From positions 434,001 through 498,000 of the forward strand of contig NZ_JARRAH010000001.1 in the NCBI RefSeq assembly GCF_030553305.1: a stretch of DNA of 64,000 nt, in the 5' to 3' direction. The translations under genes were made by a program, and so were the position numbers. Under the pieces are notes generated by a model, which was not told the DNA's origin, did no database searches, and saw only the letters and a list, made by a program, of their open reading frames with translations. The stretch is from Halomarina ordinaria. Its GTDB lineage: Archaea; Halobacteriota; Halobacteria; Halobacteriales; Haloarculaceae. This document shows, one piece after another, positions 1 through 64,000 of the stretch (position 1 is its first letter; each line of letters opens with the position of its first letter).

Positions 1-504
1 GGGGCGCTCCTCGACGCGCCCGCACCCGAGGTCGTCGAACGGACCGTCGCCCGGGAGAACGCTCGCGTCGAGGAACTGATGGAACGCGACGGCGTCAACC
101 ACGCCGAGATCCGCGCCGACCTCCAGCAGTCGATGACGCGCAACGTCAACGTCTTCCGCAACGAGGCGGGGCTGAAGCAGGCGCTGCGCGACATCCGTGC
201 GGCGCGCGAGGGTTACCGCGACGTCGCCGTCAGCGACCCCTCGCGGACGTACAACACGGACCTGCTCCACACTATCGAGACGCGCAACCTCATCGACCTC
301 GCCGAGGCGCTGACGCTCAGCGCGCTGGCGCGCGAGGAGTTCCGCGGCGCGCACTGGCGCGAGGAGTACCAGTTCCGCGACGACGAGCAGTGGCTCAAGC
401 ACACGCAGGTCGCCTGGAACGACGGCCGCCCGGACCTCTACTACACGCCCGTCATCCTGGAGGGGGAGGGCGGCGAGTACGAACCCAAAGAGCGAAGCTA
501 CTGA
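1..504 (+). CDS. sdhA: Succinate dehydrogenase flavoprotein subunit, C-terminal part
   Basis: Only the last 167 codons are in the window; the reading frame is open from base 1. The protein is the C-terminal helical region of SdhA, the FAD subunit of complex II, which oxidises succinate to fumarate on the cytoplasmic face of the membrane. Visible family features are the stretch LQQSMTRNVNVFRNEAGL (helical domain), the ARRE-type segment around TRNLIDLAEALTLSALAR-E-E-F-RGAHWR, and the terminal tyrosine-rich segment ending EPKERSY. The FAD-binding domain and the other subunits lie upstream of the window. A T-rich stretch (CTTTTCT, about 513) just after the stop could be a terminator. A second, different flavoprotein of this superfamily is at 44640. 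Confidence 0.85.
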   Translation, partial: GALLDAPAPEVVERTVARENARVEELMERDGVNHAEIRADLQQSMTRNVNVFRNEAGLKQALRDIRAAREGYRDVAVSDPSRTYNTDLLHTIETRNLIDLAEALTLSALAREEFRGAHWREEYQFRDDEQWLKHTQVAWNDGRPDLYYTPVILEGEGGEYEPKERSY

Positions 505-556
505 CCGGCACGACTTTTCTCGTTTCGAGAGTGTCCCACATCAGTGACGTGTCGAG

Positions 557-564
557 GATATAAG
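557..564 (+). promoter_or_regulatory. TATA box upstream of the structured RNA region
   Basis: GATATAAG stands out in GC-rich sequence 53 bases after the sdhA stop. No protein frame with haloarchaeal codon use follows; instead the next 170 bases are densely self-complementary. A start site about 25 bases downstream would fall near 583-588. Confidence 0.4.
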
Positions 565-576
565 TTATGTGGCCGA

Positions 577-734
577 GGCATCACGGGTACGGCACCCATG
601 CCTATATGACCCCTGGGAGAGAACGCTTCCCCGTCAGCGGAAGGGCATGCGTGGTAGAAGTCTAACCGTCGGGACAGACATGTCCGTGACGGGAACCTGC
701 TGGGCTTCGCGTGGTTCGATTCCCGCCCCTTCCA
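577..734 (+). ncRNA. Structured RNA candidate with tRNA-like 3' part
   Basis: The region between sdhA and the GlmU-like gene has no convincing protein but is rich in paired segments. GGCAT (577-581) pairs with ATGCC (598-602), with GGGT/ACCC inside. GGAAGGG (639-645) pairs with CCCTTCC (727-733), followed by an unpaired A like a discriminator base. Just inside it is a T-arm: GCG-T-GG (709-714), loop TTCGATT (715-721), CCCGC (722-726), a perfect 5-bp stem except for one bulged T at 712. CCGTC (666-670) pairs with GACGG (688-692) around another hairpin GGACA/TGTCC. A normal D-arm and anticodon loop could not be placed in the 96-base span 639-734. It may be a decayed or unusual tRNA or a different small RNA; it matches none of the haloarchaeal SRP or RNase P signatures I know. 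Confidence 0.35.
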
Positions 735-885
735 CTCCTACCGACGACTGCTGTGACTGAACGGTACGTCGCGTCATTCCCCCGGTCGACGCGGTACCGT
801 GTAGCTTCGGTCGACGCTGTTCTCATAAATCTGTCGCCCGTTCCCAGCGAGAAAGGCCTATGCGGGTGGCCCGAGGACTGCGGGT

Positions 886-2094
886 ATGCAGGCAGTGATC
901 CTCGCCGCGGGCGAGGGGACTCGAATGCGACCGTTGACTCACTCGACGCCGAAGCCGATGCTTCCGGTGGCCGACCGACCGCTCGTCGCGCACACGGCCG
1001 ACGCCGCGGTGGCGGCCGGAGCGGAGGAACTGCTCGTCGTCGTCGGTTACGAGGCGGCGGACGTCCGCGAGTACTTCGGCGAGGAGTACGCGGGCGTCCC
1101 CGTCCGCTTCGCCGTCCAGGAAGAGCAGTTGGGGACCGGCCACGCCGTCGACTGCGCCCGGGAGTACATCGACGGCGACTTCGCGGTCCTCTACGGCGAC
1201 AACCTCTACGACGCGGCGAGCATCGAGCGACTGTTCGAGCGCGGCCCCGCCGTCGCCGCCTACCGGGTCGCAAACCCGACGAACTACGGCGTTCTCACCC
1301 TCGCGAGCGACGAGGGGACCGACTCGCGAGACGCCGGGCGCGTCGTCGACATCGTCGAGAAGCCCGACGACCCGCCGACCGAACTGGCGAACGCGGGCGC
1401 GTACGTCTTCCCCGCCGAGGCGCGCGACTGGCTCGACGTCCCGAAGAGCGAGCGCGGCGAACACGAGTTCACCGACGTCCTCGCGCGGGTCATCGACGAG
1501 TACGAGGTCCGTGCCGTCGAGGTCGAACGCTGGATGGACGTCGGGCGACCGTGGGAACTGCTCACGGCCAACGAGTGGAAACTCGCCGACCTCTCGTCTC
1601 GCGTCGACGGCGAGGTGCGCGGCGACGCCGACCTGCGCGGTCCGGTCGTCGTCGAGGAGGGCGCCGTCGTCGAACCGGGCGTCGTCATCGAGGGACCGGC
1701 GCTCGTCCGTTCGGGTGCGAGCGTCGGGCCGAACGCCTACCTCCGGGGGGCGACGCTCGTCGGTCCCGACTGCCACGTCGGCCACGGCGTCGAACTGAAG
1801 AACACCGTCGTCATGCGCGGGTCGAACGTCCCGCACCTCTCGTACGTCGGCGACAGCCTGCTCGCCCCCGGGGTGAACCTCGGCGCGGGGACGCAGGTGG
1901 CGAACCTCCGGCACGACGGTGGTGACGTGAAACAGACCGTCAAAGGTGAGCGCGTCTCGACGGGGCGGCGCAAGTACGGCGTCGTCGCGGGCGACGGCGC
2001 GAAGACGGGTATCAACACGACGCTCGCGCCCGGGGTCGTCCTCTCGGCCGGCGCGACGACGACGCCCGGCGAGTCGGTGACGCGCGACCGGTAG
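886..2094 (+). CDS. glmU: Bifunctional sugar-1-phosphate nucleotidylyltransferase/acetyltransferase (GlmU-like)
   Basis: 402 residues. The N-terminal half is a nucleotidyltransferase domain with the signature AVILAAGEGTRMRPLT (residues 3-18) and the Lys of PKPML, which transfers a nucleotide from NTP to a sugar phosphate. From about residue 230 to the end it is a left-handed beta-helix of hexapeptide repeats. Segments HLSYVGDS, GAGTQVANL and GINTTLAPGV match the acetyltransferase half of GlmU, so the likely product is UDP-N-acetylglucosamine or a related activated sugar for surface glycans. The ATG at 886 directly precedes the conserved first strand; a TATA-like CATAAA lies near 824-829. Archaeal members of this family differ in nucleotide and sugar preference, so the exact substrate is not certain. 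Confidence 0.85.
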   Translation: MQAVILAAGEGTRMRPLTHSTPKPMLPVADRPLVAHTADAAVAAGAEELLVVVGYEAADVREYFGEEYAGVPVRFAVQEEQLGTGHAVDCAREYIDGDFAVLYGDNLYDAASIERLFERGPAVAAYRVANPTNYGVLTLASDEGTDSRDAGRVVDIVEKPDDPPTELANAGAYVFPAEARDWLDVPKSERGEHEFTDVLARVIDEYEVRAVEVERWMDVGRPWELLTANEWKLADLSSRVDGEVRGDADLRGPVVVEEGAVVEPGVVIEGPALVRSGASVGPNAYLRGATLVGPDCHVGHGVELKNTVVMRGSNVPHLSYVGDSLLAPGVNLGAGTQVANLRHDGGDVKQTVKGERVSTGRRKYGVVAGDGAKTGINTTLAPGVVLSAGATTTPGESVTRDR

Positions 2095-2124
2095 TCCTTA
2101 CCGCCGGGCGTGCGTGGTACGGTC

Positions 2125-2976
2125 ATGCTCGACACACCGGACCTCGACGGACGGGTCGCGTTCATCACCGGCACGACCCGCGGCATCGGGAAGGCCATCG
2201 CCCTCTCGCTCGCGGAGTGCGGCGCCGACGTGGTCTCGACGGGGAAGACGACCGAGACCGACGACGCCGACCTCCCCGGGAGCGTCGAGCAGACCGCCCG
2301 CGAGATTCGAGAGCGCGGCGTCGAGTCGCTCGCCATCCCGCTCGACGTGCGCGACGAGCGGGCGGTCCACGACGCCGTCGACCGGACCGTCGAGGAACTC
2401 GGGAGCGTCGACGTCCTCGTCAACAACGCGGGGGCCATCCAGCTGGCGAACGTCGCGGACATGCCCGCGAAGCGCTTCGACCTCATGATGGACGTCAACG
2501 TCCGGGCGGCGTACGTCTGCTCGCGGGCCGTCCTCCCGTACATGCGCGAACAGGAGTACGGCCACGTCCTGATGGCGTCGCCGCCGATTCGCGTCGAGAA
2601 GGCGCCCGGGAAGGCCGCCTACGCCCTCTCGAAACTCGGGATGACGTTCCTCGCGCTGTCGCTGGCCGACGAACTGGCGGGCGAGAACGTCGGCGTCAAC
2701 GCTTTCTGGCCCGTGACCGCCATCGACTCGCGCGCGACTCGCTACTTCGGGATGGGGACCGAGGAGGACTGGCGCACGCCCGAGGTCCTCTGTGACACCG
2801 TGAGGGAAATCGTCCGCCAGCGACCGAGCGAGTGCACCGGAAACGCCTTCTACGACGAGGAGGTCCTCCGGGCGGCGGGCGTCGAGGACTTCTCGCGGTA
2901 CGCGGTCGTCGAGGGGGCCTCGCCCGGTCCCGCCTCCGCACGCCTGTTCGACCCCGACTACGAGCCGGAGACGTGA
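2125..2976 (+). CDS. SDR-family oxidoreductase, HSDL2-like
   Basis: 283 residues of a classical short-chain dehydrogenase. The cofactor motif TGTTRGIG is at 15-22, NNAG at 100-103, and the catalytic Ser152, Tyr166 and Lys170 lie in ASPP and YALSK. The SPP after the catalytic strand and the segment VNAFWPVTAI resemble hydroxysteroid dehydrogenase-like protein 2, a subgroup whose substrates are poorly known. ATG at 2125 is chosen over an in-frame GTG five codons upstream because it places the first beta strand at the normal distance. It follows the GlmU-like gene by 30 bases on the same strand, so co-transcription is possible, but the functions are not obviously linked. Confidence 0.85.
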   Translation: MLDTPDLDGRVAFITGTTRGIGKAIALSLAECGADVVSTGKTTETDDADLPGSVEQTAREIRERGVESLAIPLDVRDERAVHDAVDRTVEELGSVDVLVNNAGAIQLANVADMPAKRFDLMMDVNVRAAYVCSRAVLPYMREQEYGHVLMASPPIRVEKAPGKAAYALSKLGMTFLALSLADELAGENVGVNAFWPVTAIDSRATRYFGMGTEEDWRTPEVLCDTVREIVRQRPSECTGNAFYDEEVLRAAGVEDFSRYAVVEGASPGPASARLFDPDYEPET

Positions 2977-3054
2977 GTCGCGGTAGCTAAGTGGGACGCG
3001 GGCGTTCTCCCGACTCATGACACTCTCTCGCCCCCGAACGGTGGTGTCGCAGTG

Positions 3055-3246
3055 ATGGTCGACCCCACCTCGGACCTCGACGACGACGTCGACGAGTCGA
3101 ACGCGCCGCGCTGTGCGGTCTGCGACGACCCCCTGATTCGCGACCCGAACCACCGCGTCGTCACCTGGGTCGAGGACGCGAAGGCGCACACGGCTCACTT
3201 CTGTGGGCCCGACTGCCGGGACGCGTGGGACGGGCCGCCGGCCTGA
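3055..3246 (+). CDS. Small zinc-finger protein
   Basis: 63 residues. Two cysteine pairs, CAVC (about 21-24) and CGPDC (about 51-55), flank the segment DPNHRVVTWVEDAKAHTAHF. This looks like a small treble-clef or TRASH-like zinc site of the kind common among haloarchaeal mini-proteins. An acidic N-terminus (DLDDDVDES) is typical for haloarchaea. A 12-codon ORF beginning at ATG 3017 ends with TGA overlapping the ATG at 3055 (GTGATG), so translation of this gene could be coupled to a leader peptide. Function unknown; a metal or nucleic acid binding role is only an inference. Confidence 0.7.
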   Translation: MVDPTSDLDDDVDESNAPRCAVCDDPLIRDPNHRVVTWVEDAKAHTAHFCGPDCRDAWDGPPA

Positions 3247-3588
3247 CCGGCGCGTAGTACCCCGATACCGGATAATTCAGGGATTCCGACCGACGATACA
3301 CATATTATGGTCCTCGGAGTTAGATAGATTGGCTTCCAGTCGAGTGTACACGGGAGCCAACCCGGCATCCGCCGGGACCCCACCTGTGACCGGTCGCATC
3401 GACGTCCACGGGCTCTTCGGACGTCGGTGCACCACCCCACCTTGGTTTCTCGTCGTACAGGAGACGTCTCTCCGTGGCGTTAACCGCCGGATAACGGCGA
3501 GCGACGGCGACGGTGCTCGCGGTAAGTGGTCGGTGACTCGCGGTTGCCGTGAGACTAACTATGCGGGTTCTCGACGTCCCCGTAGACG
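3247..3588. other. Intergenic region with no gene seen
   Basis: 342 bases. Codon use on either strand is not gene-like. It is locally AT-richer (ACACATATTATGG near 3298). It contains a copy of CCCCACCTGT (3378-3387, minus-strand ACAGGTGGGG) next to the perfect hairpin CCCGGC-ATCC-GCCGGG at about 3361-3376. Confidence 0.5.
3378..3387 (-). repeat. ACAGGTGGGG motif, copy 1
   Basis: Minus-strand GTCACAGGTGGGGT (3390-3377). On that strand it is followed at once by the hairpin CCCGGC-GGAT-GCCGGG. This is one of five identical intergenic 10-mers in the window. Confidence 0.45.
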
Positions 3589-3777
3589 ATGGAATCCCTG
3601 GTCGGCGGTCTCGTCCTCACCGCCATCGTCCTCGAACTCGTCGGGTTCATCGGTCTCGCGGTCGCGGGGTTGACCGTCGGCGTCGCCGCCGCCATGTGGA
3701 CCGTCGCGCTCGGCCTCATCCTCGTGGCGCGCGTCTGTGAGCGCGTCGGCGGACCGCTCACCCCCCGCCGGGTGTAG
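3589..3777 (+). CDS. Small two-helix membrane protein
   Basis: 62 residues, almost entirely two hydrophobic helices (about residues 3-27 and 30-50), ending in a short charged tail with ERVGGPLTPRRV. GC3 is high and the composition suits a real membrane protein rather than a chance frame. No family is recognised. It is a monocistronic unit on the plus strand. An eight-codon frame (ATG 3561) ends just before it. The small two-helix protein at 25528 has a similar size and layout but no clear sequence similarity. Confidence 0.55.
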   Translation: MESLVGGLVLTAIVLELVGFIGLAVAGLTVGVAAAMWTVALGLILVARVCERVGGPLTPRRV

Positions 3778-3932
3778 GGCGGCCGCTCGACGGTCGAGGT
3801 TCGATGGCCCGGACCGACCGCGGCGCTCGCGGTCGTGTCGTCCGGCAGTAGCGAACCGCGCGGGCGTGCCCAGTGCCCGCGCGACCCGAGAGACAGCGTG
3901 AATCGAGAGCCGTGTTCCGGTCGGTCGGGTCG

Positions 3933-4616
3933 TTACTCGACGATGAAGCCGCTCGCGATCTCCGTGACCTCGTCCATCGTGCGGACGGGGTCGAACGCGT
4001 CGGGGTACGGCAGGCGCAGCTCGTGGAGGTTGAGGTAGCCCGCGTGGCGCGCCTCGACGCTGTGGATGCTGAGCGCGGCCGAGAGGACGTCGCTGTTCTG
4101 TATCATCGGTGCGGCGCCCGCGTAGGCGGAGACGCCGATGTTCTCGATGGTCGCCGCGAGCGTGACGAACTCTGCGACGTTCTCGTAGGGGAAGTCGTAC
4201 TCCGCCTCCTCGACGGGCGTGCCGCCGAGGTCCTCGATCGTCGCGGCGATGACGTCGACGTGCTCGCCCTCGTGGTCGCGAATCTCCTCGAAGCGCTGGT
4301 AGGTGCCGTAGCGCGGGCGCGGCGAGTTGAACACGCGGTCGCCGGGGCTGCCCACGCCCTCGAAGTGACGCTCGTCGAAGTGCTCCAGCGCGTCGCGGTA
4401 GAACGCGTACTCGAGGTGCTCCAGCGTCAGCGCGTAGTTCAGGATGTCCACGTCGGTCGGCCCGTCGTCCGACTCGTGGCCGTCGGCGGCCGCCACCCCC
4501 GTCCCCGCGAACGACAGCAGCGCCGCGCCGCCGCCGAGTTTCGCGGCCGTCGAGAGGAAGTCCCGTCGGCCCGTACCGTTCTCCTGCGTCGTGTCGGTGT
4601 CGTCGAAGTCCGTCAT
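3933..4616 (-). CDS. Tat-exported ferritin-like domain protein
   Basis: 227 residues. The N-terminus has a twin-arginine signal (GRRDFLSTAAKLGGG at about 16-30, followed by a hydrophobic stretch to VAAADG), so the protein is exported folded. The mature part is a four-helix ferritin-like domain: YALTLEHLEYAFYRDALEHF (about 61-80) and RDHEGEHVDVIAATIEDLGG supply the Glu and His residues that bind a di-metal site in this fold. Later helices include TLAATIENIGVSAY and SAALSIHSVEARHAGYLN. Exported members of this family are common in haloarchaea; their substrate is unknown. A long inverted repeat lies in the leader between the TATA-like element and the ATG (4622-4651), suggesting control of expression. 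Confidence 0.85.
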   Translation of the reverse strand: MTDFDDTDTTQENGTGRRDFLSTAAKLGGGAALLSFAGTGVAAADGHESDDGPTDVDILNYALTLEHLEYAFYRDALEHFDERHFEGVGSPGDRVFNSPRPRYGTYQRFEEIRDHEGEHVDVIAATIEDLGGTPVEEAEYDFPYENVAEFVTLAATIENIGVSAYAGAAPMIQNSDVLSAALSIHSVEARHAGYLNLHELRLPYPDAFDPVRTMDEVTEIASGFIVE

Positions 4617-4621
4617 AGTAC

Positions 4622-4651
4622 GGCGTCAGTACGCCAACTGGGACTGACGCC
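4622..4651 (-). promoter_or_regulatory. Inverted repeat in the leader of the ferritin-like gene
   Basis: GGCGTCAGT (4622-4630) and ACTGACGCC (4643-4651) are perfect 9-bp arms 12 bases apart. They sit between a TATA-like TTATTTTTC (about 4662-4670, minus strand) and the ATG at 4616. This placement suits a repressor operator or an RNA hairpin at the start of the mRNA. Confidence 0.5.
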
Positions 4652-4777
4652 CTGTTAGAAAAATAACGTTTCCCGAAGAGGGACCGAAATTCGTGCGGAA
4701 TTCCCCGCAAAACACTCTCAATATCGTGAAAATACTACCATCCGTCGTCTTCGAGAGGGGGAGTCGGCGTCGGGCCG

Positions 4778-5083
4778 TCAGTCCCAGGTGATCCAGACGA
4801 GGAACCCGACGGCGACCAGTTCGAGCACCCGGAGCGAGACCATCGCTATCTGGGCGGGACGGGGGACGAGCGTCGCGTCGGCCACCCAGGGCGCCAACAC
4901 GGGGTGGAACGCGAACAGGTAGAGCGCGAGCGCGCTCTCGCCGAGGAGGAACGCGGCGAACAGCGTCAGCCCGAAGGTGTGTTTCGAGCGGAACTGCGCG
5001 AAGTTGCGCACCCAGATGGCGAGCAGCACTCCGAGGAGGACGAGGTTCACCGCGATGAGCACGCGCATCGCGTCGATGAGCAT
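4778..5083 (-). CDS. Small integral membrane protein paired with an ArsR regulator
   Basis: 101 residues with three predicted membrane helices (about 6-24, 36-56 and 76-97) and short charged loops. No named family is recognised. ATG at 5083 is preferred because GGAGGAG stands about ten bases upstream, a clear Shine-Dalgarno. A TTG at 5173 would add a 30-residue acidic N-terminus (ESTDETDDERR) overlapping the upstream gene, and this cannot be excluded. It lies directly downstream of the ArsR-type regulator on the same strand. Haloarchaea often pair such a winged-helix gene with a small membrane protein, which may be a partner or target. Confidence 0.65.
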   Translation of the reverse strand: MLIDAMRVLIAVNLVLLGVLLAIWVRNFAQFRSKHTFGLTLFAAFLLGESALALYLFAFHPVLAPWVADATLVPRPAQIAMVSLRVLELVAVGFLVWITWD

Positions 5084-5156
5084 GGTCACGGCTGCTCCTC
5101 CGTCGCACGTACACTCGGGGTCGGTCCTTCGCTCGTCATCTGTCTCGTCTGTACTC

Positions 5157-5489
5157 TCATGGGTCCGTGTCAACCCCCGTATCCGTTCCGGCTTGCTCGT
5201 CGCGCTCCGGTTCGATGTCGACCTCTCCGAGGATGGATTCGACGACGTCCCACTGCTGGCGGACGCGCTCGGAGGGCAGGTAGACGGCGCCGTATCCCTC
5301 GCCGCCGCGCGTCACGACGTCGTTGTCCTGGAGGACGTCGAGGTGGTGGCGAACCGTCTCGTAGTGGAGGTCGAGCGTCTCTGCGAGCTGGTTCGCGTTG
5401 CGCGGCCGCTGTCTGAGCGTCCACAGGATACGCGCGCGGTTCGGACCGCCACGCGTCCCCGTCAGCACGTACCAGAGCGCCGCCTCCAT
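5157..5489 (-). CDS. ArsR-family winged-helix transcriptional regulator
   Basis: 110 residues. A winged helix-turn-helix covers about residues 15-80: RARILWTLRQRPRNANQLAETLDLHYETVRHHLDVLQDNDVV, then the wing GGEGYGAVYLPSERV. This is the ArsR/MarR-like layout of many haloarchaeal one-domain regulators. No cysteine metal site is visible, so metal sensing is unlikely. The ATG at 5489 starts the conserved region; upstream codons in the same frame have poor coding character. It is divergent from the amidohydrolase at 5593 (103 bases apart), so it may control that gene, itself, or the membrane protein downstream. Confidence 0.8.
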   Translation of the reverse strand: MEAALWYVLTGTRGGPNRARILWTLRQRPRNANQLAETLDLHYETVRHHLDVLQDNDVVTRGGEGYGAVYLPSERVRQQWDVVESILGEVDIEPERDEQAGTDTGVDTDP

Positions 5490-5592
5490 TACCGGGTGGT
5501 ACGACGGCCAGGGTAAAGAACGCACACGGTCCGCATTCGGGACCAAAGCTGACTTGCCGACGGTCGCTCTCTGGACGGCCGGAGCTATCGAG

Positions 5593-6903
5593 ATGCTACT
5601 CACAGGGACGGTCCTCGCCGACTCGACGACGGTCCTCGAAGACGGCGCCGTCGTCGTCTCGGGGCGGACGATCGAAGCGGTCGGCCCGCGCACGGACCTC
5701 GTCGACCGCTATCCGGACCACGACCGACGCGCGTACGACCTGCTCGCGCCGGGCCTCGTCGGCGCGCACGTCCACTCCGTCCAGAGCCTCGGGCGGGGCA
5801 TCGCCGACGACACGGAACTCCTCGACTGGCTGTTCGACTACGTCCTCCCGATGGAGGCCTCCCTCTCGGCCGAGGAGATGCGCGTCGCCGCCGAACTGGG
5901 CTACCTCGAACTCGTCGAGACGGGAACGACGACGTGCATCGACCACCTCTCGGTCGCCCACAGCGAGGAGGCGTTCGAGGCCGCGACCGACCTCGGAATC
6001 CGCGCGCGGATGGGGAAGGTGCTGATGGACAAGCGCGCCCCCGAGGGGTTGCTGGAGGACACCGACGACGCGCTCGCGGACTCGGAGCGACTCGTCCGGC
6101 GCTACCACGACACGGCCGACGGCCGCATCCGCTACGCGGTCACGCCGCGCTTCGCCGTCTCCTGTACCGAGGCGTGCCTGCGCGGCGCGCGCGACATCGC
6201 CGACCGCCACGACGGCGTCCGCATCCACACCCACGCGAGCGAGAACCGCGACGAGATAGCGCAGGTCGAAGCCGACACCGGTCGGCGCAACGTCCACTGG
6301 CTCGACGAGGTGGGCCTCACCGGCGAGGACGTCGTCCTCGCGCACTGCGTCTGGACCTCCGAGGCCGAACGCGAGGTGCTCGCCGAGACGGGCACCCACG
6401 TCACGCACTGTCCGTCCTCGAACATGAAACTCGCCTCCGGCGTCGCGCCAGTCGTCGACTACCTCGACCAGGGTATCAACGTCGCGCTCGGCAACGACGG
6501 CCCCCCGTGTAACAACACGCTCGACCCGTTCACGGAGATGCGCCAGGCCAGCCTCCTCCAGAAGGTCGACCGCCTCGACTCGCGGGCCGCCCCCGCGCGG
6601 ACCGTCTTCGAGATGGCGACGCGAAACGGCGCGCGCGCCGCCGGCTTCGAGCGCGTCGGCGCCCTGCGACCGGGGTGGCGCGCCGACGTCATCGGCCTCA
6701 CCACCGACCTCACGCGCGCGACGCCGCTGTACGACCCCTTCTCGCACCTCGTCTTCGCCGCCCGCGGCGACGACGTCCGCTTCACGATGGTCGACGGGCG
6801 GGTGTTACAGGACCGGGGAGAGGTGGTGGTCGCGGACGCCGACGCCATCCGGGCGCGTGCCCGCGACGTCGCCGACTCGCTCGCCGACCGACTGGGCGTG
6901 TAG
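5593..6903 (+). CDS. Amidohydrolase, 5'-deoxyadenosine/SAH deaminase type
   Basis: 436 residues of the metal-dependent amidohydrolase superfamily. Metal ligands are the HVH pair (His59, His61), HTHASEN in the middle, the His of LAHCVW, and the Asp of ALGNDGPPCNN. The CNNTLD tail is the hallmark of the cytosine deaminase/chlorohydrolase branch that includes MtaD/DadD, which deaminates 5'-deoxyadenosine, methylthioadenosine or S-adenosylhomocysteine in purine salvage. The substrate is inferred from family resemblance only. The start ATG at 5593 is followed at once by the first beta strand (MLLTGTVL). Its stop codon abuts the stop of the convergent FNT gene with no spacer. Confidence 0.8.
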   Translation: MLLTGTVLADSTTVLEDGAVVVSGRTIEAVGPRTDLVDRYPDHDRRAYDLLAPGLVGAHVHSVQSLGRGIADDTELLDWLFDYVLPMEASLSAEEMRVAAELGYLELVETGTTTCIDHLSVAHSEEAFEAATDLGIRARMGKVLMDKRAPEGLLEDTDDALADSERLVRRYHDTADGRIRYAVTPRFAVSCTEACLRGARDIADRHDGVRIHTHASENRDEIAQVEADTGRRNVHWLDEVGLTGEDVVLAHCVWTSEAEREVLAETGTHVTHCPSSNMKLASGVAPVVDYLDQGINVALGNDGPPCNNTLDPFTEMRQASLLQKVDRLDSRAAPARTVFEMATRNGARAAGFERVGALRPGWRADVIGLTTDLTRATPLYDPFSHLVFAARGDDVRFTMVDGRVLQDRGEVVVADADAIRARARDVADSLADRLGV

Positions 6904-7839
6904 TCAGTCCGAGCGGTCGACGCGCGGCGAGCGCCCCCACCCGACGAGCCACTGGCGGAGCGAGAGCGTCGGGCGCTCGGCGAGCGGTTCGGGGTAGCGG
7001 TCGCGCGTCTGCATGTAGTTCACCAGCGTGACGAGGAAGACGCCGCCGACGGTGTTGCCGAGGACGACCGGCGTGACGAACTCCCAGAGCACCGGCAGGA
7101 TGCCGGTTCCGGTCTCGAACGCGAGGTAGAACGCGTCGCAGATGGACACGACCGAGTGGTACAGCCCCCCGACGGGGATGCAGAGGAAGATGACGTAGAC
7201 GAGGACGATGCGGCTGATGGTGTCGCGCGAGGCGTGTTCGAGCCACACCAGCCCCGCGACCAGCCACCCGGCGAACAGCGCCTTCGCGAAGAGGTCCCAC
7301 CACGACGTCTCCAGGGCCTCCGTCCCGAACCCGACGGCGACCGCGGCCGCCGGCGGCGAGAACACGCCGGTCTGGGAGAGGACCAGCGCCCCGAGCGCCG
7401 CGCCGACCGCGTTCGCACAGAGGACGACCACCCAGATGCGCAACAGCGCCGGGACGCTCGTCAACCGCGTCAGCACGAGCGCCACCGGCGGGAGCGTGTT
7501 CTCGGTGTACAGCTGATACCGGCCGATGATGATGTAGACGAAGCCGATGGGGTAGAGCACTGCCCCGACCGTCGGCCCCATCGGTCCCGGGACGGCGGCC
7601 GTGACGACGGCGTGCAGGAGGAACGCCAGCGTGATGGCGAACCCCGCCGCCAGTCCGCTGAAGAACAGCTCTCGCGTCGTCGCGTCTATCTCCTCGTCCG
7701 CGCTCACGATGACGCGCTGGAATATCTCGTCGGCCGAGAAGCGGTCGCGGATGACCTTCCCATCGGCGGGCGCCCCGCTCTGGGACCGGTCGACCGCATC
7801 GCGGACTTCCGACTCGGGGTCTCGGGGTGTAGACGTCAC
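6904..7839 (-). CDS. Formate/nitrite transporter (FNT) family channel
   Basis: 311 residues with six membrane helices. The soluble N-terminus carries FSADEIFQRVIVSADEEI, the FNT-family entry helix. The segment LVLCANAVGAALGALVL corresponds to the FNT signature NxxG in helix 3, and GNTVGGVFLVTLVNYMQT to the conserved end of the last helix. FNT channels pass small monovalent anions or acids such as formate, nitrite or hydrosulfide, and the sequence does not say which. There is a 40-residue acidic N-terminal extension. No nitrite reductase, formate dehydrogenase or other partner gene is nearby. Confidence 0.85.
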   Translation of the reverse strand: MTSTPRDPESEVRDAVDRSQSGAPADGKVIRDRFSADEIFQRVIVSADEEIDATTRELFFSGLAAGFAITLAFLLHAVVTAAVPGPMGPTVGAVLYPIGFVYIIIGRYQLYTENTLPPVALVLTRLTSVPALLRIWVVVLCANAVGAALGALVLSQTGVFSPPAAAVAVGFGTEALETSWWDLFAKALFAGWLVAGLVWLEHASRDTISRIVLVYVIFLCIPVGGLYHSVVSICDAFYLAFETGTGILPVLWEFVTPVVLGNTVGGVFLVTLVNYMQTRDRYPEPLAERPTLSLRQWLVGWGRSPRVDRSD

Positions 7840-7982
7840 TGTTCGGGTTCTCGACAGGTGTACGGGCTGGACTCAGTGGTCGTCGGTGCCGGCCACCCGC
7901 ACGGAGGGGTGTGGACACACGACGCTCCGGAGGCGTCGAGACGAGAAAAGGGTTGGTTGCGACCGATTTCGGGACCGACTCG

Positions 7983-8912
7983 TCAGTCGTCCGATTCGCC
8001 CGTCGCGCTCGCCGCGCCCGTCGCCCCTGCCGACAGGCCGTCGACGGAGAGCGTGCCCGTCAGTTCGCGGTAGGGGTAGGGCATGTCGATGCCCTCGGCG
8101 TCACAGCGCTCCTTGACGGCGGAGACGAACTCCGACTGGGCGCCGACGATGTCGGCCCGGGAGGGGTCGGCTATCCAGAAGCGCGCCTGGAGGCCGACCG
8201 CCGAGTCGCCGAGTTCGGTGACGCGCACCGAGGGCGCCGGGTCGTCGAGGATGCCCTCGCACGCCGACGCCTCGTCGAGGATGACCTCCGTCGCGTGCGT
8301 GATGTCGTCGTCGTAGCCGATGCCGAAGACGAACGTGCGCCGGAGTTTGTCGTAGGCGACGGGGTTGACCAGCGCGTTGTTCGCGAGGTCGGAGTTCGGC
8401 ACCGTGATGCGCTCGTTGTCGAAGGTGCGAACGCGCGTCACCCGGAGGTCTATCTCCTCGACGGTCCCCGACATGTCCTCCCACTCGATCCAGTCACCGA
8501 TGTCGAACGGCCGGTCCTTGAGGATGAAGATGCCGGCGACGAAGTTGCTGAGCAGGTCCTGCGCGGCGAAGCCGAGCGCCAGCGCCAGCGCGCCGCCGAT
8601 GGTCGCGAAGGCGGCGAGGAAGGCACCGAACCCCGCGACGGTGAACGCGACGGCGACGGCGGCGAAGAGCACGACGATGCCGATGACGTTCCGGGCGAGG
8701 CTCCGGATCGTCTCGTCGAACCCGCGCGCGTGCATCGCGCGGTTCAACAGCGGCATGACCACGAGCCGTCCGAGGAGGTAGACGACGACGAACGCGACGA
8801 CGAACGCGACGACGTCACCGATGAGACCGCCGTACAGTTCGACGGCCTGGTCGAGGTCCCGTGGGACGAGCGGCTCCGACTGCAACGGTGAGGATGACGT
8901 ACCTTGAATCAT
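7983..8912 (-). CDS. mscS: Small-conductance mechanosensitive channel (MscS family)
   Basis: 309 residues. Three or four membrane helices lie in residues 25-140, the last being the Gly/Ala-rich pore helix (ALALALGFAAQDLLSNFVAG). After it comes the beta domain with ILKDRPFDIGDWIEWEDMSGTVEEIDLRVTRVRTFDNERITVPNSDL, the MscS signature. The alpha/beta C-terminal domain ends near residue 290, followed by a low-complexity Ser/Ala/Gly tail. These channels open under membrane tension and release solutes on osmotic downshift, which matters for a halophile. ATG at 8912 is followed by a short polar N-terminus. It is monocistronic. Confidence 0.9.
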   Translation of the reverse strand: MIQGTSSSPLQSEPLVPRDLDQAVELYGGLIGDVVAFVVAFVVVYLLGRLVVMPLLNRAMHARGFDETIRSLARNVIGIVVLFAAVAVAFTVAGFGAFLAAFATIGGALALALGFAAQDLLSNFVAGIFILKDRPFDIGDWIEWEDMSGTVEEIDLRVTRVRTFDNERITVPNSDLANNALVNPVAYDKLRRTFVFGIGYDDDITHATEVILDEASACEGILDDPAPSVRVTELGDSAVGLQARFWIADPSRADIVGAQSEFVSAVKERCDAEGIDMPYPYRELTGTLSVDGLSAGATGAASATGESDD

Positions 8913-9059
8913 GTGTGTGTCGCGGGCGTCGACGCGACCCGGCCGCCGCGAACGGTCGACTGACGGCCACTGACGCGCGTGTCGGTCCGCGCTCCAAACA
9001 CCGACGCACGAACGTACAAAGATACCGATGTATCCGGCGGGTGTTTCCGAGCCCCTCGC

Positions 9060-9485
9060 TCACTCCTCGTCCATCCGGACGGTGAGGACGGGGACCGGCG
9101 AGGTCCGGACGACCCGCTCGGTGACGCTCCCGAGGAGGTAGCGGTCGAGGCCCTGTCGGCCGTGCGTCGCCATCACGACGAGGTCGACGTCGTGGCCCTC
9201 CGCGTACTCCTGGATGGTCGCGTGTGGCTCCCCCTGAACCACCTCGCCGACCACGTCGACCCGGTCGCCCGCCGTGTCGAGGGTCTCGCGGACGACGCGC
9301 TCGCCCTCCTCTTCCAGCGCGTCGACGACTTGCCCCCCGAGGACGGTGATGCTGTCGCGGTCGGTGTCCGCGACGTAGAGGACGTGGACCGTCGCGCCGC
9401 TCAGTTCGGCCAGGTCGAGTGCGTGCTCCAGTGCGACCGCCGCGCCGTCGCTCCCGTCGGTCGGGAAGAGGATGTCGTCGTACAT
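9060..9485 (-). CDS. Universal stress protein UspA family
   Basis: 141 residues, a single Usp domain. It begins with the strand YDDILFPTDGSDGA and ends with MATHGRQGLDRYLLGSVTERV, the ATP-binding loop (GX2GX9GS, with the first Gly replaced by Ala) of the nucleotide-binding subclass. The role is ATP-dependent stress or signalling, but individual targets are unknown. It lies 26 bases downstream of the Orc1/Cdc6-like gene on the same strand and may be read from its transcript. Confidence 0.9.
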   Translation of the reverse strand: MYDDILFPTDGSDGAAVALEHALDLAELSGATVHVLYVADTDRDSITVLGGQVVDALEEEGERVVRETLDTAGDRVDVVGEVVQGEPHATIQEYAEGHDVDLVVMATHGRQGLDRYLLGSVTERVVRTSPVPVLTVRMDEE

Positions 9486-9511
9486 CGTGGGGTGCCACGT
9501 GCAGGGGACGC

Positions 9512-10696
9512 TTAATCCCTCTGGCGCGAGGGGCCGACCTCCCGGAGGTGACGGTAGGCGAGCGTCGAGAACCGCGGGTCGAGGCGGCTCGGGGGGCGTC
9601 CTCGGCCTGCGTCGCGCGCGGCGACCGTCACGCGGTCGAGGACGCCCGACTCGGCGAGTTCGTACAGCACGCGCGTGACCGTCCCCGGCGAGAGCGCGAC
9701 CGAGGGGTCGGCGGCGATGGCGGTGGCGGTGGCGCTGACCGACGTGCGCTGGTCGTCGTCGAGGTCGACGACGCGGTCGAGGACGACGGCCGAGGCGTCC
9801 GTCAGCGCGAGCACGCGACCGAGCGGAATCCCGCCGGCCGGGACCGCCGCGATGCCGGCGTCGACGTGGGCGTCCGTCAGGCGCTCGCCGCCCGCTTCGA
9901 GGGCGGCGTCGACCGCACAGAACAGCGCGCAGACGGCGTCGTGGGCGTTCCCCTCCGCCCAGGTGGCGATGCGGACGAGCTGGTCGTGGGTGAACGCCCG
10001 CGGGGAGAGCCCCTCCACCGCCCGGGCGGTGAGGATGTCCTCGACGGCGTGACGGTCGTACGCCGGCACCGGGACGTGCTGGACCGGGGCGTCGGCCGCC
10101 GGGCCCTCTCGCCCGACGCAGAGCGTCGCCACGGGGCCGGAGAGCGCGTCGAAGCGCTCCCGCACGACCGACGCGGGGTAGGTCTCGGGTTCGCCGACGT
10201 GGTCGACGACCAGCAGGACCCGCCGGTCGTGCTCGTCGAGCCACGCGTCCAGCCGGTCCCGGAGGTCGTCGGTCCGGACGCCCCCTCGCGGCGGCTGTTC
10301 GTCGGTGAGACCGTCGAGCGCGGCGTAGTAGAGGCCGAACGCGCTCGACGCCGTCCGCGCGTCGACGTAGTGAAAGACGAACGACGGGGCGGTCGTCCCC
10401 GCCCGGGTCGTCGTGTAGATGGCCCGTCCGTTGCTCGAGAGCAGGCGCGAGAGGTGTCCGACCAGCGCGGTGACGACCGCCGACTTCCCGCTCCCGGCGG
10501 GGCCGGAGAGGACCGTGTCGGTCGGCAGGTCGTCCTCGAACACGGGGGCGACGGCGTCGAGCAGTCGCTCCAGGACGGGACCGCGCCCGACGGGTTCCGC
10601 CGGGTGGACGAGGGGGTTCAGCGCGTCCTCGTCGCGGACGAGGTGGACGTCGCCGTCGGTTCGCTGTCGCCTGAGGATGCGTTCCTCGAAGTTCAT
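9512..10696 (-). CDS. Orc1/Cdc6-like AAA+ protein, divergent
   Basis: 394 residues. Walker A GPAGSGKS is at 65-72. The Walker B strand reads LLVVDH (161-166), with His where replication initiators have Glu. The C-terminus carries a winged-helix region (about 310-385: VTRVLYELAESGVLDRVTV). Overall layout is that of haloarchaeal Orc1/Cdc6 paralogues, which bind origins. The altered Walker B suggests weak or no ATP hydrolysis, so this may be a regulatory or decayed paralogue. No origin-like repeats or AT-rich unwinding element are visible in the 39-base gap upstream. It follows the glpK-facilitator genes on the same strand, an odd operon partner. Confidence 0.75.
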   Translation of the reverse strand: MNFEERILRRQRTDGDVHLVRDEDALNPLVHPAEPVGRGPVLERLLDAVAPVFEDDLPTDTVLSGPAGSGKSAVVTALVGHLSRLLSSNGRAIYTTTRAGTTAPSFVFHYVDARTASSAFGLYYAALDGLTDEQPPRGGVRTDDLRDRLDAWLDEHDRRVLLVVDHVGEPETYPASVVRERFDALSGPVATLCVGREGPAADAPVQHVPVPAYDRHAVEDILTARAVEGLSPRAFTHDQLVRIATWAEGNAHDAVCALFCAVDAALEAGGERLTDAHVDAGIAAVPAGGIPLGRVLALTDASAVVLDRVVDLDDDQRTSVSATATAIAADPSVALSPGTVTRVLYELAESGVLDRVTVAARDAGRGRPPSRLDPRFSTLAYRHLREVGPSRQRD

Positions 10697-10735
10697 CGAA
10701 ACGTGTGCTATCGAAATAGTCGTGGGGGAGACCCT

Positions 10736-11800
10736 TCAGAACGCCGGTTGCGGCACCCAGACGGCCGACGGGAAGACGCCGAGCAGCGCGAGCACGCCGA
10801 TGATGAGCGTCCCGAAGACGATGGCGGCCGCGGGCGGGTCCCAGTGGGTGTCGCCGTGGGCGTAGAACACGCGCTGGAAGACCTCGCCGAACAGCGCGCA
10901 GACGAGCCCGAACAGCGCCCCGACGAGTAGCATCGCCACGACGGGGCCGTCGGCGACGGCCGTCCCCTCGGGGACGATGGCGAGCGCCGCCGTGCTCGCG
11001 GGCAGCGACATGTGGTGGGTCACGGGGATGTTCGCCACCCCGAGGTTGAGGAAGACGAGGCTCGCCGCGCTGATGCCGAACGCGAGGAACGCGCTCTCGG
11101 TCACGAAGGCGATGTACGCGCCGAGGACGCCCACGACGGCGCCGATGGCGGCGACGTTCGCCCACTTGTACTGGTGGGGGAGCCACGGTTCGACGAGGAA
11201 CCGGGCGGTCGCCGCCCCGCCGTCGGTCGCCTCGCCCCCCGCGTCGCTCGTTCCCGGTTCGCCGATGACGCGACGCTCCTCGGACTCGAACGGCGACATG
11301 TCGAGCAGGCCGGTCCGCCGGTCGCCGATGATGCCGTAGCCGAAGGCGACGCGGTGGACGAGCGCCGAGAGGGTGACACCCAGCGCGATGGGGTCCCAGG
11401 GAAGCGCGAGCTGACTCGAGAGCGTCGTGATCCAGTAGCCGACGACGCCGAAGACGGCGCCGACGGCGAGCACGTCGGGTTTCGTCCCGAGCGCGTAGCC
11501 GATGTCCTTCGCGTCGTGGTAGTCGAAGCCGGGGTCATCGATGTACCCCTTCTTCGCGGCGTAGGCGGTGGCGGCCGCCCCCGCCGCGAAACTGATGTGC
11601 GGGCCGAAGACGGGGCCGAAGGCGATACTGCCCGTGATGGCGCCCGCGTCGGCGTCGACGTACGCCGCCGCCTCCCCCGCGATGACCATGAAGCCGGTGA
11701 AGATGAACGCCGGGAGCGCGCCGAGGGCCGCGCCGAAGGCGCCGCCCGCGAGCGCGGCGATGAGGAGTTCGACGGTGAAGAACGCCGAGATGTCGACCAT
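10736..11800 (-). CDS. glpX: Putative glycerol facilitator, multi-pass membrane protein downstream of glpK
   Basis: 354 residues with about nine membrane helices rich in Gly and Ala. The central polar stretch (about residues 165-205, ESEERRVIGEPGTSDAGGEATDGG region) is a cytoplasmic or external loop. It is not MIP-family GlpF: there are no NPA motifs. In Haloferax the same kind of gene follows glpK in the glycerol operon and has been proposed to be a glycerol facilitator; that assignment rests on context. The ATG at 11800 overlaps the glpK stop (TGATG), showing translational coupling. The symbol follows haloarchaeal usage and is unrelated to bacterial fructose bisphosphatase GlpX. Confidence 0.7.
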   Translation of the reverse strand: MVDISAFFTVELLIAALAGGAFGAALGALPAFIFTGFMVIAGEAAAYVDADAGAITGSIAFGPVFGPHISFAAGAAATAYAAKKGYIDDPGFDYHDAKDIGYALGTKPDVLAVGAVFGVVGYWITTLSSQLALPWDPIALGVTLSALVHRVAFGYGIIGDRRTGLLDMSPFESEERRVIGEPGTSDAGGEATDGGAATARFLVEPWLPHQYKWANVAAIGAVVGVLGAYIAFVTESAFLAFGISAASLVFLNLGVANIPVTHHMSLPASTAALAIVPEGTAVADGPVVAMLLVGALFGLVCALFGEVFQRVFYAHGDTHWDPPAAAIVFGTLIIGVLALLGVFPSAVWVPQPAF

Positions 11801-13341
11801 CACTCACCACCCTCTCTCGCCCAGCCCCGCGAGCAGTCGACGGCGTCGATCCAGCGCGCGTGGAGCGCGTCGGCGTCCTCGGGGTTCATGTCGGGGGTGA
11901 ACTCGCGGTCGACCTGCCAGTTGTCGCGGAGTTCGTCGATGGTCTCCCAGTAGCCGACGGCGAGGCCGGCGGCGTACGCCGACCCGAGCGCCGTCGTCTC
12001 GTCGACCTCCGGGCGGACGATGTCCGTCTGGACGATGTCCGACTGGAGCTGACAGAGGAAGTTGTTCTTCACCGCGCCGCCGTCGACCCGGAGGCTCGCC
12101 ATCTCGATGCCGGAGTCGGCCTCCATCGCCTCCGCGACGTCGCGCGTCTGGTAGGCGATGGACTCCAGCGTCGCCCGCACGAGGTGTTCCTTCCCCGTCC
12201 CGCGGGTCATGCCGACGATGGTGCCGCGCGCGCGGCCGTCCCAGTGGGGTGCCCCGAGGCCCGTGAACGCGGGCACGAGGTAGACCCCGTCGGTCGAGTC
12301 GACGCTCCGCGCCAGCGTCTCGGTCTGGGCGGGGTTGTCGATGAGTTCGATGTCCTCCAGCCACTGGATGGCGGCGCCGGTGATGAAGATGGCCCCCTCC
12401 AGCGCGTACTGGACGGGTTCGCCCGAGCGCTGGAAGCCGACGGTCGTCAGCAGGCCGTGGTCGCTCTCGACGGGTTCCTCGCCCGTGTTCATCAGGAAGA
12501 ACGAGCCGGTGCCGTAGGTGTTCTTCGCGGCGCCGGGGTCGAAGCAGGTCTGGCCGAACAGCGCCGCCTGCTGGTCGCCGAAGGCGCCCGCGACGGGGAC
12601 CGCCGCCCCGAGGAAGCCGTCGGGGTCGGTGTGCCCGTAGAGGTCCGCGTCGCTCGACGGGCGCACCTCCGGGAGGATGGACTCGGGGACGTCGAACTCC
12701 GCCAGGAGTTCCTCGTCCCACTCCATCTCGCGGATGTTGAACAGCATCGTCCGGGAGGCGTTGGTCACGTCGGTGATGTGGTTCCCGGTGAGACGGTCGA
12801 TGAGCCACGAGTCGATGGTGCCGAAGCGGAGTTCCCCCTGCTCGGCGCGGTCGCGGACGTCCTCGGGCCGCGTGCGCTGGAGTTTGATGGGGTCGGCGTT
12901 GTCCAGCAGCCACTCCACCTTCGTCGCCGAGAAGTAGGCGTCGACCTCCAGTCCCGTCTTCTCGCGGATGGGACCGGCCATCCCCACCTCCTGGAGCTCC
13001 TCGACGCGGTCGGTCGTACGCCGGTCCTGCCAGACGATGGCGTTGTGGATGGGCCGTCCCGTCTCCTCGTCCCAGATGAGCGTCGTCTCGCGCTGGTTGG
13101 TGATGCCGAGGGCCGCCAGCTGTTCGGGGTCGAGGCCCTCCTCTTCGAGCGCGCGAGTGACGACGGTCTGGGTGTTCTCCCATATCTCGACCGGGTCGTG
13201 CTCGACCCAGCCGGGTTCGGGGTAGATCTGTTCGTGCGTCTCGTAGGCGTTGGCGACGACGCGGCCCGCGTGGTCGAAGACCATGAACCGCGTGCCGGTC
13301 GTCCCCTGGTCGATCGCGCCGATGTATGTCTCGTCTGTCAC
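11800..13341 (-). CDS. glpK: Glycerol kinase
   Basis: 513 residues of the FGGY kinase family. It phosphorylates glycerol to glycerol-3-phosphate with ATP. Seen are the first phosphate-binding loop IGAIDQGTTGTRFMVFD, the ITNQRETTL and WQDRRT substrate-site segments, YFSATKVEWLLDN, GDQQAALFGQ, and the FGGY C-terminal signature region VPAFTGLGAPHWDGRARGTIVGMTRGT. The start is taken at GTG 13341, giving (V/M)TDETYIGAIDQG, the usual haloarchaeal N-terminus; a GTG nine codons earlier is possible. It is transcribed away from gpdABC across a shared control region with repeated TTTATCG/CGATAAA operators and is coupled to the facilitator gene. Confidence 0.95.
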   Translation of the reverse strand: MTDETYIGAIDQGTTGTRFMVFDHAGRVVANAYETHEQIYPEPGWVEHDPVEIWENTQTVVTRALEEEGLDPEQLAALGITNQRETTLIWDEETGRPIHNAIVWQDRRTTDRVEELQEVGMAGPIREKTGLEVDAYFSATKVEWLLDNADPIKLQRTRPEDVRDRAEQGELRFGTIDSWLIDRLTGNHITDVTNASRTMLFNIREMEWDEELLAEFDVPESILPEVRPSSDADLYGHTDPDGFLGAAVPVAGAFGDQQAALFGQTCFDPGAAKNTYGTGSFFLMNTGEEPVESDHGLLTTVGFQRSGEPVQYALEGAIFITGAAIQWLEDIELIDNPAQTETLARSVDSTDGVYLVPAFTGLGAPHWDGRARGTIVGMTRGTGKEHLVRATLESIAYQTRDVAEAMEADSGIEMASLRVDGGAVKNNFLCQLQSDIVQTDIVRPEVDETTALGSAYAAGLAVGYWETIDELRDNWQVDREFTPDMNPEDADALHARWIDAVDCSRGWAREGGE

Positions 13342-13400
13342 GGTGGTCACCTCGTACGGGGCGCCCACGCCGCGCCGACGCCCCCCGTCTCGCGGCGGCG

Positions 13401-13437
13401 ATTGTTTATCGCCACACGCAACACACCGATAAACAAT
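13401..13437. promoter_or_regulatory. Operator-like inverted repeat 1 between glpK and gpdA
   Basis: ATTGTTTATCG (13401-13411) and CGATAAACAAT (13427-13437) are perfect 11-bp arms separated by 15 bases. The core TTTATCG-N15-CGATAAA recurs with the same spacing at 13551-13579. This copy lies on the glpK side. The AT-rich stretch that follows (AATATTGAATATTATTATAAA) probably holds the promoter elements. Confidence 0.65.
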
Positions 13438-13550
13438 ATTGAATATTATTATAAACCTTGCTCATGGAATCCGACATGTTCCGGGGAACACGTCGATTGG
13501 CCGGTATGTACGCGCCGCGTACGCGCCGCCGAGTCCCCTCGCACCGATTC

Positions 13551-13579
13551 TTTATCGCCGGTTATCTACCGACGATAAA
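13551..13579. promoter_or_regulatory. Operator-like inverted repeat 2 upstream of gpdA
   Basis: TTTATCG (13551-13557) and CGATAAA (13573-13579), 15 bases apart. The right arm runs into GATAAAATAAAG (13574-13585), a likely TATA box for gpdA about 35 bases before its ATG. A protein bound here would cover the promoter, so repression is more likely than activation. Haloarchaeal GlpR (DeoR family) is a plausible but unproven ligand; no glpR gene is in the window. Confidence 0.65.
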
Positions 13580-13616
13580 ATAAAGTGTGCGCGGCGCATC
13601 TCGTGGTTAGCGACCG

Positions 13617-15287
13617 ATGCCCACGGAGACTGATGTCGTGGTGATCGGCGGGGGGTCGACCGGCTGCGGTATCGCCCGGGACCTGGCGATGCGCGGCGTG
13701 GACGTCACACTCGTCGAGAAGGGAAACCTGACCCACGGAACGACCGGACGGATGCACGGCCTGCTCCACAGCGGTGGACGCTACGCCGTCTCCGACCAGA
13801 AGAGCGCGCGCGAGTGCATCGAGGAGAACCGCGTCCTGCGGGACATCGCGAGTCACTGCGTCGAGTTGACGGGCGGCTACTTCGTCCAGATGGCGGACGA
13901 CCCCGACGAGTACTTCGAGGAGAAACTCGCGGGCTGTCGCGCCTGCGACATCCCCGCCGAGGTGGTCGACCGGGAGACGCTCCTGCGCGAGGAACCGTAC
14001 CTCTCGCCGGACGTGCGGCGGGCCATCCGGGTACCCGACGGCGCCGTCGACCCGTTCCGCCTCTGCGTGGCCAACGCCGCCAGCGCCGAGGAGTTCGGCG
14101 GGCGCGTCGAGACCCACGCGGCGGTGACCGACGTCCTCGTCGAGGACGGCGAGGTGGTCGGCGTCGAGGTCACCCACGACGCGGGGCCCGCGAAACACGG
14201 CGAGGGAGAAGGCGTCGAGGAGATACACGCCGACCACGTCGTCAACGCGACGGGCGCGTGGGCCGGGCGCCTCGGCGCGATGGCCGGCGTCGACGTCGAG
14301 GTCCGCCCCTCGAAGGGCGCGATGGTGGTGATGAACTGCCGGCAGGTCGACAAGGTGGTCAACCGCTGTCGACCGAAGGGCGACGCCGACATCGTCGTCC
14401 CCCACGAGACGACGGTCATCCTGGGGACGACCGACGAGGAGGTCGAGGACCCCGAGGACTACCCCGAAGAGCAGTGGGAGGTCGACCTCCTCGTCGACGA
14501 ACTGGCCCAACTGGTCCCCGTCCTCGCCGACTCGCGGACGGTCCGCTCGTTCTGGGGCGTCCGTCCGCTGTACGAACCGCCGGGCACCGGGACGGCCGAC
14601 CCGACGGACATCACGCGCGACTTCTTCCTCCTCGACCACGACGAGCACGACGACCTGCCCGGCATGACCTCCATCGTCGGCGGGAAGTTCACCACCTACC
14701 GCATGATGGCCGAGTCCATCAGCGACCACGTCTGTGCGAAACTCGGCGTGGACGCGCGCTGTCGCACCGCGGAGGTACCCCTCCCCGGGAGCGACGACTT
14801 CTCGGTGCTCCGCGACTACATGGAGGAGTTCGGCCTGCGCTCGCCCGTGGGCCGCCGGAGCGTCCAGCGCCTCGGCAGTCGTGCCGACGAGGTGCTCCGC
14901 ACCGAGGAGGCGAACCCCGTCGTCTGCGCCTGCGAGGCCGTCACCCGCGCCGAACTGCGCGACGCCATCTCGCAGTCGGGGCCGGACCTCAACGCCGCGC
15001 GCATCCGGACCCGCGCCTCGATGGGGAACTGTCAGGGCGGGTTCTGCGCCCACCGGATGGCGTTCGAACTCCACCCCGACTACGAGGAACCGACCGTCAC
15101 CGCCGCGTTCGACGACCTCTACGCCGAGCGCTACAAGGGCGTCCGACACGCGCTGTGGGGCGAACAGCTCTCGCAGGCGATGCTCACCCACGCGCTCCAC
15201 GGCGCGACGATGAACCGCGACGGCGACCCCGCGCGCAACGACGGGGTCGACTTCGCCGCCTTCGACGGAGGCCAGCGTGGCGATTGA
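13617..15287 (+). CDS. gpdA: Anaerobic-type glycerol-3-phosphate dehydrogenase subunit A
   Basis: 556 residues. It oxidises glycerol-3-phosphate to dihydroxyacetone phosphate using FAD. The N-terminal Rossmann motif is [21 protein letters not shown] (about 6-26), followed by [15 protein letters not shown] typical of GlpA. The C-terminal third carries a Cys-rich segment, [13 protein letters not shown] and GNCQGGFC, a BFD-like [2Fe-2S] region of archaeal GlpA. Start ATG 13617. The gene overlaps gpdB by 11 bases, so the three subunits are made together. With glpK it forms the route from glycerol, a main carbon source in brines because algae make it as osmolyte, to triose phosphate. Confidence 0.95.
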
Positions 15288-16578
15288 GGACGACGTCCTC
15301 GTCGTCGGCGGTGGGCTGGCCGGCCTGAGCGCGGCGATTCGCGCCGCCCGGACCGGCGCGCGGACCCGCCTCGTCTCGCACAAGGAGAGCACGCTCCGGC
15401 AGGCGTCGGGCCTCGTCGACGTCCTCGGCTACGCCCCCCGACCGGTGGGAGCGGCGGCCGGTGAGGCGACGCCCCTCTCTGACCCCTTCGAGGCGTTCGA
15501 CGACCTCCCCGGCGAGCACCCCTACGAGCACGTCGGGCGCGAGGGCGTCCGCGAGGGCCTCGCCTTCTTCGACGACCTCGTGGGCGATGCCTACCGGGGG
15601 GGCCACACCGACCGCAACGCGCTCGTCCCGACCCACGGCGGCGCGGTGAAACCCACCGCGCGCTACCCCGCGAGCGTGGCCGACGGCCTCGCGAGCGACG
15701 ACCGGGCGGCGCTCCTGGTCGGCTTCGACGCCGTGACGGACTTCTCCGCCGAGTACGCCGCCGACCACCTCCGGGCGGCCGGCGTCCCCTTCGACGTGCG
15801 GGGGGCGACGGTGTCGTTCCCGGGCGAGGTCCGCGCCGACGCCGCCCTGACGCACCTCGCCCACGCCCTCGACGAGAACGAACTCGTCGAGCACGAGGGC
15901 TCCCGCGTCGGCACGCGGACGGCGCTGGCCGAACTGGTGCGCCCCCACCTCGGGGACGCAGAGCGCGTCGGCTTCCCCGCGCTCCTCGGGATGGACCACC
16001 CGGAGGAGGTCAGGGCGTCGCTCTCACGGCTGCTCGACGCCGCCGTCTTCGAGGTGCCGATGGGCCCGCCGAGCCTCCCGGGGATGCGCCTCGCGGCGCG
16101 ACTGCGCGACGCCGCCGACGCGGCCGGCGTCAGGGTGACGACGGGCGTCCCCGTCGTCGGCTACGACGCGGAGGGCGACCGCATCGAGACGGTGGCCGTC
16201 CGCCACGAGCGCCAGCGCGTCCCCTACCGGGCCGAGCAGTACGTCCTCGCCACCGGGGGCCTCGTCGGGAAGGGCATCGGCTCCGACCGGTCGGGCGTCA
16301 GCGAGGCCGTCTTCGACTGTCACGTCCCCCACCCCGCGGACCGCTACGACTGGTTCGAGGACGGCGCGTTCGACGCCCACCCCTTCGCCCGCTTCGGCGT
16401 GCGGACCGACCGGGACCTCCGGCCGCTCGACGCGACCGACGAACCGCACTACGAGAACCTCCGGGCCGCCGGCGCGGTCCTCGGGGGCTACGACCTCGCG
16501 GCGGAGTGCTCCGGCAGCGGCGTCTCGCTCGCCACGGGCGTTCGCGCCGGCACCATCGCAGGAGAGACGACCACATGA
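15277..16578 (+). CDS. gpdB: Glycerol-3-phosphate dehydrogenase subunit B
   Basis: 433 residues. FAD/NAD-fold protein with [21 protein letters not shown] at about 7-27. GlpB is the second flavoprotein-like subunit of the GlpABC complex and passes electrons from GlpA to GlpC. Starts with GTG at 15277 inside the gpdA coding sequence and ends overlapping the gpdC start (ATGA). The C-terminal [25 protein letters not shown] is the conserved second dinucleotide-binding segment of the family. Confidence 0.9.
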
Positions 16579-17864
16579 GTGACGCCACAGACCCCACCGA
16601 CGACGCGTTCGACGACGAGTACCCCGTGCAGGTGTTCCCCGAGGCCGAGGAGATGGACCTCCGTCCGGGCACCGACAACTGTTACAAGTGTTCGAGCTGT
16701 GATACTTCCTGTCCGGTCGCGGAGGTGGACGACACCTTCCCCGGGCCGAAGTTCCAGGGACCGGAGCAGTGGCGCCTCACGCGCAAGGAGGACGCGGAGG
16801 TCGACCCCTCCATCAAGCAGTGTTCGAACTGCATGCGCTGTGACTCGGCGTGTCCCTCGGGCGTGCCGCTCACCCAGATGCACAACACGGCCCGCGCGAA
16901 GTACGTCGAACAGCAGGGGTTCTCGCTCGGCTACCTCCGCGACCGCATCCTCGCCAACTACGGCACCCTCGCACGCCTCGGGTCCGCGATGCCCCGCGTC
17001 ACTAACTTCGTGATGGGCCTCGGCGTCACGAAACTGTTCAACGAGCGGGTGCTCGGCATCACGTCGGAGCGGGAGTTCCCCGCGTTCGCCACCGAGACGT
17101 TCCGCGAGTGGTGGGCCGACCGGGGAGGTGCCCGGGTGGTCGACGAGGAGAAGCGCGTCGCGTACTTCCACGGCGACTACGCGAACTACAACACGCCGGA
17201 GGTGGCGAAGGCGCTCGTGCGCGTCTTCGAGGCGTTCGGCTACGAGGTGACCGTCCCCGACCAGCGCTGTTCGGGGACGCCGATGTTCGCCAACGGGATG
17301 ATGGACGACGCCCGGCGCTCGGCGAAGTTCAACGTCGAGACCTTCCGCGAACTCGTCGAGGAGGGGTACGACGTGGTCTGTTCGTGTACCTCCTGTTCGA
17401 TGGCGCTCCGGACGGAGTACCCCGAACTGTTCGACTTCGAGGGGACCGACGCCGTCGCGGACCACACCTACGACGCGGTCGAGTACCTCCGCATCCACGA
17501 GGACCTCGCCGGGGCGCTCGGCGCGTCGTCGGTCGACCTCGGGGAGTTCGCCTACCACGCCCCCTGTCACGCCCGCAACCAGGGGCTGGCGAACCAGTCG
17601 CGCGAGGTGTTCGCCGACCTCGAGGGCGTCGAGGTGACGGACGTCGGCGACTCCTGTTCGGGCATCAGCGGCACCTACGGCTGGAAGGAAGAGCACTACG
17701 ACACGTCGATGGCCATCGGCGAGGAGATGTTCGAGCACATGGAGGGCGTGCCCTCCGGGGAGGGGATGACCGAGTGTCCGACCTGTGCGATGCAGATGGA
17801 ACACGGCACCGGCTACGACATCAGCCACCCGCTGGAGGTGCTGGAGGCCGCGCTGGTCGACTAG
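16575..17864 (+). CDS. gpdC: Glycerol-3-phosphate dehydrogenase subunit C (iron-sulfur, CCG domains)
   Basis: 429 residues. Two [4Fe-4S] motifs near the N-terminus: CYKCSSCDTSCPV (about 36-48) and CSNCMRCDSACPSG (about 79-92). Two cysteine-rich CCG domains follow, marked by CSGTPMFANG, CSCTSCSMAL, HAPCHARNQG and DSCSGISGTYGWK. GlpC anchors the dehydrogenase to the membrane and feeds electrons to the quinone pool. Start ATG overlaps the gpdB stop. The TAG stop shares the palindrome CTAG with the stop of the convergent antiporter gene, leaving no room for a separate terminator. Confidence 0.95.
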   Translation: MSDATDPTDDAFDDEYPVQVFPEAEEMDLRPGTDNCYKCSSCDTSCPVAEVDDTFPGPKFQGPEQWRLTRKEDAEVDPSIKQCSNCMRCDSACPSGVPLTQMHNTARAKYVEQQGFSLGYLRDRILANYGTLARLGSAMPRVTNFVMGLGVTKLFNERVLGITSEREFPAFATETFREWWADRGGARVVDEEKRVAYFHGDYANYNTPEVAKALVRVFEAFGYEVTVPDQRCSGTPMFANGMMDDARRSAKFNVETFRELVEEGYDVVCSCTSCSMALRTEYPELFDFEGTDAVADHTYDAVEYLRIHEDLAGALGASSVDLGEFAYHAPCHARNQGLANQSREVFADLEGVEVTDVGDSCSGISGTYGWKEEHYDTSMAIGEEMFEHMEGVPSGEGMTECPTCAMQMEHGTGYDISHPLEVLEAALVD

Positions 17865-19117
17865 CCCCGTCTCGGAACCTCGCCCTCGCTTGAGGGCCTG
17901 TCGGTGTAGACGAGTTCGTCGGCCGCCTCCAGCCAGTCGACGCCCCACTTGACCGTCACCGGCACCATCGCCGTGGTGAACATCGCGAGGAACACGAGCA
18001 TCGAGAAGAGTTCCTGGCCGATGATGCCGTTCGAGAGGCCGATGGAGGCGATGATTATCTCGACGGTCCCCCGGCCGTTCATCCCGAAGCCGATGACGAC
18101 GCCCTCGCGGGAGGTGAGGTCCGTCGGCAGCGAGAACAGCCACGAGCCGAGTATCTTGCCGACGAAGGCGATGCCGACCAGCAGCGCCAGCAGCCCCGCG
18201 TTCCCCGTGAAGACGCCGAGTGACACCTCGAACGCCACGGTGACGAAGAAGATGGGCGCGAAGAAGCCGATGGCGAGGTCGTAGATGACGTCGTGCATGT
18301 GGTCGTACAGGCCGGCCTGGAGGTCGGCCTGCCGGAGGAACATCCCCGCGACGAACCCGCCGATGATCATGTGGAGTCCGGCGAGGTCGGCGAGTCCGGC
18401 GAAGACGAGCGAGACGAGCAACGCGATGGAGAACGCCGTCGTCTTGTCGACGAAGCCGTAGCGCTGGCGCAGTTCGTCGAACCAGTCCCACACGCGCGGG
18501 AGGAAACGATAGCCGATGAACAGCGTCACCGCGAAGAACGCGAGCGCCTCGAGGAGGATGGTGCCGATGCTCACCGGGTCGACGCTGCCGGCCTCGACGA
18601 AGCCGAGGACGGCCGCGAACGCGACCAGCACGCCCACGTCGGAGGCGAGCGCCCCGCCGAGCAGGATGCCGGCGATGCGGGTGTCGAGGATGTCGAGGTC
18701 GACGAGGATGCGCGACTTCGTCGCCAGCGACGTCGCCGCCATCGCCAGCCCGAGGAACAGCGCGCCGCCGGTCGACACGCCGATGTACTGGCCGGCGCCG
18801 TAGCCCAGTCCGAAGGGGATGACGAACGCGCCGAGGGCGACGACGAGCGCCTGCGGCCCGAGTTCGAACAGGTCGTCGAGGTCGACCTCCATCCCGACGT
18901 ACACCATCAGCAGGAAGACGCCGAGTTCGGCGAGGACGTCGAGCGTCTCCGAGGGGGAGAGGAGGCCGAGGATAGCCGGGCCGAAGACGACGCCCGCGAA
19001 CAGTTCGCCCATCATCGCCGGGTAGCCGACGCGCTCGGCGGCGGCGCCGAACGTCCAGGCGACGACGAGCACCGACAGGAGGTTGAGGATGTCCAGCTCG
19101 CTCCCGCCGACTACCAT
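17861..19117 (-). CDS. Cation:proton antiporter, CPA2 family
   Basis: 418 residues, about 12 membrane helices. Recognisable Kef/GerN-type segments are GYPAMMGELFAGVVFGPAILGL, LAELGVFLLMVYVGMEVDLDDL and LLGGALASDVGVLVAF (the Asp of helix 5 that binds the cation). Helix 11 has VVIGFGMNGRGTVEIIIASIGLSNGII. It exchanges Na+ or K+ for H+ across the membrane. It lacks the C-terminal TrkA-N/RCK regulatory domain of Kef proteins; the separate TrkA-N protein encoded 95 bases upstream on the same strand probably supplies it. Confidence 0.9.
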   Translation of the reverse strand: MVVGGSELDILNLLSVLVVAWTFGAAAERVGYPAMMGELFAGVVFGPAILGLLSPSETLDVLAELGVFLLMVYVGMEVDLDDLFELGPQALVVALGAFVIPFGLGYGAGQYIGVSTGGALFLGLAMAATSLATKSRILVDLDILDTRIAGILLGGALASDVGVLVAFAAVLGFVEAGSVDPVSIGTILLEALAFFAVTLFIGYRFLPRVWDWFDELRQRYGFVDKTTAFSIALLVSLVFAGLADLAGLHMIIGGFVAGMFLRQADLQAGLYDHMHDVIYDLAIGFFAPIFFVTVAFEVSLGVFTGNAGLLALLVGIAFVGKILGSWLFSLPTDLTSREGVVIGFGMNGRGTVEIIIASIGLSNGIIGQELFSMLVFLAMFTTAMVPVTVKWGVDWLEAADELVYTDRPSSEGEVPRRG

Positions 19118-19212
19118 CCGACCACCTCGCGGGCGGGGTGCCGACGGGTCGGTCGCCGGGGACGGTCGGCCGCGGTCGCTCGGGGGGAGTGTGTCGACGT
19201 CATCGGCGAACC

Positions 19213-19620
19213 TCAGGGGAGGAGTGGTCGGTCGGCGGTGGTGGCCAGGGCGTCAGCGAGGACGTTCGTCGAGCAGACCGTCTCGACGGCGAGGTCGTCG
19301 AAGACGACCCCGTTCGCCGGGTGGTTGAGCAGGACGACCACCCGCTCGACGCCGTCGGCGCTCGCGAGCGACTGGGCCGCGAGGAGGTTCCGGCTGTCCG
19401 TGTCGGTCGTGACGACGGCCGTCGCGACGCGTCCCGGGACGACCGTCCGGAGCGCGTACGCGTCGCGGAGGTCGACGCGCTTCGCGCGCAGGCCCGCGGC
19501 ACGCGCTCGGTCGACGCGCACGCGGTCGTCGTCGACGACGAGACAGGTCCGTCCGTCCGCGTCCAGCCGGGTGGCGACGCGACGACTGAGGTCGCCGCTG
19601 CCGACGATGAGTGTGTCCAT
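19213..19620 (-). CDS. TrkA-N (RCK) domain protein, likely antiporter partner
   Basis: 135 residues, one Rossmann domain. MDTLIVGSGDLSRRVATRLDADG (1-23) is the GxGxxG dinucleotide-binding start, then LVVDDD closes the second strand. The rest matches the RCK-N fold (RVDLRDAYALRTV, TAVVTTDTDSRNLLAAQSL). There is no TrkA-C domain. RCK-N domains bind NAD(H) or ATP and gate K+ channels and antiporters. Placed directly before the CPA2 gene in the same direction, it most likely regulates that transporter. ATG 19620 is chosen because the conserved strand starts there. Confidence 0.8.
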   Translation of the reverse strand: MDTLIVGSGDLSRRVATRLDADGRTCLVVDDDRVRVDRARAAGLRAKRVDLRDAYALRTVVPGRVATAVVTTDTDSRNLLAAQSLASADGVERVVVLLNHPANGVVFDDLAVETVCSTNVLADALATTADRPLLP

Positions 19621-19858
19621 CGGTCTGTGTGTCGAGCCCCGTGCTCCCGCCGGGGTGACGGTGGTCCCGCTGCTGTACACCCGGCGGTAGGAATCAGATA
19701 CGGATAAGTCACGCGATTGCACTGTCGGATTGACAGTCACACATCGAAAATATCGCGTTTCGTCCGTATCGCGGTGGTGTGTCCGTGGACGACGGCGAGG
19801 CGTTCGCGAGGACGACGGTGGACACTCGTGTGACTGCGACGACGAGCGGTGTCGGGTG

Positions 19859-20335
19859 TCAGTCCTCGAGGTCGGCACCGCGGAAGCCGTGGTACGGACA
19901 GACGTACTCGTTCCGGATGAGTTCCTCGTCGGAGATGTGGAGGCCGAGCGCGCTCAGTTCGCGCCCGAGGCGGCTCAGGTCGTCGTGGTCGCGCCCGACG
20001 GCGTTGACGTAGACGTTGTGGTCGCCGGTCATCACCTCCCGGACGGCCGCGACGCCGGGGACCTCGAGGGCGCGCCGGGCGAGTTCCTCGCGCTCGTCGA
20101 TGGGGGCGGTACAGATGAGTTTCGTGTAGAGGGGGAAGCCGGCGGCCTCGTAGTCGATGTCGACGTGGTACCCCCGGATGATGCCCGCCTGTTCGAGGCG
20201 CTGGATGCGGTTGCGGACGGTGCTCGCCGAGATGTCCATCTCCCCGGCGATGTCGCCCGAGGAGGTGCGTCGCGCGTCGCGCTGGAGTTCGTAGAGGATT
20301 CGTCGGTCCACGTCGTCGAGTTCGCCGTCTCGCAT
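19859..20335 (-). CDS. Lrp/AsnC-family transcriptional regulator
   Basis: 158 residues. Helix-turn-helix at about 6-58 (LDDVDRRILYELQRDARR, STVRNRIQRLEQAGIIRGYHVDIDYEAAG), then the RAM/ASNC ligand-binding domain (about 70-145), including VPGVAAVREVMTGDHNVYVNAVGRD with the GDxD-type effector loop. Such regulators respond to amino acids and often control nearby genes. It lies between mdh-like and trkA-N genes on the same strand with separate gaps (60 and 238 bases). Confidence 0.9.
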   Translation of the reverse strand: MRDGELDDVDRRILYELQRDARRTSSGDIAGEMDISASTVRNRIQRLEQAGIIRGYHVDIDYEAAGFPLYTKLICTAPIDEREELARRALEVPGVAAVREVMTGDHNVYVNAVGRDHDDLSRLGRELSALGLHISDEELIRNEYVCPYHGFRGADLED

Positions 20336-20395
20336 ACTATCCGGTGGTCGAGATGGGTGAAAATCAACGTTTTCCCTCGCCGCGCCCCCGCCGGC

Positions 20396-21334
20396 TCACT
20401 CGGGCGTCGCCCGGACCGCCTCGTACGCCGCGTCCAGGGCGGCCCGCTCGTCGGCCGGCAGGTCCCACTCGTGGACGGCGTCGATGCCGTCGGCGTCGAG
20501 CGTCACGGGGACGCCGAGCGAGACGCCCTCGTAGCCGTACTCCCCGTCGAGCGGGGTCGAGAGGCCGACCGGCGTGTCGAGGCCGCCGTCGAGCAGGCGA
20601 CCGGTCAGCGCGGCGACCCCCCGCGCGGTCACCCACCGCGAGGAGTGACGGGCACCCCGCCAGTCGATGACGTCGTAGGGGATGCGCCGGGCGTACTCGG
20701 TCACCGCCTCGCGCTCCTCGGCCGAGAGGTCGAGGGGGTCGCCGTCGACGCTCGCCCGCGAGAACAGCGGCACGATGTGCTCGCCGTGCTCGCCGACGAC
20801 TGGACAGGAGACGCGTTCGGCCGTCGTCCCGTGCCGGCGAGCGAGTTCGTCGGCCACGCGCGCCGTCTCCGAGAGCGCGTACCCGACGAACCGCGAGCGC
20901 TCCCACCCGACGCGCCGGAACAGGCGGTAGTTCATCCGGTCGAGGGGGTTCGTGACGGTGACGACGGGGCGGGGGGCGTGCTCGGGGAACCACGCCGCCA
21001 CCTCGTCGACGACGGCGCGGTTGGCCTCGATGGCGGCCATGCGTCCGCCGGTCTGGGTGCCCGCGCCGCTGGCCGCGACGACCACCACGTCCGCGTCCTC
21101 GATGGCCCCCGGACCGGGGTCGACGGCGCGGACCGCTCCGGGGCGGTCGCCGCTCGACCGGCCGACCGGGTGGGCGACGTGCGCCCGCGCGTGCGTGACG
21201 TCCGTCGCGTCGCCCCGGGCGGCGTCCCGCTCTACGTCGCAGAGCGCGACGTCGAGGGTCGGCCGGTCGAGCGCGAGCGTGTAGGCGGTCGCGGCGCCGA
21301 TGGTTCCGGCGCCGCCGATGACGGTGACCTGCAT
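20396..21334 (-). CDS. Malate/lactate dehydrogenase homologue, divergent active site
   Basis: 312 residues. N-terminal VTVIGGAGTIGAATAYTLAL is the NAD-binding Rossmann motif; VTNPLDRMNYRLFR and VGEHGEHIVPLFS hold the conserved Asn and the catalytic His. Compared with haloarchaeal malate dehydrogenase, the specificity loop GIPRQPGQTR is replaced by GAGTQTGGRM (the Arg that selects malate is Thr), and the catalytic DSAR segment reads SETAR (Asp to Glu). The enzyme therefore probably acts on another 2-hydroxy acid or has changed kinetics. Its own promoter region is the short gap upstream of 21334. It may be controlled by the Lrp gene just downstream. Confidence 0.75.
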   Translation of the reverse strand: MQVTVIGGAGTIGAATAYTLALDRPTLDVALCDVERDAARGDATDVTHARAHVAHPVGRSSGDRPGAVRAVDPGPGAIEDADVVVVAASGAGTQTGGRMAAIEANRAVVDEVAAWFPEHAPRPVVTVTNPLDRMNYRLFRRVGWERSRFVGYALSETARVADELARRHGTTAERVSCPVVGEHGEHIVPLFSRASVDGDPLDLSAEEREAVTEYARRIPYDVIDWRGARHSSRWVTARGVAALTGRLLDGGLDTPVGLSTPLDGEYGYEGVSLGVPVTLDADGIDAVHEWDLPADERAALDAAYEAVRATPE

Positions 21335-21432
21335 GTCTCACCCGGGCGGACGCGAGGCGGTGTCATTACTCTTCGTCCGAAGCGTGCGGGAGAAACGAGA
21401 ATGGTAACTGTTTGTGGGAAACGCGGACCCGG

Positions 21433-22872
21433 TCAGAAGGGCTTCGGCGCGTCCCCGACCGTGACGGTCGCCTCGGTGTCGCTCGCACCGTCGTCAGTCT
21501 CGCCGTTCGGTGCGGTGAGCGTCGCCTCGACGGTGTCACCGGCGCTCGGGTTCTCCGCGGCCGGCGTCACGACCGCGTGCACTCCGACCGGGGACCCCTC
21601 GACGGTGACCGTCCCGTTGGTCGCCGGTTGGACGGTCCGTTTCGTCGTCACCTGGCCGTCGTCGGTGTCGTAGGTCGCGTAGACGGTCGCCTCCCACGCC
21701 CCGGTCGCTTCGAGCGTGACCTCGCCGCCGAGGTCGCTCCCGGCGCTCTCGCCGGCGTCGAACCTGACGCCGGCCTCGCCGTACTGTGCGTCCGCGGAGC
21801 CCCCGTAGCGGTAGCCGTCGCCGCTGAACTCGACGGAGACGCCCTGCCCGTAGTTGGTGGCCGTCGCCTCGGCGGTCTTCGCGTCCGCCGGGACGGTCAC
21901 CTCGGTGTCGCCGGCCGCGTCGGTCCGCTCGCCGTCGACGGTGAGCGTGCCGAACCACGACCCCTCGCCGGACGCCGAGAGCCGTCCGAGCGGGGCGGGT
22001 TCCGCGTCGTCGGTGCCGTTCTCCTTCGCGTCGCCGTCGTTCGCGCCGTCGTCGCTGTCGTTCGTGTCATCTTCCGAGTCGTCGTCGTCCGGGTCGACGG
22101 GCATCACGCCGGCGTCACCGTCGTCGGCGTCGTCTGAACCGTCGCTGTCGGAGTTGTCGTCGTCCGACTCGTCGCTGTCGGCGTCGTCGGAGTCGTTGGA
22201 GTCGTCTGAATCGCCGCTCTCGTCAGCGTCGTCGTCACCGGCGTCGTCGCCGTCGCTCCCGTCACCGGCGTCGTCGGAATCGTCCGAGCCCGAGTCGCTG
22301 TCGGCGCCGTCGCCGTCGCCGTCGGTGCTCTCCTCACTGTCCTCGTCCGACTCGTCGCCAGCCCCTTCGTCGGTGTCGCTGTCGTCGTCGGTGTCGCTGT
22401 CGTCGTCAGCGTCGTCGGGCGTCCCGGCGTCGTCCGAACTCGACCCGCCCGAGTTCGACCCGCTGGACCCGGCGCCGAACTCGAAGCCGTCGTCGTCGCT
22501 GTCGGCGTCGTTCTCGGCCGTGTCATCCTCGTCCGGACCGTCGGAGTCGGGCGGTGCGTCGTCCGCGTCGTCGGGCTCACTCGACGCGTCCGAGGTGTCG
22601 GTCCCCTCGGCGTCGCCGTCGTCGGTGTCGGCGGAGGCGCTCGACTCGCCGGTCGGGTCGTCCGCGCCGTCCCCGACGGTGTCGCCGGACGTGTCGTCGC
22701 CGAGCAGGCCGGGGACGCCCCAGAGGACGAAGGTCCCGGCCGCCCCCACGATGACGAGGCCGGCGACGCCCACGACGGTCAGCCAGCCGAGTTGTTCGAG
22801 GAACGATTCGTCGTCGCCGGAGCCACTCCCGGACCGACGAGGACGCCGCGATTGTGGTCGTGATGACGGCAT
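21433..22872 (-). CDS. Ser/Asp-rich membrane-anchored surface protein
   Basis: 479 residues. Positively charged N-terminus (SRRPRRS), one membrane helix (about 27-55: LTVVGVAGLVIVGAAGTFVLWGV), then about 240 residues dominated by Asp, Ser, Gly, Glu in irregular SDD/DDD repeats. The C-terminal 160 residues form a beta-rich region with VDGERTDAAGDTEVTVPADAK and EATGAWEATVYATYDTDDG. By the positive-inside rule the acidic stalk and the beta domain face out. The ATG at 22872 lies about 28 bases after TATTATAC, fitting a leaderless transcript; ATGs further up are less likely. No family recognised; probably an S-layer-associated or adhesion-type protein. Confidence 0.7.
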   Translation of the reverse strand: MPSSRPQSRRPRRSGSGSGDDESFLEQLGWLTVVGVAGLVIVGAAGTFVLWGVPGLLGDDTSGDTVGDGADDPTGESSASADTDDGDAEGTDTSDASSEPDDADDAPPDSDGPDEDDTAENDADSDDDGFEFGAGSSGSNSGGSSSDDAGTPDDADDDSDTDDDSDTDEGAGDESDEDSEESTDGDGDGADSDSGSDDSDDAGDGSDGDDAGDDDADESGDSDDSNDSDDADSDESDDDNSDSDGSDDADDGDAGVMPVDPDDDDSEDDTNDSDDGANDGDAKENGTDDAEPAPLGRLSASGEGSWFGTLTVDGERTDAAGDTEVTVPADAKTAEATATNYGQGVSVEFSGDGYRYGGSADAQYGEAGVRFDAGESAGSDLGGEVTLEATGAWEATVYATYDTDDGQVTTKRTVQPATNGTVTVEGSPVGVHAVVTPAAENPSAGDTVEATLTAPNGETDDGASDTEATVTVGDAPKPF

Positions 22873-23296
22873 TGATTCGGCGTCGGAACATCGTATAATA
22901 AGTTTTGTCATCAACACTACATATTCTCTCGGACGAGATATTCTCGAATACGTGTATAAGTGGTACTCCGTGGTGATGAGGGCTACTCCGAGGGCGAGCG
23001 CTCCCGGTCGTCGTGACAGACAGAAACGTCCCCCGAAGGGGACGCGGCGGTCGGGCGCGGTGGCGTGCGGCCCCGACCGCCGGGATGACGTTCCATGCGA
23101 CAGGTAGTAACCGGTGTGGCGGCACCGGGCATTGGGTACTACGGTATCCGACGGAATATCCGCGGTGGCTAGATACGCAATACCTTCGGATGTGGACCAG
23201 TCGTCACCATCGACACTATCTCTCGAGGACGTGTAACGGCGACGAGACGGCCGGGTCGCTCACCGGCTACCGGCGGTCGTCGGGATGCGAAAGTGA

Positions 23297-23326
23297 CTGT
23301 CCGTGTCGCCCCGGCGACACGGACAG
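23297..23326. repeat. Perfect 14-bp inverted repeat (hairpin)
   Basis: CTGTCCGTGTCGCC (23297-23310) and GGCGACACGGACAG (23313-23326) are exact complements with two bases between. The outer GTGAC (23293-23297) and GTCAC (23331-23335) extend it imperfectly. No coding frame is nearby, so this is either an RNA hairpin or a protein-binding site. Confidence 0.6.
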
Positions 23327-23333
23327 AAGGGTC

Positions 23334-23343
23334 ACAGGTGGGG
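23334..23343 (+). repeat. ACAGGTGGGG motif, copy 2
   Basis: Context GTCACAGGTGGGGA, directly after the long hairpin at 23297-23326 and followed within 10 bases by the palindrome CTCTCCGGAGAG. Confidence 0.45.
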
Positions 23344-23525
23344 ATGTCACGACTCTCCGGAGAGAGCCGTCGGAATCCGTGACTGGCTGTCGTCTCTCTC
23401 GAGAACTCGCCGCTGACGGATTCGTGAGGACCCACATCTTCCGGGAACAAATACCTAATTGCCACTCGATGACTGGTTCTCCGCAGATACAGTCTCGAGG
23501 GTCTAGGTTGCGTGACGGGGGTGCG

Positions 23526-23648
23526 TCAGAGCCGCTCTTCGTGGACCTGGAGATGGTGACTCTTCATCCCGCTCTCGGTCACGAACGACTTCCCGCAGGT
23601 CGGGCACAGTACACCGAGTCGCTCTTCGACGGATTCATCGGACGACAT
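23526..23648 (-). CDS. 40-residue C2H2 zinc-finger protein
   Basis: A single zinc finger fills the protein: CPTCGKSFVTESGMKSHHLQVH (about 17-38, Cys-X2-Cys-X12-His-X4-5-His) after a short acidic start (MSSDESVEERLG). Such one-finger mini-proteins are frequent in haloarchaea and probably bind nucleic acid or protein partners. ATG 23648 gives the compact form. An in-frame ATG at 23732, preceded by AT-rich sequence, would add a 28-residue basic extension and cannot be excluded. Confidence 0.7.
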   Translation of the reverse strand: MSSDESVEERLGVLCPTCGKSFVTESGMKSHHLQVHEERL

Positions 23649-24091
23649 GGATCTGGCTCCGCGAACGTCCCCGGCCTTCGACCGTGGCCCCCGGTTCGTG
23701 TTCGCGAGGCACGGTACGTTACCACGCACCATAATTGTTCTCGGAAGACGACGACAGAGACACGGGTCGACGGGCGGCCGGTCCCGGGTGCGTCCGTGAC
23801 CGACGAATTAATTTCCCTTATAGTTACCCGCATCAATGTCTGCGAGGAGTATAAACAAACTATTAGTCACTGCTAGCCCTCGTTGGGAATACAGCTAGCG
23901 GCCGGGGGTGCCTCTGACAGCACGACACAGGTGGGGACCATCCAAACGAGCTCCTGTGGTCCTCTCGACCCCGGTCCGCTGCTGTTTCGGAACCGGGGAT
24001 AGTCACACCTCCCCGTTTCCCTCTGCCGACGCACGCCGCGAGTGCCGACGGGATGCGAGAACGCTATTAACACACGTCGCTCAACGCCGCT
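23649..24091. other. Intergenic region upstream of the HTH regulator
   Basis: 443 bases with no gene seen. AT-rich around 23805-23870 (TTAATTTCCCTTATAG). Contains ACAGGTGGGG copy 3 and its trailing hairpin, and a TATA-like CTATTAAC (about 24063-24070) some 25 bases before ATG 24092. Confidence 0.5.
23927..23936 (+). repeat. ACAGGTGGGG motif, copy 3
   Basis: Context GACACAGGTGGGGACC. The last bases open a stem: GGACCA (23935-23940) pairs with TGGTCC (23957-23962). It lies 156 bases upstream of the HTH gene at 24092. Confidence 0.45.
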
Positions 24092-24772
24092 ATGGCAACG
24101 GTCGTACAAGGACGCCTGCCGGCGGAGGAGTTCGCCCTCTGCGAGACGCTCGATTCGCTCCCAGACGCCGAGTTCGAGACGGAACTCATCGTCGAGAGCG
24201 GTGAAGATGCAATCATGCCCCTCCTCTGGGTCCGCGGGGCACCGACCGAGGCGGTTCGCGAGGTGCTGGAGAGGGACCCGAGCGTCCGGAGCGTCGACCT
24301 CCTCGTCGAACTGGACGACGCACAGTTCTACCGCATGGAGTGGGTCGGACACGTCGAACTCGCGCTCGAACTGCTCACGAACGCGCACGCGACCATCATG
24401 AACGCGTACGGCGCCGGCGACTGGTGGTACCTCCGCGTGCTCTACCCGGACCGCGACTCGCTGGGTCGGACCACCGACTTCTGCGAGCGCCACGGCCTCT
24501 CCTTCGACATCGACACCATCCGGGAGATGGACGGCGAACCCGCGGGCCGGTTCGGTCTCACCGACGGCCAGTACGCCGCGCTCACCTACGCCGTCGAGCA
24601 GGGGTACTACGACGTCCCCCGGGGGTGCGAACTCCAGGACCTGGCGGACCACTTCGGTCTGTCACACCAGGCACTCTCCGAGCGCCTCCGTCGCGGGGTG
24701 AAGGCGCTCGTCGAGGACGCCCTCCTCGTCGGCGCGCCCGCCCCGGAAGTGGCCACCCGGCCAGGACGGTGA
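24092..24772 (+). CDS. Bat-type helix-turn-helix (HTH-10) regulator
   Basis: 226 residues. The C-terminal part (about 150-215) is the bacterio-opsin-activator HTH: LTDGQYAALTYAVEQGYYDVPRGCELQDLADHFGLSHQALSERLRRG. The N-terminal 145 residues match the domain usually found before it in one-component haloarchaeal regulators, with LRVLYPDRDSLGRTTDFCERHGLSFDIDTI. No PAS or GAF sensor is present. The ATG at 24092 is about 25 bases from a TATA-like box, fitting a leaderless mRNA. Targets unknown; it stands alone in a gene-poor stretch. Confidence 0.85.
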   Translation: MATVVQGRLPAEEFALCETLDSLPDAEFETELIVESGEDAIMPLLWVRGAPTEAVREVLERDPSVRSVDLLVELDDAQFYRMEWVGHVELALELLTNAHATIMNAYGAGDWWYLRVLYPDRDSLGRTTDFCERHGLSFDIDTIREMDGEPAGRFGLTDGQYAALTYAVEQGYYDVPRGCELQDLADHFGLSHQALSERLRRGVKALVEDALLVGAPAPEVATRPGR

Positions 24773-24937
24773 GCGGACGACCCGCAGACCGCGTCCCGCC
24801 GTGACCGTTCTCCGTCACGCGACGGGACACGTGCCGGGGCGCGAACACACCGCCCTCTGCCCAGCCGCGGGCATCGAGGGGTCGGAGTGCGCGGAGTGCG
24901 ACGCCAATGGGGGGCTCGACGGCGACGCCTGTTCTGG

Positions 24938-25111
24938 ATGAGTGAAATCGTCCAGTACCTCCTCGCGCTGTCGAACCGGCGTTCCACGAACGACGTCCGG
25001 TGGGCCGCTCGCCGGTTCCGGGTGGCGCTCGCCGCGTGGTCCGGCGACGCCAGGCGGTACGCGCGCGCGGTCCTCCGCGGGACCGACCGCACTGGAGCGA
25101 CCGACCACTGA
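24938..25111 (+). CDS. Possible small basic protein
   Basis: 57 codons starting MSEIVQYLLALSNRRS. GC3 is high and the start is amphipathic, but the sequence is Arg-rich, matches no family I know, and no promoter or ribosome site is evident. It may be a chance frame. Reported because its codon bias is better than that of the surrounding sequence. Confidence 0.25.
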   Translation: MSEIVQYLLALSNRRSTNDVRWAARRFRVALAAWSGDARRYARAVLRGTDRTGATDH

Positions 25112-25357
25112 CCGGAGCGATGTAGCTCGCCGCGCCACGAGTGCCGCTGTTCTCCGGCGGGTGCTCACCGACGAGTACCGCAGAGTGCCGTCGCTGAATC
25201 GGTCGGTCGTCGACCAGACGGTCGGACGCCAGCGCCGTGACACGCCGGGGAACGGTCCGCGGATGTCGACCGGGCGACGTCTCGTGGTCGCCGATGCACG
25301 GTGTCCAAGCAGTGGTCGTTCAGGGACCGACACGGGAGCGATTCGACGTCGGCAGGT

Positions 25358-25367
25358 CCCCACCTGT
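25358..25367 (-). repeat. ACAGGTGGGG motif, copy 4
   Basis: Minus-strand GTACAGGTGGGGACC. On that strand GGACC is matched about 30 bases later by GGTCC, as in copy 3. Confidence 0.45.
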
Positions 25368-25527
25368 ACGTCCCCCACAGCGGTCGGTCCCACGTCCCAC
25401 TGCTGTAGATTAACCAATACGAGGTAGATAAATAGACGTTGTTGCTACTGAATATAACTATCACAGTCCCGTACTGGTCCCTGTCTGGGGTGAGTGGCCG
25501 TCGCGAGCGCCGACACCACCGTCGACG

Positions 25528-25707
25528 CTATCGACGGACGAGTCCGAACAGCGTCACCGCGAGCAGGCCGACGAGCCACACGCCGGCGCCCACCAGAAGG
25601 GACCGGGTCGCCCACGCGACCGCTATCGCCACCGCGAAGACCACGACACCGGCGACCACGTAGAAGGTCACCGACGCCGGCGCTGCATCCCCTCCATCGA
25701 ACGCCAC
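25528..25707 (-). CDS. 59-residue two-helix membrane protein
   Basis: The frame starts with GTG at 25707 and ends with TAG at 25528. It reads VAFDGGDAAPASVTFYVVAG, then hydrophobic residues, WATRSLLVGAGVW, a second hydrophobic helix, and ends GLVRR. There are two membrane helices (about 13-31 and 37-56) with basic residues at the connecting turn and C-terminus. Codon third positions are nearly all G/C, unlike the flanks. TTTAACTC on the minus strand about 27 bases before the GTG would give a leaderless transcript. It is easily missed because it is short and uses GTG. No family is recognised. Confidence 0.6.
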   Translation of the reverse strand: MAFDGGDAAPASVTFYVVAGVVVFAVAIAVAWATRSLLVGAGVWLVGLLAVTLFGLVRR

Positions 25708-26026
25708 GGGAACTACTACTTAGGTAACGAGTTAAACATGTCCCGTGGTCACAGATGGTGAGAAGCGGTCGCGAACGCGCCCGCGAACCCGACAGTCAGT
25801 GGCCGTATCGGGCGGCAGGGCCTCCGCGATTCGCCGCAGTTCGATAGGTATGGCGGGCCGATACGTTCACGTTGTCGGTCCGACGATACGGAGGTGGGTC
25901 GACGGACGGGCGTCCGAACGGGCACGGGCGAACTGTCTGCGGCCACGCCCTCCCAAGGGAGGTCCGAACCGGTTCTCCTCGGCGTCGGCCCACGAGCGTC
26001 ACATCCGGCGAGAGCCGTCCGTCCGC
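25708..26026. other. Intergenic region with no gene seen
   Basis: 319 bases. Both strands show only Arg-rich frames without haloarchaeal codon bias. Nothing regulatory is clear except the promoter of the small membrane protein at the left edge. Confidence 0.5.
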
Positions 26027-26236
26027 TCAGCGCCGGTTGTACTCACGGACGATAGACTCCAGTTCCCCCGGGGTGAGTTCCGTCTCCAGGAGTCGTTCGA
26101 CCGCCGGTTTCGACGTCCCGAGCGCGCGCATCCCGCAGGCGACCAGGTCGTCGTGGGGCCGCGGTGGCGACTCCTCGATGGACCCGAACAGGTGTTCGTC
26201 GCGCAACGGCGGGTCGACGGACGGGGTATCGGTCAT
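26027..26236 (-). CDS. Small acidic hypothetical protein
   Basis: 69 residues, starting MTDTPSVDPPLRDEHLFG and ending TPGELESIVREYNRR. The C-terminal 45 residues look like two amphipathic helices (LVACGMRALGTSKPAVERLLETEL). Composition is acidic and codon bias strong, so the gene is likely real. Function unknown; it has no close neighbour in the same direction. Confidence 0.6.
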   Translation of the reverse strand: MTDTPSVDPPLRDEHLFGSIEESPPRPHDDLVACGMRALGTSKPAVERLLETELTPGELESIVREYNRR

Positions 26237-26602
26237 AGACGTACAGACCGGCGCGTCGTACTACGACCTTTCGTTGGCCTCCGCTCGTAGCCGGACGGCG
26301 TCTCCGCCTGCTCGGTCGCGGGGGGACCGACCGGTCCTGACTCGCTCGATTCAACCGTACACATGTGTTGTGTTAACAGAAAACATTACCCCGATTGCGA
26401 CGAACGCACCTAGTGAGGGCCTCGTCGGGTCGACTCCTGTCACTTCGTGGCCCCGACATCACAGGTGGGGAGAAGAGACGAGAGCCGACGTGATGACGTC
26501 CTCACCTTCCCCTGATGACCGACACTGGTACTGTCCGGTCTGTAACTCTGTCACGAACCCGGGGAATAGCTTTATCACACGATGTGTTGACACGACTCAC
26601 CT
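26237..26602. other. Intergenic region upstream of the esterase gene
   Basis: 366 bases with no gene seen. It includes the palindromic ACACATGTGT (about 26359), an AT-richer patch (GTTAACAGAAAACATTA), ACAGGTGGGG copy 5 and a TATA-like CTTTATCAC (about 26568-26576) roughly 30 bases before ATG 26603. Confidence 0.5.
26461..26470 (+). repeat. ACAGGTGGGG motif, copy 5
   Basis: Context ATCACAGGTGGGGA, 133 bases upstream of the esterase ATG. GGGGA is matched by TCCCC (about 26509-26513), so a loose stem is possible here too. Confidence 0.45.
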
Positions 26603-27568
26603 ATGTCCTCGACGACAGGAACCGAGGCCGTCGCGGCCGAGGAACCGCACCCCGAGATCGTCGGCCTGCTCCAGCAGATGGGGGCCGCACCGTTGCCGCC
26701 GTTCTGGTCGCTCTCGCCGGAGGGCGCCCGGCAGTTCACCGAGGGACTGTTCCCGACGGCGGACGACCCCGAACCGGTGGCGGAGGTGATGGACCTCGAG
26801 GTCACCGAGGAGGGGATTCCGGTCCGCGTGTACGTCCCGGAGGGACAGGGGCCGTACCCGACGCTGGTCTACCTCCACGGCGGCGGCTGGGTCATCGGCG
26901 ACCTCGACACCTACGACGCGACCTGCCGGGCGCTCGCGAACGCCGCCGACCGTATGGTCGTGAGCGTCGACTACCGCCTCGCGCCCGAACACCCGTTTCC
27001 GGTTCCGCTGGAGGACTGCTACGCCGCCGCCGAGTGGGTGTTCGACGCCGCGGAGACGATGCAGGTCGACACCGACAACGTCGCCATCGGCGGCGACAGC
27101 GCCGGCGGGAACCTCGCGACGGCCGTCGCGCTGATGGCCCGCGACCGCGACGGTCCCGAGTTCGCCAGACAGGTCCTCGTCTATCCCGTCACCGACTACG
27201 ACTTCGACACCCCCTCCTACGAGGAGAACGCCGACGGTTACCTGCTCACCAGAGCCGACATGGAGTGGTTCTGGGACCACTACCTCCGCGACGAGGTCGA
27301 CGGCAGCCACCCCTACGCGTCGCCGCTCAGGGCGCGTGACCTCTCGGGGCTCCCGCCGGCGACGGTCGTCACGTGCGGGTTCGACCCGCTGCGCGACGAG
27401 GGCGCGACGTACGCCGACCGACTGGCCGACGCCGGCGTCGACGTCAACCACGTCCACTACGCCGACGCCATCCACGGCATCGTCCAGATGCTGGTCGAAC
27501 CGATGGCCCTGACGCGGGCACGCGACCTCATCGACGACGTGAGCGACGACCTCGGGACACCCATCTGA
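26603..27568 (+). CDS. Alpha/beta hydrolase, hormone-sensitive-lipase type esterase
   Basis: 321 residues. The oxyanion-hole motif HGGGW is at 92-96 and the nucleophile motif GDSAGG at 164-169 (Ser166). An Asp in CGFDPLRDE (about 261-265) and His291 in DAIHGIV complete the triad. These are the marks of the HSL (family IV) carboxylesterases, which cut short-chain esters. It lies 178 bases upstream of a Baeyer-Villiger-type monooxygenase in the same direction, a pairing known from ketone degradation where the monooxygenase makes an ester or lactone and the hydrolase opens it. No signal peptide; cytoplasmic. Confidence 0.88.
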   Translation: MSSTTGTEAVAAEEPHPEIVGLLQQMGAAPLPPFWSLSPEGARQFTEGLFPTADDPEPVAEVMDLEVTEEGIPVRVYVPEGQGPYPTLVYLHGGGWVIGDLDTYDATCRALANAADRMVVSVDYRLAPEHPFPVPLEDCYAAAEWVFDAAETMQVDTDNVAIGGDSAGGNLATAVALMARDRDGPEFARQVLVYPVTDYDFDTPSYEENADGYLLTRADMEWFWDHYLRDEVDGSHPYASPLRARDLSGLPPATVVTCGFDPLRDEGATYADRLADAGVDVNHVHYADAIHGIVQMLVEPMALTRARDLIDDVSDDLGTPI

Positions 27569-27746
27569 CCGGCGTCACGAGTCCCCCGAACCCACGTCCC
27601 GTCATCCCGTCGACCCGTACTCGTCCGTAGGGGTTCGGCCACCTGGGTCACCGTTCGAGAGACCGTACCGAGACACGTAGTGTGTGGGTATCCGACGGCT
27701 GGTCGGTTTTATTAGAGGTAGTGATGATTGGTAGCAGACAGCACTC

Positions 27747-29402
27747 ATGACAATGAGCGAACAACACACGGCGGACGGTAGTGGGGAAGCGGACCTCGAC
27801 GTCGCCATCGTCGGCGCGGGGTTCTCCGGGCTGTACATGCTCCATCGCCTGCGGGGACTGGGGCTGTCGGCGCGCGTCTTCGAGAAGGCGGACGACGTGG
27901 GCGGGACCTGGTACTGGAACCGGTATCCCGGCGCTCGCTGCGACAGCGAGAGCCACATCTACTGTTACTCCTTCTCCGACGCCCTCCTCGACGAGTGGGA
28001 GTGGAGCGAGCGCTACCCCGAGCAACCGGAGGTGCTCCGGTACCTGCGCTACGCCGCCGACCACCTCGACCTGCGCCGGGACGTCGAGTTCGAGACGGAG
28101 GTCACCTCGGCCGTGTTCGAGGAGGACTCGGGGACGTGGACGGTCAGCACCGACGACGGCTCGCAGGTCTCGGCGCGGTTCTTCGTCACCGCCGTCGGCT
28201 GTCTCTCGAAACCGTACCTCCCGGACTTCGACGGCCTCGAATCGTTCGAGGGGGAGTGGTACCACACGGGCCGGTGGCCACACGACCCCGTCGACTTCGA
28301 CGGGAAGCGCGTCGCGGTCGTCGGAACGGGTGCCAGCGGTATCCAGGCCATCCCGGAGATAGCGGACGACGCGGGGCACCTGACCGTCTTCCAGCGGACG
28401 CCGAACTACGCCGTCCCCGCGCGGAACCGGCCGCTCACACCGGCCGAGTACGACGAGATACGCGAGCGCTACGACGAGATATGGGCGCAGTCACGCGACT
28501 CCGGGTTCGGCATGCCCTTCGACACCGCCGCACCCACCGCCGCCGACCTCTCGACCGAGGCGGTCAGGGAGGTGCTCGAACCGCGCTGGCAAGAGGGCGG
28601 CTTCCGGTTCCTGCTCGCCTTCGAGGACCTGCTCATCAACGAGGAGACCAACCGGAAGGTCTCCGAGTTCATCCGCTCGAAGATACGCGAGACGGTCGAC
28701 GACCCCGAGGTGGCAGCGACGCTCGTTCCCACCGACCACCCCTACGCGAGCAAGCGCCCGCCCCTCCACACGGACTACTACGAGACGTACAACCGCGACC
28801 ACGTCCGACTGGTCTCCGTCCGGGAGTCACCCATCGAGGAGCTAACGCCCGAGGGCATCCGGACCGCCGACGAGCACCACGCGTTCGACACCGTCGTCTT
28901 CGCCACGGGCTTCGACGCGATGACCGGCACGCTGTTCGACATGGACATCGAGGGCAAGGACGGCACGCACCTCGAGGAGAAGTGGGCCGACGGCCCCCGG
29001 ACCTACCTCGGCCTCGCCGTCCACGACTTCCCGAACATGTTCACCATCACCGGCCCGCAGAGCCCCTCCGTGCTCACCAACATGCCGGTGTCCATCGAAC
29101 AGCACGTCGAGTGGATAGCGGACTGTATCGAGTACATGGAGCGAGAGGACCTCCGGGTCGTCGAACCGACGGAGGCGGCCGAGGAGGAGTGGGTGGCACA
29201 CAGCAACGAGGTCGCCGACCAGACGCTGTACTCGGAGGCCGACTCCTGGTACCGTGGCGAGAACATCCCCGGGAAACCCCGTATCTTCACGCCGTACGCC
29301 GGTGGCCTCGACCTCTACCGACAGCAGTGCGCCGAGGTGGCGGCGAACGACTACGAAGGGTTCGACCTGGGTGAATCGGCGGACGCCACGACGGCGGATT
29401 GA
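27747..29402 (+). CDS. Flavin-containing monooxygenase, Baeyer-Villiger type
   Basis: 551 residues. FAD-binding GAGFSG at 23-28, NADPH-binding GTGASG at 193-198, and between them FEGEWYHTGRW (167-177), which fits the Baeyer-Villiger fingerprint FxGxxxHxxxW exactly. DVGGTWYWNRYPGARCD (about 50-66) is the typical BVMO active-site entry. The enzyme should insert oxygen next to a carbonyl to give an ester or lactone with NADPH and O2; the ketone is unknown. ATGs at 27747 and 27753 are both possible starts. A TATA-like TTTTATTA lies around 27707-27714. The downstream tRNA gene begins 10 bases after the stop on the opposite strand. Confidence 0.9.
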   Translation: MTMSEQHTADGSGEADLDVAIVGAGFSGLYMLHRLRGLGLSARVFEKADDVGGTWYWNRYPGARCDSESHIYCYSFSDALLDEWEWSERYPEQPEVLRYLRYAADHLDLRRDVEFETEVTSAVFEEDSGTWTVSTDDGSQVSARFFVTAVGCLSKPYLPDFDGLESFEGEWYHTGRWPHDPVDFDGKRVAVVGTGASGIQAIPEIADDAGHLTVFQRTPNYAVPARNRPLTPAEYDEIRERYDEIWAQSRDSGFGMPFDTAAPTAADLSTEAVREVLEPRWQEGGFRFLLAFEDLLINEETNRKVSEFIRSKIRETVDDPEVAATLVPTDHPYASKRPPLHTDYYETYNRDHVRLVSVRESPIEELTPEGIRTADEHHAFDTVVFATGFDAMTGTLFDMDIEGKDGTHLEEKWADGPRTYLGLAVHDFPNMFTITGPQSPSVLTNMPVSIEQHVEWIADCIEYMEREDLRVVEPTEAAEEEWVAHSNEVADQTLYSEADSWYRGENIPGKPRIFTPYAGGLDLYRQQCAEVAANDYEGFDLGESADATTAD

Positions 29403-29412
29403 GGTGAAAACA

Positions 29413-29486
29413 AGCCAAGGGTGGGATTCGAACCCACGAATTCTCGATTACAAATCGAGTGCTTGAGCCACCCAAGCTCCCTTGGC
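29413..29486 (-). tRNA. tRNA-Thr (anticodon UGU)
   Basis: 74 bases without an intron. Acceptor GCCAAGG (29486-29480) pairs with CCTTGGC (29420-29414), discriminator U. The anticodon stem CTCGA/TCGAG encloses loop TTTGTAA (anticodon TGT). The T-arm is GTGGG-TTCGAAT-CCCAC. CCA is not encoded. Its first base lies one nucleotide after the stop codon of the GNAT gene, so it is probably cut out of the pgk-GNAT transcript or started from a promoter inside that gene. Confidence 0.95.
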
Positions 29487-29487
29487 G

Positions 29488-29982
29488 CTACAGTGAGTCG
29501 TACTCGTTCGGGACCATATCGGTTTCGCTGTCCCCCGCTTTCGTCATCGTGATGCGGTGCGGGCGGTAGCCCAGTTCACGATAGAGGCGCTGTGCCGCTT
29601 CGTTCCCCGCCATCACGTCGAGTGCGACGACGTCGGCACCGTCCGCACGCAGCGCCTCCTCGGCGGCCCGGAGCAGCGCCGTCCCGATTCCCGCCCCTCG
29701 ATGGTCGGGGTCGACGTAGAGGTTCTCGACGACGCCCTTCTCGACGGTCTGTTCGTAGGCGCCGGAGGACGGTCCGAACATGACGAAGCCGACGACGCTC
29801 CCGTCCTCGCGAGCGACGAGCAACCCGCCGGTGACGACGGCGCGGGCGACGGCCTCGCGGACGGTGGCGCGGTTCTCGTCGCTCGCGAGGAACGACCCGT
29901 ACTCGCGCTGGCCCGCCGCCAGCGCCACCCAGAGGTCGGCGACCCGGTCGACGTCCTCCATGCGGGCCGCCTCGACGTCCAT
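29488..29982 (-). CDS. GNAT-family N-acetyltransferase
   Basis: 164 residues. Acetyl-CoA-binding motif A is visible in VVENLYVDPDHRGAGIGTALLRAAEEAL (about 86-113, with R/QxxGxG/A as HRGAGIG), then DVMAGNEAAQRLYRELGY, the standard C-terminal GNAT motif. It transfers an acetyl group to an amine on an unknown small molecule or protein. The ATG overlaps the pgk stop by one base (TGATG), so translation is coupled to pgk. Its stop is one base from tRNA-Thr. Confidence 0.85.
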   Translation of the reverse strand: MDVEAARMEDVDRVADLWVALAAGQREYGSFLASDENRATVREAVARAVVTGGLLVAREDGSVVGFVMFGPSSGAYEQTVEKGVVENLYVDPDHRGAGIGTALLRAAEEALRADGADVVALDVMAGNEAAQRLYRELGYRPHRITMTKAGDSETDMVPNEYDSL

Positions 29983-31166
29983 CAGCGGAGCGCCTCGACC
30001 GCGGGCAGGGACTCGCCGGTGAGCATCGCCAGCGCCGCCCCGCCACCGGTGCTCACGTGGTCGAACCCCGACAGTCCCAGCCGGCGGATGGCGGAGGCGG
30101 TGTCGCCGCCGCCGACGATGGTGTAGTCGGCGGCCGTCGCCCCCTCGAAGAGCCCGCGCGTCCCGACGGCGAAGCGTTCCTCCTCGAAGACCCCCGCCGG
30201 ACCGTTGAGGATACCCGTTCCGGCGTTCGCGAGCACGTCGCCGTAGGCCGCGACGGTCGCCGACCCGACGTCCATCGCCGGTTCCGGGACGGGGAGGTCC
30301 TCGACGCTCACCTCGACGCGCTCGCCGTCGCGCTCGACGGCCACGTCGAGGGGGACGTGGAGGCGGTCGCCGTACGTGTCGAGCAGCTCCTCGGCCTGGG
30401 CGAGGCGGTCGCCGGCCCGGTCCGTCAGTACGCGCGTGCTCTCGGGACCGAGGTCGACGCCGGTGGCGTGCAGGAAGGCGTTGCCCACGACGCCGGCGGT
30501 GAGGACGACGTCCGCGAGGCCCGATTCGAGGACGGTCGACGCCACCCCGATGGAGTCGTCGACCTTGGCGCCGCCGAGGCAGTAGACCCGCGGGGTCGGC
30601 GTGCTCGCGATGTCACCGAGCGCGTCGAGTTCGCGCTCCATCACCCGCCCCGCGTACCCGGGGAGGTGTTCGGGAAAGCCGACGATGGAGGGCTGCGAGC
30701 GGTGGGCGGCGGCGAAGGCGTCGTTGACGTAGGCGTCGAGGACCGGGGCGAGCCCGGCGACGAGGTGGGTGCTCGCGGCCTCGGCGGGGGGGAACTGCAT
30801 GACCTCCTCGCTGTAGAAGCGCGTGTTCTCGAGGACGAGGACGCTCCCGTCGGCGAGCGACCGGACGCGCTCGCGGGCCGCAGCGGAGAACGTGGCGTCG
30901 ACGTACTCGACGGGGGCGTCAAGCAGGGCGGAGAGGCGTTCGGCGTGGTCGGCCAGCGACGTGAAGTCGTCGCCGCCGGGACGACCCTGGTGGGCGAGGA
31001 CGGCGACCCGCGCGCCGCGGGCGGCCAGTTCGTCGAGCGTCTCCACGTGCGCGCGCAGGCGGGAGTCGTCGTCGAGCGTCCCGTCCGGCGCGACCGGACT
31101 GTTGATGTCGACGCGCACCCCGACGGCGGCCCCCTCGGCGTCGAGGTCGTCGAGCGTCCGTATCAT
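29982..31166 (-). CDS. pgk: Phosphoglycerate kinase
   Basis: 394 residues. The reaction is 1,3-bisphosphoglycerate + ADP to 3-phosphoglycerate + ATP in glycolysis, reversed in gluconeogenesis. Family segments are VRVDINSPV (about 18-26, the RVDxN substrate loop), LAHQGRPGG, the VLVLENTRFYSEE region, VNDAFAAAHRSQPS and the nucleotide-site Gly-rich loop TIVGGGDTASA near the C-terminus, with STGGGAALAMLTGE closing the active site. ATG 31166 gives the usual haloarchaeal start MIRTLDDLD. Operon with the GNAT gene and possibly tRNA-Thr downstream. Confidence 0.95.
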   Translation of the reverse strand: MIRTLDDLDAEGAAVGVRVDINSPVAPDGTLDDDSRLRAHVETLDELAARGARVAVLAHQGRPGGDDFTSLADHAERLSALLDAPVEYVDATFSAAARERVRSLADGSVLVLENTRFYSEEVMQFPPAEAASTHLVAGLAPVLDAYVNDAFAAAHRSQPSIVGFPEHLPGYAGRVMERELDALGDIASTPTPRVYCLGGAKVDDSIGVASTVLESGLADVVLTAGVVGNAFLHATGVDLGPESTRVLTDRAGDRLAQAEELLDTYGDRLHVPLDVAVERDGERVEVSVEDLPVPEPAMDVGSATVAAYGDVLANAGTGILNGPAGVFEEERFAVGTRGLFEGATAADYTIVGGGDTASAIRRLGLSGFDHVSTGGGAALAMLTGESLPAVEALR

Positions 31167-31488
31167 GCGCGAGTGTCCACGACGTCGGAGCAAAGGTGTT
31201 GTGCTCGACGGTCGGCCCTCCTCCTTCCACGCGCCCGGTCAATCGCCCGACACGACGGCCGTGAGCGTGCACCCGTTCCCCCGCCCGCGTCGACCGACCC
31301 GTCCTCGTTGGACGTGTATCAGAACTCTGGGGGGTCGCTTGTATTCTCCTCGGTAATCGAACGAAGAAATCGGACGCCTGGCGGGGGAAGGCGGGGTGCG
31401 GACGACCCGTTCGTCGATGTAAAGTGTGCGACACGGAGCGAAGGGTTATTTAACCCCTGCGTCCAGAGCTACCGCGTGACTAACACAC
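31167..31488. other. Divergent promoter region between pgk and livH
   Basis: 322 bases, no gene seen. Near the livH side is a palindromic TATA element at 31443-31456. A second AT-richer patch (TAATCGAACGAAGAAATC near 31355) may hold pgk-directed or unrelated elements. Confidence 0.5.
31443..31456 (+). promoter_or_regulatory. Palindromic TATA element upstream of livH
   Basis: GGGTTATTTAACCC is a perfect palindrome with 7-bp arms. It includes the TATA-like TTATTTAA, about 35 bases before the livH ATG. A TATA box inside a palindrome is a classic place for a repressor that blocks TBP. Confidence 0.5.
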
Positions 31489-32571
31489 ATGGGCGTAAGT
31501 GACGCATATTCACGCGGACGGCGACTCGTCGTCGACCAGCCGGCGACGCTCGTCGTGACGGTTGTCGGTGTGCTGCTCCTGTTGGACCTCGTCGTCCAAC
31601 TCGTGACCGGTGTCCTCCCGCCGACACGGCTGGCGCGCTACCTCTGGACCGGCCTGCGACTCGGCCTCATCTACGGCCTCGCGGGCATCGGGCTCTCGCT
31701 GACGTACAGCATCCTGAGCTTCGCGAACTTCGCCCACGGCGAGTACCTCACCGTCGGCGGGTTCTCCGGGTGGGCGGTGGCCTTCCTCGTCGGCGGCTAC
31801 GGCGTCGCCGAACTCTCGGACCTCCTGCTCGTCCAGGCGAATCCGGGCGTCAGCATCACCAGCACGCCACTCGCCGTCGTCCTCGGCCTCGTCGGGGCCA
31901 TCGTCGTCACGGTCTTGGTGGCGCTCGTCCTCGACCGACTCGTCTACCGGCCGATGCGCGGGGCCGACGGCATCTCGCTGCTCATCGCCAGCGTCGGGGT
32001 GGCGTTCATCCTCCGGTACCTCGTCGCGTTCGTCTTCGACGTGAACGTCCGCGGGGTGACCGGCGGAACGGTCTCCTACAACGTCGGCGGACTACCGATC
32101 AACGCCCACGACATCACGCTCGTCGCCGTGAGCGTCGTCCTCATGCTCGGCGTCCACGTCCTCCTCCAGCGGACGAAACTCGGCAAGGCGATGCGCGCGA
32201 TGGCCGACAACAAGGACCTCGCGCGCGTGACCGGCATCCCCACGGAGCGCGTCATCCGGTGGACGTGGATGCTCGGCGCCGGCCTCGCGGGGGCGGCGGG
32301 CTATCTCGTCGTCCTCACGCGTGGCTCCATCATCTTCGACTTCGGCTGGATCCTCCTGCTGTTCATCTTCGCCGCCGTCATCCTCGGCGGCATCGGCTCG
32401 GTCTACGGCGCCATCGCCGGCGGCATCATCTTCGGCGTGGCGAGCAACGTCTCGCGGGTGTGGCTCACCGGGCCGTGGTCGGACCTCGCCGACCCCGTCG
32501 CGTTCCTCCTGCTCATCGTCATCCTGCTGGTACGCCCGCAGGGGCTCTTCGGGGGGGTGACGACCGCATGA
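31489..32571 (+). CDS. livH: ABC transporter permease, LivH type
   Basis: 360 residues, about nine membrane helices. GLIYGLAGIGLSLTYSILSFANFAHGEYLTVGGF (about 61-94) is the LivH-family opening, and the EAA-like loop GKAMRAMADNKDLARVTGIPTERVIRWTW (about 231-259) contacts the ATPase. It belongs to the hydrophobic amino acid uptake (HAAT) group, whose members carry branched-chain amino acids, urea or short amides. The ATG at 31489 follows the palindromic TATA element by about 35 bases. The end overlaps livM (ATGA). Confidence 0.92.
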   Translation: MGVSDAYSRGRRLVVDQPATLVVTVVGVLLLLDLVVQLVTGVLPPTRLARYLWTGLRLGLIYGLAGIGLSLTYSILSFANFAHGEYLTVGGFSGWAVAFLVGGYGVAELSDLLLVQANPGVSITSTPLAVVLGLVGAIVVTVLVALVLDRLVYRPMRGADGISLLIASVGVAFILRYLVAFVFDVNVRGVTGGTVSYNVGGLPINAHDITLVAVSVVLMLGVHVLLQRTKLGKAMRAMADNKDLARVTGIPTERVIRWTWMLGAGLAGAAGYLVVLTRGSIIFDFGWILLLFIFAAVILGGIGSVYGAIAGGIIFGVASNVSRVWLTGPWSDLADPVAFLLLIVILLVRPQGLFGGVTTA

Positions 32572-33896
32572 GCGCCGACGTCCGCTCCCGACTCGCGGCC
32601 CTCGACCGGCCCGTGCGCGACGCGCTGATGGTCGCCGGCATGATGCTCGGGCTCTACGCCGTCTTCTGGGTCGTCGGCTCGACGCTCGGCTACGACGCCA
32701 GCGGCATCTTCAGCCTGTTCGCCACGCTGACGCTGTTCGTCGGCGTCTACGCGCTCGCCGTCCTCGCGCTCAACCTCCAGTGGGGATACGCCGGCCTGTT
32801 CAACATCGGCGTCGCCGGCTTCCTCGCCGTCGGGGCCTACTCCTTCGGGATGCTCTCGGGGTCGCCCACCGGGTCGCCGCCCGGCCTCGGCCTCCCGTTC
32901 GTCGTCGGCGTGGTGGGTGCGATGCTCGTCACCGCCTTCGTCGGGCTACTGACGGCGTTCCCGGCGCTTCGCCTGCGGGCCGACTACCTCGCCATCGCCA
33001 CCCTCGCCCTCAGCGAGATCATCCGCCTGACGGTTCTCTCGCGGCCCGCCAGCGAGTTCACCGTCGGTGGCGTCACCCTCGGCACCGGCGGCGGCCAGGG
33101 CTACCGGAACTTCCCCGCCAACCCCGTCGACGGCCTCTTCGAGACGCCCGTCGGCGACGCCATCCTCGTCGCCGCAGACGGCATCTTCGGCGTGACCCGC
33201 CAGCCCGTCGTCGAGGACTTCGTCTACGCGCTCGTCGTCGTCTGTCTCGTGGGCGTCGTCTACTGGCTGCTCTCGCGGACGGCCAACTCCCCGTTCGGTC
33301 GGGTGCTGAAGGCCATCCGCGAGGACGAACTCGTCGCGAGTTCGCTGGGCAAGGACACCCGTATGTTCAAAGTGAAGGTGTTCATGTTCGGCTGTGCACT
33401 GATGGGCCTCTGTGGCGTCCTCTGGCAGGTGTACGGGCTGAACTCCGTCGTCCCCAACACCTTCCGCCCGGACATCACCTTCTACATCTTCATCGCGCTC
33501 ATCATCGGCGGCTCCGGGTCGAACACGGGGAGCGTCCTCGGCGCGGGCCTGTTCGCCGGCGTCCTCTTCTTGCTCCCCCAGAACATCAACCGCCTGCTCG
33601 GCGAGGTCGGGTTCCTCCAGGGCATCTCCTCGCCGAACTCCTTCGCGGGCGCGGTCGGACCGCTCGCCTCGCTGGACGTGACGCCGTTCGTCGGCTACGT
33701 CCTCGGCAACATCGACGAACTGCGCTTCGTCGTCGTCGGCGTCCTGCTCATCTACCTGATGCAGCGCCGCCCGGAGGGGCTGCTCGGCCACCGCATCGAA
33801 CCGGCGGCGGCCGTCGACCTCCGGACCCGCCCGGCTGACCATAGACCGACCGCCGCCGACGGCGGCGACAGCGACGGGGGTGACGACGATGAGTGA
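32568..33896 (+). CDS. livM: ABC transporter permease, LivM type
   Basis: 442 residues. Second permease of the HAAT transporter. Recognisable are LNLQWGYAGLFNIGVAGFLAVGAY (about 67-90), LRADYLAIATLALSEIIRL (about 135-153) and the ATPase-contact loop SPFGRVLKAIREDELVASSLGKDTRMFKVK (about 241-270). The family average is about 320-420; the extra length is mainly the insert around 155-200 and the acidic C-terminal tail. Overlaps livH by 4 and livG by 8 bases. Confidence 0.92.
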   Translation: MSADVRSRLAALDRPVRDALMVAGMMLGLYAVFWVVGSTLGYDASGIFSLFATLTLFVGVYALAVLALNLQWGYAGLFNIGVAGFLAVGAYSFGMLSGSPTGSPPGLGLPFVVGVVGAMLVTAFVGLLTAFPALRLRADYLAIATLALSEIIRLTVLSRPASEFTVGGVTLGTGGGQGYRNFPANPVDGLFETPVGDAILVAADGIFGVTRQPVVEDFVYALVVVCLVGVVYWLLSRTANSPFGRVLKAIREDELVASSLGKDTRMFKVKVFMFGCALMGLCGVLWQVYGLNSVVPNTFRPDITFYIFIALIIGGSGSNTGSVLGAGLFAGVLFLLPQNINRLLGEVGFLQGISSPNSFAGAVGPLASLDVTPFVGYVLGNIDELRFVVVGVLLIYLMQRRPEGLLGHRIEPAAAVDLRTRPADHRPTAADGGDSDGGDDDE

Positions 33897-34743
33897 CACC
33901 GGCCCGGCACAGCGCCCGCAGGCCGAGCAGGGGACCGACTCCGAGGTCGAGGCGGCCGCCAGACACACCCCACGGGGCCTCCCGTTGCGCGTCGAGAACC
34001 TCCGCAAGGAGTTCGGCGGCATCACCGCCGTCGACGGGGCGACGTTCGCCGTCGAGGCAGGGTCGCTGACGGGACTCATCGGCCCGAACGGCGCCGGCAA
34101 GTCGACGACGTTCAACTGCATCGCCGGCGTCCACACCCCGACGGCCGGGCACGTCTACTTCCAGGGCGAGGACATCACCGGCCTCCGGCCGGACCGCATC
34201 GCCAACCGCGGCCTCGTCCGAACGTTCCAGATCGCCCGCGAACTCCACGACATGACCGTCCTCGAGAACATGATGCTCGCGCCGCGCGGACAGGTCGGCG
34301 AGTCGCTGGCGCGGTCGGTGCTCCCCGGCCTGCGCGGGACCGTCGTCGAGCAGGAGCGCGACCTCTACGAGCGGGCGTGGGAGACCCTCGAGTTCTTCGA
34401 GATAGACCACCTCGCCTTCGAGTTCGCGGGCAACCTCTCGGGCGGCCAGCGCAAACTGCTGGAGATGGCGCGCGTACTGATGACCGACCCGCAGATGGTG
34501 CTGCTCGACGAACCGCTCGCGGGCGTCAACCCGACGCTCGAGAAGAAACTCCTCGAACGGATTCACGACCTGCGCGAGGAGGGCTACACGTTCCTCCTCG
34601 TCGAACACGACATGGACGTCATCATGAACAACTGCGAACACATCATCGTGATGCACCAGGGGAAGGTGCTCGCGGAGGGCGAAGCGACCGACATCAAGAA
34701 CGACGACCGGGTCGTCGACGCCTACCTCGGTGAGACGATATGA
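33889..34743 (+). CDS. livG: ABC transporter ATP-binding protein, LivG type
   Basis: 284 residues after a 35-residue polar N-terminus. Walker A GPNGAGKS, the LivG-type segment VRTFQIARELHDMTVLENM, signature LSGGQRKLLEMAR, Walker B MVLLDEPLAGVNP, and the switch His in VEHDM are all intact. It hydrolyses ATP to drive transport as a pair with LivF. ATG 33889 lies within the end of livM; the stop overlaps livF (ATGA). Confidence 0.95.
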   Translation: MSDTGPAQRPQAEQGTDSEVEAAARHTPRGLPLRVENLRKEFGGITAVDGATFAVEAGSLTGLIGPNGAGKSTTFNCIAGVHTPTAGHVYFQGEDITGLRPDRIANRGLVRTFQIARELHDMTVLENMMLAPRGQVGESLARSVLPGLRGTVVEQERDLYERAWETLEFFEIDHLAFEFAGNLSGGQRKLLEMARVLMTDPQMVLLDEPLAGVNPTLEKKLLERIHDLREEGYTFLLVEHDMDVIMNNCEHIIVMHQGKVLAEGEATDIKNDDRVVDAYLGETI

Positions 34744-35570
34744 GCGACAGCGACGCCGACCGCGAGGCGCCACCGTCCACCTCGCCCGCCGAGGCCGACG
34801 CCCCCGAGGAGGGCGAGCACGCGACGGCGACGACGGGAGCGCCCGTCGGCACCGCCGAACCCGACGACGGTCTGCTCGCGGTGCGGGACCTCGACGCGGG
34901 TTACGGCGACCTGCAGGTGCTCTCGGCCCTCGACCTCACGGTCCGGGCGGGCGAGTACGTCACCATCGTCGGCCCGAACGGCGCCGGCAAGTCCACTGCG
35001 ATGAAGTCCGTCTTCGGCCTCACGACCCACATGGGCGGCACCGTCTCGTTCGACGGCCACGACATCGCCGGGTTGGTCCCCGAGGAGGTCATCCACTACG
35101 GCATCGGCTACGTCCCACAGAACGAGAACGTCTTCCCGACGCTCTCCGTCCAGGAGAACCTCGAGATGGGGGCGTACATCCTCGACGAGGTGCCACAGGA
35201 CCGCCTCGAAGCCGTCTACGACCGCTTCCCCATCCTCCGCGAGCGCAAGTCCCAGAAGGGCGGGACGCTCTCGGGCGGTCAGCGCCAGATGCTCGCCATG
35301 GGCCGGGCGCTGATGCTCGACCCGCAACTGCTCTTGCTCGACGAGCCCTCCGCCGGCCTCGCGCCGGACCTCGTCGAGGAGATGTTCGACCGCATCGACG
35401 CCATCAACGAGGCGGGGACGGCCGTCCTGATGGTCGAGCAGAACGCGAAGGAGGCGCTCCGGCGCTGCGACCGCGGCTACGTCCTCGTCAGCGGGACCAA
35501 CCGCTTCATGGACAGCGGCGAGGCGCTCCTGGCGGACGAGGACGTCAGACAGGAGTTCCTCGGCGGGTAG
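34740..35570 (+). CDS. livF: ABC transporter ATP-binding protein, LivF type
   Basis: 276 residues after a 40-residue low-complexity acidic N-terminus (Asp/Glu/Ala/Thr). Walker A GPNGAGKS, LivF-typical YVPQNENVFPTLSVQENL, signature LSGGQRQMLAMGRAL, Walker B LLLLDEPSAGLAP, and VEQNAKEAL with the usual LivF Gln in the switch region. Last gene of livHMGF. It is convergent with the binding-protein gene, 36 bases away. Confidence 0.95.
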   Translation: MSDSDADREAPPSTSPAEADAPEEGEHATATTGAPVGTAEPDDGLLAVRDLDAGYGDLQVLSALDLTVRAGEYVTIVGPNGAGKSTAMKSVFGLTTHMGGTVSFDGHDIAGLVPEEVIHYGIGYVPQNENVFPTLSVQENLEMGAYILDEVPQDRLEAVYDRFPILRERKSQKGGTLSGGQRQMLAMGRALMLDPQLLLLDEPSAGLAPDLVEEMFDRIDAINEAGTAVLMVEQNAKEALRRCDRGYVLVSGTNRFMDSGEALLADEDVRQEFLGG

Positions 35571-35606
35571 TCGCGTCGCGAAAGAAGTCTGTTCCCGAGG
35601 ACTGGG

Positions 35607-36902
35607 TCAGCCGTCGAACTCGATGGTCTCGACGGTCTCGATGCCGCCGTCCGGGTTGAAGGCGAACAGTTCGTACACCGCCGTCTGCAGGTCGCCGTTG
35701 TCGTCGAACTCGAGGCTGCTGGAGGCACCCTGGTAGTTGATTTCGTCGCCGGCGCCGGCGGCCTCGAGGGCGTCGCCGAGCTGGTCGGGCGTGAACTCCT
35801 CGCCCTCCGGGTTGGCGACGGTCTGCATCTGTTCGGCGATGGCGGCGCCGTCCGCCTCGCCGGCCGCGGCCTGCGCGAGCAGGAGGACGGCCGTGGCGTC
35901 GTACGCCTGGGCGGTGAACACGCCGGGGGACCCGTCGTACTCCTCCTCCCACCGCTGGGTGAAGAAGTCGCGGCCGGGGCCGTCGGCGCTCGGCGCCGTC
36001 CCCTGGACGTTCGCCATCTCGTTGCCGACCTCCGTCGGGAGCGTCCCGTCGCGGAGGCCGTCGGTGACGAGCACGGGGAGGTCGGTGTCGAATCCGGAGT
36101 AGAAGTCACGGAACAGCTGGATACCGCTCTCGGGGTAGGCGATGACGAGCAGGAGGTCGGGGTCGTCCCCGAGCGCCTGCTGGAGCTGCGAGGAGTAGCT
36201 CGACTGGCCGGGCTGGAGCGAGACGGTCTGCTGGACCGTCCCGTCCTGCTCGCTCTCGAACGCCTCCGAGAACGTCTCGGAGAGCAGCTGCCCGTAGTCG
36301 TTGTTCACGAAGATGGTCGACGCCGTCGAGGCACCCTCGTCGGCCGCGACCTGCGCGAGCACCGGCCCCTGGATGTTGTCCGCCGGCGGCGTCCGGTAGA
36401 CGAGCCCTTCGTCCTCGAGGTCGGTGATGTCCGGCGACGTACTCGCCGGGGAGCACATCGCGACCCCCTCGGGGACGAAGACCTGGTTCGCCACCTGGAT
36501 GGTCACGGCGGAGGACGCCGCGCCGGTGACCGCCGGGAAGCCGGCGTTGACGAGCGACTCGGCGGCCGTCACCCCCTGGTTGGGGTCGGTCGCCGTGTCC
36601 TCGGTCTGGGAGTTGATAGTGTAGCTGGTGTCCGCGCTCTCCAGTTGCGTGACGGGGAGTTCGGCGCCGTTGGCGATGGGCTGGCCGAGCGTCCCGAGGT
36701 CGCCGGTCAGCGGCATGAGGACGCCGACGGAGAGTTCCCCGCCACCGCCGCCGCCACCGCCCGAGCCGTTACCACCGGAGCCGTTGCCCCCGCCGTTGCC
36801 ACCGTTACCGCCGTCGTCGCCACCGAGGCAACCAGCGACGAGGGCCGTGCCTGCGACCCCCGCTCCCTTCAGGAAATGCCGTCTCTTGATGCCATGTCGC
36901 AT
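35607..36902 (-). CDS. livK: ABC transporter substrate-binding lipoprotein, LivK type
   Basis: 431 residues. Twin-arginine signal with lipobox: KRRHFLKGAGVAG then LVAGC (about 6-26), so it is a Tat-exported, lipid-anchored protein. A Gly/Asn/Ser-rich linker of about 30 residues follows, then the two-lobed periplasmic-binding fold (GVLMPLTGDLGTLGQPIANGAEL start, ANQVFVPEGVAMCSPASTSP hinge region). It should capture the ligand for LivHMGF. Unlike most systems the gene is on the opposite strand with its own promoter (TTTATATC on the minus strand, about 25-30 bases before the ATG), so binding protein and transporter are controlled separately. Confidence 0.9.
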   Translation of the reverse strand: MRHGIKRRHFLKGAGVAGTALVAGCLGGDDGGNGGNGGGNGSGGNGSGGGGGGGGELSVGVLMPLTGDLGTLGQPIANGAELPVTQLESADTSYTINSQTEDTATDPNQGVTAAESLVNAGFPAVTGAASSAVTIQVANQVFVPEGVAMCSPASTSPDITDLEDEGLVYRTPPADNIQGPVLAQVAADEGASTASTIFVNNDYGQLLSETFSEAFESEQDGTVQQTVSLQPGQSSYSSQLQQALGDDPDLLLVIAYPESGIQLFRDFYSGFDTDLPVLVTDGLRDGTLPTEVGNEMANVQGTAPSADGPGRDFFTQRWEEEYDGSPGVFTAQAYDATAVLLLAQAAAGEADGAAIAEQMQTVANPEGEEFTPDQLGDALEAAGAGDEINYQGASSSLEFDDNGDLQTAVYELFAFNPDGGIETVETIEFDG

Positions 36903-36960
36903 GGTACCGGGGGGTTTCAAACGTAAAGATATAAAGATGTCTGTTGGTTCGACCTACGTT

Positions 36961-37473
36961 TCACATGTCCCGGCAGTCGGCGCACAGCGCGAGGCCGTCC
37001 GCCACCGCGAGCGACCGCGTGAGCGTGCCACAGCCCTCACAGATGCCCTGGTCGCCGTAGTTCGGGGTACTCGCCCGGAGGCCGTCGTCGTAGTCACCCG
37101 CCTCGTGGGGGACGGTGAGCACGTCGCGCTCCGTCAGAACGCCGAGCAGTTCCTCCCCGTCGGTGACCAGCAGTCGGTGGACGCTCCCCGAGAACCGGCC
37201 GCTGGCGTCGACCACCGCGGTCTCCGGCGCCACCGTCTCCACGTCCGTCTTCATCACGTCGGAGACGGTCGACTCCTCGGCTTCCCCCCGGACGTACGCC
37301 CCGAGCACCGCCGCCTGGCTGACGACGCCGACCGGCGTGCGCCCGCGCAGGACGACCGCACAGGTGGCGCCCTCCTCCAGCAGTAACTCGGCGGTGCCGG
37401 GGAGGCTATCCCCCTCCGTCACCCCCACGAACGTGCGGGTCATGGCATCGCGGACTGTGACACTCCCGTCCAT
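36961..37473 (-). CDS. CBS-domain protein with C-terminal zinc ribbon
   Basis: 170 residues. Two CBS motifs (about 4-58, VRDAMTRTFVGVTEGDSL..., and about 63-118, VSDVMKTDVETVAPETAV) form a Bateman module that binds adenine nucleotides. A small zinc ribbon follows, CEGCGTL...LCADC (about 144-168). Such fusions act as energy sensors, with the ribbon perhaps binding nucleic acid or protein. ATG 37473 fits a TATA-like CTTTTTA about 27 bases upstream. It lies 53 bases downstream of the GTP cyclohydrolase III gene on the same strand. Confidence 0.85.
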   Translation of the reverse strand: MDGSVTVRDAMTRTFVGVTEGDSLPGTAELLLEEGATCAVVLRGRTPVGVVSQAAVLGAYVRGEAEESTVSDVMKTDVETVAPETAVVDASGRFSGSVHRLLVTDGEELLGVLTERDVLTVPHEAGDYDDGLRASTPNYGDQGICEGCGTLTRSLAVADGLALCADCRDM

Positions 37474-37526
37474 GTCAGGAGGTACCACACAGCGGGACTA
37501 AAAGCTACCTCTCCGGGCGGGGACGG

Positions 37527-38291
37527 TCACTCCCAGGCCAGTTCGACGAGCGTCCCCTCCTCGCGACAGACCTCGAGTTCGTGTTTCGCCTGCATACCCG
37601 CGTCGTGGGCAGTCCGGGCGCGACCGGCACCGACCTTCAGGTCGACGCCGACGGCCTCGTCGACGTGGTCGATGGCGTCGTGGTAATCCGCCCGCGACAG
37701 CGACGGACAGACGGCGATGACGTTGTCCCCGCCGACGAAGAAGGAGAGCGCGTCGTGGGCGGTGCGCATGTAGCGCATGAGTTCGGCGTAGCCCTGCTCG
37801 ATGTGGATGAACGTGTCGAAGGCGTTCAACTGGTCGGTGTACTTGCCCGTCGCGTCGTTCACGTCGAAGTGGGCGATGTGGACGTCCTCCTCGCCGCGTT
37901 CGCGCTCCGGCAGGGTCTCGCCCTCGAGTATCTCCTGGCGGGACTTGTCCTGTGCGCTCCCGGCCTCCTGGAGGTACTCGCTCGCGCGGCCGAGCGCCGC
38001 GATGGGGCGCTCGTCGACGGCGATGCCGAGGCTCACCGTCACCGGGTAGCGGTTGCCGACCGACTCCTGGATGAGCGCGTGGGCGTCGCCGTCGATGCCG
38101 TTGGTGACGGCCACCATGTTGTCGAATCGGGTGAAGAAGACGTACCCCTCGCGGTTCCCGACGAGCTGCGAGAGGTCCGCGTACAGCCGCGACTGGAGGG
38201 TCTGTAGGTCGACCTCCCGGCGAGGTTCCGGCGTCACCGTCCACGGTCCGTAGTTGTCGATCTGGATGAGGGTGACCTGGGTACTCGTCAC
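37527..38291 (-). CDS. gch3: GTP cyclohydrolase III
   Basis: 254 residues. Opens with TLIQIDNYGPWTVTPEPRREVDLQ, the archaeal GCH III signature. It has two GGDEF-like halves: FTRFDNMVAVTNGI (about 53-66) and FFVGGDNVIAVCPSLS (about 186-201). It turns GTP into 2-amino-5-formylamino-6-ribosylaminopyrimidinone phosphate (FAPy), the entry point to archaeal riboflavin and F420 synthesis. It stands near, but is not overlapped with, the pterin-synthase gene cluster at 38743-43438, which makes a shared pyrimidine or pterin theme possible. Confidence 0.93.
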   Translation of the reverse strand: MTSTQVTLIQIDNYGPWTVTPEPRREVDLQTLQSRLYADLSQLVGNREGYVFFTRFDNMVAVTNGIDGDAHALIQESVGNRYPVTVSLGIAVDERPIAALGRASEYLQEAGSAQDKSRQEILEGETLPERERGEEDVHIAHFDVNDATGKYTDQLNAFDTFIHIEQGYAELMRYMRTAHDALSFFVGGDNVIAVCPSLSRADYHDAIDHVDEAVGVDLKVGAGRARTAHDAGMQAKHELEVCREEGTLVELAWE

Positions 38292-38366
38292 GCGAACGAC
38301 TACTACCGGATAGCCTATGCGTCTTTGGATTCCGGCGGAGCGGCGCCCTCCCGCCGCTCTGGGCCG

Positions 38367-38693
38367 TTACTCGAGTCGCCCCTTCAGTTGCCGTGCCGCC
38401 CGCGACAGCGACACCGCGTCGCGCGTCGAGTCGTAGGCGACGACGTCCGTCGCCACCAGCTTCGGGAGGTCCTCGTCGTGGAGCGCCGTCCAGACCCGTC
38501 GGCGCTCCTCGGGGCCGACGGCCTCGACGGGGACGTCGCGCTCGGCGGCGGCGACGTGCGCGGCGAGCGTCGCGACCGGCAGGCAGTCGTCGGCCCGTGC
38601 GAGCGTCGCGAGCAGCAGTCGCCGCCGCGGCGTCGCCAGCAGGTCGGCGACGACATCGCTCGGCAGCTCCGTCGAATAGGTGTCTGTCGCCAT
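38367..38693 (-). CDS. Small winged-helix DNA-binding protein
   Basis: 108 residues. Layout of the haloarchaeal DUF7344-type HTH: LLATPRRRLLLATLARADDCLPVATLAAHVAA (helices 1-2), then EERRRVWTALHDEDLPKLVATDVVAYDSTRDAVSLS (recognition helix and wing). No sensor domain. Monocistronic; it sits at the downstream end of the pterin-synthase cluster on the same strand and could be its regulator, but that is only proximity. Confidence 0.75.
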   Translation of the reverse strand: MATDTYSTELPSDVVADLLATPRRRLLLATLARADDCLPVATLAAHVAAAERDVPVEAVGPEERRRVWTALHDEDLPKLVATDVVAYDSTRDAVSLSRAARQLKGRLE

Positions 38694-38742
38694 AGGTGGG
38701 GGTTCGACGGACGGGGATTAATAAATGTCGTCTGTTCGCATA

Positions 38743-39354
38743 TCACACGATTCGGTCGCGGCCAACGAACCGCCGGAGCGCACCACAGACGCGCTCGCGA
38801 AGGGGGCCGACGACGGGGGCCGCACCGACACCGACGTAGACCGCGAGCGGACGGTACTCGCCCGTCCGCCGGAGGTGGAGCGCCGTCGCCGCCGCCCGGT
38901 GGTTTCCGTCGGCGACGCGCGTGGGCGCACACCCCCGACGGGTCGTCGCCACGGGCGCCGGGAACGACGCCCCTCCCGCGAGCGCCGCCGTCAGCCGCTC
39001 GACGCAGTCGACGTCGACGCCGGCGGCCGCCGCCGGGAGCGCGACGGCGTCTCGACGGTCGATGCGACGGGCGGCCTCGCGAACCGTCCCGTCGGGTGAG
39101 AGCGCCCGCCAGCCGAGTTCCGGCGGTCCGTCGATGACGTGCAACCGCCCGAACGCCGCCCGCGAGAGCCGGAGGTGGTACCAGCGCGCCGGTCGGGTCT
39201 GCCAGAGGAACGAGGCCGCCCCCGGGTTCGCGGTGAGGAGCGCGTCGAGCGCCTCCGCAGGGGGCAGTTCCTCCGGACGTTCGGGTCCCCCCTCCTCCAG
39301 GCGGAGCCAGTGGTCCACGACGGCGGACTCCTCGACCCTGACCGGGGCACTCAT
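38743..39354 (-). CDS. ParB-like fold protein of the pterin-synthase cluster
   Basis: 203 residues. The only recognisable motif is RVADGNHRAAATALHLRR (about 146-163), which resembles the DG(N/H)HR motif of ParB/sulfiredoxin-type domains that bind CTP or ATP. The first half (LLTANPGAASFLWQTRPARWYHLRLSRAAF) has no match that I know. The start ATG overlaps the methyltransferase stop (ATGA), so it is translated with the cluster. It could be a nucleotide-using enzyme rather than a DNA partition protein, since there is no HTH. Confidence 0.6.
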   Translation of the reverse strand: MSAPVRVEESAVVDHWLRLEEGGPERPEELPPAEALDALLTANPGAASFLWQTRPARWYHLRLSRAAFGRLHVIDGPPELGWRALSPDGTVREAARRIDRRDAVALPAAAAGVDVDCVERLTAALAGGASFPAPVATTRRGCAPTRVADGNHRAAATALHLRRTGEYRPLAVYVGVGAAPVVGPLRERVCGALRRFVGRDRIV

Positions 39355-40220
39355 CGGACGCGACCGAGCAGGTCGAGCTGGTGGGCGACGTACACCAGGT
39401 CGCCGGCGGCCACCTGCTCGCGGCGCGTCCCCACCCAGTCGTCGAGCGCCGCGGGGGCGAGCGCGTCGTCCTCGCGGAGCGCCCCTTCTATCGCGTCGAG
39501 CATCCACCGGAGGAACGTCGCCTCATCGGCCGGGTAGCCGCCCTCTCTGGGGTGGACCACCCAGTCGGACCCGGCGACCGCGAGCAGGTCAGCGCTGTCG
39601 GGGAGCGCGTGGTAGACGGACCGCCCGGCCCGGCGGCCGGCCTTCGGGCGGGCGTCCATGTGGTCGTGGTAGGCGCGCTCGACGGCGTCGTCGCGGGGGT
39701 GGGGCGGGGAGAAGTGCGTCCCGCCGTCGTAGGTGATGGGGAAGTACCAGAGCCCCTCCGGGTCGAGCGCGGCGAGGAGGTCGGGGAACGCGTCGAGTTC
39801 CACCAGGTCGAGGAACGCCTGGCCGACGAGCAGGTCGCACTCCCGGGCGGGCGCGACGGCGAGCGCGTCGCCCGCGACGAACTCGACGCGCAAGCGCTCC
39901 TCGTCGCGGGTACACACCAGCCGCTCGCCCTCGGCCGCGACGTCGAAGCCCCGCTCGCGCGCCCAGCCCGGGAACCCCTCGCGGGCCGCCGCGACCGTCG
40001 ACGCCTCCCGGTCGACGAGGGTGTACTCGACGCGCGGCGGGAGCGCCTCCCACTCGACGAGCCGGTGGCACATCGCCCCGAGGCCCGCTCCCACGTCGAG
40101 GACGCGGAGGCGCTCTCGTCCCCGGAGTTCGCGCCGCAGGCGCTCGAACACGCGGCGGTCGATGGCCCGGTCGTCGACCGTCCGCTTCGCGCGGAGGTAG
40201 GCCCTGAACGACTCGCCCAT
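39351..40220 (-). CDS. SAM-dependent methyltransferase of the pterin-synthase cluster
   Basis: 289 residues. Class I Rossmann methyltransferase: LRVLDVGAGLGAMCHRL (motif I, about 38-54), YTLVDREASTVAAAREGF (motif II acidic residue), FVAGDALAVAP and CDLLVGQAFLDLVELDAFPDLLAAL (post-I motifs). The C-terminal 120 residues, with SVYHALPDSADLLAVAGSDWVVHPREGGYP, are specific to this group. The substrate is unknown. It begins 4 bases after the glycosyltransferase stop and overlaps the ParB-like gene. Confidence 0.8.
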   Translation of the reverse strand: MGESFRAYLRAKRTVDDRAIDRRVFERLRRELRGRERLRVLDVGAGLGAMCHRLVEWEALPPRVEYTLVDREASTVAAAREGFPGWARERGFDVAAEGERLVCTRDEERLRVEFVAGDALAVAPARECDLLVGQAFLDLVELDAFPDLLAALDPEGLWYFPITYDGGTHFSPPHPRDDAVERAYHDHMDARPKAGRRAGRSVYHALPDSADLLAVAGSDWVVHPREGGYPADEATFLRWMLDAIEGALREDDALAPAALDDWVGTRREQVAAGDLVYVAHQLDLLGRVR

Positions 40221-40224
40221 GCGC

Positions 40225-41310
40225 TCAGGCGACCTCCGCGTGCGCGGTGGGTCCGCCCGCCAGGTCGGCGAGGAACGCACGCACGCGAGCCCCCGTCTCC
40301 GCCCACGTCGGGTGCGCCTCGAAGCGCTCGCGGGCGGCGAGACCCATCCGCGCGAGGTGGTCGCGGTCGCCCTCGAGCTCCGCGAGTCGGAGCGCGAGCC
40401 GTGCCGGGTCGTCGGGCGGGACGAGGTAGCCGGTGACGCCGTCCTCGACGACCTCGCGGGCGCCGCCGCGCTCGCTCGCCAGCGCCGGGAGGCCGAACCC
40501 CATCCCCTCCAGGTAGGCGATGCCGAACCCCTCGTGGCGCGAGGGGAGCGCGAGGACGTGACTCCGTTCGAGGAGGGTCGCGACGCTCCCCGTCGGCAGG
40601 TCGCCGGCGAGCGCCACCCGGTCGTCGACGCCGCGGGCCGCGACGAGCGCTCGTACCCGACGGACGTAGCCCGGGTCGCGGTCGAGGCCGCCGACGACGG
40701 TGAGCCGCCAGGGGACGTCCAGCCGGGCGAGCGCCTCCACCAGCGTGTCGATGCCCTTGCGCGGGACGACGCTCCCCAGCGCGACGACGCGGAACGGCTC
40801 CTCGCGGGCGCGGGCGGCGACGTCCACCGCCGGCGGGTCGAACTGATCACAGACGGGCGGCGCGACGAGCGCCTCGTCGACCGACGCGAGGCGACGCACC
40901 GAGCGCAGCGTCGCCTCGCTGGTCGCGACGACGCCGTCGAGCGTGTCGAGGTAGGCGCGCTCGACGGCCTCGTACAGCCGCCTCTCGCGGCCCGTCGCCT
41001 CCTCGCGGCGCAGGTGGTGGACGACGCCGACCAGCGGGCAGTCCAGACGGGCACGGAGCCGCCGGTTCGTCAGCGCGAGCGAGGGGTGGGCGAGTTCGTC
41101 CTGCAGGAGGACGTCGTACTCGCCGGCGAGTCGCCGGGGGAGGCGCGGGTCGAGGTTGTCGAGCAGTCCGCGGGGGTAGGAGCGCCACGGGAGCGAGACG
41201 ACGTCGACGCGGTCGCCACGGGAGCGAAGCGCCTCGACGAGGCCGCGGTCGTAGGCGAACCCGCCGCTTCGCGTCTCGATGTCGCCGTAGACGACGAGTC
41301 CGACGCGCAT
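40225..41310 (-). CDS. Family 4 glycosyltransferase of the pterin-synthase cluster
   Basis: 361 residues, GT-B fold. N-terminal MRVGLVVYGDIETRSGGFAYDRGLVEAL with the acceptor-side GGF loop. The C-terminal half has VVALGSVVPRKGIDTLVEALARL and the donor-site EX7E motif in PSRHEGFGIAYLEGMGFGLPALAS. It should transfer a sugar from a nucleotide donor with retention. No membrane helices. ATG 41310 overlaps the pterin-synthase stop (TGATG). Being coupled to a PTPS-fold gene, the acceptor may be a pterin-like small molecule rather than a lipid or protein; this is inference. Confidence 0.85.
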   Translation of the reverse strand: MRVGLVVYGDIETRSGGFAYDRGLVEALRSRGDRVDVVSLPWRSYPRGLLDNLDPRLPRRLAGEYDVLLQDELAHPSLALTNRRLRARLDCPLVGVVHHLRREEATGRERRLYEAVERAYLDTLDGVVATSEATLRSVRRLASVDEALVAPPVCDQFDPPAVDVAARAREEPFRVVALGSVVPRKGIDTLVEALARLDVPWRLTVVGGLDRDPGYVRRVRALVAARGVDDRVALAGDLPTGSVATLLERSHVLALPSRHEGFGIAYLEGMGFGLPALASERGGAREVVEDGVTGYLVPPDDPARLALRLAELEGDRDHLARMGLAARERFEAHPTWAETGARVRAFLADLAGGPTAHAEVA

Positions 41311-41687
41311 CAGAGCGACTGCTCGTAGCCCGCGCAGGCGGTCTCGTCCTCCCACAGCCGGACGGCGAGCGTCTCGACGAAGTCGGGGTCGAGCGCCTCG
41401 CTCGCGCGCTCCCAGACGACGCGCGCGAAGTGCTCGACGCTCGGGTTCACCCCCTCGAACTCCGGGAGGTCGTTGAGCGTCGCGTCGGCGTAGCGGGCCT
41501 CCACCTCGTCGAGGAGGGCGTTCACGGCGTCGATGTCCGTGAGGTACCGGTACTGGTCGAGGTCCGGGCCCGACAGGGTGAGTTCGGCCTCGAAGTGGTG
41601 CGAGTGGAGGTCGCCCTCCGGGCCGGGGTTCGGCACCGTGAGGTAGTGCTGTGCGATGAAGTCTCGGGTGACGGTGACGGTGTACAT
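41310..41687 (-). CDS. 6-pyruvoyl-tetrahydropterin synthase-fold protein, Glu-type (PTPS-III-like)
   Basis: 125 residues, the T-fold. Zinc ligands are His14 (AQH) and His28/His30 (HSH). In QueD and classical PTPS a catalytic Cys stands four residues before the HxH; here that position is Glu24 (PEGDLHSH). A Glu there is the mark of PTPS-III, which converts dihydroneopterin triphosphate to 6-hydroxymethyl-dihydropterin. PSVEHFARVVWE and the final LWEDETACAGYE keep the pterin-anchoring His and Glu. So it is probably not the archaeosine enzyme QueD. Start ATG 41687 (a GTG two codons earlier is possible). It heads a four-gene overlapping string with a TATA-like AACTTATC about 125 bases upstream. 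Confidence 0.8.
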   Translation of the reverse strand: MYTVTVTRDFIAQHYLTVPNPGPEGDLHSHHFEAELTLSGPDLDQYRYLTDIDAVNALLDEVEARYADATLNDLPEFEGVNPSVEHFARVVWERASEALDPDFVETLAVRLWEDETACAGYEQSL

Positions 41688-41852
41688 GTCCACGGGTGGG
41701 CCGGGCGGCGCGTGCGTGAGTTCGCGACCGACCCCGCGGGAGGCCCGGCGACCCCCGCGACCCGACGGCGCGGTGGTCGGTCGGCGACGATACGACGGGT
41801 ACGCGGGGTCGACTGATAAGTTTGATTCAGCGAATCGACAGGAACGTTCCCC

Positions 41853-42437
41853 TCACAGCCCCCGGCCGGTCCCGAGGACGGCCGTACAGCCGACGAGGTC
41901 GTCGCCGAGTCGGTCCTCGAGGTCGGCGGCCGGGAGGAACCCCGCGAGGCCGGTCTCGAGGTTCTGCGCGACGAACCCCTCCAGGTTCTCGTCGGTGTCG
42001 AGCAACGGCGGGGCGAGGAGGCTCGCGTCGAACGCCGCGAGGTCGTGGGCGCCGGTGTAGTACTGGACGTCGAGGAGTTCGTCGGTGGGGGGCGAGGCGA
42101 CCGTCGCGGTGGCCGCACCGTCGAACTCCCGCTCGACGAACCGGCTCCGGACGAACGCCGCCTCGGCGAGGACGCTCGCCCGGGGGTGACTCTCGTAGAC
42201 GGTCATGGCGACGTCGTCGACGCGGTCGAACCCCGCCGCACCCTGGCGGCGCTCGTGCAGGCGGTCGAGACGCCACGGCCTGAGCGGTTCGACGCCGTGA
42301 CGCGTCGTCTGGACGACCTCGCCACGGTCGAGGGCGAACCCCTGCTCGGTGTAGAAGCCACAGCCCTCGAAGACGACGTACTCGCCGCCGTCGTCGAACC
42401 GGTAGAGCGTCCCGTCCACGAGTCGCGCGGTGTTCAT
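41853..42437 (-). CDS. Unknown protein coupled to the MDR dehydrogenase
   Basis: 194 residues, no recognised family. It starts MNTARLVDGTLYRFDDGGEY; contains HGVEPLRPWRLDRLHERRQGAAGFDRVDDVAMTVYESHP, then DVQYYTGAHDLAAFDASLLAPPLLDTDENLEGFVAQNLE. Soluble, mixed alpha/beta composition, no signal peptide. It overlaps the dehydrogenase stop (ATGA) and is therefore translated with it. The next gene of the cluster begins 165 bases further on. Confidence 0.7.
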   Translation of the reverse strand: MNTARLVDGTLYRFDDGGEYVVFEGCGFYTEQGFALDRGEVVQTTRHGVEPLRPWRLDRLHERRQGAAGFDRVDDVAMTVYESHPRASVLAEAAFVRSRFVEREFDGAATATVASPPTDELLDVQYYTGAHDLAAFDASLLAPPLLDTDENLEGFVAQNLETGLAGFLPAADLEDRLGDDLVGCTAVLGTGRGL

Positions 42438-43438
42438 GGGTAGGTGAGGAGCACCTGGACGGCCTCCTCGGGGTGGTCGTCGAGCAGTCGGTAGGCCTCG
42501 TCGGCGTGTTCGACGGGGAGGCGGTGGGTGACGAACCGCTCGGGTTCGAGGCGGTCGAGCGCGTCGCGGACCGTCTCGAAGCGCCGGGACTTGTCCCAGC
42601 GCCCCTCGTGGTCGGGGTCGATGCGGCTGACCTGGCTGGCGCGCAGGCGGACGTGACTGCGGTGGAACTGCCCGTCGAGCGAGAGCGGGACGGGTTTCGT
42701 CCCGTACCACGACCCGACGACGACCCGCCCGGCGTAGCCCGTCGCGTCGAGGGCCGCGTCGAGCGCCCGCGGGTTTCCCGACAGTTCGTAGGTGAGGTCG
42801 GCGCCGTCGACGTGTTCGTCGGCGAGGGCCTCCCGGGCGGCTCCCTCGGAGTCGAGCGCCGTCGCGCCGAGTTCCGCCGAGAGTTCGCGCCGACCGTCGT
42901 GCGGTTCGACCGTCACCAGCGCGTCGAGCGGGAACTCGGCGAGGAGGCCGGTGGTCAGCAGGCCGACGACGCCCTGTCCGAAGACGCAGACGCGCTCGCC
43001 GACCATCGGCCGGCCGTCCATGACGAAGTTCACCGCCGCCTCCGTGTTGGCGAGGAAGACGGCGCGCTCGGCCGACATCCCGGACGGGACGCGGACCACC
43101 TCGTCCGGGTCGGCGAGGAAGTGACTCTCGTGGGGGTTGAACGCGAAGACCCGCTCGTCCGCCCAGTCGGCGACGTTCGCACCGGCCTCGACCACCCGGC
43201 CGACGACGGCGTAGCCGTAGCGAAGCGGGTACTCGAACGTCCCCGACAGGGCGTCGAGCGTCTCGTCGGCCGCCATCGATGGCTCGGTCTCCCCGCGGTA
43301 GACGAGCAACTCGGTGCCGGAACTGATGGCCGAGCGCTCGCTCTCGACGAGCAGTTCGTCGGGACCGGGCGAGGGACGACTGCGTTCGCGCACCGCCACC
43401 TCCGACGGTCCCGTGAAGTAGAGCGACCGGACGGTCAT
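42434..43438 (-). CDS. MDR-family dehydrogenase without catalytic zinc ligands
   Basis: 334 residues of the medium-chain dehydrogenase/reductase fold, close in layout to BchC-type proteins. The cofactor-binding domain is VGERVCVFGQGVVGLLTTGLLAEF. The usual Cys of GICGSD is Ser (SAISSGTE, about 37-44) and the GHE motif reads YGYAVVG, so no catalytic zinc site remains; NAD(P)H-dependent oxidation or reduction without zinc is expected. The C-terminal SQVSRIDPDHEGRWDKSRRFETV is characteristic of this subgroup. First gene of the two-part cluster; a TATA-like CTATTTACC lies about 100 bases upstream. Confidence 0.8.
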   Translation of the reverse strand: MTVRSLYFTGPSEVAVRERSRPSPGPDELLVESERSAISSGTELLVYRGETEPSMAADETLDALSGTFEYPLRYGYAVVGRVVEAGANVADWADERVFAFNPHESHFLADPDEVVRVPSGMSAERAVFLANTEAAVNFVMDGRPMVGERVCVFGQGVVGLLTTGLLAEFPLDALVTVEPHDGRRELSAELGATALDSEGAAREALADEHVDGADLTYELSGNPRALDAALDATGYAGRVVVGSWYGTKPVPLSLDGQFHRSHVRLRASQVSRIDPDHEGRWDKSRRFETVRDALDRLEPERFVTHRLPVEHADEAYRLLDDHPEEAVQVLLTYP

Positions 43439-43589
43439 CGGCGGCGGGTGACGGCCGCGTTCGCGCAGACCGACGGCCCCCTGACGACGACCCCGCCGCG
43501 TTCGGCGTACATACCGCGTACAGACGGCGGCCAGCGGTAAATAGCTCCCGTCGTGTCGTCCGAAAAGACGTTCCGTCGGCCGGACGCCC

Positions 43590-43907
43590 TCAGACGGGGT
43601 CCTCGCCGTCGGGTCGGAAGTTCCAGTAGTCGGCGCGGCGCATCGCGCGCCCCGTCGCGGTGTGGAAGTCGATGATGGACTCGAACGCCTCCTCCTCGAC
43701 GTGTTCGAAGATGTCGGCGACGCTCACGACCTGCTTGTAGTTGACGCGGATGGGCTCGTCGCCGTGTTCCGCGACGAAGTCCTCGGCGCGCAGCGGGAAG
43801 TCCTCTTCCTCGTCGAGTTTCTTCGCGAGAATCGCCTGCCCGTACTTGCGCATGCCCTCGCTCCCCTCGTCGGAGTCCGGGTCGGAAGGCCAGTCTGTAT
43901 CCGCCAT
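43590..43907 (-). CDS. Conserved haloarchaeal protein (DUF5785-like)
   Basis: 105 residues, acidic. MRKYGQAILAKKLDEEEDFPLRAEDFVAEHGDEPIRVNYKQVVSVADIFEHV is the conserved core as I recall it from haloarchaeal genomes. No signal or membrane segment. Function unknown. Monocistronic, between the MDR gene and the DUF420 gene. Confidence 0.7.
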   Translation of the reverse strand: MADTDWPSDPDSDEGSEGMRKYGQAILAKKLDEEEDFPLRAEDFVAEHGDEPIRVNYKQVVSVADIFEHVEEEAFESIIDFHTATGRAMRRADYWNFRPDGEDPV

Positions 43908-43952
43908 GGTTCACCGTCGCGCAGACGACGCAAAAGCGTTCGCACTTCCGCC

Positions 43953-44537
43953 TCAGTAGACGACGTACAGCAGGAGGTAGACGACGATACCGAGGGAGAA
44001 CGAGACGAGCCACAGACCCGCCGCGACGCGACCGACCGTCGGGTGACGGGTCGCCCCGAGTTCGCGCCACGGCCGGGTCGCCGCCAGCAGGAGGACGTAG
44101 TACAGCAGGGGGATGCAGACGATGGCGAGCGTGACGTGCACCGCGAGCAGGGGGAGGTAGACGTAGGTGTAGACGCCCTCGGGACCGGGGAAGTCGGTCG
44201 CCCCCTCGATGCTCACGCGGTAGAGGTAGAGGACGAGGAAGGCGACGAACAGGCCGAAGGCGGCGAGCATGGCGGCGCGGTGGCGCGTCACGTCGCCGCG
44301 GCGTATCCAGCGCCACCCCGAGAGGATGGCGACGATGGCGGCCGCGCTGATGACGGCGTTGAGGTGCGGAACGAGGGCGAGCAGCGGCTCCGACCGCGGG
44401 AGGCTCTCGGTCGGCAGGACCCCCCCGACCGCCCCGAACACCAGCGCGAGCGAGACGACCGACAGCACGCCCGTCAGCGCCGGGACGTGCGCTCTGGCTT
44501 CCAGTTGCACGTCCGAACGTGGGCGCGAATCGACCAT
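43953..44537 (-). CDS. DUF420 family membrane protein
   Basis: 194 residues, five membrane helices. Segments LVPHLNAVISAAAIVAILSGWRWIRRGDVTRHRAAMLAAFGLFVAFLVLYLYR and VHVTLAIVCIPLLYYVLLLA carry the conserved His residues of DUF420 (HLN, HR, H). This family is often found with cytochrome oxidase or heme-copper assembly genes, but none are adjacent here. Start ATG 44537 (MVDSRPRS). It is divergent from the flavoprotein gene at 44640. Confidence 0.85.
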   Translation of the reverse strand: MVDSRPRSDVQLEARAHVPALTGVLSVVSLALVFGAVGGVLPTESLPRSEPLLALVPHLNAVISAAAIVAILSGWRWIRRGDVTRHRAAMLAAFGLFVAFLVLYLYRVSIEGATDFPGPEGVYTYVYLPLLAVHVTLAIVCIPLLYYVLLLAATRPWRELGATRHPTVGRVAAGLWLVSFSLGIVVYLLLYVVY

Positions 44538-44639
44538 CACTGTTCCGCCTCCGACGGCCGCGTCCCCCCGTGTCGGAACCGCCTCGCTGCACAACCGCGA
44601 AGGCCTCATACCCCTCGGCCGTTTATATACTAACGCACC

Positions 44640-46433
44640 ATGACGTCCTCCGAAACACCGGCCAGAGAGCGTCGTCACGCGCGAGACGGGGTGGAGTACG
44701 AGACGGTCGAGGTCCCGGTCCTGGTCGTCGGGGCGGGCGCCGCCGGCGCCCGGACGGCCATCGCACTCGCCGAGAACGACGTGGACTGCCTCGTCGTCGG
44801 CAAACGCGACCACGGCGACGCCCACACCACGTGGGCCGCCGGCGGCATCAACGCCGCCCTCGGGACGCTCGACCCTCAGGACGACCCGGCGATTCACGCC
44901 GCCGACACCCTCGACGAGGGGCACTTCCTCAACGACCCCCACGGCGTCGAGACCGTGACGCGGGCGATGCCCGACCGGATCCGGGAACTCGAGGCGTGGG
45001 GGATGCCGTTCAGCCGCACCGACGACGGCGAGGTCGACCAGCGCTACTTCGGCGCCCAGTCGTTCCGCCGGACCTGCTTCGTCGGCGACCGCACCGGCGA
45101 GGCCATCCTCGAGACGCTCGTCGCCCGGGCGCAGGACCTCTCGATACCCTACCGCGAGAACGTGATGATTACCAGACTGCTCTCGGACGGCGAGCGCGTC
45201 TACGGCGCCGTCGGCTACGACATGGAGGACGGCCACTTCCTCCTGTTCGAGGCCGACGCCGTCGTCCTCGCCGCCGGGGGGTACAGTTCGCTCTACAACC
45301 GCCACTCCTCGCGCGACGACGAGAACAACGGCGACGGGCCGGCGCTCGCCTACGACGCCGGCGCCCGCCTGATGGACCTGGAGTTCGTCCAGTTCCACCC
45401 CACCGGCATGATGGGGGCGGCCTACGGCGAGGACTGGGACGGCCGCCTCGTCACCGAGGCCGTCCGCGGCGAGGGCGGACGCCTCTACAACGCGGAGGGC
45501 GAGCGGTTCATGGAGGCGTACTCGCCCGAGCAGATGGAACTCGACGCGCGTGACGTCGTCGCCCGCGCCATCGCGCGGGAGGTCGACGAGGGACGCGGGA
45601 CCGAGAACGGGGGCGTCTACCTCGACGTCTCGCACCGCGACCGGGCGTTCATCGAGGAGCGCCTCCCGCGGATGTACGAGCGCTTCGGGGACCTCGGCGT
45701 CGACCTGGCGGAGGAACCGGTCGAGGTGGCGCCGACGGCCCACTACTCGATGGGCGGCGTCGACATCGACTTCGACACCGGCGCGACGGCCGTCGACCGC
45801 CTCTACGCCGTCGGCGAGACGACGGCGGGCGTCCACGGCGCCAACCGCCTCGGCGGCAACTCGCTGGCCGAGACGGTCGCCCTCGGGAAGGTCGTCGGCG
45901 AACACCTCGCCGAGCGCGCGTTCGACGAACGGCCGACGCTTCCCGAGTCCCAGCGCCGCCTCGCCGAGGAGCAGTTCGCCGCGCTCGACCGCCTGACCGA
46001 CGGCGAGGGCGAGGAGGACCCCGAGGCGCTCCTCGAAGAGGTCGGCGCACTCCTCGAGGACCACGCCGGCATCCTCCGTGACGAGGCGAGCCTCTCGGCG
46101 GGCCTCGACGCCCTCGCCGACCTGCGCGAGCGCGCGGGGGACCTCGACGTGGGCGAGCGCACCTCGCGCTCGTTCGAGTACGCCGTCGACCTCGGGTTCA
46201 CGCTCACCGTCGCCGAGGGCGTCCTCCGGGGCGCGCTCGAACGGACCGAGTCCCGCGGCGCACACTACCGCACGGACTACCCGGACGTCGACGAGGCGTG
46301 GCGGCGGAACGTCCTCTACGAGCACGACCGCGACGGGATGGCGCTCTCGACGCGCGAGGTCGGAACGCCCAGCGACGCGGTCCAGGCGGCCCTCGACGCC
46401 GGCTACGAACTCGACTACCACCAGCTAGAGTGA
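44640..46433 (+). CDS. SdhA/NadB-superfamily flavoprotein
   Basis: 597 residues. FAD motif VLVVGAGAAGARTAIALAENDV (about 29-50), then HTTWAAGGINAALG with the flavinylation-site His region, and FVQFHPTGM, RGEGGRLYN, HYSMGGV, GGNSLAE, all conserved in fumarate reductase/succinate dehydrogenase and L-aspartate oxidase. No iron-sulfur or membrane subunit and no nadA or nadC lies alongside, so electron partner and substrate cannot be set. It differs from the sdhA at the left edge. A TATA box TTTATATA at 44622-44629 is only 11 bases before the ATG, too close for the usual 25-base start; GTG at 44691 (VEYETVEVPVLVVG) may be the true start. Confidence 0.8.
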   Translation: MTSSETPARERRHARDGVEYETVEVPVLVVGAGAAGARTAIALAENDVDCLVVGKRDHGDAHTTWAAGGINAALGTLDPQDDPAIHAADTLDEGHFLNDPHGVETVTRAMPDRIRELEAWGMPFSRTDDGEVDQRYFGAQSFRRTCFVGDRTGEAILETLVARAQDLSIPYRENVMITRLLSDGERVYGAVGYDMEDGHFLLFEADAVVLAAGGYSSLYNRHSSRDDENNGDGPALAYDAGARLMDLEFVQFHPTGMMGAAYGEDWDGRLVTEAVRGEGGRLYNAEGERFMEAYSPEQMELDARDVVARAIAREVDEGRGTENGGVYLDVSHRDRAFIEERLPRMYERFGDLGVDLAEEPVEVAPTAHYSMGGVDIDFDTGATAVDRLYAVGETTAGVHGANRLGGNSLAETVALGKVVGEHLAERAFDERPTLPESQRRLAEEQFAALDRLTDGEGEEDPEALLEEVGALLEDHAGILRDEASLSAGLDALADLRERAGDLDVGERTSRSFEYAVDLGFTLTVAEGVLRGALERTESRGAHYRTDYPDVDEAWRRNVLYEHDRDGMALSTREVGTPSDAVQAALDAGYELDYHQLE

Positions 46434-46554
46434 GCGCGTCGAGGGCGTCGGCGCGGGACGACGCCGTCGCTTCGGGTGTAGCTTCGGTAGGATGATGCGT
46501 GGGTGCTGTCTCTGTGACGAGCACCGTGCACTTCGGGACGGTGGGTCCCATCAG

Positions 46555-46639
46555 TGCGTGGGACCGGATTTGAACCGGCGGACCTCTACAGGACAGCGCC
46601 CTCAACGCTGCGCCGTTGGCCTGGCTTGGCTACCCACGC
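46555..46639 (-). tRNA. tRNA-Leu (anticodon GAG)
   Basis: 85 bases with a long variable arm, no intron. Acceptor GCGTGGG (46639-46633) pairs with CCCACGC (46562-46556), discriminator A. The anticodon stem CAGCG/CGCTG encloses TTGAGGG (anticodon GAG, reading CUC and CUU). T-arm GCCGG-TTCAAAT-CCGGT. CCA is not encoded. A TATA-like TTTTATTA is about 40 bases upstream on the minus strand. Confidence 0.95.
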
Positions 46640-46762
46640 ACGCTGTGTCTCGTACGCACTCGTTCGTATTCAGTCGGGTAATAAAAGCGCTTCCGTTTGG
46701 CGCTTCGGGTGTGATACGTCAGCAAGCGGGTGTTTCAATACGGAGAACTCGCTAGGGTAGGT

Positions 46763-47299
46763 ATGGCGAAATACTCGACCGGCGGCGTCCGCTCGGGCGA
46801 GAGCGACGCGTGCGAGCTCTGCGGTGCGGAGGGCGTGTCGCTCCAGTCCGCGACGGTCGCCGGCGCGGTCCTGCAGGTCTGTTCGGACTGTCGCCGCCAC
46901 GGCAGCGAGGGCGGTTCCAAGAGCGGCAGCGACGGGGGCGGCGGGGGCGGCGGGCGTTCGCAGGGCGGTCCCTCCGGCGAGGAGGACCGCAAGCTCCGGG
47001 CGGTCCGGAACGCGGCACGGCTCGCCGACGCCCGGAAGGGCGACGGCCAGCGCTGGGAGGAGGGGACGGACTACGAGGACGACCCGCTGCCCTACCTGAC
47101 CCGCGGCTACGGCGACCGGGTGGTCGAGGCGCGAGAGGAGGCCGGCCTCACGACGGCGGAACTCGCCGGCGAACTCGGCGCGCGCGAGGCGGACGTCGTC
47201 GCCGTCGAACAGGGCCGCGCCAACAGCGCGGAGGTGGGCGGGTCGCTCATCACCGCACTCGAGGAGCGCCTGAGCGTCCAGCTCACCGAGGGGGAGTAG
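46763..47299 (+). CDS. Multiprotein bridging factor type 1
   Basis: 178 residues. N-terminal zinc ribbon, CELCGAEG and CSDC (about 17-48), a Gly/Ser-rich linker, then a Cro/C1-type helix-turn-helix (about 112-172: LTRGYGDRVVEAREEAGLTTAELAGELGAREADVVAVEQGRA). This is the archaeal MBF1 arrangement, a basal transcription or translation-associated factor. ATG 46763 follows the TATA-like CAATAC by about 25 bases. Next gene alaX is 60 bases downstream on the same strand. Confidence 0.9.
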   Translation: MAKYSTGGVRSGESDACELCGAEGVSLQSATVAGAVLQVCSDCRRHGSEGGSKSGSDGGGGGGGRSQGGPSGEEDRKLRAVRNAARLADARKGDGQRWEEGTDYEDDPLPYLTRGYGDRVVEAREEAGLTTAELAGELGAREADVVAVEQGRANSAEVGGSLITALEERLSVQLTEGE

Positions 47300-47358
47300 C
47301 GCGGGGCGGCGCACCGGCTTCGAGAGGTTTTTGCGCTCGCCGGTCGCCCTCGTAAGCG

Positions 47359-48564
47359 ATGAGTTCCCACGCCGCACGAGACCCCTACACGACCCGCTTC
47401 GAGGCGACGGTCGCCTCGCGCGACGGCCGCGAGGTCGTCCTCGACTCGACGTACTTCTACCCCGAGGGCGGGGGCCAACCCGCCGACCGGGGGACCATCG
47501 CCGGCGCGCGCGTCGTCGACGTCCAGCAACGCGACGGCGAGGTGGTCCACACCCTCGCGGAGGACGACGCGGGAGCGGTCGAGCAGGGCGCGACCGTCGA
47601 GGGGGTGGTCGACGAGGCGTTCCGCACGTACTGCATGCGCGCGCACACGGCCAGTCACGTCCTCTACGGCGCGGGTCGGCGGCTCCTCTCGGACCTCGGC
47701 TACGGCGGCTTCGGCATCACCGAGGGGAAGGTACGCGTCGACTTCTCGACGACGACCGACATCGACGACGGGACGCTCGTCGACCTGGAGCGCCTCGTCA
47801 ACCGTGCGGTCTGGGAGTCCCGACCGGTGACGTGGGAGGAGCGCCCCCGCGAGGAGGCGCTCTCGGACGAGGCCGTCGCGTTCAACACCAAGACAGAGGA
47901 GGGTATCGCGGGCGACACGGTCCGCATCGTCACCGTCGGTCGAGGGAACGGGAACGAGGTGTGGGACGCGGCTGCCTGCGGCGGTACCCACGTCTCGAAC
48001 ACCCGTGAACTCGGCCCCGTCACCGTCCTCGGTCGGTCGAACCCCGGCGAGGGCCTCACTCGCGTCGAGTTCGGGGTCGGCGAGGCGGGCATCGAGCGCC
48101 GGGCGGCGGAGAAGCGCGCCGCCCTCGACGCCGCTCGAACACTCGGGACGAACGTCACCGACCTCCCCGCCGAGGCCGACCGCCTGCGCGAGGAGCGCGA
48201 CGCGCTCGCCGCCGACCGCGCCGACCTGCGCGAGCGCCTCGTCGACGTGCGCATCGCCGACCTCAGGGAGGAGACCGTCGAGCGCGACGGCCGGACGTGG
48301 CTGGTCGGCGACGTCGAAGGACTGGACGCGAACGGCCTCGCCGACCGCGCACAGGCGCTCGTGGGTGACGGGGTGGACGTGGCGGCGCTGGTCAACGGGT
48401 CGTCGCTCGCCGTGGCGACCGGCGGCGACCCCGAGGCGGGCGACGTCGTCGACGCGGTGACCGACGAGTTCGGCGGCGGCGGGGGCGGCAGTCCGACCGT
48501 CGCACAGGGCGGCGGCCTCGGCGCCGAGAACGAGACGGTCGTGGCGTTCCTGCGCGGGGAGTAG
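47359..48564 (+). CDS. alaX: Alanyl-tRNA editing protein AlaX-L
   Basis: 401 residues. N-terminal part related to the AlaRS beta-barrel (YFYPEGGGQPADRG, 32-45). The editing site has zinc ligands HTASH (His96, His100) and CGGTH (Cys207, His211). A coiled region (about 240-275) leads to a C-terminal DHHA1 domain with a Gly-rich GGGGGGSPTVAQGGG segment. It hydrolyses mischarged Ser-tRNA(Ala) or Gly-tRNA(Ala). The presence of DHHA1 makes it the long (AlaX-L) type. Confidence 0.93.
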   Translation: MSSHAARDPYTTRFEATVASRDGREVVLDSTYFYPEGGGQPADRGTIAGARVVDVQQRDGEVVHTLAEDDAGAVEQGATVEGVVDEAFRTYCMRAHTASHVLYGAGRRLLSDLGYGGFGITEGKVRVDFSTTTDIDDGTLVDLERLVNRAVWESRPVTWEERPREEALSDEAVAFNTKTEEGIAGDTVRIVTVGRGNGNEVWDAAACGGTHVSNTRELGPVTVLGRSNPGEGLTRVEFGVGEAGIERRAAEKRAALDAARTLGTNVTDLPAEADRLREERDALAADRADLRERLVDVRIADLREETVERDGRTWLVGDVEGLDANGLADRAQALVGDGVDVAALVNGSSLAVATGGDPEAGDVVDAVTDEFGGGGGGSPTVAQGGGLGAENETVVAFLRGE

Positions 48565-48672
48565 TCTCGGGGCGGAGCGTCGTCCAGTCTCGGGTCGGCA
48601 CGTCTTCCCACGTCGTTCAGCCGCCGTTTGAGCCTCCCACTCGCTTATGCCCCGACGGACGGAGGGTCCCGC

Positions 48673-49251
48673 ATGCGACGACGAACCCTCCTCTCGCTCT
48701 CGGGGAGCATCCTCGTGGGACTCGCCGGCTGTCTCGACGCCTCGGCCGACCGCACGAGGGACGGGACCGACGCCGAGTGGGTCGTCCTGCGACAGACCGG
48801 CGGGCGGGAGGGCGAGGCGGTCGTCGAGGGCGGTCTTCGGTACGCGGGTCCGACGTCCGACGGGGCGGCGACGCTGTTCGTTACCCCCGGGGACGCGGCG
48901 CGGTTCGACGAGGCGTACGCGAGCGAGTTCGACGGCGCGGCGGCGGCGACCGACCTCGTGCGCGACACCGACTACGCGAGCGCGTCGGTGCTGGTCGTCC
49001 AGCGCCGCCACTCGAACACCGGCGTCGAGACGTCGCTCGCCGCCCTCGACACCGGGGCGACGCCGCCGACGGCCCGCGTCCGACTCGACGCCGGGCAGGG
49101 AGGTGGTGCCGCGTTCGTCCTCGACCACCTGTTCGTGCGCGTCCCCCACGAGGGGACGCCCCCCGAACGGGTCGCGGTGACCGTCGAGACGTACGGCCCC
49201 GGTGGCGAGCGCGTCGAGGCGGTCGACCTGACGGCCGAACCGGAGCGATAA
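48673..49251 (+). CDS. Putative Tat lipoprotein of unknown function
   Basis: 192 residues. N-terminus MRRRTLLSLSGSILVGLAGC has Arg pairs, a hydrophobic stretch and the lipobox LAGC at 17-20. The mature part is beta-rich with RQTGGREGEAVVEGGLRYAG and VLVVQRRHSNTGVETSLAAL; no named domain recognised. It is probably a cell-surface lipoprotein. ATG 48673 is set by the signal peptide; upstream in-frame codons would put residues before the Arg pair. Confidence 0.75.
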   Translation: MRRRTLLSLSGSILVGLAGCLDASADRTRDGTDAEWVVLRQTGGREGEAVVEGGLRYAGPTSDGAATLFVTPGDAARFDEAYASEFDGAAAATDLVRDTDYASASVLVVQRRHSNTGVETSLAALDTGATPPTARVRLDAGQGGGAAFVLDHLFVRVPHEGTPPERVAVTVETYGPGGERVEAVDLTAEPER

Positions 49252-49288
49252 GCGCGCATCTTTTGCCGGCGCCCCCGAAGGGTGGCGT

Positions 49289-50410
49289 ATGACACTCACG
49301 GCCGAGCAGGAGGCCATCCGGGAGGTCGTCCGCGAGTTCGCGGTCGAGGAGATACAGCCGGTCGCACGCGAGTGCGACGCCGAGGAGCGCTTCCCGGAGG
49401 ACGTCTGGGACGGCCTCGCCGAACTGGACCTGACGGCGCTGACGGTCCCCGAGGAGTACGGCGGCTTCGACGCCGACCCGGTCACCTACGCGGTGGTCAA
49501 CGAGGAGGTGGCCTACGGGACGCTCGCCGTGGCGACGGCGCTGTCGGTCCACTGCCTCGCCACCTCCTGCATCGCGGAGTTCGGCGACGAGTCGGTGCGC
49601 GAGGAGTGGCTCCCCGAGATGGTCTCGGGGCGACCCGTCGGGGCGTTCTGCCTCTCGGAACCCGGCGCGGGGTCGAACCCGGCGGAGATGACGACGCGCG
49701 CCGAGCGCGACGGGGACGGGTACGTCATCGACGGCGACAAGCAGTGGATAACGAACGGCGAACGCGCGGGCGTCTACGTCGTCTTCGCGAAGACCGCCCC
49801 CGGCGAAATCACGCAGTTCCTCGTCCCGGGCGACGCCGATGGCCTCACCGTCGGTCCGCGCGAGGACAAACTCGGCCTGCGTGCGAGCGACACGACGAGC
49901 GTTTCCTTCGACGGCGTGCGCGTCCCCGAACGCTACCGCCTCACGTCCGAGGGGCGGGGGCTGTCGGCCGCGCTCTCCATCCTCACCGGCGGGCGCATCG
50001 GTATCGCCGCCCAGTCGGTCGGCCTCGCGCAGGACGCCCTCGACCGCGCCATCGACTACACACGGGAGCGCGAGCAGTTCGGGGAGCCCCTCTCCGCGAT
50101 ACAGGCCGTCCGGCACAAACTCGCCGACATGTACACCACCGTCGAGTCGGGGCGCCTGCTCACGCGCGAGGCGGCGCGCAAGAAGGCCGCGGGGACCGCC
50201 GACTTCCCGCGGGCGGCGAGCGTCGCCAAGTACGTCGCCAGCGAGGGGGCGATGGACGTGACCAACGAGGCCGTCCAGCTCCACGGCGGCTACGGCTACA
50301 CCACCGAGTTCGACGTCGAGCGCCTCTACCGCGACGCCAAGATAACGACCATCTACGAGGGGACGACGCAGATACAGCAGACCGTCATCGCGCGGAGCCT
50401 GCTCGACTGA
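49289..50410 (+). CDS. Acyl-CoA dehydrogenase
   Basis: 373 residues. FAD-binding signature CLSEPGAGSNPAEMTTRAE (about 122-140) and WITNGERAGVYVVFA. The C-terminal helical domain has QFGEPLSAIQAVRHKLADM and QLHGGYGYTTEFDVERLYRDAK, then the catalytic base Glu in TTIYEGTTQIQ. It forms the alpha,beta double bond of acyl-CoA in fatty acid or branched-chain breakdown; electrons go to ETF. Chain-length preference cannot be read off. A short gap (37 bases) separates it from the lipoprotein gene. Confidence 0.93.
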   Translation: MTLTAEQEAIREVVREFAVEEIQPVARECDAEERFPEDVWDGLAELDLTALTVPEEYGGFDADPVTYAVVNEEVAYGTLAVATALSVHCLATSCIAEFGDESVREEWLPEMVSGRPVGAFCLSEPGAGSNPAEMTTRAERDGDGYVIDGDKQWITNGERAGVYVVFAKTAPGEITQFLVPGDADGLTVGPREDKLGLRASDTTSVSFDGVRVPERYRLTSEGRGLSAALSILTGGRIGIAAQSVGLAQDALDRAIDYTREREQFGEPLSAIQAVRHKLADMYTTVESGRLLTREAARKKAAGTADFPRAASVAKYVASEGAMDVTNEAVQLHGGYGYTTEFDVERLYRDAKITTIYEGTTQIQQTVIARSLLD

Positions 50411-50463
50411 GGCCGGCGGCGACCTTCGGGTCACATTTCTACCTGCCGGTCGTACCGAACGTC

Positions 50464-51000
50464 GTGACACGCTACGAACCGGGGACCGAGGAGTACGAGG
50501 CGGTCGTCTACGACCTCGACGGGACGCTCGTCCACCTCGCGGTCGAGTGGGACGTCGTCGCGCGCGAGGTCGAGGCGGCGCTCGAAGCGCGCGGCGTCCG
50601 CGTCGCGGACCCCGACCTCTGGGGGATGCTCGAACGCGCGGGGGAGACGGAGCACGAGGCGGCCGTCGAGGGGGTCATCGCCGCCCACGAGCGCCGCGGC
50701 GCCCGCGAGTCCAGGCGTCTCCCGTTCGCCGACGCCCTCCCCCACGACGTCCCCGTCGCGGTCTGCTCGCTCAACTGCGAGGCGGCCTGCCGCATCGCGC
50801 TCGAGGTCCACGACCTCGATGCACACGTCGACGCCGTCGTGGGTCGCGACAGCGTCGCGACGAAGAAACCGCACCCCGAACCCCTCCTGACGGCCGTCGA
50901 GGCGCTGGGGACGACGCCCGAACGGTCGCTGTTCGTCGGCGACTCCGAGCGCGACGAGGTGACCGCGGAGCGGGCCGGCACGGCGTTCCGGTACGTCTGA
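50464..51000 (+). CDS. HAD-superfamily hydrolase
   Basis: 178 residues. Motif I DLDGTLVHL (about 17-25) with the nucleophile Asp, motif II VAVCSLNCEAA, motif III Lys in VATKKPHPEPLL, motif IV FVGDSERDEVTAERAG. Phosphoglycolate-phosphatase-like with a small cap. Start GTG at 50464 (VTRYEPGTEEYEAVVYDLDGT); no ATG lies at a suitable place. Substrate unknown. Confidence 0.85.
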   Translation: MTRYEPGTEEYEAVVYDLDGTLVHLAVEWDVVAREVEAALEARGVRVADPDLWGMLERAGETEHEAAVEGVIAAHERRGARESRRLPFADALPHDVPVAVCSLNCEAACRIALEVHDLDAHVDAVVGRDSVATKKPHPEPLLTAVEALGTTPERSLFVGDSERDEVTAERAGTAFRYV

Positions 51001-51012
51001 GCGGGCGGCGAC

Positions 51013-51294
51013 TCAGTCCGCGTCGGAGTCCGGACGGTCGCCGTCCGTCTCCTCGGCTCCAGCCTGCGTCCGGCGAGCGTAGAGGAAGACGCCGACGGCG
51101 ACGCAGAGCCAGACGACGGCGCCGACGCGGACGGCGAACTCGGCGCGCTGGCCCCACGTCTCGAGGGGCGGCGAGAGCAGCGAGAGGGCGGCGACGACCG
51201 GTGCGCCGACGACGATGGTGAGGACGAACGTCGTCTGCATCACCCAGCCGTAGTCGATGCCCTCGGGGTCCGTGTACTCGACGTGGGGCGCCAC
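51013..51294 (-). CDS. Two-helix membrane protein, DUF5822-like
   Basis: 93 residues from GTG 51294. VEYTDPEGIDYGWVMQTTFVLTIVVGAP precedes and enters helix 1, and a second helix (about 50-68, VRVGAVVWLCVAVGVFLYARR) precedes an acidic tail. The DPEG-DYGWVMQ start is typical of a small conserved haloarchaeal membrane family. GTG at 51294 keeps this conserved start; ATG at 51240 would cut it off. Function unknown. Confidence 0.7.
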   Translation of the reverse strand: MAPHVEYTDPEGIDYGWVMQTTFVLTIVVGAPVVAALSLLSPPLETWGQRAEFAVRVGAVVWLCVAVGVFLYARRTQAGAEETDGDRPDSDAD

Positions 51295-51386
51295 GTCCCC
51301 GAATCGGTCGCGCGCCGGTATCAACGGTTCGTTCCCGACCGAGCGACACCGAACAGGCTTTGCTCGTCGGCAGTCGCATCTCACCC

Positions 51387-52199
51387 ATGACCACCGTCAC
51401 CGACCTCCGCGGGAAGGCCGGCGTCGAGCCGATAACGATGCTGACGGCCTACGACGCGCCGACCGCGCGCATCGTCGACGAGGCCGGCGTCGACGTCATC
51501 CTCGTCGGGGATAGCGTGGGTAACGCCGTCCTCGGCCACGACTCGACGCTCCCGGTGACCGTCGACCAGATAGCCAGCCACACGGCGGCCGTCACCCGCG
51601 CCGTCGAGGACGCCCTCGTCGTCGCGGACCTGCCCTTCCTCTCGTTCGGCGTCGACGAGGCCGAGAGCGTCCGCAACGCCGGGCGGATGCTGAAGGAGGC
51701 GAACGCGGACGCCGTGAAACTCGAATCGGGTGCCCACACCGTCTCGCTCACCGAGCGCCTCGTCGAACTCGGTATCCCCGTGATGGCCCACCTCGGCCTG
51801 ACGCCCCAGCGGGTGAACGAACTCGGCGGCTACACCCGACAGGGGACGAGCGAGGAGGACGCGAACGCCATCGTCGACCTCGCCCGCGCCCACGAGGAGG
51901 CGGGGGCGTTCTCGCTCGTCCTCGAACACGTCCCCGCGAACCTCGCGGCGCACGTCACCGACGAACTCGACGTCCCGACCATCGGCATCGGGGCCGGCCC
52001 CGACTGCGACGGACAGGTGCTCGTCTTCCACGACGCCGTCGGCCTCTCGGAGTGGGTTCCGCCGTTCGCGACGCGCTTCGGCGACGTCCGCGGCGAGATG
52101 GAACGGGCGGTCGACGACTACGTGACGGCCGTCGAGGACGGCACCTTCCCCGCCCCGGAACACAGCCACGTCGAGGAGGACCTCGACAGCCTCTACTGA
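51387..52199 (+). CDS. panB: 3-methyl-2-oxobutanoate hydroxymethyltransferase
   Basis: 270 residues. Moves a hydroxymethyl group from methylene-tetrahydrofolate (or the archaeal equivalent) to ketoisovalerate, giving ketopantoate for coenzyme A synthesis. Conserved segments: ITMLTAYDAPTARIVDEAGVDVILVGDSVGN (with the metal-binding Asp of VGDS), ADAVKLESGAH, MAHLGLTPQ, FSLVLEHVPANLA and GIGAGPDCDGQVLVFHD. Full family length. Confidence 0.95.
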   Translation: MTTVTDLRGKAGVEPITMLTAYDAPTARIVDEAGVDVILVGDSVGNAVLGHDSTLPVTVDQIASHTAAVTRAVEDALVVADLPFLSFGVDEAESVRNAGRMLKEANADAVKLESGAHTVSLTERLVELGIPVMAHLGLTPQRVNELGGYTRQGTSEEDANAIVDLARAHEEAGAFSLVLEHVPANLAAHVTDELDVPTIGIGAGPDCDGQVLVFHDAVGLSEWVPPFATRFGDVRGEMERAVDDYVTAVEDGTFPAPEHSHVEEDLDSLY

Positions 52200-52245
52200 C
52201 GCCCGGCGGGCACGCTTTTATCACCTCCCCTCCCGTCGACTGCCC

Positions 52246-53133
52246 ATGCTCCTCGAGGCGGTCGCTCCGTTCGATTTCTCCCAGTCGGTCGCGTTCCTGG
52301 CTGGATTGGACCCCTGTCGCGACGACCACGTCGCGGCCGGCGACCGGCTCGTCACCGGCGGCTACGTCGACGACGACGCCTTCGTGGCGACCGTCCGGGC
52401 CGGCGAGGTGCCGGCGACGCTCGACGTGGACGTCGAGTGGCTCGACGCCGAGGGACCCGACATCGCCGTCGGCGACCACCTCGCGGCGTTCCTCTCGCTC
52501 TCCGACGACCTCGGTCCCCTGTACGCCGCCGCGCGCGACGACCCGACGTTCTCGCCGGTCGTCGAGACGCTCTACGGCCTCCACCACGTCCGGTTCCCGA
52601 CGCCGTTCGAGGCGGCCTGCTGGGCCGCGCTCTCCCGGCGGACGCCGACGGCCGTCGCCCGCGAACGGAAACGGGCGCTCGTCGAGACCTGCGGCGGGTA
52701 CGTCGAGCGCGCCGACGGCCGTGTCGCGCTCTTTCCCACCCCCGAGCGGGTGCTCCGCCGGGCAGACGCGCTCCGGGTCGCCCTCGACGACGACCACGCC
52801 GTCCGGACGCTCCTCGCGGCGGCGGCGGCGTTCGCCGACGAACCGCTGTCGGCGCTCGACACGCTCGCGCTCCGCGGCCGCCTGGAGGAGGTGTGGGGGT
52901 TCGGCCCGTGGGCGGCCGAGTTCGTCACGCTGCGCGGGTTCGGCCGCATGGAGTACACGCCCGCCGACGAGTACCGCCTCCGGACGGCGGTGACGGCCCG
53001 CTACGGCCTCGACGCGCCGGCGAGCGACGACGACCTGCGCCGGCTCAGTGACCGCTACGGGCCGCTGGCCGGCTACTGGGCACACTACCTCCAGGTCGCC
53101 GCCGGCGAGAACGGCGACCTGCTCGAACACTGA
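52246..53133 (+). CDS. DNA-3-methyladenine glycosylase, HhH-GPD type
   Basis: 295 residues. N-terminal AlkA-like beta domain, then the helix-hairpin-helix core (about 200-275): LALRGRLEEVWGFGPWAAEFVTLRGFGRMEYTPADEYRL. The hairpin is VWGFGPWAAEF; the catalytic Asp is expected in PADEYRL. Removes alkylated or damaged bases to start base excision repair. There is no iron-sulfur motif, so it is AlkA/OGG-like rather than EndoIII-like. It stands 46 bases after panB. Confidence 0.85.
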   Translation: MLLEAVAPFDFSQSVAFLAGLDPCRDDHVAAGDRLVTGGYVDDDAFVATVRAGEVPATLDVDVEWLDAEGPDIAVGDHLAAFLSLSDDLGPLYAAARDDPTFSPVVETLYGLHHVRFPTPFEAACWAALSRRTPTAVARERKRALVETCGGYVERADGRVALFPTPERVLRRADALRVALDDDHAVRTLLAAAAAFADEPLSALDTLALRGRLEEVWGFGPWAAEFVTLRGFGRMEYTPADEYRLRTAVTARYGLDAPASDDDLRRLSDRYGPLAGYWAHYLQVAAGENGDLLEH

Positions 53134-53316
53134 CGGCCGTCGCTCGCCGTCTCGCACGTATATACGACCCGTCCCCGGCAAGCAGCACGTGCAAGCCCAG
53201 CTTACATCCGTCGTCCGCGAGCACGTCAGGTGAAGGGTGAAGCGAGCGGTGTGTAACTGATTTCGGAGCGGCTGGTGGCGTCCCGAGCGAGTTCGACGTG
53301 TTGACGAGAGACCTCA

Positions 53317-54597
53317 ATGGCAACAGACGAAACGACAGCTGTTACTGGTTCGGCGGTCGGTGCATCGATACAGAAATTCTTCGACGAGTACGGGCTCGGG
53401 TTCGTGATGGTCGCGAGCTACTTCGGTTCGGGGTCCGTGTTCATCGCGAGTTCCGCGGGCGTCCGGTACGGCTACGCCCTCCTGTGGGCGGCGGCGGGTG
53501 CGGTGCTGTTCGGGTTCATGGCGCAGGACATGAGCGCGCGACTCGGCATCTTCGGCGAACCGCTGATGGTGTTCGCCCGCAGGAAACTCGGACGGGCGGG
53601 CGCGACGGCCATCGCGTTACTGCTGACGGTCGGGTGCGTCGCGTGGTGTCTGGAACTGACCGCCGCCGTCGGGAAGGGTATCGAGGTACTCTCGGGCGGC
53701 GCGGTGGGGTGGCAACCGCTCGCCCTCGTCGTCGGCGGGGCAGCTATCGTCACCGGCATCCTCGGCTACGACGCCATCGAGCGCGTCATGACGCTGATGA
53801 TGTTCGGCCTGCTGGCCGCCTACGTCGTCGTCGCGGGCGCGAGCGGTCCCGAAGTCGCCGACGTGGCGACCGGGTTCGTCCCGTCGGTGCCCGACGCCGG
53901 CGCGCTGACGCTCGTCGCGGCCATCATCGGGACGACGGCGCTGTGGCCGAACTTCTTCCTCGAGTCCATCCTCGTCCGACAGAAGGGCTGGTCGGACGAG
54001 AGCGCGGTCGGGACCATGCGCCGCGACCTGGGGATGGGCTACGTCGTCGGCGGCCTGACGACCATCGCCATCGTCATCGCGACGGCGGCGGTCCTCCGGC
54101 CGGCCGGCGTCACCGAACTGGACACGTTCATCACGCCGGGGCGGGCGCTCGCGGAGGTCCTCGGCGGGTGGGCGCTCGTGCTGTTCCTCGTCGGCGCGCT
54201 GGCGGCGGCGTTCAACAGCATCGTCCCCATCATGTGGACGCCCGCGTACATGATTCCGCAGGCGCTCGGCTACGACGTGAAGGCGGACGACCGGCAGTTC
54301 AAACTGCTCTACGCCGGCCTCGTCGCCGTCGGGAGCCTCTCGCCGCTCGTCCACGCCGTCTTCGGGCTGAGCGTCGTCGACATGATCATCCTGTTCCCGG
54401 CGTACAACGGCGTCGTCGGCCTGCCGCTGACCGCCCTGTTGCTGTTCTGGGCCGTCAACGACCGGGAGACGATGGGCGAGCACCGCAACGGACTGGGCAT
54501 CAACGCGGTCAACGTATCGCTCGTTATCCTCTCGGTGTTCCTCGCGGTCTCCTCCGCGGGCGACGTCTTCGGAGCAATCTTGTCCGGGAGCTTCTGA
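53317..54597 (+). CDS. NRAMP-related transporter lacking the canonical metal-site residues
   Basis: 426 residues, about eleven membrane helices with the NRAMP layout. In helix 1 the metal-binding DPGN is replaced by SYFGSGSVFIAS, and in helix 6 the MPH motif reads LWPNFFLES. Neither the Asp nor the Met that bind Mn/Fe is present, so the substrate is probably not a transition metal; related proteins carry Mg2+ or are of unknown function. ATG 53317 lies after a 183-base gap with a TATA-like GTATATAC at about 53157. It is followed by a TauE/SafE gene 9 bases on; the pair may act together. Confidence 0.8.
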   Translation: MATDETTAVTGSAVGASIQKFFDEYGLGFVMVASYFGSGSVFIASSAGVRYGYALLWAAAGAVLFGFMAQDMSARLGIFGEPLMVFARRKLGRAGATAIALLLTVGCVAWCLELTAAVGKGIEVLSGGAVGWQPLALVVGGAAIVTGILGYDAIERVMTLMMFGLLAAYVVVAGASGPEVADVATGFVPSVPDAGALTLVAAIIGTTALWPNFFLESILVRQKGWSDESAVGTMRRDLGMGYVVGGLTTIAIVIATAAVLRPAGVTELDTFITPGRALAEVLGGWALVLFLVGALAAAFNSIVPIMWTPAYMIPQALGYDVKADDRQFKLLYAGLVAVGSLSPLVHAVFGLSVVDMIILFPAYNGVVGLPLTALLLFWAVNDRETMGEHRNGLGINAVNVSLVILSVFLAVSSAGDVFGAILSGSF

Positions 54598-54606
54598 ACA
54601 CGACTC

Positions 54607-55365
54607 GTGTTCGCGCTCGACCCCGCCACCGCGGCCGTCCTCGTCGTCGTCGCCTTCGTCGGCGGTATCGGCATCACCGCCATCGGCCCCGGTGGCATCC
54701 TCGTGACAGCCGCGCTGTTCGCGCTGACCGCGACCGACCCGGCGACCGTCGCCGGCACCGCGAGCGCGACGTTCGTCGCGACGGGCCTGCTCGGCGTGGC
54801 GACCTACGTCCGGTCGGGTGAACTGGCGGCCCGCGCCGGCCGCCGGGACGCGGTCGTCCTGAGCGTGACCGGCGTCGTCGGCGCGCTGCTCGGGGTGTGG
54901 CTCAACGCCCGCCTCACGTCGGCGTCGTTCGGCGCGTTGCTCGGCGTCGTCGTCACGCTCTCGGGCCTGCTCGTCTGGTGGCGCACCCGTGCCGGGAGCG
55001 GCGCGCGCGACCCACCCGGGACCGTCGCCGTCACCCTCGTCGGCTTCGGCGTCGGGACCGCGAGCGGGATGCTCGGGGTGGGGGGGCCGGTACTCGCCGT
55101 TCCCCTGCTGGTGGCGCTCGGCGCGCCCATGCTCGCGGCGGTGGCCGTCGCGCAGGTGCAGTCGGTGTTCATCGCCGGGATGGCGACGGCGGGCTACCTC
55201 GCCCAGGGGGCGGTCTCGCCGACGCTCGCGCTGCTCGTCGGCGTGCCGGAACTGGTGGGGGCGCTCGCCGGCTGGCGGCTCGCCCACAGCGTCGACACCG
55301 TCCGCCTGAAGCGCGCGCTGGCGGCCGTCCTCGTCCTCCTGGGGCCGTACCTCGCGTTCGCCTAG
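54607..55365 (+). CDS. TauE/SafE family anion permease
   Basis: 252 residues, eight membrane helices in two repeats. GIGITAIGPGGILVTAALFAL (about 16-36) and GFGVGTASGMLGVGGPVLAVPLLVALG (about 144-170) are the two Gly-rich halves of the family. Members export sulfite, sulfonates or organic acids. Start GTG 54607, 9 bases after the NRAMP-like gene, hence probably one transcript. Its TAG stop shares CTAG with the stop of the convergent hydrolase gene. Confidence 0.88.
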   Translation: MFALDPATAAVLVVVAFVGGIGITAIGPGGILVTAALFALTATDPATVAGTASATFVATGLLGVATYVRSGELAARAGRRDAVVLSVTGVVGALLGVWLNARLTSASFGALLGVVVTLSGLLVWWRTRAGSGARDPPGTVAVTLVGFGVGTASGMLGVGGPVLAVPLLVALGAPMLAAVAVAQVQSVFIAGMATAGYLAQGAVSPTLALLVGVPELVGALAGWRLAHSVDTVRLKRALAAVLVLLGPYLAFA

Positions 55366-56132
55366 TCGAGGAACGACGCCAGGCGGTCGTTCCACGCGCC
55401 CGGGCGCTCGACCATCGAGAGGTGGGCGGCGTCCTCGACCACCGCGAGGTCGCAGGTCGGGAGGCGCTCGACGAGGAACTCGTGGAACGCGACGGGGGTG
55501 AGCCGGTCGTGCTCGCCCGTAATCGCGAGACAGGGAACGGTCAACCCATCGAGCTCGCCCCTGACGTCGAACGCGTCGCAGGTGCGGAAGTCCCGTTCGG
55601 TGACGCGTCGTCCCGTCTCGCGCATGGCGTCCATCGACCGCTCGCGCGTCCCCGCGTCGGCGTCGTGAAAGAGCAGGTCCTCGCCGTGGAGCGTCTCGAC
55701 GGCGCGTTCGAAGTCGTCCGCGAGGAGGTCCTTCAACGACTCGTCGACGGCCAGTTTCGCGCCCGTGCCACAGAGCACCAGCGCCGAGGGGGAGAGCGAC
55801 GTCGAGAGCGCGACGTGCAGGACGACCGCACCCCCGAGGGAGTTGCCCACGAGCACGTCGGCGTCCGTCTCGCGGGCGACCGCGACGACGTCCGCGGCGT
55901 AGGCGGCGAGCGTCTCGGGGCCGGCGGGCGTCGCCACGTCGTCGCTCTCGCCGTGGCCGCTCAGGTCGAGCGCGACGGCCGGCCCGGGGTGGTCGCGCCA
56001 GCCGTACTGGCCGACCCACACCTCGTGTGACCCGCCGCTCCCGTGGACGTAGAGCGTCGTCGGGCCCTCGCCGAACGCCGTGCGGCGATAGCTCGTCGTC
56101 CGGCCGTGGTGGGTGACCGTCTCGTGACTCAT
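55362..56132 (-). CDS. Alpha/beta hydrolase
   Basis: 256 residues. HGSGGSHEVW is the oxyanion loop, GNSLGGAV (about 97-104) the nucleophile elbow, GEHDRLTP the Asp region and DAAHLSMVERP the catalytic His. Resembles haloperoxidase/hydrolase-type esterases. Substrate unknown. Start ATG at 56132 (MSHETVTHHG). Convergent with TauE/SafE; divergent from the Hsp20-like/cdc48 operon. Confidence 0.85.
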   Translation of the reverse strand: MSHETVTHHGRTTSYRRTAFGEGPTTLYVHGSGGSHEVWVGQYGWRDHPGPAVALDLSGHGESDDVATPAGPETLAAYAADVVAVARETDADVLVGNSLGGAVVLHVALSTSLSPSALVLCGTGAKLAVDESLKDLLADDFERAVETLHGEDLLFHDADAGTRERSMDAMRETGRRVTERDFRTCDAFDVRGELDGLTVPCLAITGEHDRLTPVAFHEFLVERLPTCDLAVVEDAAHLSMVERPGAWNDRLASFLD

Positions 56133-56278
56133 GGCCACCCTGCGGGGACCGAGGGGATAAAACGGGGCGCTCGAACCGCCGCCGTTCGACGACCCTCGAC
56201 GAGGTCAGTAAAGCGTGAACCACAATACTACCGGTATCCTCTGTACCCGCCGCCCTCTGTTGATTCTCCTGCGAAAGG

Positions 56279-56311
56279 TTTAAATAGCAAACTGACTAAC
56301 TACGAGTTAGT
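56279..56311 (+). promoter_or_regulatory. TATA box and perfect palindrome before the Hsp20-like/cdc48 operon
   Basis: A strong TATA box TTTAAATAG (56279-56287) is followed by the 17-bp palindrome ACTAACTACGAGTTAGT (56295-56311, 7-bp arms around ACG), whose last base is one base short of the ATG at 56313. It therefore covers the transcription start of a leaderless mRNA, where a repressor would block initiation. Confidence 0.7.
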
Positions 56312-56312
56312 A

Positions 56313-56561
56313 ATGAGTCACGAGCAACGGTTCGTCGCGGAGGATAGCCCGGTTCGCCGGTACGACTACGACGACGCGGTCGTGTTCGCCGCCGACCTCG
56401 GTGACGGCCGCGACGTCGACGTGGACGTCGTCGACGGGACGGCCATCGTCGTCGTCGCGAGCGACGCGCACGACTCCCGACAGTTCGAGTTCGACCTTCC
56501 CGACGGGGACGCACAAGCGTTTATCAAAAACGGCGTCGTCACCGTCGAGGTGAGAGCATGA
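56313..56561 (+). CDS. Small Hsp20-like protein upstream of cdc48
   Basis: 82 residues, acidic, predicted all-beta: [28 protein letters not shown] and [25 protein letters not shown]. The second part mimics the end of the Hsp20/alpha-crystallin domain (FxLPxxVxxxxxxAxxKNGVLTVxxP) but the protein is shorter than a full Hsp20 and lacks an IxI tail. It overlaps the cdc48 start (ATGA), so the two are made together. It is probably a partner or adaptor of the unfoldase; this is inferred from context. Confidence 0.75.
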
Positions 56562-58822
56562 AACTCACTGTCAAACCACTGAAACAGAAGGACGCCGGAC
56601 GGGGGCTGGCAGCCATCGACCGCAGCGCCATGGGCTCGCTCGACCTGGAGAACGGCGACTACATCCTCATCAGCGGCGGTGAGGGGCGCGCCGTCGCCCG
56701 GGTCTGGCCGGGCTACCCTGAGGACGAGGGCAACGGCGTCATCCGCATCGACGGCCGCCTCCGCCAGGAGGCCGGCGTCGGCATCGACGACGCCGTCGAG
56801 GTCGAGAAGGCGGACGTCAAGCCCGCCACCTCGGTCACCGTGGCGCTCCCGCAGAACCTCCGCATCCGGGGGAACATCGGGGGGCACATCCGCGACAAGC
56901 TGAGCGGCCAGGCCATCACGGAGGGCCAGACGGTCCCGTTCTCGCTCGGGTTCGGCCCCCTCTCGTCGATGTCGGGTCAGCGCATCCCGCTGAAGATAGC
57001 CGACACCGCGCCCAGCGGCACCGTCGTCGTCACCGACTCGACGGAGGTCGAGGTGAGCGAGAAGCCCGCCGAGCAGATCGTCTCCGAGCCGAGTTCGGGT
57101 GACGGCGGCTCGCCGAGCGTCAACTACGAGGACATCGGCGGCCTCGACGACGAACTCGAACAGGTCCGCGAGATGATCGAACTGCCGATGCGCCACCCCG
57201 AGCTGTTCCGACAGCTCGGCATCGAGCCGCCCAAGGGCGTGCTGCTCCACGGCCCGCCCGGCACCGGCAAGACGCTCATGGCGAAGGCCGTCGCCAGCGA
57301 GATAGACGCCTACTTCACCGACATCTCCGGGCCGGAGATCATGTCGAAGTACTACGGCGAATCGGAGGAACAACTGCGCGAGGTGTTCGAGGAGGCGTCC
57401 GAGAACGCCCCGGCCATCGTCTTCATCGACGAACTCGACTCCATCGCCCCCAAGCGTGGCGAGACCAGCGGCGACGTCGAGCGACGCGTCGTCGCCCAGT
57501 TGCTCTCGCTGATGGACGGCTTAGAGGAACGCGGACAGGTCACCGTCATCGGCGCGACCAACCGCCTCGACGCGCTCGACCCCGCGCTCCGGCGCGGCGG
57601 GCGCTTCGACCGCGAGATCGAGATCGGCGTCCCGGACAAGGGCGGGCGCAAGGAGATCCTGCAGGTCCACACCCGCGGGATGCCGCTGGAAGACGACGTC
57701 GACCTCGACGTCTACGCCGAGAACACCCACGGCTTCGTCGGCGCCGACCTCGAATCGCTGGCGAAGGAGGCGGCGATGAACGCCCTGCGGCGCATCCGCC
57801 CCGAACTCGACCTCGAGACCGACGAGATAGACGCCGAGGTGCTCGAGGCCCTGCGCGTCACCGAGGACGACTTCCGCGGCGCGCTGAAGGGCATCCAGCC
57901 CTCCGCGCTCCGGGAGGTGTTCGTCGAGGTGCCCGACATCACCTGGGGCGACGTCGGCGGCCTGGAGGACACCAAGGAGCGCCTCCGCGAGACCATCCAG
58001 TGGCCCCTCGACTACCCCGAGGTGTTCGAGGCGCTCGACATGGAGGCCGCGAAGGGCGTCCTGCTGTACGGCCCGCCGGGGACCGGCAAGACGCTCATGG
58101 CGAAGGCCGTCGCCAACGAGTCCCAGAGCAACTTCATCTCCATCAAGGGGCCGGAGTTGCTCAACAAGTACGTCGGCGAGTCCGAGAAGGGCGTCCGCGA
58201 CGTCTTCGAGAAGGCCAGGTCGAACGCACCCACCGTGGTGTTCTTCGACGAGATCGACTCCATCGCGGGCCAGCGCGGGCGCAACATGAGTGACTCGGGC
58301 GTCGGCGAGCGCGTCGTCTCCCAACTGCTCACGGAACTCGACGGCCTCGAGGAGCTAGAGGACGTCGTCGTGGTCGCGGCGACCAACCGCCCCGACCTCA
58401 TCGACAGCGCGCTGATGCGTCCCGGTCGGCTCGACCGGCACGTCCACGTACCCGTCCCCGACGAGGAGGCCCGGCGGGCCATCTTCGCGGTTCACACCCG
58501 CGAGAAGCCCCTGGCCGACGACGTCGACCTCGACAGCCTCGCGCGGCGCACCGAGGGCTACGTCGGCGCGGACATCGAGGCGGTCTGCCGCGAGGCGGCG
58601 ATGATCGCCTCCCGCGAACTCATCACGAGCGTCGACCGCGACGACATCGAGGGGTCGCTCGGCAACGTCCGCATCACGATGGAGCACTTCGACCGCGCGC
58701 TCGACGAGGTCAACGCGAGCGTCACCGAGGAGGTCAGAGAGCGCTACGACGACATCGAGGAGCGCTTCTCCAGCGGCGAGACCGCCGCCGACCGCGAGCA
58801 GGTCTCCCGGACGTTCCAGTAG
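56558..58822 (+). CDS. cdc48: AAA ATPase of the Cdc48/p97 (VAT) family
   Basis: 754 residues. N-domain (1-180) with double-psi barrel, two AAA modules. D1: Walker A GPPGTGKT (232-239), Walker B VIFIDELDS type sequence [16 protein letters not shown], arginine-finger region [10 protein letters not shown]2: GPPGTGKT (about 505-512), [24 protein letters not shown]. It unfolds proteins for degradation by the proteasome. Start ATG is set by the overlap with the upstream Hsp20-like gene and the start [16 protein letters not shown], conserved in haloarchaea. The acidic C-terminus ends in SRTFQ. Confidence 0.95.
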
Positions 58823-58912
58823 GACCTCTTACGCCTCGGGTACCCCTTCGGGGCACCGCTCGGCGGAAAGAACTACCTAAAAAGGCCGCGAGTACCGCAT
58901 CACGATGCTCGC

Positions 58913-58948
58913 GGCGAACCGCGCCGCTCCGCGGCGCGGCCGTTCGCC
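58913..58948. terminator. Strong hairpin between convergent genes
   Basis: GGCGAAC (58913-58919) pairs with GTTCGCC (58942-58948), and inside it CGCGCCGC (58920-58927) pairs with GCGGCGCG (58931-58938) around TCC. A 3-base bulge lies on the right arm. It lies about 90 bases after the cdc48 stop and 80 bases before the end of the flippase-like gene, so it could serve both. Whether it ends transcription is not shown; archaeal termination relies mainly on T-runs. Confidence 0.45.
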
Positions 58949-59028
58949 ACTCGTTGTTCTGCCATACACCGTTCGTTTCGGGCGTTCTCGACGCCGACTG
59001 ACGAGAAGGGGACGGGTCACCGCGTTCG

Positions 59029-60126
59029 TCAGGGCCGCCACCCACGGAGGAAGCTCGTCGCCACGCCGCCGGCGCCGAGCGAGAGGCCGAGTTCGAACGT
59101 CCGGACGATCAACACCGCGGCGGCGGCACCGGCCGCGGTCGCGCCGGTCATCAGTGCGAGCGCCCCGCCGAGGAGCGCGTCGTAGGCACCCAGGCTCCCC
59201 GGGACGGGGAGGACGCTCGCGGCCCGCGGGAGCGGGATGACGGCGACGATGGGGACGAGCGCGACCGGCGTGCCGGTTCCGGCGAGGGCGACCCAGAGGG
59301 CACCGGCCGTCAGCACCTGTTCGAGGACGCCGCCGAGGGCGATGAGCCCGAGCAGCCCGGGCTCCCCCCTGAAGTGCAGGACCCGCATCCAGAAGCGGTC
59401 GAGCGCGGCCGCCACCGTCTCCCTGCCGTGTGAGGCGTCCGAGAGGAGCGCGGAGAGTTGGGAGACGACCGGCGTGAGGGCGACGACGAGCGACCCCGAC
59501 AGCAGGTCGCGCGTGTACACGAGAACCCCGCCGACGAGGACGAGGAGGACGGCCGCCCCCCCGAGCGTGACGCCCACCGACCGCGGCGTCCCCCCGCCGG
59601 CGACCAGCGCGCCGACGAGGGCCGTCGAGACGAACAGCTGTGCGCCGGACTTGACGTACTTCGCGACGCCGCGAACGCCGAGCGCTTCGCTGTAGGTCGT
59701 CGCCGTCGCAACGCTGAAGAACCGGGCCATGATGGGCTCGGAACTCACCGGACCGGCCGGGCTGAGCGTGTCGAAGAAGTCGCCCGCGAACGCGAACTGC
59801 ACGCTCCGACCCGCGGTCAGGCCGTCGCCGAGCGGTTTCACCGACGCCCAGACGCCGACGCCGTCGACGGCCGCCTCCGCGACGACGAGCGCGAGAACCA
59901 CACCGACGGCCCACGGCGCCACCGCCGCCGCGCGTCCGAGGACTCGCTCCGGCCCGACGAGGAGGAGGTACGCCGCGAGCGCACCACCGCCGAGCACGAG
60001 TCCTACCGCCAACCGGACAGTCCGTCGCACGCCGGAGACTCCTCTCGAGAGGAGAATAAACCATCGTAATCCATCGGGCCGGCGCTCCAGGAGTTTATCT
60101 ACCAGCGGGCGACCAGCGACGGCCAT
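59029..60126 (-). CDS. Flippase-like (UPF0104/LPG-synthase TM) membrane protein
   Basis: 365 residues, eight or more membrane helices. GDFFDTLSPAGPVSSEPIMARFF (about 105-127) is the conserved loop of this superfamily, and PLPRAASVLPVPGSLGAYDALLGGAL (about 298-323) the second signature. Haloarchaeal members such as AglR have been linked to flipping dolichol-linked glycans; others have no known role. The ATG at 60126 gives a short cytoplasmic N-terminus. No glycosylation genes are adjacent. Confidence 0.85.
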   Translation of the reverse strand: MAVAGRPLVDKLLERRPDGLRWFILLSRGVSGVRRTVRLAVGLVLGGGALAAYLLLVGPERVLGRAAAVAPWAVGVVLALVVAEAAVDGVGVWASVKPLGDGLTAGRSVQFAFAGDFFDTLSPAGPVSSEPIMARFFSVATATTYSEALGVRGVAKYVKSGAQLFVSTALVGALVAGGGTPRSVGVTLGGAAVLLVLVGGVLVYTRDLLSGSLVVALTPVVSQLSALLSDASHGRETVAAALDRFWMRVLHFRGEPGLLGLIALGGVLEQVLTAGALWVALAGTGTPVALVPIVAVIPLPRAASVLPVPGSLGAYDALLGGALALMTGATAAGAAAAVLIVRTFELGLSLGAGGVATSFLRGWRP

Positions 60127-60205
60127 GTGGTAACGAGTCACCGCCGGCGTGCCGCGGGAGCGCGACACGACCGTCGGCGGGGTGTGTGGGTGTCGCCTGT
60201 TCGCA

Positions 60206-61147
60206 CTAGTCGAGGCGCTCGGCCGCGTCGCGCTGGAGGAGCGGCTGGGCGTTCGGCGTCGGGAGGGTCACCACGTCGTCCGTCCGGAGGTCGTAGGCCC
60301 GCTCGTCCACGCCGAGTATCTCGCCGACGTCGGCGGTGATGCGGAGCGTCGTCCGTTCGACGGCTCGTGCGTCGGACGACGACTCCTCGGGAGGGGTCTC
60401 CTCGCCGTCGGTACGTTCGGCGCCGTCAGTGGACACTGAGGGGGCCGTCGTCTCCGCGGACGACTCGCGGAGCGGCGCCGCCGCCTCGGCGCGCTCCGGC
60501 GGCGTGTCGGGCGGGACGCCCGTTCCCGACCGCTCCTCGTGGGATTCGGTCGCTGGCGGCGACGGGTCGGGCGTCGTCGCGTCGTCGGACGCCGAGTCCG
60601 TCGGCGAGCCGTCGCCCATCAGGTCGGCGGCGCTCACGCCCGGCGTTCGTTCCGGGGAGCCATCGTCCGGCCCGGGAGCCGCTGGTTCGCTCTCCGACGC
60701 CGGTGACTCGGGAGCGGTCGGCTCGGACGGCGCGTCGCCCTCGGCGGACGCGCTCGGGTCGTCGCCGAGCACGTCGTCGAGGACGCGCGCGCGGTTCTCC
60801 TCGATGGCACCGACGAGTCGGTCGAAGACGGCCGCCTCCTCGCGGGTGAGTCCGGAGGCGTCGGCGGCCATCCCCGCCGCTTCGAGGCTGGCCTGTTTGA
60901 CCAGCTTGCCGATTCGGCGCTCGTAGATGGCCTCGACGGTCCGCTCTGCGGTCTTGATGTCGTCGGTGAGCCGTCGCACTTCGGGGGCGTCGAAGGGGTC
61001 GTCGGCACGCTCGGCGGCGCGCGAGCGCTCCTCGCGGAGCTGGCGGATGAATCGCCCGGCCTCCTCGTAGAACGACTCGCGGAGCTGTTGGAGGCTGTCG
61101 GTCTGCCGTTCACGGCTCTGGGCCGTCTGGAGTTCGTCGAGGTTCAT
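60206..61147 (-). CDS. GINS complex subunit (Gins15/Gins51)
   Basis: 313 residues. The helical A domain (about 1-125) opens with MNLDELQTAQSRERQTDSLQQLRESFYEEAGRFIRQLREE. A low-complexity Ser/Pro/Thr/Glu/Asp linker of about 140 residues (125-265) follows, then a small B domain at the C-terminus (RTTLRITADVGEILGVDERAYDLRTDDVVTLPTPNAQPLL). GINS links the MCM helicase to Cdc45/GAN and primase at the fork. Its ATG overlaps the primase stop (ATGA). The linker is long compared with non-halophilic archaea. Confidence 0.88.
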   Translation of the reverse strand: MNLDELQTAQSRERQTDSLQQLRESFYEEAGRFIRQLREERSRAAERADDPFDAPEVRRLTDDIKTAERTVEAIYERRIGKLVKQASLEAAGMAADASGLTREEAAVFDRLVGAIEENRARVLDDVLGDDPSASAEGDAPSEPTAPESPASESEPAAPGPDDGSPERTPGVSAADLMGDGSPTDSASDDATTPDPSPPATESHEERSGTGVPPDTPPERAEAAAPLRESSAETTAPSVSTDGAERTDGEETPPEESSSDARAVERTTLRITADVGEILGVDERAYDLRTDDVVTLPTPNAQPLLQRDAAERLD

Positions 61148-62325
61148 TCTGCCGCCTTCTCCGCGTCGCCGCGCGCCATCAGGAGCACGCCGACGCACTC
61201 TCGAACGGTCCGTTTTCCGTCCGCAATCTTATGTGTTTCCCCGTCGAGTCGCACCGACTGCGGTTCGTCGACCTCGACGGTGATGTCGTGGTTCCGGAAC
61301 GTCTCCGGCACGGCGTCCACGAGCGGATCGAAGTCGGGGAGGGCGTCCCGGTCGATGCGCGTCACCCTGAGGCCGCTCCCCCCGTGGAGGCTCCCCGGGA
61401 GCCGGATGAGCCGGTTGATGTCCGTGGTGACGGGCTCGTCGATGGGGGCGTTCTCGGCTTCGACGGCGCGCGCGAGCAGACGGTCGGCGAGCGTCCGACT
61501 GTACTGGCCAGCCGCCTCCAGGTTCCCCGCGACGAGTTCGTCGTAGTTCTCGGTCATCGCGGTGTAGAGCGTCGTCGCCCCCTTCTCGCCGATGCCGTCG
61601 AACTCGCGGAGCCGGGCGACGCCCGCCACCTCGTCGAGCGCGCGCACCTCGTCGGCCAGCGCGACGAGCCGCGCGTGGACGCGCCGTCCCCAGCCGCCGT
61701 CGGTGCGGAGGGTACGCTTCTCGACGGGGTTCTTCACGCCGATGCCCGACACGGTCTCGGTCCGGGCGAGGTCGTCGACGTGTTCGAGACCGAGGCCGCG
61801 GACGTAGTCGACCACCTCGCGCCGGTGGTCGCGGTCGAGCCGCCTGACGCCCTCGTCGCGGACGTGAACGTGGTAACCGCGGCCGCCGGAGAAGACGACC
61901 GTCAGGTCCTCGAACCCGAAGTCGTCCTCCAGAAACGAGAGGAGTTTCTCGAGGGCGTCCTTGCAGGTCGCGAGCATCTCGCCGTAGGCGTCCGTCTCCG
62001 GGTCGACCCCGGGGAGGTGGTCGGCGTCGAGGTCGAAGACGAGGTCCGACTCGCGCCACCCCTTCTCCCCCATCGAGCGCGCGCCGGGGTCGGCGTAGCG
62101 ACCCGCCGAGAAGTAGACGTGACGTGGACGCTCGCGGGCGAGAAACGTGTCGAGGTCGCCGAGGTCCATGTGCGAGTTGTGCCGGACCATCGTCGTCCCG
62201 GACCCCGCCGTGAACGGGATGTACCCCCACTCGCGCGCCTCGTACGCGGGCGGTGGCGTCAGCGAGACCCGCCGGTAGTGGTCGCCGAACCGGCCCCGGA
62301 GGTACTCGCGCGTCCGGTCGTTCAT
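61144..62325 (-). CDS. priS: DNA primase small (catalytic) subunit
   Basis: 393 residues. Catalytic acidic pair in DLVFDLDADHLP (about 92-103), and the nucleotide-site segment VVFSGGRGYHVHV (about 137-149) with the conserved SGxxGxHxH arrangement. Makes RNA or DNA primers with PriL. N-terminus MNDRTREYLRGRFGDHY is the usual archaeal start. It heads the priS-GINS operon, a widely conserved archaeal pairing. Confidence 0.95.
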   Translation of the reverse strand: MNDRTREYLRGRFGDHYRRVSLTPPPAYEAREWGYIPFTAGSGTTMVRHNSHMDLGDLDTFLARERPRHVYFSAGRYADPGARSMGEKGWRESDLVFDLDADHLPGVDPETDAYGEMLATCKDALEKLLSFLEDDFGFEDLTVVFSGGRGYHVHVRDEGVRRLDRDHRREVVDYVRGLGLEHVDDLARTETVSGIGVKNPVEKRTLRTDGGWGRRVHARLVALADEVRALDEVAGVARLREFDGIGEKGATTLYTAMTENYDELVAGNLEAAGQYSRTLADRLLARAVEAENAPIDEPVTTDINRLIRLPGSLHGGSGLRVTRIDRDALPDFDPLVDAVPETFRNHDITVEVDEPQSVRLDGETHKIADGKRTVRECVGVLLMARGDAEKAAE

Positions 62326-62375
62326 GCGTCTGTGGTACTCCGGGCGCTGGACCAAGAACCCGTCGGGTTCGGTCG

Positions 62376-64000
62376 TCAGATACCCTCGACGGCCCCCTCC
62401 CGTCGCGGGTCGGCGACGCCGACGTACTCGCCGCTGTCGGGGTCGACGTAGATGACCTGCACGTTGCCGAGACGCGTCGCCTCGTCGGCGAACTCGAAGC
62501 CGGCGCGCGAGAGCACGGTCCGGGTGCCGCGAGGGAGGCCCGCCTCGTACAGTATCGTGTCGCCGGCAGCCTTGTAGACGCGCGGTGCCGCGATGGCCTG
62601 CCGGAGGCCGAGGCCGAACTCGACGACGTTGAGGAGGACCTGTGCCACCGTCGTGATGATGGTCGGGCCGCCGGGCGAGCCGACGGTCATCAGCGGCTTC
62701 CCGTCACGGAACACGATGGTCGGGCTGGTCGAACTGAGCGGCCGCTTCCACGGCTGGACCTCGTTCGGCCCGCCGGGCACCGCGTCGAAGTCCGTTATCT
62801 CGTTGTTCAGCATGAAGCCGTACTCCGGCACCATCAGCCCGGAGCCGAAGAACTGCTCGATGGTGCTGGTCCAGGAGACGAGGTTGCCCTCGCTGTCGGC
62901 GGTGGTGAAGTGCGTCGTCTGCCCACTGTCCCGCGTCGGCCCGCGCTCCCCGGTGGGACCGACAGGGGTGACGCGGTAGGGTTCGCCGGGCTGGTAGTCC
63001 CACGGGTTCCCCGGTTCGAGCGTGTCGAGCGCGTGTCGGTCGGGGCTGATGTGGGCGCGTCGCGTCTCGAGGTACTCCTCGTCGAACAGTCCCTGCCACG
63101 GGGCGTCGACGAACGCCTTGTCGCCCATGTACGCACCGCGGTCGGCGAACGCGAGGCCGAACGCCTCCAGCAGTATCTCGTACGTCTCGGGCGAGTACCG
63201 CCCGCGCTCGCCCAGGTCGAACGGTTCGACCAGTTTGAGTATCTGTCCGATGGTCAGGCCGCCCGAACTGGGCAGCGACTGCGTTCTGACCGTGACGTCG
63301 CGGAACTCCGCGTACTCCGGGTGGTCGATGGTGACGTTGTAACGTGCGAGGTCGGCCGGCGTCATGGTGCCGCCCGCCTCCTGGACCGTCTCGGCGAGCG
63401 CCGTCGCGATGTCGCCCTTGTAGAACGGTCCGATGCCCTCGTCGCGGATGGTCCGGAAGGTGTGTGCGAGGTCGGGCTGGACGAGGGTGTCGCCCTCCTC
63501 GAGCGGGTGGCCGTCGGGGGCGAACACCTCGCTCGCGGCGTCGTTGAACACCTCCGCGTTGCCGGCGATGGCCTCGGCCAGCGGCGCGTCGACGTGCACG
63601 TCGGGGCCGTCCTCGCCCGCGAGGCCGATGGCCGGCTCGACGAGGGGCGCGAGGTCCATCGTCCCGTAGCGCTTGAGCGCCACGTCGGCCGCCCGGAGCG
63701 TCCCGGGGACCCCCACCGAGTTCCCGCTGGTGCGGCGCTCCTGGAAGGGGAGGGCCTCGCCGTCGTCGTCGAGGAACATCTCGGGGTCGGCGCCGAACGG
63801 CGCGCGCTCGCGGTTGTCGACCGCGTACAGTTCGTCCTCCTCGGCCACGTAGACGACCATGAACCCGCCGCCGCCGATGCCGCAGGTGTGCGGCTGGACG
63901 ACGTTCAGCGCGAACTGGACCGCCACGGCCGCGTCGATGGCGTTGCCGCCCGACCGGAGTACCTCCGCGCCGGCGGCCGTCGCCTGCGGGTGCAGCGACG
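62376..64000 (-). CDS. ggt: Gamma-glutamyltransferase, C-terminal part
   Basis: 541 residues are visible; the 5' end lies beyond base 64000. GGNAIDAAVAVQFALNVVQPHTCGIGGGGFMVVY is the usual N-terminal GGT segment. The self-cleavage and nucleophile Thr is in SGQTTHFTTAD (about 180 residues before the end), and later come LNNEITDF and GSPGGPTIITT. GGT is made as one chain that cuts itself into two subunits and moves the gamma-glutamyl group of glutathione or gamma-glutamylcysteine (the haloarchaeal thiol). It is convergent with nothing; the priS gene ends the gap downstream on the same strand, 50 bases away. Confidence 0.92.
   Translation of the reverse strand, partial: SLHPQATAAGAEVLRSGGNAIDAAVAVQFALNVVQPHTCGIGGGGFMVVYVAEEDELYAVDNRERAPFGADPEMFLDDDGEALPFQERRTSGNSVGVPGTLRAADVALKRYGTMDLAPLVEPAIGLAGEDGPDVHVDAPLAEAIAGNAEVFNDAASEVFAPDGHPLEEGDTLVQPDLAHTFRTIRDEGIGPFYKGDIATALAETVQEAGGTMTPADLARYNVTIDHPEYAEFRDVTVRTQSLPSSGGLTIGQILKLVEPFDLGERGRYSPETYEILLEAFGLAFADRGAYMGDKAFVDAPWQGLFDEEYLETRRAHISPDRHALDTLEPGNPWDYQPGEPYRVTPVGPTGERGPTRDSGQTTHFTTADSEGNLVSWTSTIEQFFGSGLMVPEYGFMLNNEITDFDAVPGGPNEVQPWKRPLSSTSPTIVFRDGKPLMTVGSPGGPTIITTVAQVLLNVVEFGLGLRQAIAAPRVYKAAGDTILYEAGLPRGTRTVLSRAGFEFADEATRLGNVQVIYVDPDSGEYVGVADPRREGAVEGI

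Follow-up and report, generated by a model that had tools for sequence, protein, structure and literature searches.

The window, that is, the whole 64,000-nucleotide stretch of Halomarina ordinaria DNA that was analysed, contains a glycerol locus in which glpK, a glpX-like gene and an orc15-like gene are ordered as a single operon, with gpdA, gpdB and gpdC divergent from position 13617. Two inverted repeats accompany these genes: O1 upstream of glpK, which starts with GTG at 13341 on the minus strand, and O2 upstream of gpdA, which starts with ATG at 13617. The features are as follows.

9512 to 10696, minus strand: orc15-like gene, third gene of the glpK-glpX-orc15 operon; Orc1/Cdc6-like AAA+ protein with a C-terminal winged helix, the proposed repressor, which co-occurs with the repeat motif.
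10736 to 11803, minus strand: glpX-like gene of the glpK operon, encoding a membrane protein without a Pfam or NCBIfam family and conserved downstream of glpK.
11800 to 13341, minus strand: glpK, glycerol kinase (NCBIfam TIGR01311 and NF000756, above cut-off), with a GTG start and a TGA stop.
13401 to 13437, no strand: O1, the glpK-side repeat ATTGTTTATCG-N15-CGATAAACAAT, exact in the sequence; about 50 orthologous glpK promoters have a site at the same place.
13448 to 13455, minus strand: glpK TATA box, which reads TTTATAAT on this strand and precedes O1 by exactly 14 nt; the TTTATAAT-N14-operator register is conserved.
13551 to 13579, no strand: O2, the gpdA-side repeat TTTATCG-N15-CGATAAA, exact in the sequence, its right arm joined to ATAAAG.
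13573 to 13584, plus strand: gpdA TATA-like element CGATAAAATAAA, which shares bases with the right arm of O2; conserved TAAA-RTAAAG, a putative TATA box.
13617 to 15287, plus strand: gpdA, glycerol-3-phosphate dehydrogenase subunit A (TIGR03377, above cut-off).
15277 to 16578, plus strand: gpdB, glycerol-3-phosphate dehydrogenase subunit B (NF003722 and TIGR03378, above cut-off).
16575 to 17864, plus strand: gpdC, glycerol-3-phosphate dehydrogenase subunit C (NF008369 and TIGR03379, above cut-off).

The glpX-like membrane protein (10736-11803) is a candidate glycerol transporter.

The original prediction described two inverted repeats with identical 7-bp cores and identical 15-base spacing, and both are exact in the sequence: the 29-bp core of O1 (13405-13433) reads TTTATCGCCACACGCAACACACCGATAAA, and O2 (13551-13579) reads TTTATCGCCGGTTATCTACCGACGATAAA. 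The 11-bp perfect arms ascribed to the first repeat are likewise present (ATTGTTTATCG at 13401-13411 and CGATAAACAAT at 13427-13437), and the arm centres within each repeat lie 22 bp apart, in agreement with the suggestion of dimer-like half-sites separated by two helical turns. The repeats were said to lie 150 bases apart; they are indeed separate sites, one at glpK and one at gpdA, although the measured offset between their starts is 146 bp. The second repeat was also expected to enter the gpdA TATA box, and the right arm of O2 is indeed fused to ATAAAG, which directly follows it and would serve as the TATA element. When the window was shuffled and up to three mismatches were allowed, 0.22 matches were obtained on average, compared with two real matches that have no mismatches. 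Within the 3.61-Mb genome, O1 and O2 are the only two copies of the perfect repeat TTTATCG-N15-CGATAAA, and a whole-genome scan with the degenerate pattern TTTAYYR-N15-YRRTAAA at zero mismatches returned the same two sites only. The proposal of a glycerol or catabolite regulator site is supported for glycerol; a broad catabolite motif that serves other sugar genes is unlikely, since the genome-wide search gave nothing beyond O1 and O2.

The suggested use of the repeat as a search motif proved productive across the class Halobacteria. When the motif was looked for in orthologous glp regions, it was present across the class, with the consensus TTTAYYG-N15-CRRTAAA conserved upstream of glpK and/or gpdA at fixed promoter positions. 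In a sample of 45 glpK upstream regions (44 other haloarchaeal loci and the window), TTTAYYG half-sites separated by exactly 15 bases were counted 53 times, compared with 0.65 in shuffles, and other spacers 0-13 times; spacings of 19-21 are also enriched, which, by inspection, is due to a further RTAAAG repeat next to the operator of gpdA. When the whole class was scanned for exact matches, 22 of 116 genomes had sites, compared with one genome for a reversed control pattern, and the matches outside coding sequence are mostly in glp promoters. Most of the matches away from glp genes (L157, L160, L162, L166, L168 and L173) lie inside coding sequence and were taken as chance. Three loci whose genomes belong to different genera (L162, L166 and L167, at 1501-1529) have an identical motif in the coding sequence of a stretch that is nearly the same in each; this suggests a shared mobile element, in which the motif is probably coincidental. 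Elsewhere, a canonical site lies 57 nt upstream of a gene resembling GlpA/glycerol-3-phosphate oxidase (L155:1501-1529, in G069), a possible extra regulon member, and another lies upstream of an ORF (L164).

The sites also keep a constant relationship to the promoter elements. On the glpK side, the context TTTATAAT-N14-TTTACYG is conserved across loci. Transcription of glpK should begin approx. 25-27 nt downstream of the TATA box, within O1, and an operator located 14 nt past the TATA box should thus cover the start site, as placed by its distance from that box. On the gpdA side, the right arm of the operator is separated from the ATG by 30-37 nt (mode 36) in 41 of 41 loci, and the arm continues into RTAAAG. 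In several lineages, Haloarcula-like ones included, a second glpK operator is found 50-52 bp (five turns) upstream, with the TATA box between the two, and such bracketing of the TATA box by two operators about five turns apart favours repression. Four loci with tandem operators 52 bp apart around the glpK TATA box (L221, L215, L259 and L264) belong to genera g3 (Haloarcula-like) and g5. Integral helical turns, a strict spacer of 15 and a fixed register in orthologues are all found here, as would be expected of a palindromic operator for a dimeric winged-helix regulator. The geometry is that of an operator, and repression is the mode most consistent with it. It is possible, but on balance unlikely, that Orc15 acts at the same operators as an activator, at gpdA if not at both, by recruiting TFB/TBP when glycerol is present. 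The gpdA operator lies just upstream of the TATA/BRE and overlaps it, and Sulfolobales Orc1-2 binds promoters of genes that it activates (PMC10470591); however, the glpK site lies downstream of the TATA box and over the presumed start site, which is a typical place for a repressor.

The case for Orc15 as the repressor begins with the genomic context. In the conserved-neighbour search across the class, orc15 recurred beside glp genes and was linked to them nearly everywhere, and no other regulator was found to be conserved at the glp locus. The gene was found in 76 of 116 genomes, essentially all of which have glpK; only G066 seems to lack it, and there a truncated glpK adjoins orc15 at the end of a contig. 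In two tests that treat genomes as independent, the motif was present in 53 of 75 glpK genomes with orc15 vs. 0 of 17 without it (first set, fixed score threshold, Fisher p=3.6e-8) and, among 79 further genomes of the window's family that were fetched afterwards and scored by the same rule, in 47 of 53 with orc15 vs. 3 of 26 without it (p=1.8e-11). Two of the three genomes with the motif and without orc15 are MAGs less than 90% complete; in G177 (91% complete), a site scoring 11 is present and orc15 was not detected. Within the window's own genus, G157 has neither orc15 nor the motif, and its congeners have both. On a GlpK tree of 170 genomes, orc15 changed independently 10-11 times, and the motif changed in the same way in about five cases and in the opposite way in about none (median sign-test p 0.0625); after correction for phylogeny, the direction is consistent and the significance borderline. 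Approximately one fifth of the orc15-bearing genomes are without the canonical motif, mostly in a few clades, some with variant elements that were found post hoc.

The recognition helix of Orc15 covaries with the motif. Where the canonical motif is present, the helix typically reads LSAGTVKRFLYEL. At the position that follows TV, 33 loci have K, and all of these have the canonical site; 19 loci have R, and 17 of these lack it. The R loci belong to few clades and thus represent a small number of independent events. In 14 of 14 genomes of the Halorubrum-like R clade, TTCACGR-N15-CCGTGAA occupies the same TATA+14 position, with one arm sometimes varied by a base; this element was noticed after the fact. 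Upstream of glpK in L220, L246, L253 and other Halorubrum-like loci, it is held within a long, strongly conserved block. In Halorubrum, one-mismatch repeats of 7 bp occur frequently and at many spacings, so it is position and half-site similarity that argue for a variant, and on these grounds TTCACGR-N15-CCGTGAA is probably a variant operator in Halorubrum-like loci. The covariation also bears on whether the repeats are bound by a different, unlinked transcription factor (of IclR, TrmB or Lrp type), with Orc15 as no more than a functional partner or ATP-dependent co-regulator encoded in the operon. Haloarchaea have many unlinked regulators, and an Lrp/AsnC gene is present in the window at 19859-20335; however, it is the helix of Orc15 that follows the motif, the locus has no other conserved regulator, and the C-terminus of Orc15 is itself HTH_IclR-like in 11 of 38 members, which leaves an unlinked factor distinctly unlikely.

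Orc15 has the Orc1/Cdc6 fold, i.e., an AAA+ core, a lid and a C-terminal winged helix (profile match to 2qby_A, 3.9e-30). Its structure model (pLDDT 91.5, pTM 0.88), in which the winged helix is confidently folded, gives full-length Foldseek matches to Cdc6/Orc1 structures (2qby_A, E=2.3e-20; 2v1u_A, 1.7e-18), and Cdc6_lid is found in 37 of 38 homologues. The protein nonetheless falls far below the TIGR02928 family cut-off (58.7 bits vs. 181.3). Besides the orc15-like gene, contigs C1-C6 of this genome carry at least 13 Orc1/Cdc6 loci above that cut-off. When compared with the Orc1 proteins of its own genome, in which the catalytic residues are intact, Orc15 has lost the Walker B Glu (DH, not DE), the sensor 1 Asn (R), the arginine-finger segment (deleted) and the sensor 2 Arg (H), and D165/H166 is invariant in the 38 homologues. 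Together with the match of the C-terminus to HTH_IclR, these features would fit a DNA-binding regulator better than an initiator.

The gene is not new to annotation. In Haloferax volcanii, orc15 is HVO_1537 and is given as a replication initiator (PMC2841640, Table 4); like the window gene, it encodes approx. 400 aa assigned to COG1474. Judging from context and length, H. volcanii Orc15 probably belongs to the R recognition-helix subgroup with the variant operator. Its locus number comes directly before that of gpdA1 (HVO_1538). No function is assigned to orc15 in the literature that was found, and an earlier mention of the repeat is possible. Second Orc15-like paralogs lie beside ugpB, ugpA and ugpC-like genes for a glycerol-3-phosphate ABC transporter in two separate haloarchaeal lineages (L281:1076-5497 and 7659-8897; L280:7743-8984; L282:2676-8299). 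In addition, a plasmid-borne Orc15 relative in Haloarcula pelagica (L319:6917-8164) is located near Gfo6 and aldehyde dehydrogenase genes and approx. 4 kb from a glycerophosphodiester phosphodiesterase gene; glp and ugp genes are absent to a distance of 7 kb from it.

The presence of an Orc1/Cdc6 homologue nearby, and the fact that many haloarchaeal orc genes adjoin ORB repeats (PMC3528665), might suggest that O1 and O2 belong to a replication origin next to an orc gene, as its origin recognition boxes. This is very improbable: the sites are tied to the TATA boxes and start codons of glpK and gpdA and not to orc15, which in one family follows gpdABC, approx. 5 kb from the sites, and in G069 is unlinked, with the sites kept; moreover, Orc15 is without the ATPase residues, and in PMC3528665 a G-string was a requirement for calling an ORB, which O1 and O2 do not have. 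Least credible of all is the DeoR-family repressor GlpR, which the original prediction had put forward as the binder and to which the glycerol genes and the naming of GlpR in bacteria point, but which is ruled out in this organism by gene absence and phyletic distribution, as this genome is without a full DeoRC protein (best PF00455 fragment, 23.7 bits vs. a cut-off of 31.8), full-length matches occur in a minority of the 116 genomes, with many motif-bearing genomes lacking one, and published GlpR of Haloferax acts on fructose and glucose genes (PMC12853182).

The repeats are thus probably operators of a local regulator of glycerol catabolism, with Orc15 (9512-10696), encoded by the last gene of the glpK-glpX-orc15 operon, as that regulator; we infer direct binding, dimerisation, repression and a ligand from the sequence patterns described above. 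Orc15 would bind as a dimer, each subunit contacting one TTTAYYG half-site through its winged helix, with two helical turns between the half-sites. The bound dimer would mask the transcription start of glpK, immediately past the TATA box, and the TATA/BRE region of gpdA, and both divergent operons would be repressed, orc15 itself included. Release may be brought about by glycerol or glycerol-3-phosphate, or by a change in nucleotide state.

Among known systems, Orc1-2 of Saccharolobus/Sulfolobus is an Orc1/Cdc6 paralog that regulates transcription in response to DNA damage (PMC10470591). This Sulfolobales protein offers the nearest known mechanism, and Orc15 would be its metabolic counterpart in another lineage: like Orc1-2, it would be an Orc1/Cdc6-family protein that acts as a promoter-binding regulator and not as an initiator. 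However, Orc1-2 runs a DNA-damage network, whereas Orc15 belongs to a haloarchaeal family that is divergent and whose AAA+ residues are degenerate; its gene is in a glycerol operon, and its candidate operator is a 29-bp inverted repeat at glycerol genes only. GlpR of H. volcanii is similar in being a repressor in glycerol-related catabolite control, but it belongs to the DeoR family, regulates sugar genes and is absent from this genome. Bacterial GlpR (DeoR) and GylR (IclR) locally repress glpK/glpD-type operons and are released by inducer; compared with Orc15, they have an unrelated protein scaffold and a different operator architecture.

With somewhat less assurance, we lean towards the broader view that Orc15, a replication-initiator paralog, has become a metabolic repressor that is dedicated and catalytically degenerate, and that its paralogs control glycerol-3-phosphate uptake. 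According to a 2025 paper, the mechanism that activates haloarchaeal glycerol metabolism is not fully understood (PMC12853182). The reason for so many cdc6 genes in haloarchaea is likewise unclear, and H. hispanica strains without most of their cdc6 genes exist (PMC3936714). The present finding joins glycerol control with the surplus of cdc6 genes; the operator, of 29 bp, and the candidate gene that it names can both be tested. If it is true, part of the haloarchaeal orc/cdc6 gene surplus would consist of transcription regulators and not of initiators, and orc15 would no longer be annotated as a replication initiator.
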